A stretch of DNA of 64,000 bases from Lepidurus packardi (Eukaryota; Arthropoda; Branchiopoda; Notostraca; Triopsidae): positions 343,501 to 407,500 of the forward strand of contig JAKZAN010000003.1 in the NCBI GenBank assembly GCA_023053545.1. The letters run 5' to 3'. A program made the translations under genes and the position numbers. Below are positions 1 through 64,000 of the stretch, in pieces. The notes under the pieces were generated by a model. The model did no database searches. It saw only the letters and a program-made list of their open reading frames with translations, and was not told the DNA's origin. Position 1 is the first letter of the stretch; each line of letters starts with the position of its first letter.

Positions 1-3
1 TGA

Positions 4-162
4 CATTGGCCCATGGGGAAAATAACCGAGACTCATCCTGGCAAAGACGGAATAGTTCGTGTAGCAACAGTCAAAACAAACTCCGGAGAAATGCTACGTC
101 CAGTACACAAATTGTGCTTACTAGATATAGCTAACACAGAAGATGTTATCGCGGAGCAATAA
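4..162 (+). pseudogene. BEL/Pao pol, C-terminal end (DUF5641-like)
   Basis: Open frame entering from the window edge and ending at TAA 160-162. The peptide starts HWPMGKITETHPGKDG and contains VRVATVKT and LRPVHKLCLL, the usual end of BEL/Pao integrase polyproteins (DUF5641 region, which binds after the integrase core). Only this tail is in the window, so intactness of the element cannot be judged. The sequence after the stop looks like a 3' LTR. Confidence 0.8.
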
Positions 163-174
163 CAGGGCCGGCTA

Positions 175-590
175 TGTTCCGGACGAAGCCGAAAGGGATT
201 TTTTCTCAAGAGCTCCCTTTCCTATTGTCTCCTATTTTCCTATGAATACCCTTACTATAAGGGTATTACTATATATTTTGAGAATAAACCCGGAACTTGT
301 AAATTAAGATTTAATATCCCATGTATGGTCCCTGTGGTGGTAAAATGCTCTGACATTGATTGTTGCCCAACAGTTAAATTTGGTAGCCTCTCAACCACGA
401 ATCCTAAAATTCATTATTAGAAAGAATGAAATCCCCTGCACCCAGCCTGTAAGGACGGTTCATGCTTGACCTTACCATAAGCCAGTTCGTTCCTTCAATG
501 TAAAATTTGATTGTTGTAACGGAAAGTGAGAGTTAGCATGAAAGAGAGTAGAACGTGACAATACATCAAATTATCAAATAAGATAAAGAC
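175..590 (+). repeat. Probable BEL/Pao 3' LTR and flank
   Basis: TGTTCCGGACGAAGCCG begins 13 bases after the BEL/Pao stop codon, behind a short purine-containing stretch, as an LTR would. An AATAAA lies near 283. I could not find a matching terminal CA with confidence or a second LTR copy, so the right border is a guess; from about 330 to 590 I see nothing else recognisable. Confidence 0.4.
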
Positions 591-602
591 TTGGCTTCTT
601 TG

Positions 603-1804
603 TGTTCCAATTTTTCGTGGCAAAGAAGAGATTCCCTGTTCCGCAGTGTCATAAGCGCGTGGATAAGTCAAGACGGCATTGTTGGGAACACTACCCATAA
701 CGCCATGTGTGTGGCCTTCACTCCGAAAGGGGTAGACGTTGACGGCCCACTTGGAGTGCGTCTGGGAAATGACTTAACTCCCGAAGAAATGGGCGGACTG
801 ACGACGGTACTCGGAGAGTATACTGCATGTTTTGCGAAGACTAGGTCAGCTTTGGGGTTCTGCGACTTGTTGCCTCACACGATCGACACCAGGAATTCTC
901 TACCGATTTCGGTCCACCCTAGACGGGTGCCCTTCCGGGAACGAGAGATCATTAGAGAGCAAGTGGGCGATATGGTGGCGATGGACGTCGTTGAACCCTC
1001 CAACAGTCCGTGGGCCTTCCCGGTCGTATTGGTCCGCAAGAAGGATGCGAGTCCGCGGTTTTGTATCGACTATAGTCGTCTTAACGACGTCACCCGAAAA
1101 GACGCGTACCTGCTCCCTAGGGTGGATGACGTATTGAATCGACTAGCTGGGTCTACATATTTCAGTACGCTGGATATGTGCAACGGGTATTGGCAAGTAG
1201 GTCTCGTCGAGGAGGACCGACCGAAAACGGCGTTCTGTACGCCTGACGGGCTTTTCCAGTATAAGCGAATGCCCCAAGGCCTATGTAACGCTCCCGCATC
1301 CTTCCAACGTCTCCTTGACTGGATCCTGGGTAGTTTAAAATGGCGATACTGTTTGGTCTACTTAGATGATATACTCGTGTTCTCTCGTACTTTCAACGAA
1401 CACCTCGAACGGTTATCGCTGGTATTGGGTTCGGCGAAGAAAGCTGGACTATTACTAAAACCAAGTAAATGCCTCTTTGCCAGTCGCACAATCCTATATT
1501 TAGGTCACGAGATATCAGGAGAAGGGATCCGGCCGGATCCTGGTAAGGTCGTGGCTGTGGAGAATCACCCTACTCCCAGGAACCCCCGGGACATTCGAAG
1601 CTTTTTAGGGTTCGCTTCGTATTACCGAAGGTTCATCGCTAATTTCGCCAGCGTTGCGTGCCCCCTCAACGACTTGCTCAAAAAGGGGCACCATTGGGTT
1701 TGGGGAAATGAGCAAGAACAATCATTTTGTTGTTTGATCACCGCTTTAACATCTACCCCGACTTTGGTCCACTACGACGAGAATGCTCGACGACGAGAAT
1801 GCTC
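603..1804 (+). pseudogene. Ty3/gypsy pol, reverse transcriptase part
   Basis: Reads as a Ty3/gypsy reverse transcriptase: FCIDYSRLND, FSTLDMCNGYWQV, FCTPDGLFQYKRMPQGL and the catalytic YLDDILVFS box (about 1360-1385), followed by YLGHEI and the start of the RT/RNase H connection. Gag, protease and any 5' LTR are absent, so the element is 5'-truncated at about 600. A 16-nt direct duplication at 1775-1804 shifts the frame and separates this part from the RNase H and integrase part. Homology begins around 685; the first 25-30 codons are probably not original. Confidence 0.9.
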
Positions 1805-3579
1805 CTCTTCTCCTTCGAACGGATGCCAGCGGTACCGGGCTGGGCGCTGTGCTGTCACAGATTATCGATGATAAGGAAGGCGTTGTGTGCTATCTTAGCA
1901 GAAGATTGATCGACGAGGAACGAAAATGGCGCAGTAATGAACTCGAGTGCATGGCAGTGGTATGGGCAGTTCAGAAGCTCCTACTCTATCTGTTAGGGAA
2001 GCACTTCGCCCTACAGACTGACAATACTGCAGTGATGTGGCTTTTCCGGAAGAAGGACGTTTCGGAAAAATTCGCTCGTTGGATTCTGGCCCTACAAGAG
2101 TATGATTTCACGATCCAGCATATCAAGGGTGCTCAGAATGTCGTAGCCGATACATTATCTCGCTTCCCTGAGATGGACTCCCCTCCTGTCTGTTGCGCGA
2201 TCTACGGAGCTCGGGGTAAGAGGGATGAATTCCCATTGCAACAGAGAACCGACGAGACCTTGTCTGTCATCATTCGTTCATTGGAAGTCAGTGAGGCCAA
2301 TTATTCCGCAAATTTCACTCTGAAGGATGGCGTCCTCTATCGTCGGACTGGGGATCGTGGTACGAAACTTCGGTTGGTTGTACCCCGTTGCTTACAGCGG
2401 ATCGTACTGTACGAATCTCACGATAGTACTAGCGGGGGTCACCTGGGAATGACGAAGACCTTAGGCAAGGTATCCAACCGCTACTGGTGGCCAAGGATGG
2501 CCAAGCACGTTCGAACGTACGTAGGTTCTTGTATCCGATGTCAAATGTTCAAACCAATGGTGGGGAAACCGGTCGGAGAACCGCAACCGATCGCAGCGTT
2601 GGCCACCCCGTTTCACACTATAGGAATTGACCATGTGGGCCCTCTTAACCCCACGGACCGTGGTAACAAACACGTGTTAGTAGCAGTAGATTACGCAACT
2701 CGCTGGATCGAGGCAGCAGCCGTTTCGGATACCTCGGCTGCCGTAGCGGCTCAGTTCTTGTTGAACAACATAGTCTATCGGCACGGTGCCCCCGTCAAGC
2801 TGATCAGCGATCGGGGAACGGCGTTCACTGCCCAGTTATTCCAGGAGGCTCTAGACAATTTAGAGGTACGGCACGCCATGGCGGCGGCGTACCATCCGGA
2901 AACAAATGGATTGTGTGAGCGGACCAACAAAAGTCTGCTATCGGTAATGGCTCTCTGCATTGATGGGCACGAAAGGGACTGGGACTTTCTCGTTCCTCAA
3001 GCGGTGTTTGCGCTCAACACCTCCCGCCAGGAAACTACTAAGTACTCACCCTTTGAACTGGTTTATGGACGGTCCCCTGTTCTGCCGGAGTATACTCAGT
3101 ATCCATGGCCAGCGGACTCCACGGTCGACTATCGGGATTTCTTTCGTCGAGTGCGGAAGATGTTAGACGTGGCTCGTCGAAGAACTCGGACGGCACGACG
3201 GAAGCAACAGGCCTACGCCGATAACCGTCGGCGCCCTGCGCCTACCTACGGTATCAATTCCTTAGTGTGGGTGCTCCGGCCCAGGGGGAGTGGCGCAACC
3301 CATCGGAAGTTCCAACCCAGATTCCAGGGCCCCTTCCAAGTGGGCAAGCAACTGACCCCTGTGACCTACAAGGTGAGGGACTTACCTGGTCGACACACTA
3401 GGAAAGTGTGGCGTATATTTCCTGTCCACGTTAGCCAATTGAAGATTTTCAAGCCGGGATTTCTCAGCGGAAGCGATTCGGAAACCGAAAGTGAGAATAC
3501 TGGTATTCATGGAGATCAAATCGAAGATGAGGTCAAGGACCCCCGCAATTCACTATCGGTGGGAGTTTCCTTCACCTGA
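1783..3579 (+). CDS. Ty3/gypsy pol, RNase H and integrase part
   Basis: 598-codon open frame. RNase H starts at LLLRTDASGTGLGAVLSQ and includes the TDN and ADTLSRFP motifs. The integrase zinc finger (H-H-C-C) lies near 2430-2550 with CIRCQMFKP. The catalytic core shows D in TIGIDHVGPL, D in LISDRGTAF and E in NGLCERTNK (about 2630-2930). The C-terminal part has a QGPFQV GPY/F-type motif and an acidic tail. Clean of stops, but it lost its upstream half through the 16-nt duplication at 1775-1804. The true domain start lies before the first ATG of this frame. Confidence 0.92.
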   Translation: MLDDENAPLLLRTDASGTGLGAVLSQIIDDKEGVVCYLSRRLIDEERKWRSNELECMAVVWAVQKLLLYLLGKHFALQTDNTAVMWLFRKKDVSEKFARWILALQEYDFTIQHIKGAQNVVADTLSRFPEMDSPPVCCAIYGARGKRDEFPLQQRTDETLSVIIRSLEVSEANYSANFTLKDGVLYRRTGDRGTKLRLVVPRCLQRIVLYESHDSTSGGHLGMTKTLGKVSNRYWWPRMAKHVRTYVGSCIRCQMFKPMVGKPVGEPQPIAALATPFHTIGIDHVGPLNPTDRGNKHVLVAVDYATRWIEAAAVSDTSAAVAAQFLLNNIVYRHGAPVKLISDRGTAFTAQLFQEALDNLEVRHAMAAAYHPETNGLCERTNKSLLSVMALCIDGHERDWDFLVPQAVFALNTSRQETTKYSPFELVYGRSPVLPEYTQYPWPADSTVDYRDFFRRVRKMLDVARRRTRTARRKQQAYADNRRRPAPTYGINSLVWVLRPRGSGATHRKFQPRFQGPFQVGKQLTPVTYKVRDLPGRHTRKVWRIFPVHVSQLKIFKPGFLSGSDSETESENTGIHGDQIEDEVKDPRNSLSVGVSFT

Positions 3580-3620
3580 CGCCGCGCCGGGGACGGCGCG
3601 TTGGAGGGTAGGTGGCCGAG

Positions 3621-3897
3621 TGTGACGTGAGGAATTCCTTCTTCTCCACCTTTCGGTCCACCCCGTTTCGGTCGTCATTGTTGTGCACTATTTCTATCGT
3701 TTCGTTGGGTTTTCGTTATGTTTTGGTTCTGGTTGTTCCTGTTTTTGATTCGAGAGAACGTGCGAGAACGAGGAATCGGAGAGTTGTCGTTGGCGATTGA
3801 GAGAGAATACATCGAGGCTATTGCTCAGGTTATACGAAGTGCATTAAAAGTGGATAATTATTTCGGTCATTCGCTACACCTGCTACTACTTAACACA
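3621..3897 (+). repeat. 3' LTR of the Ty3/gypsy element
   Basis: Starts TGTGACGTGAGG directly after a purine-rich tract (GGAGGGTAGGTGGCCGAG, 3603-3620) located 24 bp after the pol stop, and ends TTAACACA. The TGTG...CACA ends are a short inverted repeat as expected for an LTR. No 5' LTR is present in the window, so identity between LTRs cannot be compared. Confidence 0.7.
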
Positions 3898-4708
3898 TAG
3901 AACCTTCCCACCTTCCAAAACGAACGTGGTCAAAAATCAAAAATTGACTTAACTTGGCCAACTCCAAACTTGAATTGAATGGTCTGTTTTGGAAGAAGAT
4001 GGCTACTACAACGAATTTGACCACAAAGCAATTGTCATCTCCTTCATTAAGCATGCCCCCACAAACCAAAAACCACGTGGAACTACAACAAAACAAACTG
4101 GCCAGCCTTTCTCTCCCAACTGTCAAAGAGAAGTGCACAACTGGAAGAAACGTGGAAAAAACTAAGAAACTGCTATAGATCGAAAACCTGAGAAGCCAAA
4201 GAGCACTATTGGGCCACACAGTTAAAAACCCCAAACAACAGAGTATTATGGAACCTTGACCGTTTCTTACGCGCCAACTCTAACTGACGACTATAACAAC
4301 TTCGATAAGATAATGGCGATCCTTTCCCAGATGAAACATCCAAACTTAATCACGTAGCAACACATTTATTAAATGGTGTTCCTACGGAAAGAATCCATGA
4401 TACCAAGTTAGACGCATCATTTTTCGACAAATCTACATACTTACGAACTTCTCCAGACGAAAAGCCGTTCACTTTGGAAGAGATCACTAATATCCTCAAC
4501 AGCCTACACCCAAGAAAGGCAGCTGGCATCGTCGAAATTCAAGCACTAGCACTGGAGTAGAATTGGCCCACACACACTGAAGATTTTTAACGCTTCGCTC
4601 TCTTTAGGATACCACCCGAGTAAGTGGAAAATAGGAAAAATAATACCACTTCCAAAACCTGGCAAACCAAATTATAACTCTATCAAGAGCTTCCGTCCCA
4701 TAGCCCTA
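3898..4708 (+). pseudogene. Decayed LINE ORF2 fragment (LINE-2 family)
   Basis: Collinear with the ORF2 of LINE-2 at 32289-35531. The endonuclease stretch NERGQKSKIDLTW matches NERGHKSTIDLTW there, and further on LEEITNILNSLHPRKAAGI and LPKPGKPNYNSIKSFRPIAL match its reverse transcriptase. Numerous stops, frameshifts and an internal deletion. The copy is cut at its 5' side by the gypsy LTR and at its 3' side, in the middle of FRPIAL, by the CACTG terminus of CMC-1, so it predates both insertions. Confidence 0.85.
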
Positions 4709-4734
4709 CACTGTTAAAAAGGGGTGCGGAAACC

Positions 4735-5005
4735 GCAACTTAAAGTGCTTCACTTGCTGCATACAAGCTGCACTTTCTGCAATGCCTGCTTCATAAAGCG
4801 CAGATAGGAAAAAAGAGAGAGGAAAAAGCTGCACTTTTGGCAGCTCCAGGTTTCACCTTCTGCAGTGCCTGCTTCAGAATGCGGATACGGGGAAAAAGAG
4901 AGGAAAAGGCTGCACTTTTAGCAGTTCCGTTTTTCACTTTTCTGCAGTGCTTGTTTCATAATGCGCACATAAGAAAAAAGAGAGCAAAAAAGCTAAAAAG
5001 TAAGC
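4735..5005. repeat. Subterminal tandem repeats of CMC-1, about 85-90 bp x 3
   Basis: Three degenerate units containing CTGCACTTT, then TCTGCAGTGCCTGCTTCA (variants), then a purine run such as GGAAAAAGAGAGGAAAA. The units sit just inside the CACTG terminus. Subterminal repeat arrays are usual in CACTA-type elements, where they bind the transposase; that role here is inferred from position. Confidence 0.75.
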
Positions 5006-5114
5006 AAAACAAAGTAAACACGGGAAAAAATAATGGGATACAATTATTAATAATATAATAATAATGATAACAATAAAAAAACCAAGTGCCGTTGTTTTTC
5101 TTCACGTCGTCTGT

Positions 5115-7690
5115 TTATTCACTGTGTCTTATTACATAAACTCCGTCTGTGGAGTAGGTGCCTAGCTCATCCAACATTTCCGTTCTGGTAACAACGTAAG
5201 TAAGCTCAAGATTAGTTGATTGTAGAGACCATTGGAGTGGCTTATGCAAATGATAGATGCGATGATCAACAATATCATTAGGGGATACAATTTGGTAAAA
5301 CTTGTCGCGTCGGCGGGATACATTAAAGGCCTGTAAGTGCGAATCGAAGTGATTGGTCGTGAACATTTGACAAAGGAATCCAATTTGCCATTGTGTACAA
5401 AAATGCGTTTTAAAAGACCGAAAGCAAATCGAACGCACCCCTGCAATGGGCAAAGGATCACACTTGAGTTAACACTAAATTTTGCTGAAGCTATTTTTAC
5501 CCACTTTATGCTGTTAATTGTGAACAACGTCTCAGATTCAACGCATTTATGGAGAGAAAACAATTCAGCTTCCCAGATGTATGTAAATTCAGACGCTGCC
5601 ACTGTTGGTGCCTGTACGACAAGGTGTATGGCAAGTTGATGAAATTCCCTATGCTTTGTGTCAATTTTTTTAAGTAGGCGTGCTTCGCCTCATACCTCAT
5701 GCACCAGAATGCGGTAAGAGGTCCCAGGAGACGAATTAACCGTGGGTAATGAATCGAAAAATGCTGTTTTGGAGTTAAACGTCTCTCAAAACAAACTTTA
5801 AAAGAATGCAAGTAATGCTCAATCAAAGTTTCTAGCTTTAATATTTCTAGCTCAGTAATTGTCGGCTTGCAGATTAAACGGCATACTTCTAAAAGAGTTA
5901 TAAAACACTGCCACTTCTCATCGTCGACATGCACCAATGGGCCAAATATAATAGGGAGCATAATAGCCATCAACCATGTCTGAGCTGCACTTTGTCGTAA
6001 AGACTTGTTTTTCAAATGAGTTGCTGAACACTGAAATCAAAGACGGTTTGTCTACCACTTCTTGGGGTCCGTACTGATAATTTCTAATTCCATGATTAAT
6101 CTGTTCTAACGAAAAATACTTGGCTGTCTTAACTGAGTAATGTAGTAGCTCGACCATGGTGAGTGGTAAGACTCCTTCGAACACGCCATGCATGGAATCC
6201 GGGACCATGAGGTTGAAATGTGAGCATATTTAAGCTCTTTAAACGCTAACTCGGAATTCAGCCCATAAAGCTTAGAGAAATGATTCGTGAGTTGTGTGTT
6301 AAGTGCTGAACAATCCAAGTTGTGCAATTCGGGTGTCCGGATTACAAACGACGTCCCGTCAAATTTCGTCTGAATCTCGTCGTCAGTAGTCAAGCAGTAT
6401 CTACACTTTCTGAATCCTTTAGCAAAAGCAACTTTGTACCCCCCTATTTGATGGCTAGATAGGTTATCGCTCAGAAACGCAGTGACAGTCCCGAAGATTT
6501 TTATCGACTTTCCATCGATGTCCATATTTACTCCCTCCTCTAATGACTTTAGTTCGTTTAAAAAAAAAGCAAATTAAATCGTTGAAAGTGTAGATTTTGA
6601 CCAGATTGTTGTAAAAAATCAACAGCAAGTGAATGTTTTTGAAATTTGATCGATCTTTTACGTCTAAATTGCCTAAAGAAAAAAACAGGAAACAGAGTTT
6701 GTGATCTTTAGATCCCAGCGGGTTACAATGCTGGACTTCGTCCACATAGAAATGTATCTGCAAAGCTGAAGGCTTTTGTTTAAAGAACTCATTTTCTTTG
6801 AATAACCTTCCATCTCTAAAATTCTTGTACAGCTCCTTGTCTTACTTTCGCGGAAGATCTCCTGCCTTATGTCTTCTTTCTGTAGCAGCTTTTCAATCTG
6901 CTCAAGAAGCGACACAGTCATGTAGCTCTGCCGCTTAGGAGTTTGGTTTTTCCCCGTTCCACTTCGACCATACATCTCCTTTCTTGGTTTTAGATAAACT
7001 TTCTTCGGCGGAATCATGTTGAAGTGAGTTCTAAAAAAAGTTCGCCGAGAATGCTGGGTCTTCAGTCCATAGAAAAGGTCACAGCTTCCATTTTTCTGCA
7101 GATTATAAACCAAGTCACGACTCCCAGATTCATCTAGGATTTTGGCCGCTTCTTTAATTTTTTTGGAAACAATTTTGTGCACAAGGTCATTCGTTGCTTC
7201 CATCACGTACTGCACGTCAACCTGGTTCATTTTTCTTTCTTCTAGCAAGCGTAACACATAAGTTGCAGAGTCCCTAAATTAATAGTAAAGTTCTTTCTTT
7301 CTTCGTTGAAGAATTCTTGAAAAATAATTACATTTGTATGTTTTGCTCTTTTTTTGAGGTGACAATATCATCTTTAGTAGGATTGGAATCGGTGTCGCCA
7401 ATTTGGATCATCGGAACTTCGCAACGGCTGTCACCATCGCACTCTACCACACTCGAATTTCCATTTGATAAGAAAAATGCTGGATGGTAGCACATAAGGT
7501 GCTTTCTTAGTGTCTGATGACATCGAAAAGAAGAGGTACGAGAAGGGCAGTTATCGTAAAAACAGCGACTTGAAAAAGCAGGGTCGCTATCGTGAATCCG
7601 CCTATAATGACGAAGCATTTCCTGTGTTGAGCTTGTCCTATCACACCCAAGAACATCACATTGACATAGGCCTACTTAAATCATTACATA
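5115..7690 (-). pseudogene. TNP2-type transposase of CMC-1, broken
   Basis: Read from the right. Two C2H2-like fingers at about 7690-7530 (CDVLGC...HYRRIH and CFYDNC...HLMCYH) are followed by a linker (7257-6670), then FYVDEVQHCNPLGSKDHKL, DNLSSHQIGGYKVAFAKGF, RKCRYCLTTDDE, VPDSMHGVFEGVLPLTMVEL and FWCMRYEAKHAYLKKL, then a tail RRRDKFYQIVSPNDIVDHRI. The same order is found in CMC-2 (18586-21353). Several frame changes (near 6760-6670, 6530, 6200-6010, 5500-5450) and at least one intron make this a pseudogene. In CMC elements this protein carries out the cut-and-paste reaction in the nucleus. Confidence 0.85.
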
Positions 7691-8239
7691 CAGTTAAAGC
7701 CACATGTGCTGATCGGGCTAACTGATTAATGTATTTATTTCAACAAATAAATTAAGTTTGATTGACTTGACAATTTGCCTAATTCCTCCATTGCCATTTG
7801 ATTCGGTTTAGATCGTATCGTTCGTTTTGATATCTATTTCTTCTAATAAAGGAACTCCCGAACAACGATGACAGTAAGTACAAAATTAGGAAAAAATAAA
7901 GCGAAAATTAGAAGAAAGTAATACAATTTTAATAATAAAATAACATCCAAATAAAATTGGACTAAGTGGATAAGACTGACATTTGATAAGTTTTTTTCAT
8001 TTCTTGTCAAGTAGTAACATGATAGTTACATAGATGTGGCAACGTTGCACACCGGTTGTTCGGCGGGAAAACCAGGACAAATATTTCACTGTTGCTGCGA
8101 AAGGCGTTTTGAAGACCCGTGTTTGACCCGTTTTACACTTGTTTCCTTTAAATTTATTAATGTTATTAAATTTAGATTGAATATATTTGCATAGTTTTGA
8201 TAGAGTTAGAAAAACCCTGCCTGCCTAAAAGTACGGAAA
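7691..8239. promoter_or_regulatory. Shared upstream region between the two CMC-1 genes
   Basis: About 550 bp separating the divergent transposase and SAMD3-like genes. AT-rich, with several poly-A and poly-T stretches and no recognisable coding. A shared, possibly bidirectional, promoter is inferred from the head-to-head layout, which recurs in CMC-2. No TATA box could be assigned with confidence. Confidence 0.4.
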
Positions 8240-9820
8240 ATGGTAGACGACAACAAGCTAGTTTTTGTCGAGTTGGACAATGCGATTTCAGAGGAGACGG
8301 ACGAGTTCGAAGTTAAATTTTCTAGTGATAAAGATAAGAGAAAAACAGATTTTCAGCTTGTTATTGATGGATTGAAGAGAAAGCGACTGTCTTTAAAAAA
8401 CGCTCTTGAAACTTCTGACGTGCGACTGAAAACAGAAAGTGAACCTATAAGTGGGAGGTGGATTTCAGTTGGCGAGAACTCGCCCATCAAATCAGGGAGC
8501 AAACTGAAATGCGTTATCAAATGCAAACAAGGTAAGACATTAATCCACTATTTCTTGAATATTTTTTATGTTCGTTGTATCTTACAATCCATTCATTCAT
8601 ATATTCAAAGGAAATGCAACGGCAACAATTCCAGTGTGTCAAGTAAAGTAAAAAAATAGGAAAAGGCAACTTATGCTGTAGTTTTTCTATTGCATAGATG
8701 TGCAGATTGACGAAGACGTAGAAACACGCTTTTCATCAAACATCTCTTTTTGGAAAGCTTCATTCCACGACTCGAACATCTTTCGAAATAAAATTGCTGT
8801 TTTATAGACAAAACAAACTCCGAAGCTGGCTTTTCCAACTGCAGCACAACTGTCCTTCCCCAACTTATGTCATAGTACGCGTTTGCTTTCTTACGCCTAG
8901 ATTCGCGTTCTTCCGTTTCCGTGTTAAACGAAAGGCAGGTAGCTGCAAGCAAAACTACACCTGCTACTGCTACTGCCTCTAAGGCAAACACGAAGTTGCC
9001 TACTTCGTATAAAATTCCTACACGTTTTGGGATATCAATCGATAATAAGCTGAAGGAACGTAAGCCACTCTCAAAAACTAAAATCGACAACCTCCTCAGG
9101 GAAGTTAAACGCTCCATTGAGATGCACACATACACCCCGACGATAGAAGAACGGAAAAGAGTAGTAAGAAATCTTCTTGACAAATTCCCGTTCTTGATTG
9201 AAGGAAAAGGCAGTTACGAAACAGCTTCCGTAAGAAACTTCTATTTTAAATTTTTTCTTGTAGAAAATTTAATTCAAAGTATAATCCTTTTTAGAATTGG
9301 TACATGTTTAATATTAGCAGGAAATTGTACCGGAAAAAACCTTTCCAAAAAAACGTAAAACCAGAAAAAACTAACACACGCCTATCCCCGGGTAACAAAC
9401 ATGCCTGCGAAGCAAAAAGTAACAGTTAATAATTATTTCCATGTTAAAATTTCGTTAATTCTAATTTTTCGCCTCAAATTTACGTATTTACAGTGTTTGA
9501 TGTAACGTCATATGAAGCAAACGTTGGCGTCATTCAGACGCAATACTCAACCCTTGACTCGCAGACCCTGAAGGCACTTCTGAAACTAACTGACGAAGGC
9601 CGTCGAAATGAAATTAATTCTGGCAAGCTGGGAACCCAGCTTCAGGTGGTCAAGAAGTTTCCTTTTTTATTGGAGTTTCCCTACGGAAGTTACTAAAGTA
9701 AGTGATTTCCGTAGTTTCTAATTTCGTTTTGTTGTTAACAGATATTGATGGAATTTGATGCTATATACGGGAAAAAATCTTCTTCGAGAGTGCGGCAAGA
9801 GTGGAATAAGTTAATGCCGG
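8240..9820 (+). pseudogene. SAMD3-like accessory protein of CMC-1, broken and truncated
   Basis: Exon 1 (8240-8531, ATG, donor GTAAGA) gives VDDNKLVFVELDNAISEETD...SGRWISVGENSPI. Later exons give PTSYKIPTRFGISIDNKL (to 9229), WYMFNISRKLYRKK (about 9296-9420), FDVTSYEANVGVIQ...LKALLKLTDEGRR (from 9494) and LMEFDAIYGKKSSSR (9747-9820). Each part aligns by eye with the minus-strand gene of CMC-2 and with SAMD3-like proteins that accompany TNP2-type transposases in animals. Frame changes at 8780-8920 and an in-frame TAA before the donor near 9692 break it. After LMP it is replaced by BEL/Pao pol. Confidence 0.7.
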
Positions 9821-9821
9821 T

Positions 9822-12421
9822 GAAGACTGATTGTCTGAAATTCAAGACTTCGTACCTCAAATCGGGAAGCAAAGAAAAACATTCGAAGCGTTCAGTAGCA
9901 AGCACGGCGTTTAAACTTTTCGACCCTTTAGGGCTTTTGTCACCCTTCACCGTGCGAGCCAAAATGCTGATCCAGAAGCTTTGGTTGTGTGGCTTGGATT
10001 GGGACGAGCCACTAACTGAAGATTTAAATGAAGAATGGGAGAACTGGCTCTCGGAGCGAAATCTATTGGAAACGCTTGCGGTACCGAGGAAACTTATTCC
10101 GCACCCTGAAGGAGTTCGGGAATTTCACCTACACGTATTTGGAGACGCTAGTGAAGCCGCGTATGGTACTGTGGCATACTTGCGAACTTCCTATCTTGAC
10201 GGATCCCACCACGTGTCCTTCCTCACATCGAAGACTAGAGTAGCGCCAACGAACAGAGTACAACTCCCAAGATTGAAACTGCTGGCTGCTTTAATATCAG
10301 CTAGACTCGCGAGAAATCTTTTGGAAGAATTGCAACTGGAAGAGTCAAAAACAAGAATTTTCTGCTGGACTACATAGACCGTAACTCTTCATTGGATTAA
10401 AGGAGCGGCGAACCACTGGAAACAATTCGTCGCTAACAGAGTAACGGAAACCCAGAATCTTACGGATCCTTCCTGCTGGAGACACTGCCCAGGCGAGGAC
10501 AACCCAGCTGACAAGAACTCAAGAAGAGCGCGTTTGAGCAAATTGATACTGGACGAAAAATGGTGGAACGGACCAGTCTGGCTGAGTCAAGACGAGTCAC
10601 ATTGGCCATCAAAAGAATCCGTTGCGAACGAAGAAGAAACTGAAGGAAAAGAAACTTACGCGTTAAGCGCTGTAACCGCCACCGAAGAAAGAATTGTCGA
10701 CGTGCATAAATTCAGCATGTATTCGAAACCACTACGTTTTGTGGTTAGACTTCTCCGTTTTAAAAGTCTTTGGAGCAAGAACCTGAACAAGACTGGACCC
10801 TTGGAAGCTGATGAATTTGAGGACGCCAGAATGTTCCTAATAAAGCAGGAACAGCGAATAGCTTTCCAATAAGAAATAAAAAGAATCAAAGAACGATGGG
10901 AATTGAGTAGCGATTCAAAACTGAAGAACTTTACCCCATTCCTGGATGAAAAGGGAATCATAAGAATTGGAGGAAGGATTGACGAAGCAGACGTACGATA
11001 TGAAACGAAACATCCCATCCTACTGCCGAAAAATCATTTCTCGGAATTGATCACACGTTATTACCATGTTAAAAAATTACACGCTGGAGTCAATGGCACC
11101 CTCAGCGCGCTTAGAGAAGAGTTTTGATACTCCGCGGAAGGCAACTGGTAAGGGGCTTAGTGAAGTCTTGCGTTACCTGCAGAAGAGCGCTATCGCAGCC
11201 TTACCAGCAACTCATGGCCCCTTTACACCTGGATCGTTTGCAAAAAGCACACCCATTTGAAAAAATTGGACTGGACTTCGCTGGACCCCTCTTCGTATCT
11301 GGACAAGAAGGAAATCAAGAAAAGGGTTACATTTGCATCTTCACATGCACTGTTACCCGAGCTATCCATTTAGAACTTTGCACGTCTATGGATACAGAAT
11401 CCTTCTGGATGGCGCTGAAACGATTTATATCGACAAGAGGACGTTGTGCAGTAATTTACTCGGACAACTCGCGAACGTTCAAGAGGGCGAATAAAGAGCT
11501 GCAGGGACTCTGGGAAAAACTGGAGAAACTCCAGGAAAAAGACGAGTTTAGAACTTACCTGGGATTGCAGAGAATTCGTTGGAAATTCATCGTCAAAAGA
11601 GCCCCATGGTGGGGAGGAATGTACGAAAGACTAGTACGAAGCGTTAAGCGTTACGCAAAACGCTTGGTAAGTCTAGTCTTAATTGGGAACAACTCAACAC
11701 TGCTCTAAAGGAAGTTGAAGCAATGGTCAACTCAAGGCCGCTTACGTATGTGATGGATGACCCTAGAGAACCTGAAGCCATCACACCGGCACACTTTTTA
11801 ATCGTACGCTCCATGGATGGACTGCCTGAAGAACAAGCCACCTCTGCCGCAGGAGTCAACAGTAGCACAGAGAAAATTACAAGAATGCTACGACATAGGA
11901 GACTATTGCTCGAAAGGTTATGGGCCAGATGGGTCAGATGGACCAGATGGACCAAAGAAAACCTTGTTGAACTGAACACTACCAAGAAATGGCGAAAAAT
12001 CGCCAAAGGAATAAAAGTGGGCGACGTAATTCTCATCATGGAAGAGAACAAACCGCGTCTGTCCTGGAAAACGGGCATTGTGAACGCTGTATTCTCCGGC
12101 CGAGACGGGCACGTAAGAACCGCGGAGATAAGAACAACTTCAGGTATTTTTCGCAGAGCGGTGCAACGTCTATGCCCTTTGGAAATTAATATTGAAGAAG
12201 GAAACTTAGCACCCGAATTGGAAGAAAACGAATCAAACACGCAAGACAAGAATTTGGAATTGTCCACCTCAACAAAAGGGCAAGAAAACCTACAAGGAAG
12301 TGAGGATATTGGCATTCCTCACAGTGGGGAGGATGTTCAGGATCCGACTCGGTCAGGCCGACGCGTGCAGAGACCAGTACGATATGATAGAAAAATATTA
12401 GTGAATTTAGCGAGCTTTTGA
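9822..12421 (+). pseudogene. BEL/Pao pol: RNase H, integrase, DUF5641; broken
   Basis: Starts in mid-pol with KRSVASTAFKLFDPLGLLSP, then HLHVFGDASEAAYGTVAYL (RNase H-like), the integrase zinc-binding part (RYYHVKKLHAG, SCVTCRRALSQPY), the core FEKIGLDFAGPLF with D, YSDNSRTFKRAN with D, and PWWGGMYERLVRSVK with E, and the DUF5641 end VGDVILIMEENKPRLSWKTG. Breaks: in-frame TAG near 10375, TAA at 10870-10872, frameshifts near 11120 and 11675. Reverse transcriptase, protease and gag are missing. The acidic C-terminus ends at 12421. Confidence 0.92.
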
Positions 12422-12524
12422 TAATGGATTTGTTTTCTTATTTGAAATGATTGAATGTAATGTGCCATTTAAATTCGAATTCCCGCTTAGAAAGGGGCGC
12501 ACACCACCTAACTGGGGAGTCCTT

Positions 12525-13050
12525 TGTTGGCGGGAAAGCTGTTCATTTGTTCCTTACCTCATGGTTACACAGGAAAGACCTCTCTCACATAGTACAGTTG
12601 CAAATAAAAATTTTCACGTGTATTATTCGAGTTTACCTATTTACTCTCCATTAAGAATAAAGAACAGAAGACTGTATGAACCTTGACCCATGACTTTCTA
12701 TACGGTTAATTGAGGATACTTGACCTTTGCATTCCTTCTTGTCATCAATAACCATGACTAAGACATTACCTGACCTTTCAGAGAATCATCACTTCTGACG
12801 TTAACTGTACGACGGAACTTTTTGACTATATATAGCCTATGTCTAAGACAGCCCGACAGAGTCCAGAACGAACATCTATACAGTCCAAAGAACATCAAGA
12901 CAGTCCAAAGAACATCAAGACAGTCCAAAGAACATCAAGACAATTCACAACGAACATCAATACATCATCTTTCCACTAAAGCCAGTAGTCTTGATAGTGT
13001 CACCTTTTACCTGAAGCTACTTGTTAGGGACATTAATTTGATCCGTAACA
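12525..13050 (+). repeat. 3' LTR of the BEL/Pao element
   Basis: Begins TGTTGGCGGGAAAG after an ACTGGGGAG purine tract and ends ATCCGTAACA, giving TGTT...AACA ends. It carries a TATA box (ACTATATATAGCC, about 12824-12836), AATAAA near 12605 and 12657, and tandem repeats after the TATA box. The base after the LTR continues R2-like sequence, so the element sits in an R2-like copy. Confidence 0.7.
12859..12962 (+). repeat. 20-bp tandem repeat within the BEL LTR
   Basis: Three perfect copies of CAGTCCAAAGAACATCAAGA (12881-12940) flanked on each side by one diverged copy. It lies just downstream of the LTR TATA box, in the expected R region of the transcript. Confidence 0.9.
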
Positions 13051-13142
13051 AGGAACATCTTACGAAAAGGGCTCAAACTACCTCATGACGCACCGAAATA
13101 CTACTTCCATGCCCGTATTCAAGATGGTGGTCTGGGTTTCCC
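13051..13142 (+). pseudogene. R2-like LINE fragment
   Basis: Matches the R2-like element at about 57122-57215 almost base for base (GGCTCAAACTACCTCATGAC, then YYFHARIQDGGLGFP). The FHARI(R/Q)DGGLGF motif follows the R2 reverse transcriptase. Only about 90 bp remain. Confidence 0.8.
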
Positions 13143-13505
13143 ATTTTATGGTTTGACCTTTAGCGCCGATGGTCTGGCACCTGACAAGATGAAAGTAAAA
13201 GCAATCGACGAAGCGGAACAACCACAAGGCCCGGAAGAAGTTGCAAGCTTTCTTGGGATGATAACGTTCTGCAATAGATTCATTCCAGGCGCGGCCACAG
13301 TTGCGGAACCATTGCGCAAGCTCACACGGCAAGGCTCCACATGGACGTGGGAAACTCAAGAAGAGAGGCGCATTCCAAGAGTTGAATAGACGTCTGCGAG
13401 CAGCTACGACACTAGCCTATTATGACGTGGACAAGCAAACCACCATAATCGTAGATGCTAGTCCAAAGGGCCTAGGAGCCCTATTAGTACAAGTATCCAA
13501 AGATG
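13143..13505 (+). pseudogene. Ty3/gypsy pol fragment (RT end and RNase H start)
   Basis: YGLTFSADGLAPDKMKVKAIDEAEQP, EVASFLGMITFCNRFIPG and RKLTRQGSTWTWE are the tail of a Ty3/gypsy reverse transcriptase. After a frameshift near 13370, TIIVDASPKGLGALLVQ is the start of RNase H. It is a different family from the element at 603-3579. Confidence 0.85.
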
Positions 13506-13509
13506 GACA

Positions 13510-13650
13510 ATCCATTATGTCCGATCCATCGAACTTCTTCATGTCGATTCTTGCCTTCCGTATGTGGTTCTTGCTTCTTCGGCTGATTGTAGAAGCCGTC
13601 TCGAACCTATCTTCTTGAGGTGTCGAAGCTCCACTTTCAGCAACAAATAA
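13510..13650 (-). pseudogene. Possible gag-like fragment
   Basis: The minus strand reads QELFVAESGASTPQED...RIDMKKFDGSDIMD. The KKFDGSD-type motif recalls the start of LTR-element gag proteins, but the piece is short and I could not support it further. Confidence 0.25.
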
Positions 13651-13689
13651 TTCTTGGATGCCAACCCCCAAGTAGCACACTTTGGTAGA

Positions 13690-13930
13690 ATGAAGGTCGA
13701 ATTAACGTAATCGACGTTGAAATTCAACGTCGCATTGCGACGTAACCAAATTTTGACAATTGGATGTAACGTCTACGTTATATAGTTGTCGAATTTCGTC
13801 GCTAAAAGTAACGTCGATTTCAAGGCGATGATACATTACTTCGGGTTAACTTTTGCCATGGCTGATTCTTCGTTGCATAAACGTCGAATTTAGTAGATCT
13901 ATGGAACTCCACTTTTAAAGCGATGTAACG
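13690..13930. repeat. Left ACGT-rich subterminal region
   Basis: Contains many ACGTCG/CGACGT words, for example TCGACGTTGAAATTCAACGTCG, split as short inverted pairs, and TTGACAATTGGATGT shared with 41848-41862. Taken as the subterminal region of the outer transposon because it lies just inside the CCCAAGTAGCACA end. Confidence 0.6.
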
Positions 13931-14209
13931 TAACTTGGGTCGACTTACCAAGGAGGATATAACCATTGATAGAAGAATATAACATATTGAGTTATTTTAT
14001 AATGGGGAAGACAGGACGAACCTCAAGTGTCCCAGAAAATTGCATACGACCCCTCCCCCCCCAAAAAAAAAACAAAAAAAAAAACGAGTAGACACGGCCC
14101 TGGAAGCAAGGTTGTCGGGCAAGCAAGCACCGCAAGCGTTGTAGTCTTGTAGATTTTTGTGTATGGAAGACCGGGTAAAATCCAACAGTTTTTCCTCAAT
14201 ACCCGGAAG

Positions 14210-14484
14210 CAGGCCCGTACCCAGGGGGGGTTCGAGGGGCTTAAACCCCCATCGAAAGTTTCCGCAAATGAAAAATATACGTTTTTCTAGCATATGGTAC
14301 TTGAGAAGTTTATTTCAAATTGAGCTTTGGTTTTGTTTGACCGTTTTGAAGCTCGAACAACGCGATAACTTTTCTCCTTTATCGTATCCCCCTTTCCTTA
14401 CCGGAAATATGGTGTACGACAAAAATAGGATTTCAAGTTCTCGGGTTAAAACCCCCCAGAAAAAAAATCCTGGGTACGGGCCTG
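14210..14484. mobile_element. hAT-like MITE with 8-bp target duplication
   Basis: 275 bp with 16-bp inverted ends CAGGCCCGTACCCAGG (14210-14225) and CCTGGGTACGGGCCTG (14469-14484). Flanked by the direct repeat CCCGGAAG at 14202-14209 and 14485-14492. An 8-bp duplication and CAG...CTG ends are typical of hAT elements. No transposase inside, so it must move with a partner in trans. Confidence 0.92.
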
Positions 14485-14492
14485 CCCGGAAG

Positions 14493-14903
14493 CTTAATTA
14501 TAAAGAATGCTCCCTTATGTATTTGATAGATTCGTAATTCTTATTTAAATATTTTTCTTTCCGGTTACATGGCTACGGGGGATATTTTTAATTTCTCATG
14601 AAACTGTCTAAAATGTCGAGCTGCCCAACGCACGGTAGGCTAGACATTTCACACAGTTATGAATTCCAGTACTACACAATAATCTTCTAACTGGTGTTAA
14701 ATTCTTGCAAACTGCATAAGCGCGCTTACCAAATGCCGCTCCTCCCTTTACTGAAGTGCGCGCCTCCCGTGGGATCCGCGCCGCACAGTTTGACAACCAC
14801 TGAGTTACGGTTACAGTGTAACAGTGCTTACAGTGCTTGCCTAGATTTCTGTAACACAGGGCCGTTTTAAGACCTTTACGACCAAAGCAATACTTCAATA
14901 GAC
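14493..14903. promoter_or_regulatory. Upstream region of the TNP2-like gene
   Basis: No coding seen. On the minus strand, CAGTGGTTGTCAAACTG (14802-14786) looks like a lone hAT terminal repeat, but no partner or 8-bp duplication was found. TGTAACAG/CAGTGCTTACAGTGCTT short repeats lie at 14815-14842, just before the gene. A promoter is assumed from position only. Confidence 0.3.
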
Positions 14904-15710
14904 ATGGCAAAACGCGCGTTGAAAGAAAGCGTTGGCAGACGACAACTTTTAAGGAGAGCAGCGGAAGAAATGGATACTCTGATCGTCAACACACCCGACA
15001 ACTGCGATTTGCTGTCTCGAAGTCTTGAAACCCTCTCATCAGTTGTACATTCTCAGCCCCAGTCAGGAAAGCGGTCACGGCATGTGTCATTAACTGAACC
15101 TGTCTTGCAACAAGAAGATAGCTCATCTGTTCCTAATTTCGGCCATCAGGAAACTAGTGACTTTGATATCGTTGATTCAGAAGATGGAAATACTGCGTTT
15201 GAATGCGACGAACACGAAAGATTTGTTGATGATCCTGAGGAGCGTGAATATGGTGAACTCTGCTATCAAGAAATGTTTCAGATAACTCCTTCCGAAGAGA
15301 GTATCAATGAAGATAGTGAAACGCCAAGGGAAGATAAGTTGTTACTTTCTAAGCTTGCGGATTGGGCAGTAGATTGTAATGTACCACGTATGCATGTGGA
15401 TAAACTACTTAAAACATTGCGCGAAGTTCCTTACTTGTCTTTTTTGCCGGCCGATCACCGTTATCTGCTGAAATCCATACGTCGGGTTGAAAGTGAAATA
15501 CTGCCACCAGGAAAGTACTACAGCTTTAAACTGGCAACGAGGCTAAAGCGCAGTTTGGAAATGCTTCCGGATATAAATATACCCAACAAGCTCTTTTTAC
15601 ACGTCAACGTGGATGGATTGCCGATGGCTAAAAGCTCAGGACACTGTTTTTGGCCAATACTAGTGAAGATTTTTAACGTGCCTGTTTTGAAACCCTTCGT
15701 ACACTGTTAA
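14904..15710 (+). pseudogene. TNP2-like transposase, 5' part (interrupted at 15702)
   Basis: ATG at 14904, open for 266 codons until CMC-2 begins. A basic N-terminus (AKRALKESVGRRQLLRRA) is followed by an acidic linker (to about residue 140) and LADWAVDCNVPRMHVDKLLK, LREVPYLSFLPADHRYLLKS and FLHVNVDGLPMAKSSGHCFWPILVKI, the usual N-terminal half of arthropod TNP2-like transposases. The last codons before the stop come from the CMC-2 end. The gene resumes at 37947 in the same frame. No start alternatives are needed. Confidence 0.85.
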
Positions 15711-15900
15711 AAATTTCCCCTTAAAATAGGAGGAAAAAGGCCCCTAAAAGCGGGGGCACCAGATAGGGGCCTTTTTAGCCCCTAAAATTTTAACGGGGGT
15801 TCACTCCTAAAAATGGGGTATATAACTCCTAAAATCGGTAGTTTCTAACTCTCAAAACTAGGGGCATATAAGCCCTACAATTGGTATTTAACCCCCAGAA
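15702..15900. repeat. Left terminal and subterminal repeats of CMC-2
   Basis: After the 13-bp terminus, the motif CCCCTAAAA or close variants (CTCCTAAAA, CTCTCAAAA, GCCCTACAA) recurs about every 20-35 bp down to about 15900. This mirrors TTTTAGGGG/TTTTGGGG variants at the right end. Such arrays are where CACTA-type proteins usually bind. Confidence 0.85.
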
Positions 15901-15904
15901 AGCG

Positions 15905-16275
15905 TTTTTCTTTTTTTTTTTTTTTTTTTTTCCCGCCATAAATCAGCATTTAAATTCTCATATTTTTGGCGGCTAAAATAATATTGGGTATTAGTTTTGA
16001 AGCCGTAAATTTTACTTTCTGATTTTTTTACATTGTCGAATTGAACAAGTCAAACAAAAAATAAATAAAAAAAATCAACAAAAATTTTTTTTCAAAAAAA
16101 CGAAAAATCATTTAAAAAAATACAAAAGATATAAAAGAACTAAAAATCAAGTAAAAAAATCGAACAAGTCAAATATTTAAAAAAATGCAAAAAAACATTA
16201 AGTCAAACTTAAAAAAAATACGAAAAATACAAAAACATGGATACGTAAAAGCTTCAGTAAAAATCACCGTCACCG
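15905..16275. other. AT-rich spacer, no gene seen
   Basis: A long T run (about 15910-15931), then A-rich low-complexity sequence with repeated AAAAATACAAAA-type words. No coding or structured element recognised. Confidence 0.6.
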
Positions 16276-16279
16276 TACA

Positions 16280-18194
16280 TTTATAACACAAATTTCATTT
16301 GTCAAAATCCAACTGCCGAAGCAACATTTTTATGCACCCTGAACGACTGTACGAGTCGTCCTTCAACTCCAGGCATCTTCCTTGAAGGAACAGGACCGTG
16401 GGCTCAATGCCTTTGGCATACGTAATATTGTATACATAATACGTAGCTATTAGGCAAGCAACTGCTTCTGTCGCGTTCGACGGCGTAAGATAGGGCCTTC
16501 CATCGGCTACAAGAGTCAGCGACTGCCCTACAGAAACAATGTAGGGTGTTAACCGTAATGGCTTCTCTTTAATTATCGTAGACAAATCTTCGTGTTCCTA
16601 AGTACATACAAATTAGGGAAGTTTTTTTTATTACAAAATAATACTTCTCGTGGCTCAAAAAAGTCTTCCATTATTGGCAAACTTTTTGCTTGAGCTCAGC
16701 AGTAAGGGCAGTAACTGAAGAACGGCCCTTGACGGCATATCTGTCATTAATTAAAATAAATTAGCCAAAGAATGTACGAATAAAAATTATTCATACCGAA
16801 ATCGGTCAGAATACGTGTGTACTCCGGGAAAAGGAGAACGTCGCGGATTTTTGTTGAAGTCTGTTGCCTCGCAACACGAATAACCTGAGGCATTAGTTTT
16901 CGCCAGTTCTCCCTGAATCTGGCGACAGAACCACCACCAAGGAGTAGATCAAGCTCCAGCAGAAGCTAAATTATGAAAGATTAAAAAATTTGTCCGGTTA
17001 ATACAATTAACTTACAAATATCGCTTGATTTAGGTACGGACAGCTGCTGTTAATATCCTCAATCGATTTTGCTGGCTGTCTCCTAATTGAAGTCTTTCGT
17101 CCTTGGTGAGTCAATTTTAGGAGGATTTTAACCTGTTCTCCAGAGACGTTCTCTTTGTACAGGTCGATCAACATTTTTACGTTGCTTTCATAGGAAGTCG
17201 GGTCATCTGCAAGGAAGGGATAGTTAATGTAACAATTTTCAACTTTATTAAAAATACGAAAGTAAAGCTTTTTAAATAAACAGTAACTTTACTTATTTCC
17301 GTTTCTTGCTCTGTGCTGGCCGACAAGAACTTATTCTTTGAGGGAAATTTTCTTTTTCCTCCACGTTTGCCTTCAAACCTTAACCGCTCCATCCTTCGCA
17401 TCAGCTTGTATTTGATGAATGCCTAAACAAGAAAATGTATTAAATATTTACGGTAATTGAGTAGACTGAAGAATTTTACAGCTGATTCCTTAGCGTCGTT
17501 TTGATCGACAGCCAGAGACGGATATGTCATAACAAGTTGGCGCGCAATGCCCATAAGGGTGTCCGGCTTTGGAAAGTACGTCGGGCACATGGAATCTGCA
17601 ACTTTGCGGACAACGCTGGATAGCTGGGTATGGGTTAGGGGAACCCCTTTTTGCATTTTGCGGTCGATTTCCAGGCCAAAGCATGTCGGAATCGTATAGT
17701 TTACAGGAAGTTCCCTATTCAAAGGCACGTTTCTGACCTCTTCTTCGGAATCTAAATTTGGTAAAACGATTAATTGTTAGCCTATTTTATAAAAAAAAAT
17801 ATACCTGCAGCATCCGTTGATGACGCTCGTAAAGGATCCTCTTGTTCTTCTACAACAATTTCTTCTTGGTACAGATCCTCATTCAAACAATGAATATCGA
17901 ATACATCAACGACAACGTAGTTTTGTGAATTTTCGGAAAAAAACAACGCATTATGCTGTGGTTGCTGACAATAGCAGAATTTGGCACCACGGTCCAGCGA
18001 CCCGGAAAAACTTTGCTTTCACTCTCGAAGTGTGTAATTTGCTTTCCTTCAATAGCACTTTTGAGCACACTACCTTTATGCGACGCTAGAACAATCGCTT
18101 GCTTCAACCTATCTGTATCGTTTGCGTCATCAACCGACGAAAACGAAATTTCAAATTCTCGGTCCCCAATGACCAAAAGTACGGTTTTGATCAT
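16280..18194 (-). CDS. SAMD3-like accessory protein of CMC-2
   Basis: Read from 18194 (ATG, MIKTVLLVIGDREFEISF). Exon pieces give FPGRWTVVPNSAIVSN, then PVNYTIPTCFGLEIDRKM (about 17720-17480), DDPTSYESNVKMLIDLYKE...ILLKLTHQGRK (about 17205-17090), LLLELDLLLGGGSVARFREN and KIRDVLLFPEYTRILTDFG (about 16960-16800), then RLTPYIVSVGQSLTLVADGR, ATEAVACLIATYYVYN and PTVLFLQGRCLEL (16560-16350). The order and motifs match animal SAMD3-like genes found beside TNP2 transposases. Introns are about 50-90 nt. Exon joins were chosen by eye; a full intact reading frame is likely but not proven. Function unknown; DNA binding at the subterminal repeats is a guess. Confidence 0.7.
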
Positions 18195-18585
18195 TTTATG
18201 AATACAAAAAATCACAAGCAAGAACAACACAAAAAATGGATCAACTGTTGTATGGAAAGCACTAGTACAACAGACATATAGTGTGTTCCGTACTAGACAC
18301 GGAAGGAATATTTTTTCATTGTTGCCAAATTTCACTGTTGCCAAGGAATGTTCTCGTCTCGCTAGCCTGCAAACCCAAGCTGGCGTAGGCTTGTGTCCGA
18401 TCCGCTAACCGCTAGTCGGCGTTCCTAAACTTGCAAGTTTATTTGCGGTAATACACTCGCATAACGAAATATAATCTACCGTTTTCCCCAGCCAACCCTT
18501 GAGGGGGGTAAACTCCACAAGCACCACTTTTTTAGCTCACGATTTAAACATTGCTATTCGACTATAAGGACTCGTAAAAATAACT
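18195..18585. promoter_or_regulatory. Shared upstream region of the two CMC-2 genes
   Basis: 391 bp between the divergent ATGs at 18194 and 18586. No coding. It corresponds in position to 7691-8239 in CMC-1. A shared promoter is inferred from the layout; no TATA box assigned. Confidence 0.45.
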
Positions 18586-21353
18586 ATGGAGCTGATGGAC
18601 GAAACGTGTTTTGAATACAAGTGTGAAGTTTCAATATGCAATTTTGTGGCCGCAAACGAAAAACTATTACTTACACATTATAGTGTAACGCGTCGATGTG
18701 AACCAAACTTTCAGGTCACGTGTTTTATACCCAAATGCACGCACAAACGAAAGTTCTTGAGTTTTTACGGTTTATACAAGCACGTGAAGAAAACCCATGG
18801 ACGATTTTTGAACGAAAAGGAAAAGGATGGTAGTACTAATACTGATAGCCAAACTCGTCTAGAAACGACACTAGCAAATGGTACCACAATTTTTTTCAAT
18901 AATCACTCCCGCATATGCATTTAATGCTATATCTTAACAGGCGTTGAGGGCTCCTTCGATGGAAACTTCGAGCCACATACCTCTAATGCTGTAAACACGA
19001 GGGATAAGGAATTGCCATCACTAGAAAGGGCATCAGCAGAGTTTGTCCTGAAGATGTTGGAAGATAGGAAATTAAATCAGACCGATCTGGAAACGATTAT
19101 GGACGAAACACAGAAACTCGTAACACTAGCATTAACACAGGTCTTGGAAAACGGACGTAAATCTTTAATGGATGACACCGGTAGTCATGCGTCCATGTTA
19201 AATATGCACTCTTCCGAAATTCTGCCAAACTTGTTCCAACATCTTCGATCCCAAAATTCTCGCGTAAAGTATTTCGTTACTAAACTCGGAATGGTGCAGC
19301 CAATGAAAGTACATCTTCCCTTAGTTTCTGAGCAGTTTGCGGAAATACGCAAAAAAGACAATCAAATTCGGCGGAACAATTATACTTACGTTCCCTTGCT
19401 CCATACTTTATCAAAGGTACTCAATAATAGAGAGGTATACGACAATATTGTGAGCATAAAGGAAAAAGTCCCTGGGCCTTTATTCGAGATTCGAAGACGG
19501 AACGGAAGACTCGGTTAACCAGTTCTTTCGAGAGCATGAAATTGTTCTTCAGCTTCATCTGTATCTGGACGAAGTGGAACTATGCAATCCACTTGGAAGC
19601 AAAAAACACAAACTTGTTTTTGTTTACTTCTGCATTGGCAACCTTCCCACCAAATTCCGTTCAAATTTCAAACAAATTCACCTGCTCGCGATATTTTACA
19701 ACGATCTTGTCAATATCTATGGAATAAACAAAATGCTAGAGCCTGTGGTCCAAGACTTGAAGAAACTAGAAGACGGAGTAGAAATGCAAGTTAACGGCCA
19801 AAGAAAGAAGATATTTGGCACACTGGTAGCTGTTTCAGCAGACAACCTTGCAAGTCACGTTATTGGTGGTTTTAAAAAAGGGTTTTCTAATACCTTCCGC
19901 ACGTGCAGAACGTGCTTCGCTACACGTGAAGATATGCAGACAAAATTTACCCATGGGGAATTACCGGAAAGAACCAAAGAAGAACATAGTTTGCAGTGTG
20001 ATGGCTTGACGACAGACGGTGCAAATTATTTTTCTAAGTTATACGGCATTTGCTTCAACTCCGTGCTCAATGAACTAAAGCACTTCCATGTCATCGGAGG
20101 ATTAGTGCCCGATACTATGCACGATATTTTAGAAGGATTCCTTGGACTAACGGTCTCTGAGCTTCTTTTGCGATGTATTGCAAAAAAAAGATATTTCGAA
20201 CTCGATCAGCTAAACTTCGCCATTTCCAACTTCGCGTATGGAAGTAGCGAGACTAAAGACAAACCCTCCACCATAGAGCTGGGACATCTTAAGAAGAAAA
20301 AGCTACGACAGAGTGGTGCACAGCTCTGGCTTCTGGCGGTAATGCTCCCGCTCTTAATTGGAAAGTGTGTGCCGAAGACCGACAAAGCATGAAACTGCTT
20401 TACTATCCTGCTCGAAATTTGTCAACTTGTTTTTCAAGACGCTATTTCAGAGGGGGAGTTGTTCATCTTAGAATCCTTAACAGACGAATACCTGACACTC
20501 TTCAAATCAGCATTTCGGAGAAGCATTACCCCAAAGCAGCACTTTTTAGTGCACTACAGCGCTTACATTCGCCGTTTAGGACCGCTTGGCTCTTTCTGGT
20601 GTATGCGGTACGAGGCCAAGCATTCCTATTTTAAACGTCTATTACGAAAAATAGGCCAGTTTAAAAATCTTCCCTGGACACTAAGTCTCAGGCACCAACA
20701 ATGGCAGTGCAAGAATTTTCTCACTGGACAGCACTTGTTAGAAAATGACGTAATTTCGTCTCCGAAATGTTCAACAATGCAGCTTTCAGGAGTCAGTAAC
20801 GCTGGTACGTTCTAATATAAAAGAAAAATAACTTGTTCTGTAATTAACCTGCAAATTTTCATTAGGGCAAATCGCTAGTTTTTATGGAATGAACGACATT
20901 ACTGGAAAAGTGATAAGGTTTCCATGGATAAAGCGAGGCTGTAACCTATACAAGTGCGACGACAGTCTCCTACTTTGTCCCCTGCAGGGCTCGAGACAGT
21001 GCCAGTTGTGATTGCTCTTGGACATATACAGGTTCCGTGGGGTATATGCTTTTCGTTGCCGCTTGATGGACACGGATAGTTACGATAATCATCTACAAGC
21101 ATACATTGTTAGTCCTCGAAAAGATTCTTTTGATATCGTAATTACACCGTACGATCTCACTGATTATAGAATTCGTCATCTCCACATGCGGAAAGATTTT
21201 TTAAATGAAACTTACCCAAAGAAGATTAAGACGAGATATTACGTGGTTTCAAAAACCAAATTGCCCATTCCTGTACACGAAGCCATCTATTTGCGAGTTA
21301 CATCTTTGCTTAGTTTCTTCATGTTTTTATTTATCCACACATGTTCGTTGTGA
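18586..21353 (+). pseudogene. TNP2-type transposase of CMC-2, broken twice
   Basis: Exon 1 (18586-about 18890) has two C2H2-like fingers (CEVSIC...THY and CFIPKC...HVKKTH). The next exon starts after AG near 18940 (VEGSFDGNFEPHTS). A 1-nt frameshift in the A run near 19467 separates it from LYLDEVELCNPLGSKKHKL, DNLASHVIGGFKKGFS, FRTCRTCFATREDMQTKF and LVPDTMHDILEGFLGLTVSE. A TGA at 20390-20392 replaces the Trp kept in CMC-1 (EKWQCF), after which NCFTILLEICQLVFQD, FWCMRYEAKHSYFKRL and the tail RKDSFDIVITPYDLTDYRI follow in frame or after an intron. Probably inactive in this copy. Confidence 0.88.
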
Positions 21354-21639
21354 AATGCAGGTGTGTTCTACTTTAATAAAATGTTCACAAAACTGTTACA
21401 CTGTTTGTGTTTTCCTTTCAAAACGGCAAGTCGACAGTCACTGCAATTACTTTTTAAGAAATCTTGTCTTGTCTTGTAAAGTAAGCCACGGAAGAACTAA
21501 TTTGTGCTTATTGCCGCATGTGTCCGGGGTTTGTTTTTCCTCGACTTTTATTAATTTTACCAATGCTTAGGGTTTCAGAAACTTTGTTAGTTTCATAACT
21601 GTAATCAAAACAAAGCAACATGAAGCTATTGGTACCACT

Positions 21640-21835
21640 CACCGCTTGGCGGCGCTGATTATTTTACTCAAAAAGTGAAACAAATAAACTCTGCACGATA
21701 TTACAGCTAAAAATGGCTTTCGAGCCGGAATGGATTATTTTACTCGAAAAGTGAAAAAAATGGCTCTCGCGCCGGCATGGATTGTTTTACTCGAAAAGTG
21801 AAACAAAAAATGGCTCTCGAGCCGGCATGGCCAAG
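21640..21835. repeat. About 58-bp tandem repeat, 3 units
   Basis: Three imperfect units of GATTATTTTACTCGAAAAGTGAA...ATGGCTCTCGAGCCGGCATG. They lie downstream of the transposase stop inside CMC-2. Purpose unknown. Confidence 0.8.
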
Positions 21836-22541
21836 CCCCCTTGGCAGCTGTTTAAGCCGCTATGACGTCATATGAAAAGTAACCGGGAGACGTCATAGCA
21901 GAATAAACCTGTCCATGACGTAATATGAAAATAATTGATTGTTTTGCATCTGTTTAACGTATTTGTTTGTCAATGAGTTGAATTGATTTATCGATGATAT
22001 ACATCTATATTCATGGGTGTTATATTGCCTTATTTTTGTATTTTTTCGTAATAAAGTTATTTGATCGTTTGCTCATCAGCCCATAGAATTTATGTGCGTA
22101 GTTTTCACACTAGCGAAATAAAGAAGTATAACTAAATGAACTTTTGCATGACTTATACAGAAAAACTAGTGGTAGTTGTCGTTGCTGAAAAGTATGGGAA
22201 ATGACGAGTCAAGGAAGTCAAAACGTTGTTGCTCCCAGAGAGATACGAACACCGGCATAGAACGCAAAGGGTCTTCTACCAAGTTTGCTCCTCGCCTGTC
22301 ATAAGCGCTTCAGATTTAGTTTGGGGAACAACTCGGACGCTCGATGGAGGAGGACCTCAATGTTACCATGAGATATGGGCAAACGTTGTCGCAACTAACC
22401 CTATGTAGAAGTTTGCTGGAGACGGATGGAAATAAAAACGTTACATATTGGCCGACTACAAGACTAGGCTCCGCTTAAAGCCTATTTCCTCCTTTTTCCG
22501 AGCTCATACCTAACCTAACCGTCACTTGAAGAGTACGTGAA
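21836..22541. other. Spacer without recognised gene
   Basis: Contains two copies of the word TATGACGTCAT/GACGTCATA near 21862 and 21890 and an AATAAAG at 22050, but no recognisable coding region. The part just before 22542 is the presumed promoter of the CCHC gene. Confidence 0.5.
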
Positions 22542-22970
22542 ATGGAGCAACAACAAGAGGGTATAAGCTGTAATTATTTGTCTTTTAGACGTGTTTTGGC
22601 ACTAATTAATTTGTTTACCTTAATCATAGAAGAACGTATAAATGAGGAATCCGCAGCAGCGGATGCTCAGTACCAGATTGACTTTTACAAGGATGTAGTC
22701 GGAGCTGCAGTGGGTGCTGCCGTGCGAGAAGCACTCAAACATGGAGCAGACCCTGACGCGGCTGAGGCAGTTACCCGCGGGGCCGTCGATGGGATTTGGC
22801 CACGGCTTGGAGCCATCCGCCGCCCAAGAGCGTAAGTTTTTTACTTGTAATCCTCTAATTATGCAGAAAACTTATGACTTTATTTTAGTTTCAGAGGGTA
22901 TTGCAACAAATGCAAGGGGCGGGGCCATGTCGAGAAGAATTGCCGCCGTCCAGAAACGGCCGCCCAATAA
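22542..22970 (+). CDS. Small CCHC zinc-knuckle protein, three exons
   Basis: Splicing gives one clean frame: ATG at 22542, MEQQQE, intron GTATAAGC...ATCATAG (about 22561-22629), exon 2 ERINEESAAADAQYQIDFYKD through AIRRPRA, intron GTAAGT...TTTTAG (about 22833-22890), exon 3 FRGYCNKCKGRGHVEKNCRR ending at TAA. About 120 residues. The knuckle is C-X2-C-X4-H-X4-C, a nucleic-acid binding motif as in gag proteins. I do not recognise the rest. It could be a third gene of CMC-2 or a passenger. Confidence 0.65.
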
Positions 22971-23609
22971 ATGTTTGAATTTAATGATTCCAGTGAATGT
23001 ATACCTTTCACAATAAAAACAAAAACTTCAACTTACGAAGCGTTTACTTAATGATATTCATTTAATCTTTCGTGATATTGCAATATTTCTATTATGATCG
23101 TCGATGTTGTTTTTAGTCACACAAATAGCAGTAAAGTCATCAAGTGCATGGACTAGTAATCTTAACCGAAATGCTGGGAAATATTCCTTGCATATATACC
23201 TTACAGATCTTGTGGTTCGGATTGGGAAAAGGTAAGACTGGTTATCTGGACAAGAAGTAAAGTTCCGGTCCGAAATGACTTAGAAATTGACACAATGAAA
23301 TATAAATAAATGCGGAAGTCCCGAATCTGTAGTTAGTATCAATGTAATTCAGACAACACCTCTAGGAGCAAAATACTAAATGCAATAGTTTTATTCTACA
23401 ATGCAGTTCAGCTTTTGCCTCTAAAAATGGGTCCCCCTGGAACCCGATGTCTCTTGGAACAAAACGTTTCGTTTGGCCGTAGCTACGAATTTGTTAAGTT
23501 CACTTTGACATCTTTACTTCTTCACATCATCTCTTCGTACATCCAATATGAACAGGTCAAATAATAATAACGCGAAAAACATAAGAAGAAAACAAAAAGT
23601 GAAACGTGC
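22971..23609. other. Spacer without recognised gene
   Basis: A polyadenylation-type AATAAAA follows the CCHC gene near 23013. The rest is unremarkable and holds nothing I can identify. Confidence 0.5.
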
Positions 23610-26600
23610 TTATATCTTTTTTAGGCAAGGTTGACACAGGTATAGTAAATCTTCAAGATCATCAGGCAACAAATCTAAAAGCTTTAAATGAGGCTGCACC
23701 TTATTGGCACAGTATGCATGATGCCACGTCCCGCATTCACTACAAGCAACCCAATTGTCTACACCAATCTCACTAGTAGGAGCATTTCTTTGCAAGCATA
23801 AATAACAGAATTGAGCAACCGTATTTCTCAGGACATAGCCAGGATCTGCAAACCCATACTTTTCATAAACGTCAGCTCCTTTGCTATTGTACGGTTTCCG
23901 AGTTGAATAAAATTCTCTTTGGGGTAAGAGCCTGGAATTAGGACCAACTTTTATAACAGACTGGAATGTCTTTTGAATGATGGCTTCATCAGACCTTTTG
24001 CCTATCATAGCTACACTGTGCTGAGCAGAATCCATTTCTAAAAGCTGCTGATAAGTAAGACCTCGTTGAAGCGACCTTGCAACACAGGCCATGTTGTCCG
24101 TGATTCGTTTTTCTAATGCCGAACGGGTTTCTCTTCCCTTGGCTAGTCTCTCGTTTGGAATAATATAACTTTCCTTACAATCTACAATAGCTGAATTTTT
24201 AACGTGGGAGTGCCGCAAATGGTCAGTCAAATCGGGTACAACTTTGTGAATATGTTTGCACACAAACCAGTTTTCATAAAAATCGTAGCAATCGCAATTA
24301 AAAACATCTCTGCAAGCTCCGCAATAACTGCATTTATTAATACAAGCACAAAGTGTGTCAGAAAACCTAGTGACGGTGTAGTACCTATCCTCCGACCTAC
24401 TAGAATTCACTGTCCAGCATTTGTTTTCCTCTAAAACAGTTACATCTGTGTCCTTAATTTCCCTCGATTCCTTATGTCTCCTGTTAGTTTCGATTATGGT
24501 ATTGGTACTTAGGCCTCTTTCGGTCAACATGGATTCGTTATGTTCCCTAATTTCTACATGATCATGCATAATCTGAAGTAAACGGTCAAGTCTTCTGTTG
24601 AACTTTCCATCCAAAAATACGTGCTTCAAATCCCGGTGAAAAGACTCTAATACCATATTAGTTCTCACTGGCAAATTGTGACAGTTGAAACCCGCCCACT
24701 CATTGACTCGGGGCGCATAGTAGTCAAGAAAATACTTCGCAAAAAGAGGAAGATGTTCTTCCGCGTAGGTTATAAAACACGTAAGCTTATTCGCAAATTT
24801 ACTTTCGTCTCTCTCGCGACTCACCACCCTAAGTAAGCTGAAAATTTGACAGGTTATAACCTGAGAATCTTCTTCATGACTAGTGACGGAACCGCGAAGC
24901 TGCTCCAGTCTTTTCTTCCAAGCCCTTTCCACATGCCAAATGCAAATTCTCCTCGTAGTAGAAGAAGTGTCAAAGACATCGCTCCAAGCTAGCCAAAACT
25001 GATCAGCCATATCGCTCATAAACTCCGTTGTTCTAATTTCACCGACTTTTTCTTTAAGTTTCATAAAAAAGAGACGATATACTTCCCTATGTTCCCTGTC
25101 ACTTATTAGAAAAGCAACAGGATATCCAGCCCGAGCTTTATTCAAAACCATAACCGTTGTCAAGACAAACTGGTACTGGTTAACCTGATACGTGCTGTCT
25201 ATGCAAATACACTGGCTGCCGTACTCAAGTAATGCTTTCATTTGCGGTTCATACATGATGCCAAGCGCAAAGTTGGCCACCTGCAATTGACTTTCTTCGT
25301 CTATAATGCCCTGGTTCTTATAAAAGAATACTGGATTATCTAGCCTCACTGCCATCTCTTCAACCCACAAATCAACGCTTTCGTGATCTACAGAGTTTTT
25401 CCGGAAGGGATTTGGAATTTTGTTTTCGACATTATGAAGATCCTTCATAGTAATAGCATTATCACGACAAGGAGGCTCATCTAAATTCTCTCTCAAAATG
25501 CTTTGTATGATTTTACGTTTGGAGATACCGACAGTAAGTTTCTGTGCTATTACCTCTTGGGTTTCTTTGTGCAGACGGCATCTACCAGCAAGACGATCAT
25601 GAGGCACATGTGACCGACAGAACGTTACGTCACAATTACCTGACAAATGACTGATGCGACAAGTGATAAAACCAATACAAGAAACTCCTGTACGACAAGA
25701 GCCTAGACGTTTGAGGGCACGTTTACCCATGCTACGATTTTTGTAAGAAAAGGACCGATTACACATATAAGTCGTCGTAGTGAAGCTTGTGTGACGACGA
25801 GCTCCCCTTCGGCTAACGAAAGAAACTCCGTCAGCTTTTTCTAACTCTGTTTTCCAGAGTTCAAAAGTATTTCTGTCATGAAATGTGCTGCTTTCAATTT
25901 TACAATGGAAGCTATGCTTAATCCTAACATGTCCAACGTATTCTACCAGCTTTTTCACTGCTAAGCCACAATACCAACAAATTATCCGTTTAGTGTTCTG
26001 TTTTACTGTTCGTGAATCAAATTTTCGATCACCCGAATCGCTATCTTCGGAAAATATGACAGCACTGTCACTGGCGTCTTGTTCGGAGTCCTGGGATTTC
26101 GTTTCCTTACTATCATCAGATTCAGCCCTGCTTAATAGTGGCTCAACTTCTTCTTCTATCTCAAGTTCTTCTGCTATATTAGGTACTGGGTCGGACTGCG
26201 AAGAACCTGACTTTTCTTCAGGTAGTAATGAGACAGAGACTATTCTCTCGTTCGAAGTTTTACTGCTAACAGGACCTTTAATTTCTGTTTTTAAAGAACT
26301 ATGTACCACCTTAATACGACGGTCAAGCGTAAACTTCCTAGCAAACCTTTTTCCACACTTACTGCAAACATTCTTTGCTTCTTTAAGCATGCTGCAGCTT
26401 GCGTTGTGACGCTCTAAGTTAAATACCCTCGTGAACTCGGCTTTGCATTTTTTGCACCTTAACTCAGCTTGATTCTGTTGTTGTTCAATTTGAGAATCAA
26501 CAGAACATGTGAGAATATCACTGACTGACCTACGTTTAGGCAAACTAGAATCTCCTTTACGTTTTGTTTCGGTATTCCTTTCTTTACTGTTGGGATTCTC

Positions 26601-27246
26601 GAAATCACTGTCCGACTCTTGCTTTATTTCTCCAACAGGTCTAGCAACGACCAGATCAATAACGCTAACTTCATCTGACTTATTTGCTGTTTTACCTTTT
26701 GTCCTCGACAATTTAGCACCTTTGCGACTAGCTGCAATTTTGAAACTGCGATCTGCAAACTGACCAGAATACGGACTAGAACTGACCACCTTTGGGCAAA
26801 GTGGTACAAAATGTTTCGGCTGCCAACCACACGCAAGAACTGACCGCCCTTCTTTCTTCTCCAAATGTGCTTCCACGTTTCCACCACACCATAAAATTCG
26901 GAGAATTTCTGGGCTGTTGCAACCAATAGGGACAAAATTCATATTGAAATGCAAGGCAGGGTGATGCGTACTACTTGAGGGAACAACGACAACTGGATAA
27001 ACTGACTCTACGGTCCTATGACAAACATTGGCCAAGGCAGCGAAAGACACTAATGACGCGTATTGCCCTGACTTTGCCTGCTCCATCGCATAAATAACTA
27101 TAATCTTTTGCGCGTTCCCGATATCAGTGTTTGGGAACTCCAGACCAGGAAACAGAAAGCGCGTCATATAAATGCCAGTAAAATTCACCATGTTAGCAAT
27201 TTGGTTGTCACTGACATAACCAAGACCTGGATCTGAATAAAGCTGA
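23610..27246 (-). CDS. MULE-type transposase-like protein with C2H2, SWIM and PHD fingers
   Basis: Uninterrupted frame of over 1200 codons. In order: an N-terminal region, two C2H2 fingers (about residues 283-326, CKKCKAEFTRVF and CSKCGKRFARKF), an acidic Ser-rich linker, a FAR1/FLYWCH-like part (FHDRNTFELWKTELEK, SCRTGVSCIGF), a MULE core with D in CICIDSTYQVNQYQF (about 700), D in FMSDMADQFWLAW (about 764) and E in NMVLESFHRDLKHV (about 886), a SWIM-type finger (CDCYDFYENWFVCKHIH) and a C-terminal C4HC3 PHD finger (CYLCLQRN...CSECGTWHHAYC...CQPC). The 22 codons before LYSDPG read through a simple repeat; an AG acceptor at 27248-27247 suggests an earlier exon, not found. Resembles TE-derived MULE proteins of arthropods; activity unknown. 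Confidence 0.85.
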
Positions 27247-27440
27247 CTAAAAGTAAAACACATAATAAGTAAAACATGAGTAACATGAGTAACATGAGTA
27301 AAACACATAATAATTTAAATGCAGAATAATTTAAAATAATTAGAAATAAAGAATAATTGAAGATACAGAAAAATTTAAAACGAAATAGTTCAAAAATAAT
27401 TTCTTGTACCATAGTACAAGAAAAAAACCTGCCCATGAAG
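27247..27440 (-). repeat. SINE-like repeat, left piece (split by LINE-1)
   Basis: A/T-rich tail containing TAATTTAAATGCAG and GAATAATTGAAGATACAG, also present twice at 37160-37350, plus three tandem copies of ATGAGTAACA (27276-27305) and a 9-bp hairpin around TTCTTGTACCATAGTACAAGAA (about 27400). Ends CTGCCCATGAAG, where LINE-1 starts; the matching tRNA-like part follows LINE-1 at 36927. Confidence 0.7.
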
Positions 27441-27687
27441 AGCCCATTTTGAGGCAGACGTGCAGACGTGCAGACGTGATTCCGTGTGCTCTCGAACTTT
27501 TGCCTTTTCTGTACGATACGAGTCAGTAAAAGTCTCTAAAACATAGTTCTCCTGTTGAGTTAAGTGTTCTTGTTAAAATTTTCATAAGTGTTGGATCCCT
27601 GACAGTGTTGGATTGCCTGTGGTTAATTTGTTACAATTCTCATAAGTGCTGGTCTGCCTGTGGCTGTTTTGCTGACGGGGCCTGCCT

Positions 27688-29025
27688 ATGGAGGGGGCGG
27701 TCCCCGAACAAACTCGAAAGAAAACAATGGAAAACGTTTGCTCTCAAGCGCATGAACAGGCTACCAAAACTACAGAAATTGTTCGTTCCCAAACGCAAGA
27801 CCAGGCCAACATGGTTCGATGTATCACCTGTCAAAACACGTTTGTAAAAGATCATCCTGCTGCGAAGAACTGCAAGAGTTGTCGCCAGCAAAAAACGGCC
27901 GTATCGAGCGGTGAACCTTTGCGAAAACGTTCGGAGTCAGATCCATCATTACCTCTTCAATTGCAGGAATTTCAAAAGGGTCTAAAAGAAAGAGTCAGCT
28001 GTCTGGAAGCTAAGGTCGATACCTTACTTCCCCAAGCGGAATTAGTCCCAATTCTGATAGACGAAATTCGACTTCTGAGAGAGGAGCTGGCCAAACGTCC
28101 TCAAGCTCCTCATGAGCTAGTGACCAGGCACTGGCCTAATCAAGCACCAGCCACCCCTCAATTAGGCAAGGATAATCAAGATGATGATGGAGAGTTGGAA
28201 ACGCTCTTTATACAGCAAGAAGATGTTAAAAAGAGAGCCAGCAAGGTTCCCCGTATGGGTTTACTTAAAATGATTGACGACGACTTCAGGGCTGCTAAGA
28301 TCCCAAATCCTGTACTGGCACACCAAACACAAAGCGGGAATATCAAACTCGTCTTTAAGAGTCACGATGAAAAGCTTGAAGCGGAACCGTTACTCAAGAA
28401 AGTAGTCTTACCCACACTTGGCCCGGTAAGAATGATCTCAAGAAAATTGAACTTAAGCGTAGTAGTACACCAACTACCTAGGGACCAGAATTACCAAGAA
28501 ATTTGTCAACATCTGTCCGAAAAAAATTCAAGTCTGAACGTCGTATTCAATGCAGAAAAAGTTAAATGGCTAAATCCCAGCAGTAAGAAGGCCTATGGGT
28601 CTCTATTGGTCTCGTGTGACTGCATTGAGAAGAAGGCAAATCTGCTGCGGGCTGGAATGCTCTTTGCCTTTAATAGGCGAATTAAAGTAGAAGACAACAA
28701 CCCCCCTCAGTATCATCAATGCTTTCGCTGTCAAGCATACGGCCACGTAGCCGCGGTATGCCGAGATAAAGAACCAACTTGTGGAAAATGTGCCCAAAAA
28801 CATGACACAAGGAAATGCTTGGAGGATACCAAAAAATGTGTGAATTGCAAAGGTGAACACTTTGCTTTTGACGCAAGTTGCCCTATTAGACAGAAAGAGA
28901 AGAAGGAGAGAGAACAAAAATCGCACAATGCGCGCTCAGGCGCTGGTAACTATCCTAGTTTATCCACGAACCAGCGTGTAGAAAAATCGTCGAACGCAGT
29001 TGCACCTATCTCTCAGCAGGATTGA
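27688..29025 (+). CDS. LINE-1 ORF1 protein (gag-like, CCHC knuckles)
   Basis: 445 codons. An N-terminal Cys motif (CITCQNTFVKDHPAAKNCKSC), a probable coiled coil (about residues 90-150), a conserved middle (DDDGELETLFIQQED and PVRMISRKLNLSVVVHQLP) and zinc knuckles CFRCQAYGHVAAVC, CGKCAQKHDTRKC and CVNCKGEHFAFDASC. ORF1 proteins bind LINE RNA. Clearly homologous to LINE-2 ORF1 although the ORF2 proteins differ. Stop TGA 29023-29025 is in the same frame as ORF2. Confidence 0.92.
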   Translation: MEGAVPEQTRKKTMENVCSQAHEQATKTTEIVRSQTQDQANMVRCITCQNTFVKDHPAAKNCKSCRQQKTAVSSGEPLRKRSESDPSLPLQLQEFQKGLKERVSCLEAKVDTLLPQAELVPILIDEIRLLREELAKRPQAPHELVTRHWPNQAPATPQLGKDNQDDDGELETLFIQQEDVKKRASKVPRMGLLKMIDDDFRAAKIPNPVLAHQTQSGNIKLVFKSHDEKLEAEPLLKKVVLPTLGPVRMISRKLNLSVVVHQLPRDQNYQEICQHLSEKNSSLNVVFNAEKVKWLNPSSKKAYGSLLVSCDCIEKKANLLRAGMLFAFNRRIKVEDNNPPQYHQCFRCQAYGHVAAVCRDKEPTCGKCAQKHDTRKCLEDTKKCVNCKGEHFAFDASCPIRQKEKKEREQKSHNARSGAGNYPSLSTNQRVEKSSNAVAPISQQD

Positions 29026-30692
29026 CATAACTCCAGGGCAAAGCCTTCCAGATTAAAGACCAAGAACCGGGATTTAAAATGTATGTTCTTTAACTCTGAT
29101 TCTCTTTTAAACAAAATTGAAGAAACGAGACTACTTGCACAATCTGAAGAGCCAGACATTATAGCAATTGTGGAGGTTAAACCTAAAAACTGCAGGTTCA
29201 AACCTACAGCTGCTGAATTATCAATCAGTGGATATAACACGCTTGACATCAATTTGGATAGTGACCTTGGGCGTGGAGTTATTTGTTATAGTAAAAACAA
29301 TTTGAGAGTGTACCCCGTACCCCAACGTGAATCTGTGCCCCAAGAAATGTTATGGTTACGAATCAGTCATTTAAATGGAATGAATACGATCTTCGGTGTG
29401 TGTTATAGAAGTCCTTACAGCACCGCAGAAAATGATAAGGAGATCTGCGCTGAAATTTCGGAAATGACAGCTTCCCCAAATCAAAATATAGTCATAGTGG
29501 GTGACTTCAATCTCCCTAAAGCTAATTGGCAACACCGTTATACACACTCGCAACAAATTAATCCTGAAAACGTATTTCTTAATTGTTTCAACAATAACTT
29601 CCTTGACCAATTAATTGAGGAACCCACTCGAGTCCGTGGAACAAACAAACCGAGCTTGCTCGATCTTCTACTTGTAAGTAACCCCGAGGTTGTGACATAT
29701 GTTGAAGTCCAGTCGCCAATCGGAAAATCGGATCATGCTGTAATAACTTTTATCCTGCAAACTAACCGACTGGAAAAGAAGAATATACAACGGCCGAACT
29801 ACTATAAAGGCAACTACCAGGAGATAAGAAGAGTCCTTTCCAAAGTCAACTGGGATCAAGCATTTCAAGACTTAGAATCCATGGATGATCTGTACAGCAA
29901 GTTCCTGCGCACAGTAAAATCTGTGGAATATTGCTTCATACCGCCTAGACGACATAGTAGTAGAGCAGCAGTTTCTAGGGAAACATTGAAATTAATAGCC
30001 GAAAAAAGGGATGCCTGGAATGCCTTCAAATCAAACAAAGATGACTCTTCATTGGAGTTAAATTACCGACGCTTCCGCAATAAAGTGCGCAAAGCCACCA
30101 GACAGGAAGTAAACAGAAGAGAAAGTCTACTGGCAAAAAATTTAAAAGACAATCCCAAAATCTTCTGGAAACATGTCAATGCGAAAAGAAAGAACGGAAC
30201 CATTATACCTCCATTACTAGATGAAACCACGAGACTTACTGTTTCTGAACCGATTGAAAAGGCGAATGTACTAAACCGACACTTCTCTGTTGTATTTACG
30301 CGCGAAATAGATATAACAGAGGTTGATTCTTGTGTCTCGGAAGATCCTTTTCCCCCACTCAATATTTGCGCGTCAATGGTTTTAGAGAAACTTAACAGGT
30401 TGGATACATCCAAGTCCCCTGGCCCGGACATGTTACACCCTAAAGTCCTCAAGGAAGCTGCTGCTGTCCTAGTCAAACCGCTTACTTTCATTTATCGAAA
30501 ATCCATTTCCTCTGGCCAACTCCCGACAATATGGAATAGTGCTGTTGTTACCCCAATCTTTAAATCCGGGAAACGTGACTTACCCTCAAATTATAGGCCT
30601 ATTAGTTTAACTTGTGTAACGTGCAAAATCCTCGAATCAATTATTGCTGACCACATTTTGACCGAATTTAGACACAGAAAAATATTATCAGA
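29026..30692 (+). pseudogene. LINE-1 ORF2, 5' part: endonuclease and start of RT
   Basis: The frame is open from the ORF1 stop; the first ATG is at 29083, but homology (DLKCMFFNSDSLLNKIEE) starts just upstream. AP endonuclease motifs: IVEVKPKN, VGDFNLPKANW and KSDHAVITF. The RT start shows DTSKSPGPDMLHPKVLKE, FKSGKRDLPSNYRPISLT and KILESII, typical of CR1/L2-type LINEs. Interrupted after the codon for Ser in KILS by LINE-2; the remainder resumes at 35648. Confidence 0.9.
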
Positions 30693-30887
30693 AAGGGTCG
30701 TTGAGACTGGCGGGAAGCTCGGTCGTTTTTGAAGTGCGCTCCTGTTTTTGTAATTCTATTGGTGTACCCAAAGTTTTGTTTAGGTAGTTCTCGTTACCAG
30801 GTTTAGTTAAGTGCTTGTTGCACCTTTGTGGAATTTTTCATAACGTTTATTTGCATATTTGTGCATGAACGAGGACCTCTTAAGTGA

Positions 30888-32285
30888 TTGTTTTGGGCTT
30901 TGCCCAGTGACAATATGTTAAGGACACCTGAAAACTCGCCCGTTAAAGGGGGGATCCGGTTTTCTCAACCAGGCCCTTCCCGTGTGCTGGAAAACATTGA
31001 AATAGACTCGCCCAACCCAACAGTCACATCACAACCCCAAGTGAAATGCCAAACCTGTGGTGACCTGTTTCTAAAAGACAAACCTGCAGCCAAGAACTGC
31101 AAACCATGTCGTGACAAAAAAGCGACTGCAAACCCAATTCTGGGTCAGAAACGTCCCCTACCCTCCCCCCCAAATGATCAGACGTATCGCAGAAGGTGTT
31201 TTTCAATCGAAGATCCAACCCAAGTATCTACCATGGATGTCATCCTGTCGACACTTCGATCACTTAAAGAGAGCAACGAGAATCTAATCCAGGAAGTCAT
31301 GGCATTAAAAGCGGAAGTTATTGGACTCCGCAAGGATCTACAGGAAGAACACATGAAACCTTCCTTCTCAACTACGCAAATTAACGCCACAAACCAAGTC
31401 TCCTCGTCTCCGGCTCAAACAAGCACTTGGACACAAGTTGTCCAAAGGAAGAGAACCAAACCATCAATCAAGGTGACAAGCACCCCAAGTGTCACCCCTG
31501 CCAGCCACGATTCAAGCGCTCAAGACGACGATGGTCTAACGTTATTCATTCAGCAAGAAGACGAGACTAAGAGAAACGCGGTCATTCCCAGGAAAGATCT
31601 TCTGAAGACAATCGAAGATGACCTGTCCAAAGCATACCCAAAAGCACCGAAACCTGTCCTAGTAGGAAAGACCAGAACGAACAGACTCGCACTCACCTAC
31701 AAGAGTATAGAGGAAAAAACAACTTCTGAAAACATTTTCGAATCGGCGACATTGCCAAATTTGGGTCCGGTAAAGGTAGTAAAGAGGCAACCAAACCTGA
31801 CGATGATTATTCACCAGCTACCAAAGGACGAGAGTCTACCAGAAATATGCAAACACATCTCCGAAAAAAACTCAAACCTGGAAGTCGTCTTCCAAGCGGA
31901 TCAAGCGAAATGGCTAAACCCGGATGTAAAAAAAGCATACGGTTCCATCAAGTATACTTGTAAATCAGAAGAAGAGAAGAAACGGTTGATAGAAGTGGGA
32001 GCCATCTTTGCTTTCAACCGCATAGTACAAGTGGAAAACGTCAAACACCCCCAGATCCTTCAGTGCTATAATTGTCAAGCCTATGGCCACATGTCAGCGT
32101 CTTGCCGCGAGAAGACTCCAACCTGCGGAAAATGTGCCAAAAACCACGACACAAGGAAATGCACAGAGGCAATGAAGAAATGTGCAAATTGCAAAGACCA
32201 ACACTACGCTTTTGACTCAAACTGTCCTACCCGACTGAAGGAAGTAGAAGCAAAGGACAAGAAGTCCGCGACAAAGAGCAAGTAG
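30888..32285 (+). CDS. LINE-2 ORF1 protein (gag-like, CCHC knuckles)
   Basis: 465 codons; the likely start is an ATG in this frame (first at about 30915, MLRTPENSPVKGG). N-terminal Cys motif CQTCGDLFLKDKPAAKNCKPC, then a coiled-coil stretch, DDDGLTLFIQQED, PVKVVKRQPNLTMIIHQLP, and knuckles CYNCQAYGHMSASC, CGKCAKNHDTRKC and CANCKDQHYAFDSNC. Ends with TAG 32283-32285, one codon before the ORF2 ATG and in the same frame, so ORF2 may be made by stop readthrough or reinitiation. Confidence 0.93.
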   Translation: MFWALPSDNMLRTPENSPVKGGIRFSQPGPSRVLENIEIDSPNPTVTSQPQVKCQTCGDLFLKDKPAAKNCKPCRDKKATANPILGQKRPLPSPPNDQTYRRRCFSIEDPTQVSTMDVILSTLRSLKESNENLIQEVMALKAEVIGLRKDLQEEHMKPSFSTTQINATNQVSSSPAQTSTWTQVVQRKRTKPSIKVTSTPSVTPASHDSSAQDDDGLTLFIQQEDETKRNAVIPRKDLLKTIEDDLSKAYPKAPKPVLVGKTRTNRLALTYKSIEEKTTSENIFESATLPNLGPVKVVKRQPNLTMIIHQLPKDESLPEICKHISEKNSNLEVVFQADQAKWLNPDVKKAYGSIKYTCKSEEEKKRLIEVGAIFAFNRIVQVENVKHPQILQCYNCQAYGHMSASCREKTPTCGKCAKNHDTRKCTEAMKKCANCKDQHYAFDSNCPTRLKEVEAKDKKSATKSK

Positions 32286-32288
32286 CTT

Positions 32289-35200
32289 ATGGGAATAGTG
32301 CGACTGATTGTACAGAATATCCGGAAAAGTACATCCCAACTTAACGAAGTGGCAAGAGAGGCCAACAGTGAGGATATAACCCTGGTTATTGTTCTAGAAC
32401 CACCACAGCACTATACTCAATCACACATCCTAGGTTTTGACGTCATTACAACATCTCTTGCTTATGAGGGAGTAATGCTCCTTCGTAAGCCAGACAGCCC
32501 TTTCCATGTCATTGAAATAAAGGAACTGTACGCAAAAATCAGACTGGGAAATCAACAAGGCCGAGCAATATCCCTACTCGCAATTTACAGAAGACATACT
32601 GTTAACACGACGTCGCTTCTTCAAGAAGCCTGGGGAAAGTACAATCAACAGGACCCAGTAATCATCACAGGAGATTTCAATGCTCATCATTGGCAGTGGG
32701 AGGATAAAACACCAGACTCATCGGGAACACAACTATATGACTTCGCTACAGAACAGCACTGGGACTTGATAAACCAATGGAATGTCCCAACTTTCCACAA
32801 CGAACGTGGACATAAATCGACAATCGATCTCACGTGGTGTTCCCCTCAATTAACTGCAATCACAGACTGGCACGTCCTTGATGAAGCAAAATACTACAAC
32901 GAATCCGACCACAAAGCCATAGTGATTTCTCTAAACCTCATACACAACACCAACAAAGTATCGAACAAAAGCTGGCACTACCAAAAGGCCAACTGGGAGA
33001 AAGCACGCCATGACACGGCTTTGGGACTAAAAAACTCTAAAAACTCCTTTACAAAGCTCTCCAACACACAGGACATCGATGCAGCTGCTTATAAACTGAC
33101 AACTATCATACAAAATGCTATGAACCAAAACATACCCACCTTTACCAGTAAAAACCGGAATAATCCCTGGTGGAACTTAGAACTAGCGGAACTCCGTAAA
33201 CAAGCGGCGAAAGCACTACGCGCTTATCGAATTTATGGAGGCACAAGAAGAGAGACCCTATGGAAAGCGTCAAGAAATCACTACAGGACCAAGACTAGAG
33301 AGCGTCGGGACAAGTACTGGGCAGACAAGATGGCTACCACCGAGAATAAGGTCATCTGGAATCTTAATCGTACATTACGTAACGAGAACAGCAAGTCACT
33401 TGTTCAGCAACTTAAACAGGAGGATGGTACGCCATTTGATAACCCAGTCGCTAGGCTCAATTTCATCGCTGAACACCTTATTGTCGGAGAAATGTGGGAC
33501 GCCCCAACAAAAACATACCAAGGTCCCCGTTGTAAGCATCATTTCACGAGATCTACCCAATGTGAAATCTCCTCAGACTTCACTATAGAAGAAATTTCCA
33601 ATATCTTGAACAACTTACATTCAAAAAAAGCCGCTGGTATGGATGGTATCCAAGCGATCGTGCTTCAGGAAATTTGGACGACCATTTCTGCAACCGTGGT
33701 CAAAATCTTTAACGCCTCTCTCACCTTTGGTCACTATCCCTCTTTGTGGAAGATAGCGAAAGTACTGCCCTTACCGAAACCCGGCAAGAAGGACTACAGC
33801 TCAATAAAAAGTTTCCGGCCAATCGCCCTCTTACCTATTCTTGGAAAAATTCTTGAAAAAGCAGTAGCTTCCAGACTGCAAACTTTCCTTGAAAACAACA
33901 ACAAGCTGTCGGATATGCAATGGGGTTTTAGACCAGGGAGAGGTACAACAGATGCCCTCATGGAACTCAGTAACTCCGTACTAAACAGCTTTGACAGAGG
34001 CAAAGTTCAAACAGCCCTCCTACTTGATATTAAAGGAGCATTTGACAACGTAGTACATCAAAAACTGGTTGCCGAAATGAAGAAACTAAAGGTGCCCTCA
34101 CAGATTGTCAAGTGGATACAGAGCTTCCTCCAAGACAGGAGAGCATTCGTCGTACACGGAACGGAAAACAGTCAAACATATGCCATAAAAAAAGGTGTAC
34201 CGCAAGGATCTCCAATATCACCTATCATCTTTTTGTTATATATCAACGGGGCGCTAAGTGTAATAAACCGGAAACGAATTCACATCGGTGCCTTCGCCGA
34301 TGATTTGCTCCTCCACACTTCGGGTTCGTCCAGCGAATGGAACACAAGACTTTTAGCGAACAATCTATGCTCACTAGAAAAATGGGGAAGGAAGTTTGAG
34401 CTAGAATTCTCCAGGGACAAGACCGAGTTGATACACTTCTCAAGAAAAAGAACAGAAGAGGTTGCCCCGCTAATATGGGGAACGACAACTATCTACCCAA
34501 AGGAGGCAGTGAGATACCTGGGCGTAATCTATGATAACAGGCTCACATGGCAAAGCCATATTTCCCTACTAGCAGCTCAATGTAATAACACCCTTCAGAG
34601 GATCCACCGGTTGATCAAAATTTCGAAGTCCATCACATGCTCCCAAGTACGCACTCTCTTCCATGCAACTATCGTTTCAAAGTTGACCTATGGATACCCA
34701 GCTTGGTGCAATGCCTCGGAAACCAGGCTTCGGCCTATCACCCAAATATACCGAAGAGGCCTTCTGCTAATTTCAGGAGCACTTCCTTCAACCCCAACCA
34801 TAGCCCTAGAGGTTGATACAGGCGTCCTACCATTAAACTTAAAGTTAAAATGGACACTTCTACGACACTATGCGCATAAGAACTGGCAGAAATGGCCAAT
34901 ACAGGTAGAAACCCAGAGACACAAGATGTATGCATCCTGTGAAGAAAGGACAAGATGCCTGGCCAGGGCAATCTGGTCAAGCCCACCCGCAACCCAAAAA
35001 GAAGCCCTACTAGAAATTAAAAAAGCGCTTATTAAAACGTGGCAAAATGGATGGGAATCAACTAATAGCCCTTTAAAAGATTTGAATGCTGTTCCATCTC
35101 TTCATGGAATCATCAACTCAAGACTACCAAGAAATACCATTGCAACGATTATACAGGTCCGATCCACGCACTTCCCAACATTGAGCTATTTGTATAGAAT

Positions 35201-35531
35201 TGGCCGTTCGCCCACTAAGCTTTGCCCATGCCCGGAAATGGTTATCCAAGACCTTCACCACGTTTTTATACATTGTCGTTGGTTAAACAAGTGCAGAGCG
35301 AAGTTGATTAGAGCCCACAGTTCCCTCAAACTGCACTTTAAACCTCAGAACTTTCTCATGGACCCAAAACTATTCCCAGCGGTGAAACTTTTCCTTAACG
35401 AGGCCAAACAGACTTTCAATTCAGCAACCAGCCAAGGACGAGAAGCTCACCCAATCATTTCAGTACTTTTTCTACCCCCCTTACACCCTTCTCCCTTGAC
35501 CCCCATCCCATCCATCCAACCCTGTTATTAG
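32289..35531 (+). CDS. LINE-2 ORF2: AP endonuclease and reverse transcriptase
   Basis: 1080 codons without a break. Endonuclease: TGDFNAHHWQWED (about residue 127) and ESDHKAIVIS (about 206). RT: SKKAAGMDGIQAIVLQE, LPKPGKKDYSSIKSFRPIAL, TALLLDIKGAFDNVVH (about 578), KKGVPQGSPISPIIF and the catalytic FADDLLLH (about 669). A C-terminal Cys-His motif CPCPEMVIQDLHHVFIHC lies near 978. No RNase H seen. The motif set fits the Jockey/R1/LOA side of the LINE tree rather than CR1; clade not fixed. It would nick target DNA and copy the LINE RNA in the nucleus. Confidence 0.95.
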   Translation: MGIVRLIVQNIRKSTSQLNEVAREANSEDITLVIVLEPPQHYTQSHILGFDVITTSLAYEGVMLLRKPDSPFHVIEIKELYAKIRLGNQQGRAISLLAIYRRHTVNTTSLLQEAWGKYNQQDPVIITGDFNAHHWQWEDKTPDSSGTQLYDFATEQHWDLINQWNVPTFHNERGHKSTIDLTWCSPQLTAITDWHVLDEAKYYNESDHKAIVISLNLIHNTNKVSNKSWHYQKANWEKARHDTALGLKNSKNSFTKLSNTQDIDAAAYKLTTIIQNAMNQNIPTFTSKNRNNPWWNLELAELRKQAAKALRAYRIYGGTRRETLWKASRNHYRTKTRERRDKYWADKMATTENKVIWNLNRTLRNENSKSLVQQLKQEDGTPFDNPVARLNFIAEHLIVGEMWDAPTKTYQGPRCKHHFTRSTQCEISSDFTIEEISNILNNLHSKKAAGMDGIQAIVLQEIWTTISATVVKIFNASLTFGHYPSLWKIAKVLPLPKPGKKDYSSIKSFRPIALLPILGKILEKAVASRLQTFLENNNKLSDMQWGFRPGRGTTDALMELSNSVLNSFDRGKVQTALLLDIKGAFDNVVHQKLVAEMKKLKVPSQIVKWIQSFLQDRRAFVVHGTENSQTYAIKKGVPQGSPISPIIFLLYINGALSVINRKRIHIGAFADDLLLHTSGSSSEWNTRLLANNLCSLEKWGRKFELEFSRDKTELIHFSRKRTEEVAPLIWGTTTIYPKEAVRYLGVIYDNRLTWQSHISLLAAQCNNTLQRIHRLIKISKSITCSQVRTLFHATIVSKLTYGYPAWCNASETRLRPITQIYRRGLLLISGALPSTPTIALEVDTGVLPLNLKLKWTLLRHYAHKNWQKWPIQVETQRHKMYASCEERTRCLARAIWSSPPATQKEALLEIKKALIKTWQNGWESTNSPLKDLNAVPSLHGIINSRLPRNTIATIIQVRSTHFPTLSYLYRIGRSPTKLCPCPEMVIQDLHHVFIHCRWLNKCRAKLIRAHSSLKLHFKPQNFLMDPKLFPAVKLFLNEAKQTFNSATSQGREAHPIISVLFLPPLHPSPLTPIPSIQPCY

Positions 35532-35647
35532 TATCTGTTTTTATAATATAATATCTTGCAAGGATACGACAAATACATAGTTTGGCAACAGGCTTTCAAG
35601 CCTACGCCGGCTTTAAATTGAAAAAAAAAAAAAAAAATATTATCAGA

Positions 35648-36866
35648 TAAACAGTTCGGATTTTTACCTGGACGCTCCGCTGAAAGTCAACTTTTACTAG
35701 CTGTCGAGAACTGGAAAAAGAATGCGGATAAGGGGCTCCAAACTGATGTTATATATCTGGACCTTAAAAAGGCGTTCGACAAAGTACCCCATGGTAGACT
35801 TATTCAAAAATTAGTTGACTACGGTCTCGGTCCTAGTACCTCACCCACCCTGACTAAATGGATTAAAAGTTTCTTAACGAATCGGACGCAGTCAGTTTGT
35901 GTTGAAGGTGAAGTCAGTGACTTAGTGATAGATGTCCTAAGCGGAGTTCCTCAGGGCTCGGTTCTGGGTCCGTTACTATTTAACATATATATAAATGACC
36001 TAACAGACAAAATTGAGTCGACAGTCTTTCTTTACGCGGATGATACCAAAATTAGTAACGTAATTAACTGCCCGGAGGATATGATTAAGCTCCAAGATGA
36101 CATTAAAAGTATTGAGCTTTGGATGGAGAAATGGCTGATGGAATTGAACATCCCAAAGTGTCACCAACTGAGGATTGGAAATGAATCTGTCACAAGTAGT
36201 TATGTCCTGGGTGGCGAAGTAATTGCCAAGACCGACTGTGAACGGGATCTTGGAGTCCTGATTGACACAAAACTTAATTTTCACCAACATTACGCGAGCA
36301 TTGCGGCTAAAGCAACGAGAGTAGCTGGACTAATTAGACGAAACTTCACCTGTGTGGATAAAACAATGTTGTCCACGCTGTATAAAACGCTCGTTAGACC
36401 TATTCTTGAATACGGCCACTGTGTAACGCGCCCGTTCTTCAACAGGGACCTAGAAGCCCTAGAAAAAGTTCAAAGGAGAATAACCAAATTTCCTGGAAAT
36501 CTTCGTCACCTCTCCTATACAGATAGACTCAAAGCCTTGAACCTGCCAACTCTGGCATATAGGTTTCTACGGGGTGACCTGATAGAAGCGTTTAAATTGT
36601 GTCACGCCTATTATGAAAATGTGTCCGCCGAACAAATATTGTGCTTCAACCAAAGCAATTGTCGTGGCCATATCCTAAAACTTAAGACAGAACGATTCCT
36701 CAAAGATGTAGGCCGCTGGACCTTCCAAAACCGAATCGTAGATGAATGGAATAGCCTACCAGAAAAAGTGATCGAATCCTCCTCCTCACAGACATTTAAA
36801 AAATCACTAGATGAGCATTTTGGCTCAAAAATGTTTGACCCGTTACAATTTCGTAGAGATAAATAG
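35648..36866 (+). pseudogene. LINE-1 ORF2, 3' part: RT core and C-terminus
   Basis: Continues in frame after LINE-2: KQFGFLPGRSAESQLLLAVE, VIYLDLKKAFDKVPHGRL, GVPQGSVLGPLLFNIYINDL, the catalytic FLYADDTKI (about 36030) and LYKTLVRPILEYGHC, ending with DEHFGSKMFDPLQFRRDK and TAG. No stop occurs between 35648 and 36866, so LINE-1 ORF2 was open when LINE-2 entered. The LVRPILEYG block is typical of CR1/L2-type LINEs. Confidence 0.92.
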
Positions 36867-36926
36867 TTACAAAGAGGCTTTATAAAGCCTTATATGTTGC
36901 AATAAATAATAATAATAATAATAATA

Positions 36927-37140
36927 ATGAAGGGAATCGAACCCTCTCCACCGTTGTGTCAGTAGTTGCCCCTGCCCACTAGACCAATTCCTCCATACTG
37001 TCAGACATGCGCCCGTAGATTGTATTCGAAAATCCTTACACTTTTTGAGTAAACTCATAACGCTACGGCACCTCCGGTGGTACCACTTACACATTAACTC
37101 AGACGGCACCTCCGGTAATACAGAATAATTTTTCACATAA
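36927..37140 (-). repeat. SINE-like repeat copy A with tRNA-like head
   Basis: On the minus strand, a tRNA-like part (about 36999-36927) with A box TGGTCTAGTGGGCA and a perfect B box GGTTCGATTCC. Beyond it lies a conserved block with AACGCTACGGCACCTCCGG. It cannot fold as a complete tRNA (no matching acceptor arm), so it is called tRNA-derived rather than a tRNA gene. The A/T-rich tail of this copy is on the other side of LINE-1. Confidence 0.65.
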
Positions 37141-37520
37141 TAAGTGAAAAGGAATTACGTGTACCATAGTACAAGGAGAAAACATTGCACATAATTAAAC
37201 ATAACATAATTTAAAACAGAAAAAGTAAAACACATAATAATTTAAATGCAGGATAATTTGAAATAATTAGAAACACAGAATAATTGAAGATACAGAATAA
37301 AAAGTAAAACACAGAATAATTTAAATGCAGGATAATTTAAAATAATAAAAGAAAAAAACTGCCCATGAAGGGAATCGAACCCTCTCCACCGTTGTATCAG
37401 TAGTTGCCTCTGCCCACTACACCAATTCTTCCATACTACTATACATGCGTCCGTACATTATAGGCAAAAATCCTTACACTTTCTGAGTAAACTCATAACG
37501 CCACCGCGGCTCCGGTGGTA
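37141..37520 (-). repeat. SINE-like repeat copy B with tRNA-like head
   Basis: tRNA-like part at about 37436-37362 (A box TGGTGTAGTGGGCA, B box GGTTCGATTCC), A/T-rich tail at 37150-37355 with repeated ATAATTTAAATGCAGGATAAT words, and the same downstream block (AACGCCACCGCGGCTCCGG). It is in direct orientation to copy A, about 430 bp apart. Confidence 0.65.
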
Positions 37521-37729
37521 CCAATAGCAACACTGAACAAAGCACTGTTCTTGTCAACGCTCACAAACAGTTCCGTCTACATTCTGAACCAGGAACAATC
37601 ACAGTGCGAACCGTTTGCAACCGCAAATGGCGACTATAGTGTAACTAAATACTCGAAAAACTATTTTTTCTTGAAAATCGTCCATGCTAAAAGCATTCAA
37701 AATAAAAACATCGATTTAGGGAAGCAGGC

Positions 37730-37944
37730 TACTCATTTTGGGGAAAGGTTACTGTTATTAGGTATGCGTTACTCATACTAAGGGGTGCCCACTCATTTTG
37801 GGGTTACAGCTACCCGTTTTGAGGGCTGGTTCCCCGTTGTTGAGAGGGAGAACCCCATCTTTGGGGGGAGGTACCTATCTTGAGTAGTCCAACCAATTTT
37901 AGGAGGTGGTTACACCCCGGTTTTAGGGGCCATTTTTAACAGTG
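37730..37944. repeat. Right subterminal and terminal repeats of CMC-2
   Basis: Repeated TACTCATTTTGGGG, CGTTTTGAGGG, CATCTTTGGGGGG, CAATTTTAGGAGG and CGGTTTTAGGGG every 20-30 bp, then ATTTTTAACAGTG. They mirror the left-end CCCCTAAAA array. Confidence 0.88.
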
Positions 37945-37946
37945 TA

Positions 37947-39148
37947 TGTGGCATTTACTCAGGGAATGCAAAACATGACAATTTCAACGATTTCCTAAAA
38001 CTTTTTGTCGAGGAAGCGTGCATGTTGGAGAGGGAAGGGTTAGCTTTTGGGGATTTAAAGGTAGAAATAGAAGTCAGCGCTTTTATATGTGATGCACCGG
38101 CATCTGCTTTAGTAAAAGGAGTTGTGTCGCACGGGGGGTATTCTTCATGTCAGAAGTGCGTCACAACAGGGACTTATGTTCGGGAAGCTCCGGTAAATGG
38201 AAGGGTTATACTTCACGAACTTGACGCGGAAAAAAGGACGAATTCATCATTTCGCGCTCGCTTTGAATTAGATCCTGACAAACCCCATCACAATCGGGAC
38301 GTGAATGTTGTAGAAAATTTACGGATTGATATGGTTTTAGGTTTTCCGCGTGAATCGCTTCATTTGCTTGATTTAGGGGTTACAAAAAGATTACTGAGTT
38401 TTCTGACACGAAGCTTCCGAAGTCAAGGTAATTTACCAAGAAGGGTAGAAATCTCTGCACGACTCAAAGCCTTGTAACCTTATGTTCCGTCCGATTTTGC
38501 TCGGAAACCAAGAGGGCTAGATGAGCTTAAGCGATGGAAAGGGACAGAATTTAGGATGTTTCGGGATTACTTAGGTATTAGTGTGTTCAAAAACATCTTA
38601 CCCGATAATCTGTACCACCATTTTTGGCGTTCTTCGTCGCCGTTAGGCTTCTATCCCGCCACGCCACTAGTCGTATACCAGGGACTTTCACTTACTGCCG
38701 AAATTTGCTCAAAGATTTCGTACAAGAATCCTCAACACTTTATGGTAGGCACTTTTTGTCATTCAATGTCCACGGTCTCCTTCATCTCGTTGACGATGTA
38801 GACATTTTTGACCCAATTCCCATTTGGAGTGGTTACTGGGCTGAGAACTACTTGCAAGTAACTAAACACCTTGTCAAAACCAAAAAACTGATGCTTGAGC
38901 AAGCCGTTAAACGTTTGCACGAGCTCGAAAATCGTCCTGTGGAGAAAGTTAAGGCAAGAAACACTCCAGTTCTTTCTCAAGAGCATGCTGATGGGCCCGT
39001 ATGGCCACCAGGTAGACAGGGAATGCAATATGGAAAATTGTCATGCGAGCGTTTCAAGTTATCTAGAAAGGAACCAGACAATATAGTGTTTCTGAAGAAT
39101 ACTGCTGTTTTCTGTATTGAAAACTTTGTAAAAAAACACGGACGGTAG
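37947..39148 (+). pseudogene. TNP2-like transposase, 3' part (after CMC-2)
   Basis: Continues the frame of 14904-15701: CGIYSGNAKHDNFNDFLKLF, then ACMLEREGLAFGDLKVEIE, CDAPASALVKGV, GYSSCQKCVTTGTYV, DMVLGFPRESLHLLDLGVTK (about 38330-38392), SDFARKPRGLDELKRWKGTE, then HFLSFNVHGLLHLVDDVDIF and ENYLQVTKHLVKTKK. The order and the LHLLDLGV-type motif identify a TNP2-like transposase. Besides the CMC-2 insertion it has TAA at 38475-38477 (KAL stop PYV) and a 1-nt frameshift near 38620 in a T run. Ends TAG 39146-39148. Confidence 0.88.
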
Positions 39149-39900
39149 AATTTTTATAATTGGTAAAAGCTTTTCTTGCTATGACAATTTCTTTGAATAC
39201 CCTATACCCTCGCGGAGTATTGATACCCGCGTTGGTAAGTAACTTGTCAGTGCAATTGGAATGCTACTCTATTGAATGCGTGAAATGGAAATGAGTCAAA
39301 CTGCCTTCTTTCGCAGCAGAGGAATCATGGATCGTGTGTCCACTTTCTTATGAACTAGGTTCTTTCATCGAGGGAAAATTCACGGGAGCCGATTCCAGAG
39401 ATTAAGTGAAAAAGGAAAACCAGACGAGTATAGGCAAAGGGACTTCCAACGTATATGAGTCAAAAATCTCGATTTGACAACCTAGTTCGGCAACATGGCG
39501 TGGGTTAGCGTTTTGAACCCCTTTCCCACGCTTCCGAGACCCTAACCGAAGGCCCCTTTTGCCAATACCTACATGTATTCGTTTGCGTTTTGTCAACTTT
39601 TTAGCTCAACCAGAGCGCTGTCGATAACCGGAGCGTCACCAGTGAAGTTCTTTAAATAACTCCTTTTGTTTTAGGTGATAGTTGTTAGCGAATCAGTGCA
39701 CTTGTGCATGCAAACCAAACAATTAATAGAGACCGAACTTCGTCCAGCGTGTCCGTGAAGGTGGCAAGTGCAATTATCGATCCTGGATTATCAGTTTAAA
39801 ACTTGAGCGTTTTTTCAACACAACGTTAAAGTGCGGAACTTAGTGAAATTACCTACCTTGACATACGCCCATTATCACAGTGTCGTTATACAAGGCCTAA
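39149..39900. other. Spacer between transposase and DUF4806 gene
   Basis: No coding recognised. It presumably contains the end of the transposase transcript and the promoter of the next gene; no clear TATA box. Confidence 0.4.
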
Positions 39901-39918
39901 AAAACTACGCCTCTCAAA

Positions 39919-41335
39919 TTGTTTATAGACTACGGCGTTTCAAGTGGTAGAGTTTATCATCGGGGTAGAAGGAGCGGTCCCGTTGTAGTGCCACAAAACT
40001 GGGTATGCGAGTCACGGTGCTACTACCCGAAGTTTTACGGCAAGAAACTTGAGCAAGCTGTAATGAGTGGGGATACGCAAGAGTTTAACTGGCCCAACTA
40101 CGAGTTTAACGTTCTTTCAACGTACGGTACAGTTTTAATGAAAGTATTTCTCCTATTATTACTAGCTCATTCTTTTGAAACAGGAAGTTACTCTGTTGCT
40201 GCTGCCTACGTGCAGACGGGGAAAGGCAAACGTGTAGTATTCCCTAAACGAGTCTTTATTCCTAGCGAACCTGACCAATTGCCGATTTCTGCTCCAGTTA
40301 CTTCAAATCTTCCAGGTATATACTACTATTTTGTGAGAAGTATTAACGTCAAGATTATTTTCAGAAGAAAGTTTTGATGCTATTCCTTCTACAAGTGATG
40401 AAAGCCATAATTCACACTCGGCACATTCCCATTCACTGGACTCCGATCCGTAAGAATTATTCGAAAGCAGTGCAGACAGTATTTCGTTCGTTTTGGAACG
40501 TAACAGGACTTCAATAACGAACTTATTGTTGCTAGGTACGAAACAAAGCGACGACACCGAAGAGTTTCGTTATTTAGCGCGCCACGAACCGGTCCAGGAA
40601 ATCTCGGAAATGTGTCGCCTCTTGAAAGGTAACTCTAGTATATAAGATCCATTGTAATCTTTAATCTTTCTCTAGAAAACAATGCAGGAATGAAAAAATT
40701 ATTGACGACCACGCTTGCCATGTTCCGCATGGTAGAAAAACACGACAGAGTGCTTACTACACTAGCGAGTCAACGCCATTTCAGAGAAAGAGTTTGAATA
40801 CTCCCCTGCCAATAGCACCGAAGAGCTTAAACAACTAGAGCTCCGACTTCAGGGCCCTGCAGAGCAAGAGGCCTTCGTAAGCTTTCTACTTACAAACGTA
40901 TAATTTGAAGAAAATTGCTTAAATTTCAAGGTCTCCTTTATTGCCAACATTGGCGGAAGCAACATTCAAAATGGCATATACAATGCCTGGCGAGCAGTGG
41001 GCACTGATGTTTGGCGCACATTGAATTGGGCGGGTCGAGCGCATTGTGGCCGCAAGGAGAACAAGCCAGGCATACACGACTCCGTGCTTGTTAAGTTAAT
41101 TCATAGTAAGTTTTCTTAACTTAAAATTTTAAACTACTAGGTTAATTGACATACCAATAATAATTATTCAAATATTTATTTTTTTACAGGAGGACTGAAG
41201 CAGGGAAGGTTTCCGGCGCTTGACAAGCAAGCATTTAAAAAGGAGAAGTGTAACTTTTTAAAACACGCCCCCAAAAGGTCCAGTGGGAAAATCGACAGCC
41301 AGGATACCGGTTACGAAGATGATCAATTTTTTTAA
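39919..41335 (+). pseudogene. DUF4806-domain accessory protein of the outer transposon
   Basis: Exon pieces: FIDYGVSSGRVYHRGRRSG, VVVPQNWVCESRCYYPKFYG and FNWPNYEFNVLST (to about 40123), intron, SYSVAAAYVQTGKGKRVVFP (40183-40315), a Ser-rich exon near 40370-40450, then MKKLLTTTLAMFRMVEKHDR, LKQLELRLQGPAEQEAFVSF, IANIGGSNIQNGIYNAWRAV and LNWAGRAHCG (about 40690-41105), and a last exon (LKQGRFPALDKQAFKKEK, from 41190) ending TAA 41333-41335. This is the N-terminal PxNW motif plus C-terminal DUF4806 domain seen beside TNP2-like transposases in arthropods. No ATG opens the first exon, and frame changes near 40780 suggest decay. Role unknown. Confidence 0.75.
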
Positions 41336-41935
41336 AAGCTTATATGTCGTCCTCTTTTTCTGTATTTTTTTTTACAAGTGTTTAATCGGAATTTTTCTTG
41401 CAAATTTGTGTTTTGTTAAAAATAAAACTCGGAACCCTGTGTTTATTAAAATAAAAGCCTACAGTTCATTTTTCGGATTTCATAAAAAGGAGAAAAGGGC
41501 TATTCAACAGCGTTACTGTGACGATCATAATGTGTCAAATAGTAACGTTACAGCTTCGTAACAATAACTTTGCGGCGATGTTTAAACAAAGGTTGTAACA
41601 ACGTTGTAATGAAACGTTGCATCTCATTCCGACAGCGTTGTCGAAATAACGACTCAAATTCACGTTGCTCTTACACTGCAAAATGACGTCACCAGAGCGT
41701 CATGAACTGAGGTCGGTTGTACGTCTCGCGCCGACGCTACTCGACCGCAGTAGGTCGACGTCGCTCTAGTGTTACATGGAGACGTAGAACGTAGGTGTAT
41801 GGTGTACTGTCTACGTCGCCGGAACGCTCCTTATCGACGTAATCAAATGTTGACAATTGGATGTTACTCTAACGACACATAAGCGTAACTTTGCAACGTC
41901 GAATCGTCACAAATGGATGAACATTCGACGTACCT
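41336..41935. repeat. Right ACGT-rich subterminal region of the outer transposon
   Basis: After an A/T-rich 3' region (41336-41560) come GACGTC, ACGTCG and TAACGTT words, and TTGACAATTGGATGT at about 41848, shared with the left subterminal region. It ends at the inverted terminus TGTGCTACTTGGG. Confidence 0.6.
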
Positions 41936-41964
41936 GTGCTACTTGGGATGTCCAGGCATCCAAC

Positions 41965-42025
41965 CAAGGAGTCAAAAGTCTCACCAGTCATCGCTACTAC
42001 TTCAACAACGTATATGCGCTGAAAT
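41965..42025 (+). pseudogene. Short R2-like LINE fragment
   Basis: CAACAACGTATATGCGCTGAAAT resembles CAACAACGTCTTTATGCGCTGAAAT of the R2-like element at about 57016. Only about 40 bp align convincingly; it flanks the decayed hAT. Confidence 0.5.
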
Positions 42026-42490
42026 CAGTGCTTCCACTTCTAAAGGTTTTCCTCCAGATTAGAGGTTTTTGACATTTTATTTCTAAATCTAGAGGTTTTC
42101 TGGAGGTTTTAATGAAAAAATAAATAAATCTTTACTGTTTAGGTATAATAATTCAATTCATCAATGTCAGGAATCCACCGAACATAAGCCTAGTTGCGTT
42201 TCCTTTCCGGAACACTGAATGCATGTACTGAGTGGAGCACCAGGTTCGCCTTCTTATGCCCGTGACGTCATACCTATGGGATACCCTAGTATGACTAGAA
42301 ACGACTGACTGCACTCAGTGCAAGAAAGTGGCGAACAAGGTTCCCATGGGAATCGCTATTAGTATTACGAAAGGCTACATTAAAACCGCATGGCAACGCT
42401 GTTTCTGTTTGCAAATAAATTCAGAGTGCTGTGTCTGAGATCGACTTCAATCATTAATTACATGCAATCTAGTCTAAATGTTCGTAAGAA

Positions 42491-44600
42491 ATGCTTAAGT
42501 GGCTTCGTAAAGATGCATCTACAATAGAAGATGGCACTGAACAACAGGGATCTAAAAGAAAACAGCCTGATTGCGATAGCGAACAGCCAGTTGCAGGCCC
42601 AAGCTCAAGAGAAAGTAATACAGAAAGAATACCTGTACATTGTGATCCTGTTGAACTCTGTGATTCTCGTATATTATATTAAAATTTAACTTAGCTTTTT
42701 AAAGCTTACGTTATAATAGATGTAGGTGCGAAACCAGACTCAGACGGCAACGACAAGAAGAGAAAAAAGCTGTCATACACGCAGCAATTTAGAGATGCCT
42801 GGCTCGAAGAGACTTTATTCAAAAGCTGGATAGAAAAACGCTGGAATAGACAGAAGAACGCGAATACACCTTTCTGCAAGTTCTGCAATGATTTTCTCCG
42901 AAATCGGAAGAAGGATTTGAAATGCCATGCTTTAAGACAGACTCATTTGAAAAATGAAGAGAATTTCCGAAAACAGGATCAAGAAAAACAAGTCAAGGAG
43001 ATGCAAAGTTTCATTTCAAAAGGAAGAGAAGAGATAACACTGGGGCTTCGAATCACTGAATTCTTAGTATGCAATAACTTAAGCCTTTCTTTATGCAATC
43101 ATTTTGTGAAATTCTTGAAAAATACCTTTCCGGAAAGCGAAACAGCTCGCAAGTTGGCAATGAGAAAACAGAAGTTTAGTAACATCGTCCGCTTTGGAAA
43201 TTATGAATGTAATATATTTCAAAATATAAACAAGTGCATTTTCTGCGCTTTACAGGAGCGGGAAGGTATGTGAAGGATGAACTGTGTGCCGCATTAAGAA
43301 AAACTCACTTTTCTGTGATAATTGATGAGTCAATAGATGTAGAAATAAAGAGCCAGCTTGGAGTCGTTGTCACTTACTGGTGCTGAAGAGCTCGTTAGAG
43401 GAATTTACAATCACATTTCTCACAGTTCAGCTAGAAGAAGTTTTGCTGCATTCCAAGAGTTTGTGCAAGTGGCCAAACACCAAATTCTTTCTCCACGACA
43501 AACTAGATGGCTTTCATTAGAAGCGTGCAATAAACGCATCCTTGAACAGCGTCATGCCCTGATCCTCTATTCTGAAGCGGAAAAGTTTGAAGATAGCAAA
43601 CAGTCGAACGAAAAGATACTCAGTAATTTGAGACATCCTCTGACGCAGGGTTTTTTACTCTTCGTTGAATGCGCATTGGAAATGTTTAACAACTTTAACA
43701 AAACATTCCAATCTGAAGCGCCCATGATTTTTGAGCTGAAGACACGTGTGTACGATCTCATACGATCGTTCGCAAGGAACTTCATGTCGAATGTCTGTGT
43801 TAGAGGAACTCACCCGCTTGTCATCAATCCGAAAGCGGAAAAGGAGTGGCTTCCACTTCATCAAATATACCTTGGTAATATCTACATTTTCATGTGCCAT
43901 GAGTAATGCGATTAATTATTGGTCTTTTTCAGGGCCTGCCTGTGACAAGTGGTTTAAAGAGCACGGGACCAACCTAACAGAAAGTGAAAAGAACCTTCTT
44001 TTCACTTGCTGCCGAGACTTTTTTATTGAGTCGATTGAGCAAATGAAGTCAAGGTTCAGTTTCTCCGATCCAGTGTTCAAATACATCGAGTTACTGAAGC
44101 CGAACATTGCTCGCGACTGCCGTATGGATTTCACTGAAGGTATATTCAAGCGGTTTTCTGTCATGAATAGCTTTATGGATGAAAATGCCCTCATGATCGA
44201 ATATCGTGAGCATATCAACATTGCATGCGAATGTTTTGGTACCGATGTAACGGAGAATAGTTTTTGTGAAGTGAATCCACTGCACTACTGGCAGGTGGTT
44301 CAAAAACAAGTGTGCAATGGTGAAACGAAGTTTCGCAATCTTTGCAGAGTGATTGGGTACATATTCTCTCTACCGTTCAGCAATGCTGAACGGTAGAGAG
44401 AATGGCGACACATTTTGGCGACACATTCTTGGCGACACATTTTGCTGTAGAGCGAATATTCAGCCAGATGAAATTGGTAAAAAAAATAAGCAACGCAATT
44501 GCTTACACAATATTACGCTTTCAAGTTTGTTCCAGTGTCGCGAATGGTTCAAACTAAATTCTGATCGCGAAACTGGATCAAACTTCCCTCAAGGAATGAT
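42491..44600 (+). pseudogene. hAT transposase remnant with internal deletion
   Basis: An N-terminal part with KRKQPDCDSEQPVAGPSS, an intron (about 42674-42716), then a zinc-finger region FRDAWLEETLFKSWIEKR and CKFCNDFLRNRKKDLKCHALRQTH. The first catalytic block is FSVIIDESIDVEIKSQLG (about 43312-43360). The middle of the core is missing: the sequence jumps to AEELVRGIYNHISHSSARR. It ends with FSLPFSNAER and VERIFSQMKLVKKISNA of the hAT dimerisation region, separated by a palindrome and short repeats (44363-44445). Inactive. Confidence 0.8.
44363..44403. repeat. Near-perfect 41-bp palindrome in the hAT remnant
   Basis: Two 20-nt arms (44363-44382 and 44384-44403) are exact reverse complements around a single A. 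It lies in the FSLPFSNAER coding region and changes its frame. It is followed by three copies of GGCGACACATT (44404-44445). Confidence 0.95.
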
Positions 44601-44689
44601 TGATGCCGTTATGGCTGTAAGTGCCAATAAATCCGTTGATGATCATTCTCGTATTTGTAGTCAATAATCAGTCCTAATTGAAGTCTAAT

Positions 44690-45030
44690 GTATGTTTACG
44701 ATGTACCTTATGTTGTAATCCAGTCAATCCAGTTGGATCTCATTTATTGCCTTGAAAAATGTGTATTCTGCAGCTACGTCAGCAGTTTCTGTTCAATCAA
44801 CCCAGTTTAATCTCGTTTTTGTATAATTGCCTTATGCAGCCATGGAATGTCAAAGACCTTAATTGGGACAACCTATTTGAATCTCACTTCATGTTCGTTC
44901 CTTATGTTCCATCCTGCGTTATGTTCCTTGTGCAATTGATCTATCGAATGTTTTTGTTCAATGACCCAATTGAATCCCACTTCATTTACTTTCAAGTCTG
45001 CCCAATTATCTGTGATCAACACTAGGGTCA
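44690..45030. repeat. Degenerate tandem repeat
   Basis: Four diverged blocks related to CAACCCAGTTTAATCTC (near 44725, 44800, 44868 and 44965), some with CACTTCATGTTCGTTCC or similar after them. Origin unknown; perhaps the subterminal part of an element. Confidence 0.5.
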
Positions 45031-45356
45031 GTTTACATTGTGGTCGCCGTAATTCGAGAATGACCAAATTCAAAATACAAATATAAATATCACGGTGTTC
45101 TTTTTTGCTTGGTTTTTAGTAATAAAACTGCCCCAAACTTGTTCGAATAAGATGCGAGCAGCGTTCGCTATCAACTTCCATTATGTTTTCCGAGGATTGA
45201 GCAATACAAATACGCTGATTATAGGTTGGAACTATTTTGGCGAAATTAGTACGTTTTCAAATTGTGCGCCAAACAGTTTCCTGAATGCAACACATTATCA
45301 GACGGGATCCTGTGCGAAACCACAGGATCGCCTTGCACTCATCCTGTTCATACGCA
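45031..45356. other. Spacer with short hairpins
   Basis: No gene seen. At 45305-45330, GATCCTGTG CGAAAC CACAGGATC forms a 9-bp hairpin, and ATCCTGT...ACAGGAT repeats it at 45341-45362, directly before the inverted repeat that borders the KDZ region. Confidence 0.5.
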
Positions 45357-45461
45357 CAGGATTATATACCCACAAGTTTCGCTTCAGCGCGGGATCACTG
45401 ACTTTGTTTTGTTTACGTTTCACGTGACTTTGTTTTGCTTACGTACGTAAAATTTTTTGTC

Positions 45462-46990
45462 ATGGGTAAAACAAAGAAAAACGAAGCAGCGGTAAAGGCA
45501 GTTCTTTTAAGAGCAAAGGAGCGGCAAGAAGAGTTCGAAAGACAAAAAAAAAGAGGCCAGGAGGATTAAAGAACGCGAACGCTATAGAAAAAAGCAAGTG
45601 TTTCTTCATGCGTCCCTTACTACCACTACGGGAATGTTACATTCTCGCACCAAACCTCGTCAAAAGGTGGGTAATCATTCTCGTGCGAAGCGAACGAATG
45701 GCCATGCTCCGGATGTACAGGAAACGCTCATGGATTCTCAAGAAAGTAAGACGTAATTTCAGCTTGGAACTGTGTAACGCAAACTGATCAAAATTATAAT
45801 TCTTTCTGTAATTTAGACCCGAAGAACGATTCCGGAGACAACAGGAGCACAAGGCAAACATTTACTAGCAATGTGAACCGTACGTCAACTCGCCCAGCCG
45901 AAAGTTGGCGTGAAAGGCGCGATAGACTAGCAGCTGGTTGGGAAACCGTCCGACCCACAATTTTTACCGGCATCATAAAAAAGGGTCGCCCGCCCTGCGC
46001 TCGAAGCAAATTTGCCTCAACTGTAAAAAGTCTCCAAGTGTCCTCCGGTAAGTAATGTCTTTCTCCCTAAATCACTTAATAAACTTTGACTTTAGATGCA
46101 GTGACGGATGCGGCGCTTTATGTATCGAATGTGACGCCCTGAAACATACTTTCTTGGCGACACATTTGCGCCATACTTGGGTGTGTGGCTATCTAATGCC
46201 CCTCCAGCCCTGTCAAGTGCTTAAAGCAGAAAGCGATGGTTCTTATGGCATTTCCACTGAAAGTATGTTGTAACTTACGATATTATTTCAGTCGTTTACA
46301 TTTGTTGCATTTCTTGTCTTTTTCCAGGTCGAGCAATTCCAATCGACATGGCTCGAGTTTGTAAACATTGTGGCTCTGAGGAAGTCGAAGATGTAATCGA
46401 TCTCCCTTGTGTATACGTGTGTAATCGAGGTATCTACTAGTACTGCTTCTCTTTTATTTCGCTAACCGTTTATTTTTAGGTCGGCATGATACCTTCCTTC
46501 CTGGACTGAAATGTAAGAGCTGCAGTTCGATGTCCAAAGTGGAATGGGACAGTCTGATATTTTCAGATTATTTTTTAGCGTCGTCGTATTTTTACAAAGG
46601 TATCCTACGACGCTACCCATTAGTGAAACCTAATTGTGGGGCTTTCCTTAGGGTGCACCGTTTACAGCGTGGAATTGCTCCGTGACTTCCACTATTCAAA
46701 AATGGAAAATCCGGGATTTTCAGCGAAAGCCCTTCTGTCCACTCTGGAACGCAAGTCGAAAGACTTGAATGCATCTGTAAGTATCCTTTATTGTGCTCTA
46801 AAAAGATTGTGCTTGTCACAAGCTCATTCAAATACACCATAGGTCACGCAAATTTGCCCGACATTGTTTAGAGATGCCTATCAGGAGTGGAGGCGTTGTA
46901 AGTTCGGATTGTTAAGCCTTATTGCAATAATGGAAACGTCTCCGACAAGTGATGAAGACTGTGAAGCTCCTTGGACTTTACTCCAGTGCC
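45462..46990 (+). pseudogene. KDZ transposase, N-terminal half, six or more exons
   Basis: Basic N-terminus (MGKTKKNEAAVKAVLLRAKE), then NRTSTRPAESWRERRDRLAAG, the Cys cluster CLNCKKSPSVLRCSDGCGAL and CIECDALKHTFLATHLRHTW (46020-46180), VCKHCGSEEVEDVIDLPCVY, FLPGLKCKSCSSM, YFLASSYFYKGCTVYSVELL, NPGFSAKALLSTLERKS and QICPTLFRDAYQEWRRCKFG, up to LLQCPSCWE. This order is that of KDZ transposases with their CxC zinc cluster. Introns (for example 46269-46328, 46431-46480, 46602-46651) are GT/AG and 50-70 nt. Frameshifts lie in the A run near 45545 and near 46008. The catalytic half is absent, cut by gypsy gag sequence near 47000. Confidence 0.8.
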
Positions 46991-46999
46991 CTTCATGCT

Positions 47000-47560
47000 G
47001 GGAGACGTGCCATGTAGTCCACGTTGTAGACGTGCCATGTAGTCCACGTCCACTGGAATCGAAAAACTGGAAGCAGATATCTCTCTCCGAGATTTCAGAA
47101 CATGGCGTGACAAATGGGAAGACTTCTGTAAGCTGTACCGGGTATCATCATATCCAGTGGATGAACAACGTTCGGCACATCGGACGACATTCGCGACCCA
47201 AATGCACCAGGTTGTCCAGATGGTTCTAGACATCAAACCAGAAGAAGACTACGAACCAAGCCAAATTCTGGACAAAATCGGCGAGTACCTCAGAAGCAAA
47301 AGAAGCGTTGCACTCGACAGAGTTTGAGGAATGCCGTCAAGCCGCCGACGAAACGTTTGATGAATACTATATTCGCTTACGAAGGGTGGCAGGATGCGCA
47401 GAACTGTGTGAAGCGTGTTGGGATACAAGAATGACTACAAGAGTCATGTCTGGAATTCATGACCAGGAGACGAGGAAAAAGCTGCTTGCCATCACACCAT
47501 TCCCAGAGTTACAGAAAGGACTTCTGGGCTTTTTCAGTTACTCGCATTTTGAATCTGAAT
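47000..47560 (+). pseudogene. Ty3/gypsy gag fragment
   Basis: DFRTWRDKWEDFCKLYRV, PEEDYEPSQILDKIGEYLRS, FEECRQAADETFDEYYIRLR and RMTTRVMSGIHDQETRKKLL form a gypsy gag (retrotransposon gag domain). It joins KDZ coding sequence at its left edge with a short duplication of GACGTGCCATGTAGTCCACG (about 47006 and 47031). Frameshift near 47325. Confidence 0.75.
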
Positions 47561-47621
47561 TTCCGGAGGGAGCAGTTCGTAGATCTTGAGTGTATTCTAC
47601 GGCTTCTCAGTGCTGCAACTC

Positions 47622-47888
47622 TGATGTCACACTATGTCCGAGTCGGGCATCCAATCTGTATGGCTATGACGTCCCATAGACGTCACGATGTTGCCCCTCG
47701 ACGCCACTCATATTCATCACTATATATGCAAGGTAGCATGTTGCTATAGTAACGGAGTGACTCTTCATTCCATAACAAAAACAGTGTCGTTTTGGTTTCT
47801 CTTATTAGCCCACTCCCTACCGTTTAGCTTGTAAAATAAACAAGTATCGAATTCATAAACGATTTATGATTTTACGAGCTATTTCATA
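47622..47888 (+). repeat. Probable LTR of the gypsy fragment
   Basis: Starts TGATGTCACACTATGTCCG and includes AATAAAC at about 47836. It lies just after the gag remnant, so most of the internal element is deleted. Borders approximate; no TATA box assigned beyond CACTATATATGC at about 47718. Confidence 0.45.
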
Positions 47889-47940
47889 GAAACGAAAATG
47901 GAGACGAAGTGGAGGCAGAATCGACGCTGTCCTCATTGCA

Positions 47941-50900
47941 ATGTGGAACAGAATTACATGCGTAAACAGTGCAGCGCGTGGAGAGCAAACACGTTTTAGG
48001 GACCAAATGGACCAAAAAAGATCCGACAACATGCGACAACATTACCTAAAAGCGAAGTTGCAATCTCAGAAGTGGGACAATGCTTATGCCAAAAAGAAGA
48101 TAGTTCAGAGAATGGTAAGCAAAATATAATTAGCACAACAAATTTTAGTTGCTCAAAACTTCTGTATATAGTTGGCAGAGTTGGAAGGTTCAGGCAACGC
48201 TTGTGTCCTTCTTGTGATAGGGAAAGAACCAAGCTACCGGTTCACGTACCTCACATGTAATGACAATGCACAGCTTATTTAAAGAAAAACAAGATTCGGG
48301 AAATAGTAACTTCGCTGCAGAGATAAGCACAATGTGTAATAACTTGAGGGATGAGTACGTCTCAAGAATAAAGAAGTAATGTTTTTGTCTTACAATATCG
48401 ATCTTCACAATAATAATTCAGCCTGTAATTATAGAGGTGAACTTCCCAATAAATGGGTGGAATGTGAAAATGCAATGAATCTGGAAGAGATCGATGGCTT
48501 CCACAACTCCGTTCCAACAACCCAAGTGAGTCGACCAAAGTTAAGTAATTTTTAGAAGCGATTGTTTACAGTTTACCCCAGGAGAGCCTTGTGGAATCGA
48601 TAAGGGAACCACATGACAAAGAGGCTGCTGCATCTGCTGCTGTTATGATAACTCAAGAAAACCCTGCAGCTGTTATGGTCACACCAAAAAACGCTGCATT
48701 AAAGGACACGATTTTACAGAATGTATGGTGTGCTACTTTGGACCGGGCAATAAGCACACGTTCGGAGCCCACTGAAGTAATTCGATAAAAGTAAACGTAC
48801 CGTTACATCCGTCGTGTGATTGTATACTTAGGTAACCTCTGGGCTGTTACAAGCCAATTCATTAGGGAAGAATATTCCTGTTGTCTCTTTTAAACCTAGA
48901 AATGTCGCTGCCCGCGGAGCACCGAAAAGAAGCGGAACAGGTGACTGGGTTCTTATCATATATATTGTATTGTTGATTGGTTCTTTTTATAGGAAACCTG
49001 AAGCAAAAATGCGACGATGGCAACAAAAAGGAAAGTGATTTTATCGCTTTAGACCAGTGGTCTTCAACGTGGGCGCTACCGCCCACTTGTGGGCGTTTTG
49101 AATTTTTCGGTGGGCGATTAGCATGTGGTGGGCGGTAGGGGGGCGCTGGGCATAAAATGCCCGGCGAATGATTTACCAATTTTACTTGAAAGGTAAACTA
49201 CAGAGTACTTGTTTTCTCTTCAAGATTCAGTACCATTTTATTACCTAAAGCTTTAAAAGCACTACAGATTTCAGTGTATGGGGGGGGGGGGGGGTGGATT
49301 TTCCCTAAACAGGAACAAGAACATCATCTTTGCGCTCGGATTTATACTTCTCGAAGGGGAAAAGTTTAAGCAAAGGGAGAGCTTTCCAGGGCGCCTTCCT
49401 TTTCAAGCGAAGTATACGAAACTACTCCACACGACCGCACGACCGGCTGCTTAGTTTTTTTTTTCCAGAATTCTTCCCCCTTTGCTAGTTTTTTTTAAGA
49501 GGAAAGAGAAGTTTGGATTTGCTGAAAGGAAGAGTTCGCAAGTAAATACAGTCGCTTCTGATCTGCCCTTTCGAGCACATGTTCTTCCATTCGTGATCTC
49601 TTTTTATTAGGCTCTATTTTATCTGGTGGAAACATGCCACCTAAGAAGGTCAAAACACGCCAATACTCACAAGATTATTTGGCATATGGTTTTATTGAGT
49701 CACCTGGCGACAAACGCCTCCCATTGTGTCGGTTGTGTAACAAATCATTTTCTAACGAAGCCATCACGGCTGAAAGAACATTTTAATGTGATTCACTCGG
49801 ATATGAAGGAAAAATCGCTTGATTTTTTTAAAGAGCTGCGGGAGAAATTTCTAAACCGTACCACCGTTACATCCCTCTTTCAGAAGAAAAATGTGTTGGC
49901 TAAAGATGGGCTTATCGCTTCTTATAAAATTGCCGAGCTTATTAGCAAGTGTGGTAAACCCCACACTATTGGCGAAAAGCTAATCCGGCCAGTTCTGCAG
50001 GAGGTCATTACTACAGTCATGCGTCAAAACCCTGCTGACTTTCTCAACGCGATACCTCTGAGTGCAACCTCCATGCAAAGGCGTATCGATGAGATGGCTA
50101 ATGACGTGAAATTTCAACTTGCCACAAAGCCTAAAGCCAGGAAATTTTCGATACAGCTAGATGAGACAACGCTGGCTGATAATTCTTCCTTACTGATGGC
50201 ATACGTGAGATATTTTGACGATAATTGCGCTTTGCAAGAAATAATGCTTTTTGCTGAGAAATTGGTCACTGATACAAAAGGCGAATCGGTATTTGCTGCA
50301 CTGAAACTGTATTTCGAAAAAAACGAAATACCATTGAAGAACATCATTGCATGCGCAACTGATGGAGCCCCTTCTATGATTGGGCGTTATAAAGGCTTGG
50401 TCGCCTTTTTGAAAGAAGAAGTGCCAAGCATCTTCTCAATTCATTGCGTGGTCCATATGCAACACCTTGTGGCTAAGCAACTTAGTCCTTAGCTTCATGC
50501 CTCTCTAAACGTCATTGTTACTGCCATTAACCGGATTAAATCAAATGCGAAAAAGGACAGGATTTTTCGTCAACTCTGTGACGCAAACGACGAAGAATTT
50601 ACCCGCTTACTTTTGCACATCGAGGTGCACTGGCTTTCCAAAGGCATTTGCCTTACCCGCTTTGTTGCCTTGTACAAAACGGTTATAGAATTCTTTACTG
50701 AAACCGGCGAGATTCGTTTCTGTAATGATCTGGAAAAGGTTAAGAAAGACGCAATTTATTTGGCTGGCCTCTATAGGAAATTTAATGAGGTTAGTTTGCA
50801 ACTTCAGGGAAAGTGCGTCACTCTTGATAGACTGCAAGCGTTCTATCGCGGCGTTCACTGACAAACTAGATTTGTTTCGTCAAAACATTCTGAGGAATGA

Positions 50901-52500
50901 ATTTTACCAATTTCTCGAACTTTTCTCAATTTCTGAAGAGCTTGAATTGTCCGATATCGAAAAATTTGGAAAACATCTCAGTGCTTTAAAGTTAGATACG
51001 CTCAATCGTTTCCGTGATCTACTGGACATGAAGGTAGCGCGGTGGATGGTCAACCCCTTCCTTTCTACCGCAGACAATGCAGAAATGGCTCATCAAGAGG
51101 AACTAGTGGAATTGCGAAATGACCCAGAAGCACGACTCTATTTTGACCAGGGAGGATACACGAAGCTGTGGCAGATAAAAGAAATTATACTTCGTTACCC
51201 GACTTTATGGAAAGAAATGGAATTGCCACTTCTGGCGTTTCCTACGTCCTATTTAGTCGAAACAGGCTTCAGCGCTGTGCTGAACTTGCTAACCAAGCAA
51301 AGAAATCGCTTAGATATAGTTGAGAGAGGAGATCTTCGTCTCTTTCTCACTAATATGAAGCCAGATATAGAAGCTATAGTCGCCAAACACCAGTGCCAGG
51401 GCTCCCACTAACTACGTATTCATTTCTTGCGTTAAGTCACGTAAAAAAACTTTCAGAAACCTTATGTGCAACCTATCTGCCATGTAAAACAAACTACATT
51501 AGTAACGAGCCATGGAAGTTTTCTCTGTGTTTTATGTACTCGGATTGAATTCGAAGTTCATCGAAATGGTTGTATTAAGAAAAAAAAGTCATTTGATATT
51601 CTGGAATATAAAAATATAAGATTACTAAAAAAATTAATAATGATGTTATATTTAAAAAGCTTATGTATATGGTAAATTGACGTAATTTTAGTCATAATAT
51701 TTTATCTTCGTAAAAATAGTCACAGGGGGGCGCTGGAAGGTTTTGACTATGGAAAATTTGGCAAAAGTGGGCGGCGGCCCAAACAGGTTGAAGACCACTG
51801 CTTTAGACCGTCAAGTATGTAGATACGTTTATTAGGTTTCATATCCTGGGATGATATTTCGTAGCCCTTACCGTATAAATGTATTGCTTGATTGTAGAAA
51901 AAACATGTGGAACTTCCCCGTGGACCCTCAAAGATGAAGGAGAAAAAGCCAGAGGAAGCTATTGTTGGATATCAGGGAAAAACTTACTCCAGAATAACTG
52001 CTTTTGTGTGTATGTGTATTCTGAATTCCTATTTATACACTTTATTACAGGGAAGAGAACTAAAGTAGATCCACCTCCAGTTTACCAAGAAGGAAACTCA
52101 AATTCCACAGTAAGTATATCCAATTAAAAACATACAGGTTGCAAGAATACATTTTTTCTTTAGGTGATTGGTCATTCCACTTTGGCACAGATCACGTTAG
52201 AAGACGAGGTACAAGAGTAAACGTTAATTTGCGACTGTTTTCCGATTCACTTAGCGCTTTATTCATTTCAGGGAACTGTTGAACAGGAAGTGGAGCACGT
52301 GTTTACTCTACATATGGAAATTCCAGAAGACAACATATTTTGTCCAGAGGTAACGACAAAATTATCGTTATGATTTATGTAGCAACCGAACAGATTTTAG
52401 CGATTCAGTTGACAGATTTCTTGATTAATAGGTGGTGTAGCATTAAGAAGTGGAAGACGATGAAGGGGATGATGTTCACGTAATACTGGAGGCCGCGTGA
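47941..52500 (+). CDS. Unrecognised multi-exon gene, interrupted by hAT-1
   Basis: A chain of exons with GT/AG joins stays in one frame: MRQHYLKAKLQSQKWDNAYA (47941-48114), LAELEGSGNACVLLVIGKEP (48172 on), RDEYVSRIKKGELPNKWVE (to 48525), SLVESIREPHDKEAAASA (48582 on), VTSGLLQANSLGKNIPVVSF, QKCDDGNKKESDFIALDRQ, KKHVELPRGPSKMKEKKPEE, KRTKVDPPPVYQEGNSNST, VIGHSTLAQITLEDE and EVEHVFTLHMEIPEDNIFCP. One 1-nt frameshift near 48275. hAT-1 sits inside the exon encoding FIALDRQ. The last exon is unclear (an acidic EDDEGDDVHVILEA lies near 52455-52500). I know no family for it. It may be a second KDZ gene or a captured gene; AATAAA at 52604 fits its 3' end. Confidence 0.5.
49280..49294. repeat. G homopolymer
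   Basis: About 15 consecutive G in the 5' leader of hAT-1. Such runs are error-prone in sequencing, so the length is uncertain. Confidence 0.9.
49634..51411 (+). pseudogene. hAT-1 transposase (ZBED5/SCAND3-like), broken
   Basis: ATG at 49634, PPKKVKTRQYSQDYLAYGF, then a BED-type finger (LCRLCNKSF...HFNVIHSD) with a frameshift near 49765. Core: FSIQLDETTLADNSSLLMAY (first D), IACATDGAPSMIGRYKGLVA (second D), HCVVHMQHLVAKQL, VHWLSKGICLTRF, and a hAT dimerisation end FPTSYLVETGFSAVLNLLTK. A TAG at 50490-50492 and a frameshift near 50855 also break it. Usual family length is about 600 residues, matching this span. Confidence 0.9.
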
Positions 52501-53497
52501 ACACCCAGCCAATCAGTATGAGAAATCAAACAATCTAATCAAGATCTGTGTTTCTGCCAGTTACCTGATTTCTGTACTGCCATCATAATGTGCAAAACTG
52601 CCAAAAATAAAAGAACTTCATTTTCTACACGCTGGGGTTTGCTTCCAGGAAGATTCCCACATCGTTCCATCCGCTGTCATCTGTAGGTTCGTCGTCTTCG
52701 TGCTCTTTCAACGATTGCTGGCTCTTCGCGAATCCTCTCGATTTTTGTAAAGGTCATTTCCTTCACAACGTCATATTCCAATTTAGAAAACTCGAAATGA
52801 TCAAACGCATTGTCTTAAACTTCAGAAAGGTCTTAAGATTGTCATAATTTTAAGTAAACACCCCGAAGTGAATTATTTAACTTTTCTACCAAAATTAGTG
52901 CGATTTCATAATTACGTCCATAAAGAGAGTTAGGAATGATCTTTAAATATTATTTAAGCCATGCACAAAAATAACCACAACATTTTTTAGCGATTAGAAA
53001 TCGCTGTATATTTATGCTGTATATTTACAAAATACAAATTGAATTGCTGCGTAGAAAAGGACATCTTTACCGAACAATTATTAAGATACTAATCTGTGAC
53101 ATTTGTGAGAAAAGTTACACCACTATGGAATAAAATAAGCCACAAATTGCTCATTATTACGTTTACTTTCCCTTAAATTTCTCGCTTTCTGTTCTGACAC
53201 AGGCAACAGCGGGGCAACTGGCAAAATTAATTCTGACACATTAATGGGCACCTTTATATAGTATCCCTATCAACCAGAATCTTACAAGTAAACAACCCAA
53301 GTCAACAAGTAAGGCGAATTTAAAAAAAAAAAAAAATTGCCCCAACACAGTGTAAAAATTCTTTCACATAGTACCATAGAAGGGTTGAAAGTGACCTTTT
53401 TGTTTATTTCATTAGCGTTTTTAAATTTAAGGTTCAATAACTTAAAAAAATTTGCAGCTAAAAAGAGGTTTAACCTACCCCGTTGTGCTGGCCGATG
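52501..53497. other. Spacer; one weak minus-strand exon candidate
   Basis: On the minus strand, 52750-52626 reads FAKSQQSLKEHEDDEPTDDS and a stop at 52628-52626, which could be a last exon, but no upstream exon was found. The rest (52800-53497) is AT-rich without recognisable content. Confidence 0.3.
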
Positions 53498-53505
53498 ACC
53501 TATAC

Positions 53506-55973
53506 CAGCGGTCGGCAACCTACGGCCCGCGTGCTGAATCCGGCCCGCCAGCCCATTTTATCCGGCCCGCGACCCACGGGTGAAATATTACATGCATCCG
53601 GCCCGCGGTACCTTATAAACTAATATATAAGTTTTGACTACGTCGTTCCTTTAAAAAGATTTTCGCAAAACATCTGAATCCAACCCTAGTCTAGTCTGCT
53701 CAGCACAGTGTAGCCCGTGAAGCCTACTATTAGCATTTTGAACTGATTTCGCTGTTCCAGTTCCACTTTTAGCTTGACGCTGCCACGTTCGCGTTCTGCG
53801 GCTATTCATAGTGGATTCGCCTCGTTGTGCTTCACTTTCGTGATAGTAAAGTAGCCAACTTTCTGTGATACTGTAGCAAATTCTTCCACTTTCTGGGAAA
53901 ATGTCAGCAAAGCGTCGAAAAGTTGATACCGAATGTCACAATTTCCAAGAGTGCTGGACTGATCAATACTTCTTTGTCCAGCATTTCGGAAAACCTATAT
54001 GTCTCATTTGCCAGGCAAGTGTTGCCGTTCATAAAGAGTTCAACATCAAGCGACACTACGAGGCTAATCATTCTAACCACGCTGAATTTACCGGTCAACT
54101 AAGAAAAGACGAAATTGCTAAACTCAGTCGTAGTCTGCAAAAGCAAAGCTTGGTATTTAAGAATCAGAACTCAGAATCTGAGAAAAACACACTTGCGAGT
54201 TTTGCTGTCTCAAAACTTATAGCAGAGGAAATGAAACCCTTCACAGATGGTGATTTTGTAAAAAAGTGTTTGATGGCCGTTGTAAACATAGTATGTCCGG
54301 AGAAAAAGGATCTTTTTTCAAATGTAAGCCTTTCGGCGAGAACCGTTACGAGGCGAATTGAAGAAATATCAGCTGACCTGAAAAGCAATTTAAGAAAGAG
54401 TTGCAAGGAATTTCAGTTCTTCTCAATAGCCCTTGATGAGAGCACTGATGCCACTGATACTGCACAGCTTGCAGTATTTATACGCGGAGTTACTGAAACC
54501 TTCGAAATTGTCGAGGAATTCCTAAAACTGGTACCTATGAAGGGTACTACCAAAGGAGAGGACATTCTGGCAGCATTGCTTCAGTGTTTTTCGAATCTCG
54601 ATTTGGACTTGACAAAGCTTGTGTCCGTAACAACCGATGGAGCTCCGGCTATGGTCGGACAGAATAAAGGCGTCGTGGCCTTACTTAGGAAACATATGGA
54701 AGGCCTCGGAATCGTTCACGATGTCACAAAGATACACTGCATCATACACCAGGAAGCACTGTGTGCCAAAACATCGAATCTGAATGAAGTAATGGACGTG
54801 GCTGTAAAAACGGTCAATGTAATCTTGTCTCGGGGTTTAAATCATCGTCAATTTCGAACACTTTTGTCCGAATCGGAGAATGAATATGGAGACTTACTTT
54901 ATTACTGTGATGTTCGTTGGCTTAGTCGTGGTGCTATGCTAGGAAGAGTGTATTCCCTCCGTGAAGAAATAGCTGGCTTTCTTGAGAGCAAAAACATGAA
55001 CGCCAAAGAATTTCGGGATCAAACGTGGCTTTCAAGCCTCGCGTTTCTAGTCGACCTAACGAGGCATTTGAACAGCCTGAATTTGCAGCTTCAAGGAAAA
55101 AATCAACTGATCCATGAAATGTGGAGCCACGTTACTGCATTCGAAACAAAGCTTCGATTGTGGGAAAACCAGCTTGAGAAGTCTAATTATTCGCATTTTC
55201 CTACACTCGCGGAAAGAAACCCAAAAGAAAGCTGCGAATTTGTGGCAGTGATCCGCACTCTAAAAAGCGAGTTTGCCTCACGTTTTGCTGATCTCCGATC
55301 ACACGTAGTCGATTTCAGGATGTTTAGTACACCTTTTGATGTCGACGTAAATAACGTTCCGGATAATATTCAGATGGAGCTCATTGAGTTGCAATGTAAT
55401 GATGTGTTGAAATCAAAATTCAATGCAGGTGGTGTACCACTAACAGATTTCTACAAGAAGTATCTTCTTGAGTCCGGGAGTCACCCGAACTTAACTAATT
55501 ACGCCAAAAGGATGGCATCAATGTTCGGTAGCACTTACGTGTGTGAGCAATTGTTTTCAAAAATGAAACACACAAAAAATCATTTGAGAAATCGAATTAC
55601 TGACGAGCATTTGGGCGACGTACTGCACTTGGCATCGTCTGGCATGTCGTGTGATATGAAGAAACTTTCAGCTGCCAAACAGCACCAAGCGTCACATTAA
55701 TTCTAGTTCAACTAAGTCAAATCAATGTTAAAACGAATATCGAACCCATTATAAGAGTAATGCAATGCACTGAACTTATTGTCTCTTTAAATTGAAAATA
55801 CAGACAATTCTTCCAATAAAGCACATTTCGGATTAAATAAACATCTTTCCTGATCCTCCAAAATTTTATTACGGCTGAATTTTGAATTAGTAGTTCAAAG
55901 GATTAATCCGGCCCGCCACTACCCTCCATGCATTTGTTCTGGCCCGCGTTGGGTAAAAGGTTGCCGACCCCTG
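53506..55973 (+). mobile_element. hAT-2: complete hAT element with 8-bp target duplication
   Basis: Ends CAGCGGTCGGCAACC (53506) and GGTTGCCGACCCCTG (to 55973), flanked by ACCTATAC at 53498-53505 and 55974-55981. 2468 bp. Both subterminal regions carry repeated CCGGCCCGC words in opposite orientation. It contains an uninterrupted transposase frame, so it is a candidate autonomous element. Confidence 0.96.
53901..55700 (+). CDS. hAT-2 transposase, intact (GTF2IRD2/ZBED-like)
   Basis: 599 codons, no break, single exon. A BED-like finger at about residues 34-60 (CLICQASVAVHKEFNIKRHY), then the RNase H-like core: FFSIALDESTDATDTAQLA (first D, about 176), VSVTTDGAPAMVGQNKGV (second D, about 246), IHCIIHQEALCAK, VRWLSRGAMLGRVYSL and a C-terminal dimerisation region with YAKRMASMFGSTYVCEQLFS (E) and KNHLRNRITDEHL. 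It would cut and paste the element in the nucleus with 8-bp duplications, as seen here. ATG at 53901 gives the family's usual length. Confidence 0.95.
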   Translation: MSAKRRKVDTECHNFQECWTDQYFFVQHFGKPICLICQASVAVHKEFNIKRHYEANHSNHAEFTGQLRKDEIAKLSRSLQKQSLVFKNQNSESEKNTLASFAVSKLIAEEMKPFTDGDFVKKCLMAVVNIVCPEKKDLFSNVSLSARTVTRRIEEISADLKSNLRKSCKEFQFFSIALDESTDATDTAQLAVFIRGVTETFEIVEEFLKLVPMKGTTKGEDILAALLQCFSNLDLDLTKLVSVTTDGAPAMVGQNKGVVALLRKHMEGLGIVHDVTKIHCIIHQEALCAKTSNLNEVMDVAVKTVNVILSRGLNHRQFRTLLSESENEYGDLLYYCDVRWLSRGAMLGRVYSLREEIAGFLESKNMNAKEFRDQTWLSSLAFLVDLTRHLNSLNLQLQGKNQLIHEMWSHVTAFETKLRLWENQLEKSNYSHFPTLAERNPKESCEFVAVIRTLKSEFASRFADLRSHVVDFRMFSTPFDVDVNNVPDNIQMELIELQCNDVLKSKFNAGGVPLTDFYKKYLLESGSHPNLTNYAKRMASMFGSTYVCEQLFSKMKHTKNHLRNRITDEHLGDVLHLASSGMSCDMKKLSAAKQHQASH

Positions 55974-55981
55974 ACCTATAC

Positions 55982-56399
55982 CCTATGCTAACTTGCCTTT
56001 ACTTAATAACCTAACCTAATCTACGCTAAATCACTAGTCCATTAACTTGCCCGTGTGGTTTTAACGCGCCTGGGTTTAGTGCATTAAAATAGGTTAAGAT
56101 TTTTTTTATTAGGTTTGGTTTCTTTACGGTCTAGTTATAATTTATGCTGGAACTAGTTACTGGTCAGACAGACCTATTACTAGCAAAGTGAACATTTGTA
56201 AGATTTTGATTAAAATACTGAAACAAATACTACCTTCGCTACGCGGGTCTGTTCATCTCTCGTACACATGTGAAAAAAAATCTGCTACACGACCGCCAAG
56301 TGAGAGGGTTAGGTTAGGTTCCTCGTCTAAGTTTATGATCACTGTCAGGAACGTCTGTTGTTAAACTTAAAAGCAGTTTAACACAAAAAATTTAACTAC
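55982..56399. other. Spacer without recognised gene
   Basis: Holds the short TTAGG-like words CCTAACCTAA (about 56009) and GGTTAGGTTAGG (about 56308), too short to be called telomeric. Otherwise nothing recognised. Confidence 0.5.
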
Positions 56400-56485
56400 T
56401 AAACAAAACAACGTCACGTGAAACGTAAACAAAACAAAGTCACGTGATCCCGCGCTGAAGCGAAAGCCGTGGGCATATAATCCTG

Positions 56486-58255
56486 CAATTTCCTACAAGG
56501 GTTGTACCACCAACTTTCAGATACATGGTGATAGCTTAGCGAGCAACGTACCCATTACACGTGGGGTGAAGCAGGGGGACCACTATCCCCACTTTTATTT
56601 AACTTGATCATCGACGAAGTCCTAAAATCTCTTCCCAAGGAGATCGGTTTTGAAATATCCGGTGAAAATTTCAATGTCCTCGCCTATGCAGACGATCTAG
56701 TGCTGGCTGCCAAAACTAGCCAAGGCTTACAGCACTTACTAGACATAACAACAACAATTCTAGCGAAAAGAGGATTTGAAACGAATCCGGAAAAATGCTC
56801 AACAATCGCCATCAAAACCGATTCAAAGAAGAAACAGACTTTCGTTGACGACCAAGAAAAATTTAAGATTGGAGGAAAAACTATACCTACCACGACATTG
56901 CAACAAACGTGGACATATTTGGGAATACCATTCAGCCAAATTGGCAGCAGCAGTTCATGCAACCCCGTCTTCATTGGGTTAATGGAGAAACTGAACAAGT
57001 CACCGCTACTTCTCCAACAACGTCTTTATGCGCTGAAATACTTCATTATAACGAGAATGACACCTGAACTGGTGCTTTCATCAATCAAAAAGACCGAATT
57101 GAAGAAGATTGATGTGGTCATAAGGAACATCTTAAGAAAATGGCTCAAACTACCTCATGACACCCCGAAATACTACTTCCATGCCCGTATTCGAGATGGT
57201 GGTCTAGGTTTCCCAATGCTTCGGTGGAGTATACCGAATCTACGTAAGAAACGATTACTAAAACTTAGTAAATCGGAAGACAAGCTAATGCGTAAGATAT
57301 CAAACGACGACATAATAACCGAAGTGCTGCAAGACATATTCTCGATGCTTGCAAACAAAACAAAGCTCACGTTTGATAGCCTACAAACGATTCAGAGCTA
57401 TTATGCGCGAAAGATATGTGGATCCATAGATGGAAAACCACTAGCCTACTCCAACAACTGCCCATCAATTAATAGCTGGATCAACGTAGACCACGCTAAG
57501 CAACCTGTCTCTATCTTTAGAGACAGTATAAAATTGAGAATAAACGCACTGACAACGGTTAGTAGAACAACCAGGGGTACTGAGCAAATCAGAAATTCTA
57601 GAGCCGGCTGTAGTGGTCCCGAAACACTCAACCACATTCTACAGATTTGTCCAAGATCACACGAGACCCGAATCCACCAGCACGATAGGGTCTCAAAACT
57701 CCTGCACCATTTCTGCAATGGCGCGGGTATATTTGCCTCGACGAGCCAAAATTTAAAACAAGTCAAGGACTAAGGAAACCTGACTTAGTAGTTTTCTTAC
57801 CAACAAACTACACAGAAGACACGAAGGAGGACATATAGAACCTCGTTAGTCCAGAGTGCGCGGAACGAATATCCTTCCCCAAAAAGCTCTACCCTTCGTC
57901 TATTTCAGGAACAGCCTTTGTCATTGACACACAAGTCGTTACCGATGATTGTGAGCGAACCAACATCGAACGACTACACCGGCTAAAGACCGAAAAATAC
58001 AAAAATATCCGCGAAATCAATAATTCTCTTCATAATCTACCCCAGGTTGACAATGTGATCCATACATCTGCAAGTTTTAACTGGCGAGGACTTATCGCGA
58101 AGGAAGCGGCTGATGACCTGCTCAAACTCGGGATCACCAAAGGCCAACTAAGAATCCTATCCTGCCTAGAAAAAGGAGTGCACGTTTGGAGGAACTTTAA
58201 TAGAACAACAAAGATGAAAACGAGTGATCCCCGACGACAACGTGAGAAAAGACAG
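56486..58255 (+). pseudogene. R2-like LINE, 5'-truncated
   Basis: Starts within the RT (YKGCTTNFQIHGDSLASN, RGVKQGD), then after a frameshift near 56590 LIIDEVLKSLPKEIGFE, the catalytic VLAYADDLVLAA (about 56680), FHARIRDGGLGFPMLRWS (about 57177), and the C-terminal Cys-His motif CSGPETLNHILQICPRSHET (about 57610-57670), followed by an endonuclease-like LRKPDLVVF after a frameshift near 57765. The Cys-His knuckle plus PD motif is the restriction-like endonuclease of R2-type elements. An in-frame TAG near 57837 adds to the decay. No 28S rDNA is seen around it. Confidence 0.88.
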
Positions 58256-58294
58256 TTTCAAATTTGAAATCACATACTCCTTGCCCATACCATG

Positions 58295-58440
58295 TCACCA
58301 AGATTGGAGGAAACACTATACAAACCACGACACTGCAACAAACGTGGACATATTTGGGAATACCATTCAGCCAAATTGGCCGCAGCAGTTCATGCAACCC
58401 CATCTTCTTTGGGTTAATGGAGAAACTGAACAAGTCATTG
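58295..58440 (+). pseudogene. Second, out-of-order R2-like piece
   Basis: Repeats about 56865-57000 (CAACAAACGTGGACATATTT, ATACCATTCAGCCAAATTGG, TTAATGGAGAAACTGAACAA) shortly after the end of the larger fragment. It is therefore part of a separate copy or a rearrangement. Confidence 0.85.
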
Positions 58441-59640
58441 GTATGAGGTCATCTACATGCCCTCTATTGATATGTAACCTTGAGGGCAGCTTTGCCTAAT
58501 GAAAGGTCAGTTGAGTAAGGAAAAGGGGAGAGAGAGGCAGTCACAGTTGAGCCTGTGTCCGGTTAGCACTGGGTTTCCTGGATGGTACTAGCGCTTTACA
58601 AAAAGACTCGGAACGGCGTGTCGGCGCCGAAGTCCTGGGTCACCCCAAGACACCCTCGTATCTTTTTCCTCCCCCTCTTCGATTGATGAAAGCAACCTTA
58701 CTTACACATCCGACATCTGCGAAAGATGTTTCCAAACTCAAAATGGCCATCTAGCACACATGTCTAGATGCATAAAGACTCACACGCGCTAAAAAGCTCG
58801 GAGAACGACTAGGAACGGCGCGTCGTCTGCTATGTTACAAAACCTGACGAAGCCCCACGGGGTTAGGCGAAAGGGAACCCGGTTGCGGATACGTCCGACC
58901 TCTCGTAGTTCGTCGTGGTAACATGACATGACACAGAGAAGCTGGCGGAGACCACAGGAAGAGTTTTTTTCTGCTTGAGGGGTCGAGACCCTGGAATTCT
59001 GTTGCGGAACGATATGGTTTTAACCCCGAAGAGCGCTTAAGACGTTTAACTCCTGATAGGCCTCCTCGTGGCGGCACTGGGAAATGATCAACTCAGTACA
59101 TCCCTACGATGAGTTGATTATTCATTCCCATTTCTGATTCCAAATCGACAAGTGGTACAGAAGTGCAGTGCGAAATATCGAAAAAAAAGCGTAGCAAAAC
59201 CTTTTGGAACCAGGTGACAAATTTAGAGTTACCAGTTTTGTTTTGTTTTTGCTCTCTTATACTACTTGTATACATATTCCCAATTCGTTCGTATTTAGCA
59301 TCTTCAAAAAAATAGTTTTACCCTAACGCTATCTTTTCTTTCTTTTTCCTGGATGGAAACACCAGAAAGGAATTAGCAAAATTACCCGAGAACACTGCGG
59401 AATATTAGACTGAGTTATTCTCCCATCCCTCACCAGAGGACAATAAGGAGATCAAAACCAATAAAAAAGCGCGCTTTTAGACATTTGGCGCCCAATAATA
59501 CCAATGGAGATCAAAGCTAACATGCCGCCCTAAAACACCGCCCGGGGTCTGACAATCTATATACCATAATCTAAATCTACCATATCAAGGCAAATCTGTT
59601 CGAATAGCCTTGACAATGGTCGGGATCTAATGAAATTCAC
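58441..59640 (+). other. Spacer with a possible R2 N-terminal zinc finger
   Basis: At 58710-58788 the plus strand reads CERCFQTQNGHLAHMSRCIK, a C2H2-like unit that could come from an R2-type N-terminus, but it is short and isolated. A 13-bp hairpin (AATGATCAACTCA with TGAGTTGATTATT) lies at about 59084-59121. The rest, including 59122-59640, holds nothing recognised. Confidence 0.3.
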
Positions 59641-59675
59641 GACTTCAATTGCCGACTTAGGCTGCGGTCTCACTG

Positions 59676-60344
59676 CCCGAAAAACCTTGGGAATTGGGGA
59701 ATTATACCCTCGGTTTGCTATTCCGATAGGTCTCACTGAGCATACCCAGGTATTTTTGTGGGAATTCGTTGGGAATTGTCTACCTGGAAATCAGCAAGTG
59801 TATTTTACGCAAGACTATGGGAATTGCATTGGCACCGCCTTCGCGCGGTTTTCGAAAGAGAGAATACTGGTTATTGTTGAAACGAACATAAATTTAAATG
59901 AAAAGAAAATTTGTGTAATTTTAATAACGACAATAAGTTCTTCATTGATTGACTAAAATTTGCTTTTGCTTAACTTAACAATATGAAATATTAATCCATA
60001 CATACTTCTTTGTTCCCAAGAGTTCAGTCATAAGCCTTTACTTAAATATAGAACTTAATCTTTCTAACCTTGACATAACTTCCTCATAATTGTCTTTCCA
60101 CTTGGTGTTCTTCCGCGTTAGGTATTTCCAATATAAGTACTGTGCATCAAAAACTTTAGTCAGTATTTTGCCAACACGGCACAAAGACCCAAAGTTTCAT
60201 TACCACAAGTGATTTGATTATTTCTTGGTAAGTCTTCATTTCATTTTTTATTGGTAATCCGGCGTGAGCTGAGCTCGTTGCCCAATGTTATTGCACTTTA
60301 GAGCATGTGAATTAAAGCAATTTTTTTAAACTATAGGCATTGAG
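59676..60344. other. Left non-coding part of PIF/Harbinger
   Basis: Contains three GGGAATT(G/C) words within 59689-59826 and the CCGCCTTCGCGCGG word, but no gene. Presumed promoter of the Myb-like gene. Confidence 0.4.
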
Positions 60345-61168
60345 ATGGAAGGGAATGCATCGGGTACTAAAGGTCGCCACTGGAGTCACGAGGAGACCTT
60401 ACATTTGATCGAAATTTGGGGTGAGCCTTCTATGCAGCTCAAATTCGACAGCATGACGCGGAAGGAATCACTATACAAGCAAATAGAGCTGGAACTGCAA
60501 AATCGAGGGTCTTGTCGAACCGTTGCGCAAATCAAAGAAAAATTGCATACCCTTAAGGCCAAGTACAAGGAATGGTCTCTCAAACTAAACAAAAGCGGAG
60601 CTGGGGACTTCAAGGTCGAAAATACATTCCCGTTTTACAACGCGATTGATAACGTTATTGGGAATAGGCCTGGCAATAATCCGTTGAACGTATCGGACAG
60701 CATAATCCTTCATGAGGGTACTGCCGTGATAGATGATAGCATTACGGAAGAAGTAGTGATGCAAGAGCAAGAGTTCGAAAGTTTCAATTCTTTAGATAGT
60801 TCCACTACACCCTCTGAAGGTAACTAGCTACTACACGATGATAGGAATAGTATGTAATTCTATTTTTTTTAGAATATGACAAACCAGGGCCGTCCTTGAA
60901 ACGAAAAAAAGATAAACTTGAACGCACACTTGATTCCGTTGTTGACAGATTCTACGAGCGCGAGGAAGCGGTCTTGAAGCAAGAGAGTGAAACTCTACTA
61001 TCAATGAAAGAGATGTTGGAAAAAAGACACAAGGAAGACATTGAACTACGAATCTCACAGATGGAATTCATGAAAGAACGCACGATTCGTGAAGACGAAA
61101 GAAAAGATAAGATGATAAACCTCATGGAGAGATTTTTGGAGCCGCCACAAAAAAAAAGAAATGACTAA
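60345..61168 (+). CDS. Myb/SANT-like accessory protein of PIF/Harbinger, two exons
   Basis: Exon 1 60345-60819, intron with GTAACT...TTTTAG, exon 2 60873-61168; 256 codons. The Myb/SANT-like trihelix starts at GRHWSHEETLHLIEIWGEPS and runs to WSLKLNKSGAGDFK and FPFYNAIDNVIGNRP, followed by an acidic linker and a coiled-coil, Lys-rich end (KLERTLDSVVDRFYEREEAV). In PIF/Harbinger elements this partner binds DNA and brings the transposase into the nucleus. No break seen. Its stop (TAA 61166-61168) overlaps the stop of the transposase on the other strand. Confidence 0.92.
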
Positions 61169-62560
61169 TGTGATGCAATTATTTGTTGTAATTGAACATC
61201 ATTGATAATACAGTCAACGTAAGTTTCAAGAAGTGCATTTCTTATTAGTTCTGGGTTTGCGAAGTCGGCTACAGCCCCTGGTCCGTCTTCTTGTACCTCA
61301 ACATCTTCTTCAAAAACACAATTCCAGGAATCATCAATCGAATCACGTTGATCCTCGCAGATATTATGCAGAATACAGCACGCGTGTATGACGATGTTAA
61401 TTCTGATGACTTGCGTATCGTTTCTCTTCAAAAGGCATCTCCAGCGAGATTTCAGCTTTCCAAATGCTCTTTCAACTAGCATGCGTTTGCTGCTCAGCTC
61501 TCGATTAAATCGCTCCTTTTCTGGCGTTATGGCTGTCGTTGGAAACGGTTTCATTAGCCAGTGCAGTAAAGGGTAAGCCGCGTCACCGAGAATGTAGTAT
61601 GGTACTTGAACACCGGCAACATCACGAGTTTCTGGAGGGAAAAGCCTGTTCTGTTCGGCGAAGTTATAAAGGTTACTGTTGACAAGAACTCTGGCATCAT
61701 GAACAGAGCCTGGCCAGCCAATATTCACATTGATAAACTTAAGGGAGCTATCAACTACGGCTTGCATTATAACAGTGTAGCCTCCTTTACGAACACAATA
61801 ATAATCTGCCGGAAATAATTTTGGGGCAAGAATAGGGATATGTGTGCCGTCTATCGCGCCGACACACTGGGGGAAGTTTCGTTCAGCAAAGTATTCAACA
61901 GTCTCTAGCAAGTCATTTCCAGTAGGTAAACGTATAACTTTTCGCCCAAGACTTCTCAGAATTGATTTGCAAGTATCATGAAAAATTTTAACAGCTGTAG
62001 ATTTACCAATTCCAAAAATTTCTGCTAAATCTCTGAACTCGATATTCGTCCCAAGTCGCCATAAAGTTAACGCAATTCTTTTTTATAGAGAGACAGCTTC
62101 GCGAAAGTGTGTTGTCTTTTTTTCCAACGTTTCTTTTAACAGATTGCATAAGTGCTGGAAAGTTCCTCTTGACAGGCGAAAGGTGCTTTTCCACTGGATA
62201 TCGCTAAATCTATACTTTATAGCGATCCATAATTTATCACATCTGTCAAACTTCCAAATCGAACGGGGTATCGAGCTTGTCGGTAACGTTTTCAGGAGCA
62301 ATTTCAAAAAATTAAAAAACCTCCTCCTGCGTACTAAATGAGATCTGAAACGCTCTACGTGTTGTTCTTCGATTGTAAGATTGAACACTGCACGGGCAGC
62401 TTCGTCCATTAGAGCCACTTGCGAAGAAAAATCTAAACATAAAATGTGACGCTTAGAATTTAATACTACATTTATTGAATTTTTACATACCGTCATCATG
62501 AAAAGGATTATACGCTTCAAAATACACGAACAGCAATGCCACAAAACGTTTGTCAAACAT
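61165..62560 (-). pseudogene. PIF/Harbinger transposase (HARBI1-like), one in-frame stop
   Basis: Exon 1 62560-62491 (MFDKRFVALLFVYFEAYNPF), intron GTATGT...TTTAG, exon 2 62432-61165; 446 codons with stop. HTH part: FRLSRGTFQHLCNLL. DDE core: VGAIDGTHIPI (D), ILGDAAYPLLHWLMKPF (D) and RMLVERAFGKLKSRWR (E), with HACCILHNICED after it. A single TAA at 62085-62083 interrupts between REAVSL and KRIALTLWRLG, in the same frame; everything else reads through. It is either a recently inactivated copy or a sequencing error at an A run. Confidence 0.93.
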
Positions 62561-63660
62561 TATAGGGGAACGTAATGGATGAAAGGTAGTACATTACAAC
62601 AATGGTTTTATACGTTCAGCATGAACTGTGTTCTGATTCGTACTAAAGGAAATGAGCCAGTGAAATACACATTCCTTATTATTTGACCTAGGCCATATGT
62701 AACAAAAGATAATCCCTAGAGTGTGAAGTATCGGTGCAATTTTCCTCAGAAGGACTAATGAATGCAAAGAAGCGGCAAATCACTAAAGAATTGTACGAAA
62801 ACTCTTGCTCTTCTTCGGGTGTGACAATTCATTTTTGCTAATATGACCTTTCGTGTTTTTTTTTTATTTGGGGAAGACCATGAGTGCATTTTGAGTGACC
62901 ATGACTTCTATGAGTGTGACTTTTTTCGTAGTCAATTAGAAAAATCGAATGTTACCTTTGCTCGACCGAGCTCATACAAGAAACTTCCTCGTGGTAGGTT
63001 TTCGAACATAGTAACTACCACAGTTAATTATTTTCATTGATAAATTAATAGTTTTCATTTTTTAGACGTGAAGCCCGTCCGCGAAAACTGAGACCGCGAA
63101 AAGGGACCCGCGAATAAGGAGCTATCACAGTAGAAAAACCCTAGCCATACGCAAAAAACCATGCTCCTTTTCAGGGGGAAGGATACCTCGTGAATTCCTG
63201 CCATTACGCGGATTTTTCCTCAATCATCAAGTCCCCCTTTCCAGTGTGACCGCACTCCCAATTCCTTCGAACAAAAAAGGGTGATTTGCGCTTGACCGAG
63301 GTCATAATGATGCGCCGCCTTCGCGCGGCTTTCAGATATATGAAACTTGTTTATGACAAAATATTACTATAACAGGAGAACTTTTAGAAATTATGTTTAA
63401 ATTCGTATCTGTAAGTCATTTAGTATCAAGAAGCTCCCAAGTACCGTACGGAAAAACAGGTTATACACGCACTGTGACAAGAAATCATTAGAAAGAACTT
63501 TACGTGTTCAATCCCTTCGAATTTTGCGCTAAATATCGATATATGGAAATAATCGGCTTATCGGGGATTTCCTATGGAAATTCGTTAGATGTGACCTGTG
63601 GTGAAAGAAACCTTGGGGTTTTTGCCTACCTGCGTTCCACCCTGGGGTTTAATTCCTACA
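62561..63660. other. Right non-coding part of PIF/Harbinger
   Basis: No gene recognised. Near 63318 the CCGCCTTCGCGCGG word of the left side recurs. Presumed promoter region of the transposase gene just beyond 62560. Confidence 0.4.
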
Positions 63661-63679
63661 CAGTGAGACCGCAGCCTTA

Positions 63680-64000
63680 AAGGACTTCATTAAGGGCAGG
63701 GCTAAGGTTTTTGGATACCAGTACTTCCCTGTGGATGGTACTATACCTTCCAAAAAAACGAGTATAGGGAAACCACAGTGGGCTAATCCTTACCCGTGGG
63801 ATTAATTAAAATTTGCTCGTTCGAACCCGCTCCTCTCTAAAACCAAACCAAAACTAAGGAAAGTAGAATCCTAGTTTCTCCGAGGTGGGTTTATTTTTGT
63901 GAAAGGTAATATTACTAGTCTATATCACACTTGCATGTCAGTTTCTAATAAACATGGCTCCTCGTCTGACATCAGACAAAAAGGGAGAAATTCTTGGAAT
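63680..64000 (+). other. Right edge of the window; possible start of a gene
   Basis: An ATG at 63953 opens MAPRLTSDKKGEIL and runs off the window. Too short to identify. AATAAAC near 63946 precedes it. The sequence before it shows nothing recognisable. Confidence 0.25.

Follow-up and report, generated by a model that had tools for sequence, protein, structure and literature searches.

In a window of 64,000 nucleotides from Lepidurus packardi, a LINE that we call LINE-1 is interrupted by a second one, LINE-2. LINE-1 is in our judgement an old chimera (probability about 0.78), in which an ORF1 of LINE-2 type has been joined to the ORF2 of a different LINE, a CR1/L2-like one, together with the stem-loop and (AAT)n tail of the latter. 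LINE-1 and the LINE-2-type elements have homologous ORF1s and deeply different ORF2s and 3' ends. The junction of the chimera probably lies within 28939-29052, and the LINE-1 family is now stable and has recently been mobile.

Table 1. Features of the nested LINE pair (positions in the window).
Feature	Position	Strand	Remark
LINE-1 5' UTR	27451-27687	+	five other copies align from 27451-27560
LINE-1 ORF1, 445 aa	27688-29025	+	homologous to LINE-2-type ORF1s
LINE-1 ORF1 N-terminal CX2CX13CX2C motif	27820-27882	+	
LINE-1 ORF1, three CCHC knuckles	28720-28881	+	
Likeliest interval for LINE-1 ORF1/ORF2 junction	28939-29052	+	limits of ORF1 and ORF2 homology
LINE-1 ORF2, first part (EN, RT start)	29026-30692	+	PF14529, PF03372; first ATG 29083
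Left target-site duplication of LINE-2	30682-30692	+	ATATTATCAGA (11 bp)
LINE-2 element with poly-A	30693-35636	+	inserted in LINE-1 ORF2
LINE-2 block (5' UTR, ORF1, EN)	30793-32938	+	79% DNA identity to family L016
LINE-2 ORF1	30915-32285	+	frame open from 30888, first ATG 30915
LINE-2 ORF2 (EN, RT, CPC knuckle)	32289-35531	+	
LINE-2 two-stem 3' hairpin	35582-35610	+	conserved, with compensatory changes, in other LINE-2-type families
Right target-site duplication of LINE-2	35637-35647	+	ATATTATCAGA (11 bp)
LINE-1 ORF2, second part (RT core, C-terminus)	35637-36866	+	PF00078 over part
LINE-1 3' hairpin	36874-36891	+	fold z -2.29; present in 5/5 copies inspected

As LINE-2 lies inside LINE-1 ORF2, flanked by an 11-bp target duplication, LINE-1 resumes beyond it (Table 1); in the DNA of five other copies (L009-L013) the two parts of ORF2 are joined without a break. 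The ORF coordinates of the first-pass annotation were recovered, with two corrections. Its end for LINE-1 ORF2, 30732, was wrong, since the insertion splits this ORF, and the start that it gave for LINE-2 ORF1, 30888, is where the frame opens but not the first ATG. The LVRPILEYG block reported for LINE-1 ORF2 is indeed present but sits in the second part, outside the 27688-35531 segment to which it had been assigned. LINE-1 ORF2 is in the frame of ORF1 and open straight after the ORF1 TGA; ORF1 homology stops at residue 417 and ORF2 homology starts at about residue 10 past the TGA. The first-pass annotation had advised looking for a junction in 29000-29100, but no sharp DNA junction is left near there. 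An (AAT)n tail follows the LINE-1 3' hairpin, to about 36928. In blastn against the compared loci, the LINE-1 5' UTR gave no match beyond its own family, and Rfam had no match at the gathering threshold over 27300-37000. At least nine full-length copies of LINE-2 ORF2 at 100%, the window's included, were found among the 43 of 1153 candidates scored. Copies of the LINE-1 group and of the LINE-2 group both occur within arrays of 20-bp satellites.

The homology of the two ORF1s, first noticed from shared motifs, was confirmed by an alignment of 416 residues with 41.6% identity (303 bits), in which the Cys motif, LFIQQED and the three knuckles are kept. Identity is 52% in the LFIQQED-to-knuckles half (ORF1C) and 26% in the N-terminal half (ORF1N). 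The spacing of CX2CX13CX2C and DDDG..LFIQQED is conserved, and that of the knuckles is equal in both proteins (CX2CX4HX4C, CX2CX3HX4C, CX2CX3HX6C). Three CCHC knuckles, a gag-like (Type I) trait, are thus read in each ORF1; Pfam zf-CCHC (PF00098) is listed for LINE-2 only, with a score barely over the cut-off. Upstream of the knuckles, no RRM was found with Pfam and there was no PDB match; the AlphaFold model of LINE-1 ORF1 was discarded for its pLDDT of 35. The ORF2s are as dissimilar as had been claimed, with 24.6% identity over 699 aa (EN 20%, RT 30%, C-terminus 15%).

Both ORF2s encode an APE-type endonuclease and an RT (for LINE-1, PF14529, PF03372 and PF00078). From motifs, we tentatively take LINE-1 ORF2 to be CR1/L2-like and LINE-2 ORF2 to be I/R1-group-like, the latter partly from the presumed meaning of its C-terminal CPC..H..HC knuckle, which was read by eye. 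LINE-2 EN matched TRAS1 ORF2p at 3.9e-7, and LINE-1 ORF2 had no match to this protein at 0.01. With all 129 candidates scored, the only close CR1-like families found here are LINE-1 and one degraded 62% relative. No relatives of LINE-1 ORF2 were found in viral_contigs and genome_contigs. A search for L1-type ORF1 (PF02994) gave no candidate and also matched nothing in control genomes.

We then compared the histories of the two ORFs in separate trees, as the first-pass annotation had suggested. The trees kept 28 of 36 aligned rows, leaving out L012 and WIN1 (family of L010), L040 (153 residues), L021, L023 and L028 (mixed or interrupted ORF2), and L026 and L029 (without ORF2); extra copies of represented families (L001-L009, L011, L013-L015, L017) were left out of the alignment. 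In the ORF2 tree, all 25 LINE-2-type loci used form a clade that excludes LINE-1 (support 100/100, stem 1.72). Most of these loci had been picked by their ORF1, and 4/4 LINE-2-type loci picked by RT alone carry the shared ORF1. The ORF2 tree therefore bore out the expected separation, but the conflicting ORF1 position lacks strong support: LINE-1 attaches with low support in ORF1 trees, and topological proof that it is nested among LINE-2-type ORF1s was not obtained. With full ORF1, attaching LINE-1 to the branch at the root of the ORF2 tree was rejected (AU 4e-5); we do not rely on this value because the constraint on the other taxa was by itself disfavoured (AU 0.011). With ORF1C, two root placements of LINE-1 had AU values of 0.051 and 0.013, and the constraint by itself 0.149.

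The discordance of the two histories is instead apparent from path ratios (0.26 vs 0.87-1.04), not from topology alone. The ORF1C/ORF2 path ratio from LINE-1 to the LINE-2-types is 0.26 (0.19-0.39), so that the ORF1 distance is about one-quarter of the ORF2-based expectation. Among LINE-2-type pairs the median is 0.87 (range 0.04-1.95; 291/300 pairs). The expected ratio at depth is shown by only one control lineage, the two I-like families, with 1.04 and 0.91; from LINE-1 to the I-likes it is 1.14 and 0.99. Raising the LINE-1 ORF1C branch from 0.57 to 3.0 cost 88.6 log units, other lengths being fixed, and in a linear regression on raw identity the z of LINE-1 ORF1 was only about 2. Together, the split in ORF2 and the ratio of 0.26 make a chimera the most likely origin of LINE-1. 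The split and the too-short ORF1 distances agree with either of the wordings offered earlier, an exchange of ORF1 or the modular use of one ORF1 in more than one group.

At silent sites, LINE-1 ORF1C is at chance level against 19 of 20 elements (p > 0.15), and the exchange can therefore be neither dated nor mapped. Against LINE-2 it is nominally above chance (20/42, p = 0.003 uncorrected). Two elements reach 0.05 for ORF1N (L016, L018) and four reach 0.02-0.05 for ORF2 (L016, L031, L037, L041), all uncorrected. Pooled over ORF1, LINE-1 and LINE-2 agree at 27/58 sites (p = 0.0006), against 10/72 in ORF2 (Fisher 7e-5), although 10/72 is itself below chance. By hand tally, 23 of the 24 LINE-1 ORF1 matches reaching the 3' end have ORF2 residue 1 directly past the stop. 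The combination of ORF1 and ORF2 is thus fixed across several insertions, and hence mobile as a unit.

A strong, mappable exchange is that of family L025, which is recent and lies inside the LINE-2-type clade. L025 and L022 are alike at 182 of 191 4-fold sites in ORF1 (95%) and at 48 of 165, near chance, in ORF2 (Fisher 1e-42). L025 pairs with L031 in the ORF2 tree (100/100), and swapped groupings were rejected for ORF1 and for ORF2. Its junction was found in 5 loci, in 4 across the whole query and in 1 in two pieces. Similarity between LINE-2 and L016 drops at about 32938, the end of EN, and L042 changes family at a homologous RT position; no target duplication of at least 10 bp was found for L042. 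Across 17 families (one locus each, L042 left out; 136 pairs, not independent), unusually similar pairs, defined by z>3.5 under the same rule in every segment, numbered 12 in ORF1N, 3 in ORF1C, 2 in EN, 1 in the linker, 0 in RT and 1 in the C-terminus (10, 2, 1, 1, 1 and 1 without L025). These figures replace a count of 14, 5, 1, 1, 0 and 1, in which the 3' segments had a different reference from the 5' ones. Unusually low pairs (1 each in EN, linker and C-terminus, 2 in RT) came from L022/L025 and LINE-2/L016. By these counts, sharing between families is biased to the 5' end.

We infer that ORF1, not ORF2, moved when LINE-1 arose, and likewise the route. The likeliest mechanism would be copy-choice in reverse transcription, with template switching presumed: a LINE enzyme would begin copying its own RNA from the 3' end and then jump to another LINE RNA, and the new copy would therefore combine its own ORF2 and tail with a foreign 5' part. 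The process appears in a younger form within the LINE-2-type clade: blocks of 5' UTR, ORF1 and sometimes EN have moved among families with far older RT parts. We tentatively consider, at a little under even odds, that this 5' end is a circulating module, repeatedly transferred by copy-choice between RT lineages, each of which is defined by its ORF2 and the 3' hairpin that matches it, and that at least one such transfer, the one that produced LINE-1, bridged a split among the deepest known for LINEs.

Under vertical descent, the ancestor of both LINE groups would already have had this ORF1, which then evolved slowly while ORF2 diverged. Broadly similar gag-like ORF1s are known from several LINE clades, according to the part of PMC4120745 available to us, and the ORF1C data tolerate LINE-1 as sister of all LINE-2-type ORF1s (monophyly of the latter without LINE-1 kept, AU p = 0.112). 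However, ORF1 is not slow within the LINE-2-type clade, as the median of 0.87 shows, and the I-likes, at similar ORF2 depth, have ratios near 1. By the first-pass annotation, exchange would be refuted if every LINE of the species shared this ORF1 similarity, which proved only half true: this ORF1 is in 25/25 LINE-2-type loci in the trees, but that of the I-likes differs, aligning at just 19-24% over ORF1C. Vertical descent would require a roughly fourfold slowdown limited to LINE-1 and its stem, and we regard it as improbable.

A 5'-truncated CR1-like LINE might alternatively have landed between a LINE-2-type ORF1 and ORF2, the composite then becoming a family, in line with the cross-insertion model of ORF1 capture (PMC4120745, available part). 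The LINE-1 join does fall between the two ORFs, LINE-into-LINE insertion does occur, as LINE-2 in LINE-1 illustrates, and both groups share the satellite arrays as a site. We nevertheless find such an origin rather unlikely, as it predicts neither the 5' gradient nor joins at matching protein positions (L042 RT, the LINE-2/L016 EN end, the shared ORF1 N-terminus), and no L038-type 3' remainder was found downstream of L042 within its locus. Acquisition of a CR1-like ORF2 and tail by a LINE-2-type element would yield a product of identical appearance, and LINE-1 is the sole close CR1-like family found beside the one degraded relative. That ORF2 moved is unlikely, however, given that the LINE-1 5' UTR has no match to the LINE-2-type loci compared and that LINE-2-type ORF2s bear a distinctive 3' hairpin, LINE-1 a different one.

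That LINEs exchange ORF1 has been published before; what is added here is how deep the split lies, and the 5' polarity. As described in the parts of the cited papers available to us, Metcalfe and Casane (2014; PMC4120745) found ORF1 evolution to be reticulate in the Jockey superfamily, with an ORF1 shared by CR1 and L2 lineages that was read as horizontal acquisition, and they proposed recombination and cross-insertion. That case, whose ORF1 has RRMs, resembles ours in the three CCHC knuckles and the shared ORF1. It differs in that the lineages belong to one superfamily, whereas LINE-2-type ORF2 looks I/R1-group-like by its motifs, and in that its ORF1 has a PHD domain, whereas ours has the short CX2CX13CX2C motif in front; a silent-site test, a mapped recent junction and a 5' gradient are provided here and not reported in the available part of PMC4120745. 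Recombination between mouse L1 families (PMC3600994, available part) likewise gave mosaic families with foreign 5' ends, with breakpoints close to the ORF2 start and strand switching discussed, but within one L1 lineage, whereas our ORF2s are about 25-60% identical. Relative to the ORF1p exchange between LINEs in PMC3905857, as far as available, our case runs the other way, the shared ORF1 being found on distant ORF2s.

Such LINEs look built from exchangeable parts. LINE clade names come from ORF2 (RT) trees. This genome provides, in L025, a young exchange whose junction is present and, in LINE-1, an older case across groups, so that the rate, polarity and mechanism of exchange are testable. 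Should ORF1 and 5' ends be passed on independently, the clade of a LINE would not reveal its ORF1 type, promoter or RNA-binding, and new families may come from borrowing, not from point mutation.

LINE-1 and LINE-2 are two LINEs of the window, one inserted in the other. LINE-1 runs from ORF1 through an in-frame TGA and ORF2 (EN, RT) to a hairpin that is followed by an (AAT)n tail, and it is uninterrupted at the LINE-2 insertion point in five copies elsewhere in the genome (108.6 Mb, 344 contigs). LINE-2 consists of ORF1, TAG CTT ATG and an ORF2 whose C-terminus carries a CPC knuckle, and it closes with a two-stem hairpin ahead of poly-A. In some other families, ORF1 and ORF2 overlap in different frames. 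Copies of both groups lie within 20-bp satellite arrays whose units are similar, not identical; of 54 loci given a crude test of 20-bp periodicity, 20 were positive (19 LINE loci and a contig end). This may reflect an insertion preference or a shared refuge.

Features in the window and at LINE loci elsewhere in the genome (L numbers)
Feature	Position	Strand	Remarks
LINE-1	about 27451-36928	+	interrupted within RT by LINE-2
LINE-2	30693-35636	+	inserted in LINE-1 RT; poly-A; 11-bp target duplication
Single stop between ORF1 and ORF2	LINE-1, 29023-29028; LINE-2, 32283-32291		one frame
Two-stem hairpin	window 35582-35610 (LINE-2)		directly before poly-A; compensatory changes
Two-stem hairpin, other loci	L016, L018, L022, L025, L027, L034, L036, L038, L039, L042, L044, L045, L046		
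20-bp satellite arrays	L016 1-635 and 5537-6901; L010 1-1935 and 6399-7001		Tandem Repeats Finder
20-bp satellite array	L053, start of contig C2		
ORF1-ORF2 fusion	L025 1841-3475		without stop
In-frame TGA within ORF1	L025 near 1838		just ahead of knuckles
1232-aa ORF, MULE transposase domain	window 23610-27308	-	next to LINE-1
hAT-type transposase ORF	window 53901-55700		close to R2-like RT fragment
Piece of another RT ORF (PF00078)	window 56604-57773		R2-like by eye

The first-pass annotation had proposed homologous ORF1s on dissimilar ORF2s, and our alignments bear this out. The two ORF1s are 41.6% identical over 416 aligned residues (303 bits), the part that starts at LFIQQED and includes the knuckles reaching 52% and the part upstream 26%, versus ORF2 identities of 20% (EN), 30% (RT) and 15% (C-terminus). 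Many families of the genome carry the shared ORF1, the counts being lower bounds from the best 95 of 460 and best 95 of 461 candidates scored. Among our 54 loci in all, those with a LINE-2-like ORF2 (LINE-2-type) were mostly chosen by their ORF1, so any census is biased; L043-L046, chosen from the RT list alone, had the shared ORF1 in 4/4 cases. Published work already describes an ORF1 common to CR1 and L2 lineages, interpreted as horizontal acquisition (PMC4120745), and L1 mosaicism in mouse (PMC3600994); that ORF1p may be exchanged has also been proposed (PMC3905857).

Trees were built from 28 of 36 aligned rows (LG+F+R4). In the ORF2 tree, 25 LINE-2-type loci formed a clade (100/100, stem 1.72) outside which lay LINE-1 and the I-like loci L047 and L048, whose ORF2s have an RNase-H-like tail recognised by eye; constraining LINE-1 into the L037/L038 group was rejected (AU 7e-4). 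In the tree of ORF1 from LFIQQED to its end (ORF1C), LINE-1 stood among the LINE-2-types on a branch of 0.6, with an I-like stem of 3.0. A grouping of LINE-2-type ORF1s without LINE-1 was tolerated by the data (AU 0.112), and the case for LINE-1 is therefore one of distance, not branching order. The labels CR1/L2-like, I/R1-like and I-like are presumptive ones, given on sequence motifs.

The ORF1C/ORF2 path-length ratio from LINE-1 to LINE-2-types had a median of 0.26 (0.19-0.39). As I-like controls, L047 and L048 gave 1.04 and 0.91, and the paths from LINE-1 to these two were 4.92/4.33 and 4.52/4.57. Among LINE-2-type pairs with an ORF2 path above 0.3 (291/300), the median was 0.87 (range 0.04-1.95), the lowest values belonging to swap-candidate pairs. 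Lengthening the LINE-1 ORF1C branch from 0.57 to 3.0, the rest fixed, made the likelihood worse (-7939.8 before, -8028.5 after). When raw identities were regressed instead, a cruder approach, the LINE-1 ORF1C mean was 44.5% versus 33.9% predicted (z about 2). Since ORF1C silent sites of LINE-1 are at chance level against 19/20 elements, the putative exchange is old; the excess against LINE-2 is nominal.

Judging from its copies, the presumed LINE-1 chimera is mobile. By hand tally, ORF2 residue 1 directly followed one stop codon in 23 of 24 LINE-1 ORF1 matches reaching the 3' end, and the remaining one had the same ORF2 from residue 173; among the best 47 of 593 candidates in the underlying ORF2 search, identity was mostly 95-100% and nowhere below 92%. 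With the C-terminus of ORF2 as query, a search (129/129 candidates scored) returned its own family and fragments, one degraded relative (62%) and distant matches (22-27%), the three inspected all being I-like (L047, L048, L051).

The two-stem hairpin before poly-A, located and structured by eye, is common to thirteen LINE-2-type families (14 loci; those of L031, L032, L033, L035 and L043 either end too early or fall outside the sample). Pairing holds in 92.9% of cells, both sides change in 7/9 pairs (shuffles, 3.8) and in 20 cells (shuffles, 5.6), and sliding the partner lowers the score. The LINE-2 hairpin does not stand out in folding energy taken by itself (z -1.04), and no Rfam family matched at gathering in the window stretch holding it. 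LINE-1 ends in a hairpin and (AAT)n tail unlike the LINE-2-type. It therefore seems that the tail moves together with ORF2, and ORF1 would be the likelier guest in LINE-1.

Younger exchanges appear within the LINE-2-type clade. L025 matches L022 across the 5' UTR and ORF1 (94% DNA identity over 1605 bp), its ORF2 partner is L031 (100/100), and swapped groupings were rejected for both ORFs. Fourfold sites of L025 and L022 are identical at 182/191 positions in ORF1 versus 48/165 in ORF2 (chance, about 26%), a pattern that selection on the ORF1 protein would not produce. Among the best 40 of 49 candidates, the join recurs in at least five loci, L025 included, four covering the whole 801-bp query at 90-100% and one in two pieces. 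An in-frame TGA in ORF1 was likewise counted, once, in the family's copy at C6:131554. LINE-2 and L016 share ORF1 and EN at 71, 86 and 84%, versus 38% (linker), 61% (RT) and 48% (C-terminus); identical silent sites number 109/213 versus 57/167 (p = 0.0012), and DNA similarity drops at about 32938. The ORF1 N-terminus is over-shared among L016, L018, L037, LINE-2, L022 and L025, with excess silent identity in 5/5 such pairs tested for the part before LFIQQED (ORF1N) alone (p 1e-7 to 0.003); five negative-control pairs lacked a silent-site difference (p 0.23-0.91). L042 matches an L038-like family (98%) up to a homologous RT point and another one (95%) beyond it, a switch spanned at only two places, 14 kb apart, among the best 40 of 54 candidates; its reading frame is broken.

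Under one rule for all segments (z > 3.5; 136 pairs, 17 families), the counts of unusually similar pairs were ORF1N 12, ORF1C 3, EN 2, linker 1, RT 0 and C-terminus 1; the pairs are non-independent, many ORF1N ones coming from one six-family set. In a narrow search of open-access literature, none of the papers listed dealt with exchange between LINE groups that is biased to the 5' end. Cross-insertion, in which one LINE lands in another, would also yield foreign 5' parts, but it gives no reason to expect that the joins fall at matching positions of the proteins. Copy-choice, in which RT would begin at the 3' end of its own RNA and switch to another LINE RNA, predicts a 5' gradient of sharing.
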